From NCBI GenBank assembly GCA_905204385.1, contig CAJKZL010000191.1:1-6419 (forward strand): a stretch of 6,419 nucleotides of DNA, given 5' to 3'. The notes below the pieces were generated by a model. That model saw only the letters and a list, made by a program, of their open reading frames with translations, was not told the origin of the DNA and did not search any database. The position numbers and the translations under genes are program-made. Source of the stretch: an uncultured Odoribacter sp. GTDB taxonomy: Bacteria; Bacteroidota; Bacteroidia; Bacteroidales; Marinifilaceae. Shown here one piece after another: positions 1 through 6,419 of the stretch (positions are counted from its first letter, which is position 1; the number at the start of each line of letters is the position of its first letter).

Positions 1-37
1 CTTTCAATTCCTGATAGCAATATAAACATCTATTCAT
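1..37 (-). CDS. hipT: HipT/HipA-like kinase, N-terminal fragment (cut by window edge)
   Basis: An ATG at 37 opens a minus-strand frame that runs off the left edge. The 12 visible codons read MNRCLYCYQELK. A start with a Cys-x-x-Cys pair followed by a short polar stretch is what I recall of HipA C-terminal kinase proteins in Bacteroidetes, and E. coli HipT also opens with a Cys-containing stretch of similar length. The gene starts 7 nt after the stop of the HipS-like gene and is the third gene of the operon. In this family the product is a serine/threonine kinase; E. coli O127 HipT phosphorylates tryptophanyl-tRNA synthetase. The kinase fold itself lies outside the window, so identity rests on position, the first residues and the two upstream partners. 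Confidence 0.7.
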   Translation of the reverse strand, partial: MNRCLYCYQELK

Positions 38-44
38 AAGACAT

Positions 45-371
45 CTACTCTTTTTCGTTTACAGGGACAATACTCACCGAACCGATACAATCCTTGCAAC
101 AGGCCAACAGCAACGACATGCGGTCGCGCTGGTTGATTTTCCAACTCCGCTCGGCAATATCCAGCAACCATCCTTCGGGAATCAATCCGTCGAAAAAAGG
201 AAACAATACGCTATTGCGGTAAGGCTCTGCCGACAAAGGCAAGGTCAGACTCACCGCTTCTGCACCCGGCGATTTCAGATAACCTGCATCGTACTGAAAA
301 AGAAAACCGTTTTCATTTTCCGTAAGTATCCCTGCCAGCCGGTCCCGCTGATATACTTTTGCTTGTTTCAT
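45..371 (-). CDS. hipS: HipS-like protein: free-standing HipA N-terminal subdomain
   Basis: This 108-residue protein covers only the N-subdomain 1 of HipA. Its landmarks align in order with E. coli HipA: an SLTLPL strand at residues 41-46 (SLSLPL in HipA), FFDGLIPEG at 59-67 (FFDNLLPDS in HipA), and a C-terminal GSVSIVP at 97-103 (GAVTLIP in HipA). It ends exactly where that subdomain ends, so it is a separate gene and not a frameshifted hipA. The ATG at 371 overlaps the hipB stop in an ATGA, which suggests translational coupling. In the E. coli HipBST system the equivalent small protein HipS, rather than HipB, neutralises the HipT kinase. That role is inferred here from gene order and length. 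The alternative is a split HipA whose two halves reassemble into one toxin. Confidence 0.85.
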   Translation of the reverse strand: MKQAKVYQRDRLAGILTENENGFLFQYDAGYLKSPGAEAVSLTLPLSAEPYRNSVLFPFFDGLIPEGWLLDIAERSWKINQRDRMSLLLACCKDCIGSVSIVPVNEKE

Positions 372-589
372 TCGTCATATTGCTTTTTATTCATAGGTAC
401 CGCCCCCACTTCCGAGCCGAATAAATTCAATACCTGATTCACTTTGTCCAACCGGAGAGTCTGTTTCCCCTGCTCCAACTCCCTCACAAACCTTAAACCT
501 ACCCCCGCCTTTTCCGAAAGATCGGTTTGAGTAAGCCCATATTGCTTACGCATAATTTTTACGTATTCCGATAAAGATCGATATGCCAT
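368..589 (-). CDS. hipB: HipB-like XRE-family DNA-binding antitoxin
   Basis: A 73-residue protein, nearly all of it one Cro/C1-type helix-turn-helix domain. The helices fall at about residues 19-42, containing LTQTDLSEKAGV and then the recognition helix GLRFVRELEQGK, followed by LRLDKVNQVLNLFG (45-58), typical of HipB/XRE antitoxins. It is the first gene of the operon and its stop overlaps the next start by 4 nt. Family knowledge: HipB dimers bind operators in the hip promoter, repress the operon and recruit the kinase complex. The three palindromes just upstream (593-693) fit this autoregulation. The short acidic tail (MNKKQYDE) lacks the Trp-ended extension known in E. coli HipB. ATG at 589 is the only plausible start. 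Confidence 0.9.
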   Translation of the reverse strand: MAYRSLSEYVKIMRKQYGLTQTDLSEKAGVGLRFVRELEQGKQTLRLDKVNQVLNLFGSEVGAVPMNKKQYDE

Positions 590-592
590 GAT

Positions 593-610
593 TATACCCG
601 TTTAGGTGCA
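593..610. promoter_or_regulatory. Putative HipB operator O1
   Basis: Left arm TATACC and right arm GGTGCA separated by 6 bp, with two mismatches from a perfect palindrome. It begins 4 bp upstream of the hipB ATG and overlaps the end of the candidate -7 element, so a bound repressor would block transcription start. The assignment rests on similarity to the two sites upstream and to the E. coli HipB pattern TATCC-N8-GGATA. Confidence 0.55.
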
Positions 611-616
611 AATATA
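609..616 (-). promoter_or_regulatory. Candidate -7 promoter element of the hip operon
   Basis: Read on the minus strand this is TATATTTG, a full match to the Bacteroides -7 consensus TAnnTTTG. It lies between operators O1 and O2 and 19 bp upstream of the hipB ATG, implying a leader of roughly a dozen bases. No TTTG is found at the expected -33 distance, so only the -7 half is supported. Confidence 0.5.
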
Positions 617-634
617 CAATATAATACTATACAT

Positions 635-652
635 TATACCTTTAAGGGTATA
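635..652. promoter_or_regulatory. Putative HipB operator O2 (best palindrome)
   Basis: The sequence TATACCTTTAAGGGTATA has perfect 6-bp arms (TATACC/GGTATA) around a 6-bp spacer. It lies 42 bp from O1 and 41 bp from O3, start to start, about four helical turns each, so the three sites face the same side of the DNA. It covers the expected -33 region of the hip promoter. Confidence 0.65.
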
Positions 653-675
653 AAAATACTTCCACATAATCAAAT

Positions 676-693
676 TATACCCGATAGGGGATA
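676..693. promoter_or_regulatory. Putative HipB operator O3
   Basis: Arms TATACC and GGGATA around a 6-bp spacer, one mismatch from a palindrome. It is the most upstream of the three regularly spaced sites and lies beyond the likely core promoter, so it would act by cooperative binding or looping with O2 and O1. Confidence 0.55.
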
Positions 694-719
694 TGATAAA
701 TTCTTCAAAACCCTATATG

Positions 720-749
720 AGATACAAAGGGACGGGGCTTTTGTTTCAT
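720..749 (+). repeat. REP-like palindromic element, copy A
   Basis: A 30-bp element built as a left arm (GATACAAA), a G-rich centre (GGGACGGGG) and a right arm (TTTGTTTC). It matches the consensus of the five copies at 27 of 30 positions and has one internal mismatch between the arms. It lies in the divergent intergenic region between hipB and the secreted-protein gene, facing copy B in inverted orientation. A and B share the right-arm variant TTTGTTTC. Confidence 0.85.
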
Positions 750-867
750 TTCCATAGAAGAGTAAAGAATGATTCAGCCAACCGGTAAAGTATCGATCAT
801 ACGAAACCGCGTTTCTTATTCGATGGATGAGTGTCAATATTTAACTTTTGTGTATTACTGAACCGAT

Positions 868-897
868 ATGAAACAAATACCCCGTCCCTTTGTATCA
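868..897 (-). repeat. REP-like palindromic element, copy B
   Basis: On the minus strand it reads TGATACAAA, GGGACGGGG, TA, TTTGTTTCA, T; 27 of 30 match the consensus. Read on the plus strand it begins with ATGAAAC, which gives an in-frame but probably false start codon for the downstream secreted protein. Together with copy C it brackets that gene in inverted orientation. Confidence 0.88.
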
Positions 898-907
898 ATT
901 TTATTTT

Positions 908-915
908 TAACTTTG
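908..915 (+). promoter_or_regulatory. Candidate -7 promoter element for the secreted-protein gene
   Basis: TAACTTTG matches the Bacteroides -7 consensus TAnnTTTG fully. The nearest TTTG upstream (889-892, inside copy B) leaves a 15-nt gap, shorter than the usual 19 or so, so the -33 half is uncertain. It would start transcripts near 920, downstream of the ATG at 868 and about 20 nt before the ATG at 943, which supports the latter as the true start. Confidence 0.45.
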
Positions 916-942
916 TTCGTTCAATTTTATGAAAAAAATGAA

Positions 943-2295
943 ATGAGAAAATGGTTATTATTCCATCTGGCAATTTGTATTTATGCTTGTTGTTTTGCCG
1001 GTGAATTGAAAGAATTAGTGAGACCTGTGCCGTGGGAAAAGTGGAACTTGTCTCCTTTGAAGGGAAATTTTGAAGAAGAGGTGCAGACTATTTTCCGAAA
1101 TGCCAACAAATATGCTGTAAATGAATGGTATCATCAGGTGAAACAATTTTCTGCCCAAAAGGATAAATACCTGGATTTCGGGGGAATCACAGAACATTAT
1201 ATCCGTCCTGTATCGCATGAAGCTTTTGCTTTGGGGGTAGCTTTAAAATTAAATGTTTATGAAGACAGCGTAACCGGAGTATCCCGCGAAAACGCCGAAT
1301 CGATGGGCTTGCGTCTGGTCAGTTCTTTGGCTTTCCGCCATAAAGCAAATCAGACAGGCAAAGCGTGGGGCGGACAATGGCAAAGTGCTCTATGGGCTGC
1401 ACAGGTAGCAACTACCGGTTGGATGTTTTGGGACCGGTTGACACCCGAGGGACAAGAATTATTATGCCGGATGATGGTGTACGAAGCGGACCGTTTTTTG
1501 GAGACACCTATTCCATATTATAGAGACCGCACGGGAAAAATTATCTATAAAGGAGATAGCAAGGCAGAAGAAAATGCCTGGAATTCTAATATATTGGTTA
1601 TTGCTGCGGTGATGATGCCTGAACATGAACATCGGCGTGCCTGGTTACAAAAAGCATTGGAATTTCAGATTTCAGCATATGCTGCTCCTTCGGACATGAA
1701 AAGCAAACGCAAAATAAATGGTATTCGGTTGAATACATTCTTGCAAGGGAGCAACATAGAAGAAAGCGGGGCAGTTATCAATCACGGCATTATACACGCC
1801 GATTATATGTGTGCAATTATGCATAATACTTTGAACGCCTGGATTTTCGGACTGGCTGGAAAAAAAGCTCCCGAAGCTTCCCTGATGAATGGGGATAAAG
1901 TGTATTATGCATTGACAGAACATCAGTTCCTTCCGGGTAAAACAATTTATGTCAGAGGAGAACAGGGAGAGCCTACTTGTCATATGTTCTTCCCCGAAGG
2001 AAACGATTGGGGACCCGGACGGCAAGACGGATATTGGCTGATGGATATTTTAGCTTATTCCTTTGGTTGGGATAAGGCCTCCACGATAAAGGCAAAAGAT
2101 TGGGCCGCTGTGCGTAACCGGAAGATGCTGGAAATGCAGTCCCGTAATCCGGATGGACGAAGCTATGGCGGACAGTCGGAAAATAGCTTTGCCAGCCGGG
2201 AAGAATGGTTTGCTGCGCAGATTGCTTTCGGGTATCTGGGACTTTGGGAAAAAGCGAACAAAATGCTGCGTTTTTCTAACAAAGCCGTAAAATGA
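943..2295 (+). CDS. Secreted alpha/alpha-toroid-like protein of unknown substrate
   Basis: A 450-residue protein with a signal peptide (MRK, then a hydrophobic WLLFHLAICIYACCF run and a likely cut near residue 19-20), so probably periplasmic or exported. The mature part is rich in Trp and helical pattern. Conserved-looking stretches are WGGQWQSALWAA (142-153), DSKAEENAWNS (205-215), NHGIIHADY (280-288) and FPEGNDWGPGRQD (350-362). These resemble a family of large secreted proteins of (alpha/alpha) barrel type, related in style to polysaccharide lyases and glycosidases; an enzyme on a glycan is a guess, not an assignment. An in-frame ATG at 868 would add 25 residues, but those first codons lie in palindromic element B and upstream of the candidate promoter, and they would bury the signal peptide. 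The stop TGA is the first three bases of element C. No SusC/SusD partner is nearby, so it appears to be a single-gene unit. Confidence 0.8.
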   Translation: MRKWLLFHLAICIYACCFAGELKELVRPVPWEKWNLSPLKGNFEEEVQTIFRNANKYAVNEWYHQVKQFSAQKDKYLDFGGITEHYIRPVSHEAFALGVALKLNVYEDSVTGVSRENAESMGLRLVSSLAFRHKANQTGKAWGGQWQSALWAAQVATTGWMFWDRLTPEGQELLCRMMVYEADRFLETPIPYYRDRTGKIIYKGDSKAEENAWNSNILVIAAVMMPEHEHRRAWLQKALEFQISAYAAPSDMKSKRKINGIRLNTFLQGSNIEESGAVINHGIIHADYMCAIMHNTLNAWIFGLAGKKAPEASLMNGDKVYYALTEHQFLPGKTIYVRGEQGEPTCHMFFPEGNDWGPGRQDGYWLMDILAYSFGWDKASTIKAKDWAAVRNRKMLEMQSRNPDGRSYGGQSENSFASREEWFAAQIAFGYLGLWEKANKMLRFSNKAVK

Positions 2296-2322
2296 AACAC
2301 AGGGACGGGGCGTTTGTATCAT
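2293..2322 (+). repeat. REP-like palindromic element, copy C
   Basis: TGAAACACA, GGGACGGGG, CG, TTTGTATCA, T; 28 of 30 match the consensus. Its first three bases are the stop codon of the secreted-protein gene. It is followed 44 bp later (start to start) by copy D in the same orientation, within the short space between two convergent genes, a position where a hairpin could also end transcription. Confidence 0.9.
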
Positions 2323-2336
2323 TTAATGAAATATAG

Positions 2337-2366
2337 AGAGACACAGGGACGGAGCGTTTGTATCAT
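2337..2366 (+). repeat. REP-like palindromic element, copy D
   Basis: The most diverged copy (26 of 30), with AGAGACACA as left arm, a GGGACGGAG centre and a TTTGTATCA right arm. It shares the ACACAGGGACGG variant with copy C, suggesting the two are a local duplication. Its right end directly touches the stop codon of the transposase gene at 2367-2369. Confidence 0.85.
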
Positions 2367-3092
2367 TTACAACCGATGAATGACATTTAAGCTAATCCCT
2401 GTAATTCGTGCAAGCTGCCGTTGTCCGATTCGAGGATTTTGCTTCAAACTTTTCAGTATCTGTTTTTGCTCCTCTTTAGGTAAAGTATCGAATTTCCGGT
2501 CTCCTGATGCCTCGTCCAGCAATTCCCGGACTTCGGAATCTTTCAATGGAGAATCGATATCCATAAATGTTCCGGAGTCTTCCTCTGCTATAAAACTTTG
2601 AAAATCAGCTTTATTATCGAAAAACAACGTCAAAAATTCAGTTGCAACAAAAGAATCAACAGGATTAAAATAAACCGGATAGCTACTCCATTTGTATTCC
2701 GCAACTTTACGGCACAGACCCGCCTTGAGGGGATTTTGTAAAACATACCGAAAACAACGCAGCAAATATCCCTGATCTTCAATTACTTCACTTTTAAAAC
2801 GATTCTGGAAAAGATATCCCGTACGCTCATACTTATGATTAAACCAAACGGCATAAGTAGTGAATATCCGATGAATGTAAAAACTTAACTGATCACTTTT
2901 TATAATCAGATGGATGTGATTATCCATCAAACAATAACAATACACTTGAAAAGAAGCACAAGTCTGTGATCTTAAGAGATCGACAAACATCTGACGGTCA
3001 TTGTCCTCAAAAAATATCGATGTACGGTCAATACCACGCTGAATGACATGGTAGACATCTGTAATCGACCGCTGACGAGCTTGCCTGGACAT
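2367..3092 (-). CDS. REP-associated tyrosine transposase (RAYT, Y1/HUH family)
   Basis: This 241-residue protein belongs to the IS200-like Y1 transposase superfamily. It has the RAYT start (VYHVIQRGIDR, residues 13-23), the metal-binding HUH motif H59-I60-H61 within MDNHIHLII, a probable catalytic tyrosine Y116 in FRYVLQNPLKAGL, and the KWSSY block (134-138). A C-terminal extension from about 185 ends in a helix-turn-helix-like GQRQLARITGISLNVIHRL, absent from short IS200 TnpA and typical of larger RAYT-like proteins. All catalytic residues are present, so it looks intact. In this family the enzyme nicks and joins single-stranded DNA at REP palindromes; five related palindromes lie within 2.5 kb here, two of them flanking the gene. 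The ATG at 3092 sits about 20 nt after a candidate promoter start. The stop touches element D. No partner gene shares its operon. Confidence 0.9.
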   Translation of the reverse strand: MSRQARQRSITDVYHVIQRGIDRTSIFFEDNDRQMFVDLLRSQTCASFQVYCYCLMDNHIHLIIKSDQLSFYIHRIFTTYAVWFNHKYERTGYLFQNRFKSEVIEDQGYLLRCFRYVLQNPLKAGLCRKVAEYKWSSYPVYFNPVDSFVATEFLTLFFDNKADFQSFIAEEDSGTFMDIDSPLKDSEVRELLDEASGDRKFDTLPKEEQKQILKSLKQNPRIGQRQLARITGISLNVIHRL

Positions 3093-3116
3093 TTTTCCGA
3101 TGATTTAACCGCATGA

Positions 3117-3147
3117 TAAATTTACGAAAAAAAATGTAAATAACAAA
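3117..3147 (-). promoter_or_regulatory. Candidate Bacteroides-type promoter of the RAYT gene
   Basis: On the minus strand TTTG (3147-3144) is followed after 19 bp by TAAATTTA (3124-3117), matching TAnnTTTG at 5 of the 6 fixed bases. The spacing is that of Bacteroides -33/-7 promoters and predicts a start about 20 nt before the RAYT ATG. The -33 box touches palindrome E, so anything bound to E could affect transposase expression. Confidence 0.5.
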
Positions 3148-3177
3148 ATGATACAAACACCCCGTCCCTTTGTATCA
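3148..3177 (-). repeat. REP-like palindromic element, copy E (perfect palindrome)
   Basis: On the minus strand: TGATACAAA, an 11-base G-rich centre starting GGGACGGGG, then TTTGTATCA and T. The 9-bp arms pair perfectly, the only such copy, and it matches the consensus at 29 of 30. Its first three bases form the TGA stop of the ABC exporter gene. In that transcript it would form a 9-bp hairpin followed by UUUU, so it could also act as a weak terminator between the exporter operon and the RAYT gene. Confidence 0.92.
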
Positions 3178-4941
3178 ACGGAATTGTTCCTGATTCAGTG
3201 TAAAATATTTGCCACGCAGGCGGAGCAGTTCTTCGTGGGTCCCGCGCTCGACGATTTCCCCATGTTCCAGGACGAGGATCATGTCCGCATTGCGGATGGT
3301 GGACAAGCGGTGGGCGATGATAAGGCTGGTACGGCCCTGCATCAGTTGGTCCAATCCCCGTTGAATAAGGATTTCACTGCGGGTATCGATATTACTGGTA
3401 GCCTCGTCCAACAGCAGAATCGCCGGATCGGCAATAGCTGCCCGGGCAATGTTCAGCAATTGCCGTTGTCCCTGGCTGAGGTTGGCCCCGTCGTTTTCAA
3501 GCAAGGTATCGTATCCGTGCGGCAGACGCTTGATAAACGAATGGGCAGCCGTCAATCTGGCTGCTGTCATCACTTCTTCGTCAGTAGCTTCGAGACGCCC
3601 GAACCGGATATTTTCACGCACGGTATCGGTAAACAAATGAGTGTCCTGCAAAACAATGGCCATAGACTTGCGCAGGCTCTCGCGGCGGATATGGCGGATT
3701 TCTTCCCCATCGATCCGGATTTCTCCTGAACGGATATCGAAAAAACGCGGCAGCATATTAAGAATAGTAGTCTTTCCGGCCCCTGTAGCTCCAACCAGGG
3801 CAATCTTGCAACCTGCGGGTGCAGTAAAAGAAATACCTTTGAGAATCATCTTTTCCGGTCTGTAACCGAACCATACATCGTGCATCCTCACTTCGCCCTT
3901 TACTTCCTGCAAGTCCACCGCTCCGGACAAATCCGCCGCTTCGGAAGCCTCGTCGATCACCTCAAAAACCCGTTCCGCACCGGCCAATGCCGCCTGTATG
4001 CTGTTGTAAAGGCTTGCCAGTTCATTGATAGGCCGTCCGAATTGGCGCGAATACTGGAGGAAAGCCGCCAGGCCCCCCAGGTCAAAACCCCGGAAGATCG
4101 CCAACAAGGCCCCGGCAATGGTAATCAGCACATAGTTGAGGGTACTGAGGTTCTGCATCACGGGCATCATCAGACCGGAATAAAACTGGGCTTTCAGCGA
4201 ATGGACTTTCAATTCCTGATTTCTAACGCCAAAATCTTCTGCTGCTTTCGCTTCATGGCCGAACACTTTCACCACCTTTTGCCCGCTGATCATCTCTTCG
4301 ATATAGCCGTTGATATTACCCAGCGATTCCTGCTGTCCCTTAAAATACTTCCGGCTCTTGCGGACAATTCCCCGGGCTCCCCAGAACATCAGCGGCACGG
4401 TCACCAAAGTGACCAATGTCAATATCGGACTAATCACCAGCATCAGCACAAAAATCCCCGCTACCGTTAAAGCACTCGACAGCATATCCGACAAGCTATC
4501 GGTCAACGCATCACTGATGCGGTCCATATCGTTCGTAAAACGGCTCATCAGGTCGCCATGCTGATGCGTATCGAAATACCCTACCGGCAAATGCTCCATT
4601 TTACGGAACAGGTCCGCCCGCATCCGGGCGACCGTCTGCTGACCGATCTTATTGAGTAAACGGTATTCTACATAGACCGCTGCAACGCCCGTAAGGTAAA
4701 CGGCAGCCAGTATTCCCAACATTTTCAAAAGTCCCGGGTAATTCCCCGGGATGATGTATTCGTTGATAATAGGCCGCAACAGATAAGAGCCTCCCAAGTT
4801 GGCGGCAATACTCACCACAATCAGCATGCCGATTGCAATAAGCAATATCCGGTCGCACACCAAATAGGACGTCAGTCGGAGCAGGGTACGCTTCCCGGCC
4901 TTCGGTTTTGCCTGATATTTCAGATGTTCTCCGTGTGCCAT
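3175..4941 (-). CDS. ABC exporter subunit with canonical ATPase site (MdlB/TM288-like)
   Basis: A full-length fused exporter half of 588 residues. The membrane domain covers about residues 25-320 with six predicted helices, then the nucleotide-binding domain. Motifs: Walker A GATGAGKT (384-391), Q-loop glutamine 432, signature LSQGQ (488-492), Walker B ILLLDE with catalytic Glu 513, and H-loop His 544. Its own site is complete, while the signature has Gln in place of the first Gly of LSGGQ. This matches the TM288-type partner in heterodimeric exporters, whose altered signature faces the degenerate site of the other subunit. ATG at 4941 lies 2 nt after the upstream stop. A TTG at 4947 overlapping that stop would add two residues but is less likely. 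The stop codon lies in palindrome E. Substrate (drug, lipid or peptide) cannot be told. Confidence 0.93.
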   Translation of the reverse strand: MAHGEHLKYQAKPKAGKRTLLRLTSYLVCDRILLIAIGMLIVVSIAANLGGSYLLRPIINEYIIPGNYPGLLKMLGILAAVYLTGVAAVYVEYRLLNKIGQQTVARMRADLFRKMEHLPVGYFDTHQHGDLMSRFTNDMDRISDALTDSLSDMLSSALTVAGIFVLMLVISPILTLVTLVTVPLMFWGARGIVRKSRKYFKGQQESLGNINGYIEEMISGQKVVKVFGHEAKAAEDFGVRNQELKVHSLKAQFYSGLMMPVMQNLSTLNYVLITIAGALLAIFRGFDLGGLAAFLQYSRQFGRPINELASLYNSIQAALAGAERVFEVIDEASEAADLSGAVDLQEVKGEVRMHDVWFGYRPEKMILKGISFTAPAGCKIALVGATGAGKTTILNMLPRFFDIRSGEIRIDGEEIRHIRRESLRKSMAIVLQDTHLFTDTVRENIRFGRLEATDEEVMTAARLTAAHSFIKRLPHGYDTLLENDGANLSQGQRQLLNIARAAIADPAILLLDEATSNIDTRSEILIQRGLDQLMQGRTSLIIAHRLSTIRNADMILVLEHGEIVERGTHEELLRLRGKYFTLNQEQFR

Positions 4942-4943
4942 AG

Positions 4944-6419
4944 TCAATCGAGTATTTGTTGCGAACTGTAAATCTCCCGATATACTTCCGAAGTGGCCAA
5001 CAACTCCTCCGGCGTACCGATGGCCTGCACTTCGCCGTCTTCGAGTACAATCACCCGGTCGGCGGACTGCATGGTATTTACCCGCTGAGTGACAATCAAT
5101 ACCGTCGTATCTTTCAGCATCCGTCCCAGGTTCTCCCGGATACGGAGTTCTGTTTCCGAATCCACGGCGCTTGTGCTGTCGTCGAGGATCAGTATCTTAG
5201 GTTTCCTCAGCAATGCCCGGGCAATGCAAATCCGCTGCTTCTGACCACCCGAGAGATTAACGCCCCCTCGCCCCAGCAGGGTATCGTATCCTTCGCCCAA
5301 TCCCAGGATAAAATCATGCGCCTGAGCCGCCCGGCAGGCTTCTTCCGCCTCTTGCAGCGAAGCATCCGGCTTTCCCCACCGCAGATTTTCCAGAATCGTA
5401 CCGGTGAACAATTCGTTTTTTTGCAACACCATACCGATACGGGCATGCAACTCATGGAGGCTGTAATCCCTCACCGGAATCCTGTCGATCCGGATTTCCC
5501 CGGCCGTCACGTCATACAATCGCGGAATCAGTTGCACCATCGAACTTTTAGCCGATCCGGTAGCCCCGGCTATGGCTATCGTTTCTCCAGGCCTGACTTG
5601 AAAACTGACCTGGCGCAACACATCGTTTTCCCCGTCGCCATAATGGAATCCCACTTGTTCAAATTCAATAGCGCCCTGCTGTATGCGATAGCGATCCTCC
5701 CTCCCTACGGACGTATCGGTCAACGAAGGCTCGGTATCCAGCACTTCCCTGATCCGCCGTGAAGAAGCCGAAGCCCTGGCCGTCGCCATGATAAACATCG
5801 ACAACAGCATCAGCGACATCAGCACTTGAGCCAGATAATTCACAAACGAGATCAGTTCGCCGATCTGCAATTTCCCTCCCATCACCTTATATCCCCCCAC
5901 CCATAGAATTGCAATCACCGAAAGATTCATCACCAGTTGCATCGCCGGAAAGATCGCCACAATAATATTCGAAGCCCGGATCACCATATCCCTCAGTTCC
6001 TCACTGCTACGTACAAATTTTCGTGCTTCGAAGTCTTCTCTTACAAACGATTTTACCACCCGAATATTAATCAGGTTTTCCCGAACCACACCATTCAGCT
6101 GATCAATTTTCTGCTGCACTTTTAAAAAATAAGGAAATCCCTTTCTCAGAATCACAAAAACAGCGATACTCAACGCCGGAATCGAAGCCATCAAGGTAAG
6201 AGCTAACTGCTTATTGATCTGTACAACAAAAAATATGGCCATCACCAACATAAACGGTGAACGCAACATCATCCGCATCGACATCAGCACTACCTGCTGT
6301 ATCCGTGCTATATCATTCGTCAGGCGGGTAATCAATGAGGAGGTACTGAAATGATCGAGATCAAAAAAAGACAAACGCTGGATTTTTTCGAACAGAGCCC
6401 CTCGTAAATCCGTACCGAA
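4944..6419 (-). CDS. ABC exporter subunit with degenerate ATPase site (MdlA/TM287-like), 5' end outside window
   Basis: The frame is open to the right edge, giving 491 C-terminal residues starting FGTDLRGALFEKIQRL; about the first 90 residues (roughly two membrane helices) are missing. A TTG at 6374 is internal, not a start. In visible numbering: Walker A GATGSAKS (285-292), Q-loop Gln 333, canonical LSGGQ (389-393), Walker B ILILDD with Asp 414 where the catalytic Glu should be, and Gln 445 instead of the H-loop His. Loss of both Glu and His marks the non-hydrolysing site of heterodimeric exporters such as TM287/TM288 and LmrCD, while its intact LSGGQ completes the partner's active site. It is the first gene of the pair, 2 nt from the partner's ATG, so the two are co-translated and almost certainly form one transporter in the inner membrane. 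Confidence 0.93.
   Translation of the reverse strand, partial: FGTDLRGALFEKIQRLSFFDLDHFSTSSLITRLTNDIARIQQVVLMSMRMMLRSPFMLVMAIFFVVQINKQLALTLMASIPALSIAVFVILRKGFPYFLKVQQKIDQLNGVVRENLINIRVVKSFVREDFEARKFVRSSEELRDMVIRASNIIVAIFPAMQLVMNLSVIAILWVGGYKVMGGKLQIGELISFVNYLAQVLMSLMLLSMFIMATARASASSRRIREVLDTEPSLTDTSVGREDRYRIQQGAIEFEQVGFHYGDGENDVLRQVSFQVRPGETIAIAGATGSAKSSMVQLIPRLYDVTAGEIRIDRIPVRDYSLHELHARIGMVLQKNELFTGTILENLRWGKPDASLQEAEEACRAAQAHDFILGLGEGYDTLLGRGGVNLSGGQKQRICIARALLRKPKILILDDSTSAVDSETELRIRENLGRMLKDTTVLIVTQRVNTMQSADRVIVLEDGEVQAIGTPEELLATSEVYREIYSSQQILD

Follow-up and report, generated by a model that had tools for sequence, protein, structure and literature searches.

How does a Y1 transposase that carries a helix-turn-helix (HTH) choose its own repeats? 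This question is raised by a window of 6,419 nt (the whole stretch of DNA analysed) from an uncultured Odoribacter sp., which the first-pass annotation had read as a RAYT transposase with five copies of its probable cognate palindrome; the RAYT groups were reportedly defined in a 2017 paper. The places of the five copies, none of them farther than 2.5 kb from an intact HUH/Y1 transposase, were confirmed (Table 1). The pattern TGATACAAA-N11-TTTGTATCA spans 720-748, 869-897, 2293-2321, 2337-2365 and 3149-3177, with 2, 1, 2, 3 and 0 mismatches for copies 1 to 5, and was found 0 times in 200 dinucleotide shuffles. As refined from relatives, the shared unit is a 27-mer, GATACA-N15-TGTATC, which fits all five copies and encloses the core letters GGGACGGGG or GGGACGGAG. 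Two copies had been said to flank the gene; with the G-rich strand on the plus strand at 721, 2294 and 2338 and on the minus strand at 870 and 3150, three do, copies 3 and 4 beyond its 3' end and copy 5 beyond its 5' end. The upstream gene takes its stop codon from copy 3 (TGA, 2293-2295). Of the five, the perfect copy at 3150 has the best single-stranded DNA fold (-5.5 kcal/mol, z -4.9); folding of the imperfect four is weak, at -2.0 to -2.8 kcal/mol with z from -1.2 to -3.0.

Table 1. Transposase features and palindrome copies in the window (for palindromes, the strand is that of the G-rich sequence)
Feature	Position	Strand	Remarks
HUH/Y1 transposase, 241 aa	2367..3092	-	NHIH residues 58-61, candidate catalytic Tyr116 (YVLQNP), WSSY 135-138
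C-terminal HTH, residues 206-241	2370..2477	-	HTH_24 match and structure model
Putative recognition helix, residues 234-241 (SLNVIHRL)	2370..2393	-	Model and comparison with relatives
Palindrome copy 1, 27-nt unit	721..747	+	Left half of gene-less inward pair
Palindrome copy 2, 27-nt unit	870..896	-	Right half of gene-less inward pair
Palindrome copy 3	2294..2320	+	3' side of transposase gene
Palindrome copy 4	2338..2364	+	Tandem with copy 3; 2 nt from transposase gene end
Palindrome copy 5, perfect	3150..3176	-	5' side of transposase gene

If this were a canonical REP/RAYT pair, GTAG would stand at the foot of the hairpin. In favour of such a pair, the protein scores 59 bits against NCBIfam REP_Tyr_transpos, below the 80-bit cut-off, and the solved structure nearest to its model is that of TnpA-REP (4er8). 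However, the sequence beside all five copies bears out the annotation's remark that no GTAG-type tetranucleotide adjoins the stem, and neither GTAG nor GTGG occurs at any of the five stem feet. In addition, the window protein has a C-terminal HTH, whereas 4er8 is 165 residues long and its alignment is confined to residues 1-182 of the transposase model; since the rows of the PDB comparison hardly extend past residue 182, they say little about the HTH. This domain matches HTH_24 at 28.7 bits (cut-off 21.9), with modelled helices at 206-217, 224-231 and 235-240. We consider a canonical pair highly improbable.

A protein search returned sequences 85-50% identical to the window transposase, and close relatives with DNA context were not found among 393 genomes at the order level or in three families. 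At the order level two of the 393 genomes matched at 36-41% identity, one of them the search centre; one family gave a single, partial match in 101 genomes, a second gave matches in three of 123 (two full-length at 42%, one partial), and a larger family gave none in 200 genomes drawn, an empty result that is uninformative. Sixteen plasmid records held remote transposase matches, all under 60% identity, and the stretch 690-930 used as a query against plasmids gave two chance-level matches. Viral contigs held the window palindrome at no place; they yielded seven remote transposases with alignment A1 as the query and none with the transposase protein alone. From a contig scan at least 80 loci with relatives were kept, most of them Firmicutes by record title, and the kind is thus not specific to Bacteroidales, the setting named in the annotation. 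As a check on genomes without the transposase, prompted by the annotation, the palindrome was counted in 101 genomes of the nearest family found. It matched five times with one mismatch, in four genomes, and never exactly, against eight matches for the reversed control pattern, so that it is infrequent in those genomes, a count that covers the transposase-less side only.

The relatives share a 27-nt unit, NNNN-CA-NN-GGGAC(R)G-N6-TG-NNNN', in which the core is constant and the arms are variable; the dinucleotide that separates CA from the core differs as well. Exactly 15 nt lie between CA and TG in 151 of 199 distinct units and in all five window copies. Flanking units that pair over at least 4 nt were present at 60 of 89 loci (window included), at 31 of them on both sides, and 114 units faced inward, with the G-rich strand toward the gene, versus 32 outward. 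A second set, with pairing over at least 5 nt, gave flanking units at 64 of 112 loci (28 on both sides) and 99 inward versus 7 outward. When the core was left out of the search, an inverted flanking segment scored at least 14 in 117 of 193 loci; direct orientation, as the control, gave 21 of 193, and the leading 7-mers were GGGGACG (65) and GGGACGG (60). These flanking units support the proposed pairing of a transposase with a cognate palindrome, and the comparison shows, at the level of sequence, the unit geometry, the common core and the predominant inward orientation. About 100 transposase places were listed, of which 30 were taken as loci (L082 included) and 80 by place, some twice. Proteins under 200 aa, near-identical proteins (over 85 or 90%) and loci whose units all paired over less than 5 nt (less than 4 nt in the 89-locus set) were left out; the sets are partly duplicated (e.g., L063/L113, L089/L111, L128/L220, L142/L222), and residual duplicates affect the locus counts out of 89, 112, 193 and 200.

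Partial copies were examined for hints of a cleavage site. Among 203 distinct 27-nt contexts, the 5' arm was duplicated within 24 nt in 51 listed rows and the 3' arm in 10, where some units give two rows and rows with zero core letters or a whole unit are included; a first look had given 27 rows from 118 units. Many duplicated 5' fragments end in GGG, GGGA or GGGAC, endings that fit breakage inside the core; slippage is an alternative, and we place no weight on them.

In 151 of the 199 units the starts of the two half-sites, N4CA and TGN4, are separated by exactly 21 bp. This spacing amounts to some two helical turns of B-DNA and is suitable for an HTH dimer bound to the duplex. The palindromes might then be mainly operators, at which such a dimer represses or switches the transposase gene and its neighbours, the gene itself being domesticated, and in many loci unit copies do stand next to the gene, upstream as well as downstream. 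Yet of the 32 GACTCA units in genome G894, 30 are over 2 kb away from all ten listed transposase places. The GGGAC centre also varies less than the arms, a constancy that an operator spacer would not require. A mainly regulatory role appears unlikely to us.

The arms themselves vary with the protein. Of the protein columns, 235 shows the strongest tie to the dinucleotide preceding CA; it ranks top in both locus sets, which have two loci in common. Across 89 anchored loci (the other three of 92 have an arm without a C[AG] anchor), K235 goes with GA before CA in 25 of 29 cases and R235 with GT in 17 of 24. Such a tie could stem from shared ancestry only, related transposases keeping related ends while the HTH serves another role. 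With relatedness unrestricted, the Y1 domain, the middle region and the HTH indeed predict the arms near-equally (2.95, 2.90 and 3.10 of 4 bases), and in the second set all regions correlate with the arms (Y1 r 0.142, middle 0.146, HTH 0.151), the partial tests being borderline (HTH given Y1, P = 0.057; Y1 given HTH, P = 0.08). However, when neighbours were restricted to less than 55% identity in the Y1 domain, this domain and the middle region lost their prediction (P = 0.92 and 0.83), the nearest locus by Y1 predicting 1.62 of 4 arm bases against 1.63 at random, whereas the nearest by HTH still predicted 2.03 (permutation P = 0.0066). Disjoint pairs on an HTH-free tree also uphold the tie, with the dinucleotide in common in 25 of 31 pairs of the same residue class versus 1 of 13 pairs of different class (Fisher P = 9.5e-6), and its peak at positions 235, 239 and 236 of the recognition helix likewise speaks against ancestry as the sole cause, which we regard as improbable. 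L085, whose place is identical to L079, was left out of the protein tests; L087, L088 and L089 were left out of the 92-locus set and restored in the nearest-neighbour prediction. A six-residue arm predictor (2.44 of 4) was set aside as partly circular because its residues were picked on overlapping data, and the whole-HTH figure is therefore used alone.

Among distant pairs (below 50% Y1 identity), helix and arm are modestly related (r between -0.14 and -0.21), residues 218-233 of the HTH scaffold are tied to the arms as well (P 0.016), and the two distant pairs alike in all four helix residues have arms that differ at a mean of 3.5 of 4 bases. Among 22 hold-out loci whose core reads GGGACGT, 21 of which were new to the analysis, K235-GA was kept in 3 of 3 cases and R235-GT in 1 of 5, which weakens the latter as a rule; a further rule, that Q235 means CT, was rejected, as the hold-out Q235 arms read AG in 8 of 8. 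Taken together, the data suggest a new finding: arm sequence tracks the recognition helix of the HTH more closely than it tracks the catalytic domain.

The window's own arms recur elsewhere: of 200 loci, five (L130, L135, L141, L150 and L152) carry a GATACA unit next to the gene. All five have a T[VF]N[VI]V helix, compared with SLNVI in the window, and both share a hydrophobic residue followed by Asn at 235-236; Y1 identity to the window transposase is 44-49% for the four measured. They do not represent five independent events, since four are close kin among themselves (three with TFN). By plain HTH identity, the window's nearest neighbours have GGGACA or GACTCA arms, not GATACA. Genome G926, of the GATACA type, contains 10 GATACA and 0 GACTCA units; G894 contains 0 and 32, and G002 0 and 21. 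The correspondence is not one-to-one: G918 has nine GATACA units, yet L122 and L212, two of its five listed transposase matches, are without one. Given the helix-arm tie and the GATACA loci, the annotation's suggestion that the palindrome follows its own recognition rule was a good guess.

We think it likely that the window holds a TIRYT-like Y1 transposase with its cognate palindromes, the HUH domain acting on the core and the HTH on the arms. The HUH domain, conserved between phyla, would work on the constant centre GGGAC as single-stranded DNA, presumably exposed once the arms pair into a hairpin, and the C-terminal HTH would read the variable arms (GATACA/TGTATC in the window), so that, as we propose, each transposase would be addressed to its own repeat family. 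From the sequence comparisons we infer such bipartite recognition, HUH for the loop and HTH for the arms; the HTH would contact the arms, the HUH domain would cut in or near GGGAC, and the units are probably mobile and the window's transposase copy probably active. Pairs of units with inward G-rich strands may delimit the transposase gene (2294/2338 with 3150) or, as in a REPIN or MITE, a segment that holds no gene (721 with 870). On balance we also lean, with less assurance, toward a widespread Y1 branch with split recognition, in which a constant single-stranded core is combined with an exchangeable C-terminal helix and a largely position-by-position code, residue 235 going with the two bases before CA and 236 with the base before those.

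If this is true, a new repeat family would arise through changes at a few positions of the helix, which would explain how many transposases with different arms occur in one genome. Should the helix set the arm, the target choice of a HUH transposase would become predictable from sequence and new REP-like families would gain a simple route of origin. The proposal bears on how HTH-bearing RAYT-like enzymes choose their own repeats, the HTH being left unexplained in the parts of PMC3733652 and PMC6006769 drawn on here, to which the comparisons below also refer.

The CGTC REPs reported from Bacteroidetes (PMC3733652) share with the window the letters CGTC, found here on the C-rich strand; they are described as transposase-less, with CGTC as an unpaired terminal tag, a stem of 8-9 bp and a loop of 4-5 nt, whereas the CGTC of the window copies sits within the 11-nt loop. 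E. coli TnpA-REP reads GTAG and stem features, and its REP loop has no specific sequence role (PMC8266576, in the part cited); in the window, unlike in TnpA-REP (4er8), the loop is the constant part and a separate HTH is present. Among described kinds, the TIRYT group (probably TnpAY1 subclass 2.1) comes closest, and the window transposase is best called TIRYT-like rather than a partner of canonical GTAG REPs. In TIRYT/TIRtrons, a Y1 transposase lies between inverted repeats that lack GTAG and in some cases carry a GGGG-rich motif; these repeats form dispersed families of moderate abundance, some partly or wholly self-complementary (PMC3733652). The window gene is likewise flanked by inverted repeats other than GTAG REPs. 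The annotation's reading is supported in part: the kind that it took for a possible distinct REP class was already on record as TIRYT/TIRtrons, a group probably equivalent to the HTH-bearing subclass 2.1 (PMC6006769). Most, though not all, of the TIRYT repeats described carry GGGGWSAS (PMC3733652); relatives with GGGGACAG fit this motif and the window core does not, and we therefore speak of a relative, not a member, of TIRYT. The 27-nt geometry, the rule of constant centre and variable arms and the link between arm and HTH do not figure in the cited parts of that account.

Both the HUH/Y1 catalytic domain and the C-terminal HTH of TIRYT and subclass 2.1 are present in the window transposase. 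For the motifs, compared as consensus strings, the picture is mixed: subclass 2.1 has an SS motif after the Y1 core (PMC6006769), and the window transposase has WSSY, but where the consensus of subclass 2.1 gives NH[VYF]H and Y[IV][EH]LNP, it reads NHIH and YVLQNP. For subclass 2.1 genes, automatic and manual searches gave no REP-like sequences, and the C-terminal domain was thought either to lie outside target recognition or to have evolved for a new target (PMC6006769, in the passages cited); the present data favour the recognition of a new target.

Related transposases, found by searching genome contigs, occupy at least 80 loci; they share 33-42% best-segment identity with the window transposase, and the majority, judged from record titles, belong to Firmicutes. 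Many of these loci are surrounded by palindromes with the window's centre but different arms. Across loci L001-L091, a stem score of at least 6 was reached at 143 of 422 GGGAC[AG]G sites as opposed to 7 of 492 control-heptamer sites. Units adjoin the gene in 60 of the 89 loci of this first set, on both sides in 31, and 114 units point inward (G-rich strand into the gene) versus 32 outward. Another 112 loci formed a second set, of which 109 belong to the class of Pelosinus (genome G003), taken here to be Negativicutes; 64 of the 112 had units, 28 had them on both sides, and the orientations were 99 inward versus 7 outward. Inverted sharing between the two flanks was also scored without choosing a core beforehand, using direct sharing as the control, and reached a score of at least 14 in 117 of 193 loci compared with 21 of 193 for the control. 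Conspicuous 7-mers among these 117 loci were GGGACGG (60), GGGACGT (26) and GGGACAG (20), with GGGACRG on the inward strand in 80 and on the other strand in 12. The 7-mers shared in this core-free test thus identify GGGAC as the part common to the units.

The spacing between CA and TG is exactly 15 nt in 151 of 199 distinct units. A unit was defined as a GGGAC[AG]G core preceded by CA and followed by TG, so that the invariance of the core is built into the search and the spacing is free. The 15-nt spacing gives a unit of 27 nt with half-site starts 21 bp apart. All five window copies have this spacing and retain an intact GATACA or TGTATC half; in four of them one arm is a variant, GAAACA for copies 1-3 and GAGACA for copy 4. 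A GGGACGT-core sub-branch (L025, L030, L035, L056, L157, L160, L162, L163, L168 and L169) has GAAGC arms, and every putative recognition helix in it ends in [IV]FK.

We compared the arms with different regions of the transposase. In 44 loci of the first set, arm similarity showed no correlation with distance in the catalytic Y1 domain (Mantel r 0.006, P 0.46), correlated with the C-terminal HTH (r 0.154, P 0.024; given Y1, P 0.011) and correlated weakly with the middle region (r 0.110, P 0.049), the top single columns being 235, 240 and 224. Column 235 again came top among 214 columns in 54 non-redundant loci of the second set, two of them common to the first, where Y1 distance likewise correlated with the arms (r 0.142, P 0.008; HTH r 0.151) and partial tests were borderline only. 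In the combined set of 92 loci less than 85% identical, columns 235, 239 and 236 were the most informative on the arm, and the excess information on arm positions -8 to -5 averaged 0.41 nats for residues 234-241 compared with 0.09-0.18 for other regions. Residue 235 ranked top for the dinucleotide before CA (z 14.1) and residue 236 for the second arm base (z 9.5). Among 89 loci with anchored arms, the dinucleotide was GA in 25 of 29 with K235, GT in 17 of 24 with R235, CT in 5 of 9 with Q235, and AA, TA or AG in 17 of 20 with F, V, P, A, T, S or L. At the sequence level, these comparisons suggest that the arm follows the HTH.

Shared ancestry was addressed in two ways. With residue-235 classes that we set ourselves, and 44 disjoint nearest pairs from a tree built without the HTH, pairs of the same class had the same dinucleotide in 25 of 31 cases, versus 1 of 13 for pairs of different class (Fisher P = 9.5e-6). 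In 109 loci with neighbours less than 55% identical in Y1, the nearest locus by HTH predicted 2.03 of 4 arm bases (P = 0.0066), and the nearest by Y1 (1.62) or by middle region (1.62) did no better than random (1.63). A hold-out of 22 GGGACGT-core loci, 21 outside the 92-locus set, upheld K235 with GA (3/3), gave GT with R235 in only 1 of 5, the first base being G in 4 of 5, and led us to reject CT for Q235, as AG occurred in 8 of 8. The helix-arm code is therefore not a one-residue table, and neighbouring helix residues matter.

The window combines helix SLNVIHRL with arm GATACA. An inward-strand GATACA or TGTATC-ending unit adjoins the gene in 5 of 200 loci, with helices starting TFNVV (L130), TVNVV (L135), TVNIV (L141) and TFNIV (L150, L152); in all five, as in the window, residue 235 is thus hydrophobic and residue 236 is Asn. 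Their Y1 identity to the window is 44-49% for L130, L135, L141 and L150. Other hydrophobic-Asn loci (L161, L073, L042) have GAAACA-like, GGAACA or AAAACA arms, which resemble the GAAACA variants seen in copies 1-3 of the window. These sequences are suggestive of small-scale convergence between phyla, short of proof because the five GATACA loci are partly kin.

Genome-wide, GATACANNGGGACRG occurred 52 times in 12 of 37 genomes (reversed control 5) and GACTCANNGGGACRG 91 times in 15 of 37 (reversed control 4). Clean cognate cases were G926, with 10 GATACA and no GACTCA units, and G894 and G002, with no GATACA and 32 and 21 GACTCA units, respectively; G918 has 9 GATACA units unaccounted for by the two transposase loci examined there. 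Judged by the window's ABC transporter (75% identity to G314), one family stands nearest; 101 of its genomes yielded one partial weak match to the transposase and, for the window palindrome, 5 one-mismatch matches versus 8 for the reversed control. Inward pairs lacking a transposase, like the window pair 721/870, are present in G894 and G926 (L231, L232, L234); the L232 pair, in G894, encloses between GACTCA palindromes a 110-aa reading frame (624-956) that we take to resemble a GIY-YIG nuclease. An insertion sequence also lies inside GACTCA palindromes of G894 (L228, L229, L230, L237); its transposase measures 519 aa and is broken or cut short in two of these loci, L230 and L237. The end of the insertion sequence follows GGGGACGGTTC, and the element appears to use the palindromes as target.

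Other genes of the window
Feature	Position	Strand	Remarks
HipB-type HTH gene	368-589	-	domain match
108-aa protein, HipA N-terminal domain alone	45-371	-	domain match; downstream of HipB-type gene
450-aa protein	943-2295	+	without any Pfam or NCBIfam match

The first two of these genes look, in our estimation, like the start of a HipBST-type three-gene toxin-antitoxin set, whose kinase gene would fall past the window edge. Some distant homologues of the 450-aa protein carry F5/8-type and other extra domains, from which it may have a glycan-related role.

The HUH domain most likely acts on single-stranded GGGAC, and the arms would be read by the HTH, either paired with each other or bound as duplex half-sites. 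The bound unit could accordingly be a hairpin or a duplex, the latter being possible because a 21-bp half-site repeat also suits an HTH dimer on duplex DNA. Cutting, joining and copying of units would be expected by analogy with the transposase family. A broken 5' half that stops in GGG, GGGA or GGGAC often stands just before a palindrome (L001, L032, L068, L090, L245 and others), and broken 5' halves before a palindrome outnumber 3' halves after one by 51 to 10 rows; they may be a mark left by cuts within the core.

A literature search, with subscription papers mostly outside its coverage, found no earlier report of the helix-arm link. The closest described kinds, TIRYTs and TnpAY1 subclass 2.1, are already known (PMC3733652, PMC6006769). 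The describers of subclass 2.1 (PMC6006769) did not find REP-like sequences there, and considered that its C-terminal domain either plays no part in recognition or has come to recognise a new target; the helix-arm result, as read from sequence, speaks for the new target. The motif GGGGWSAS published for TIRYT repeats (PMC3733652) overlaps one form of the GGGAC core found here.
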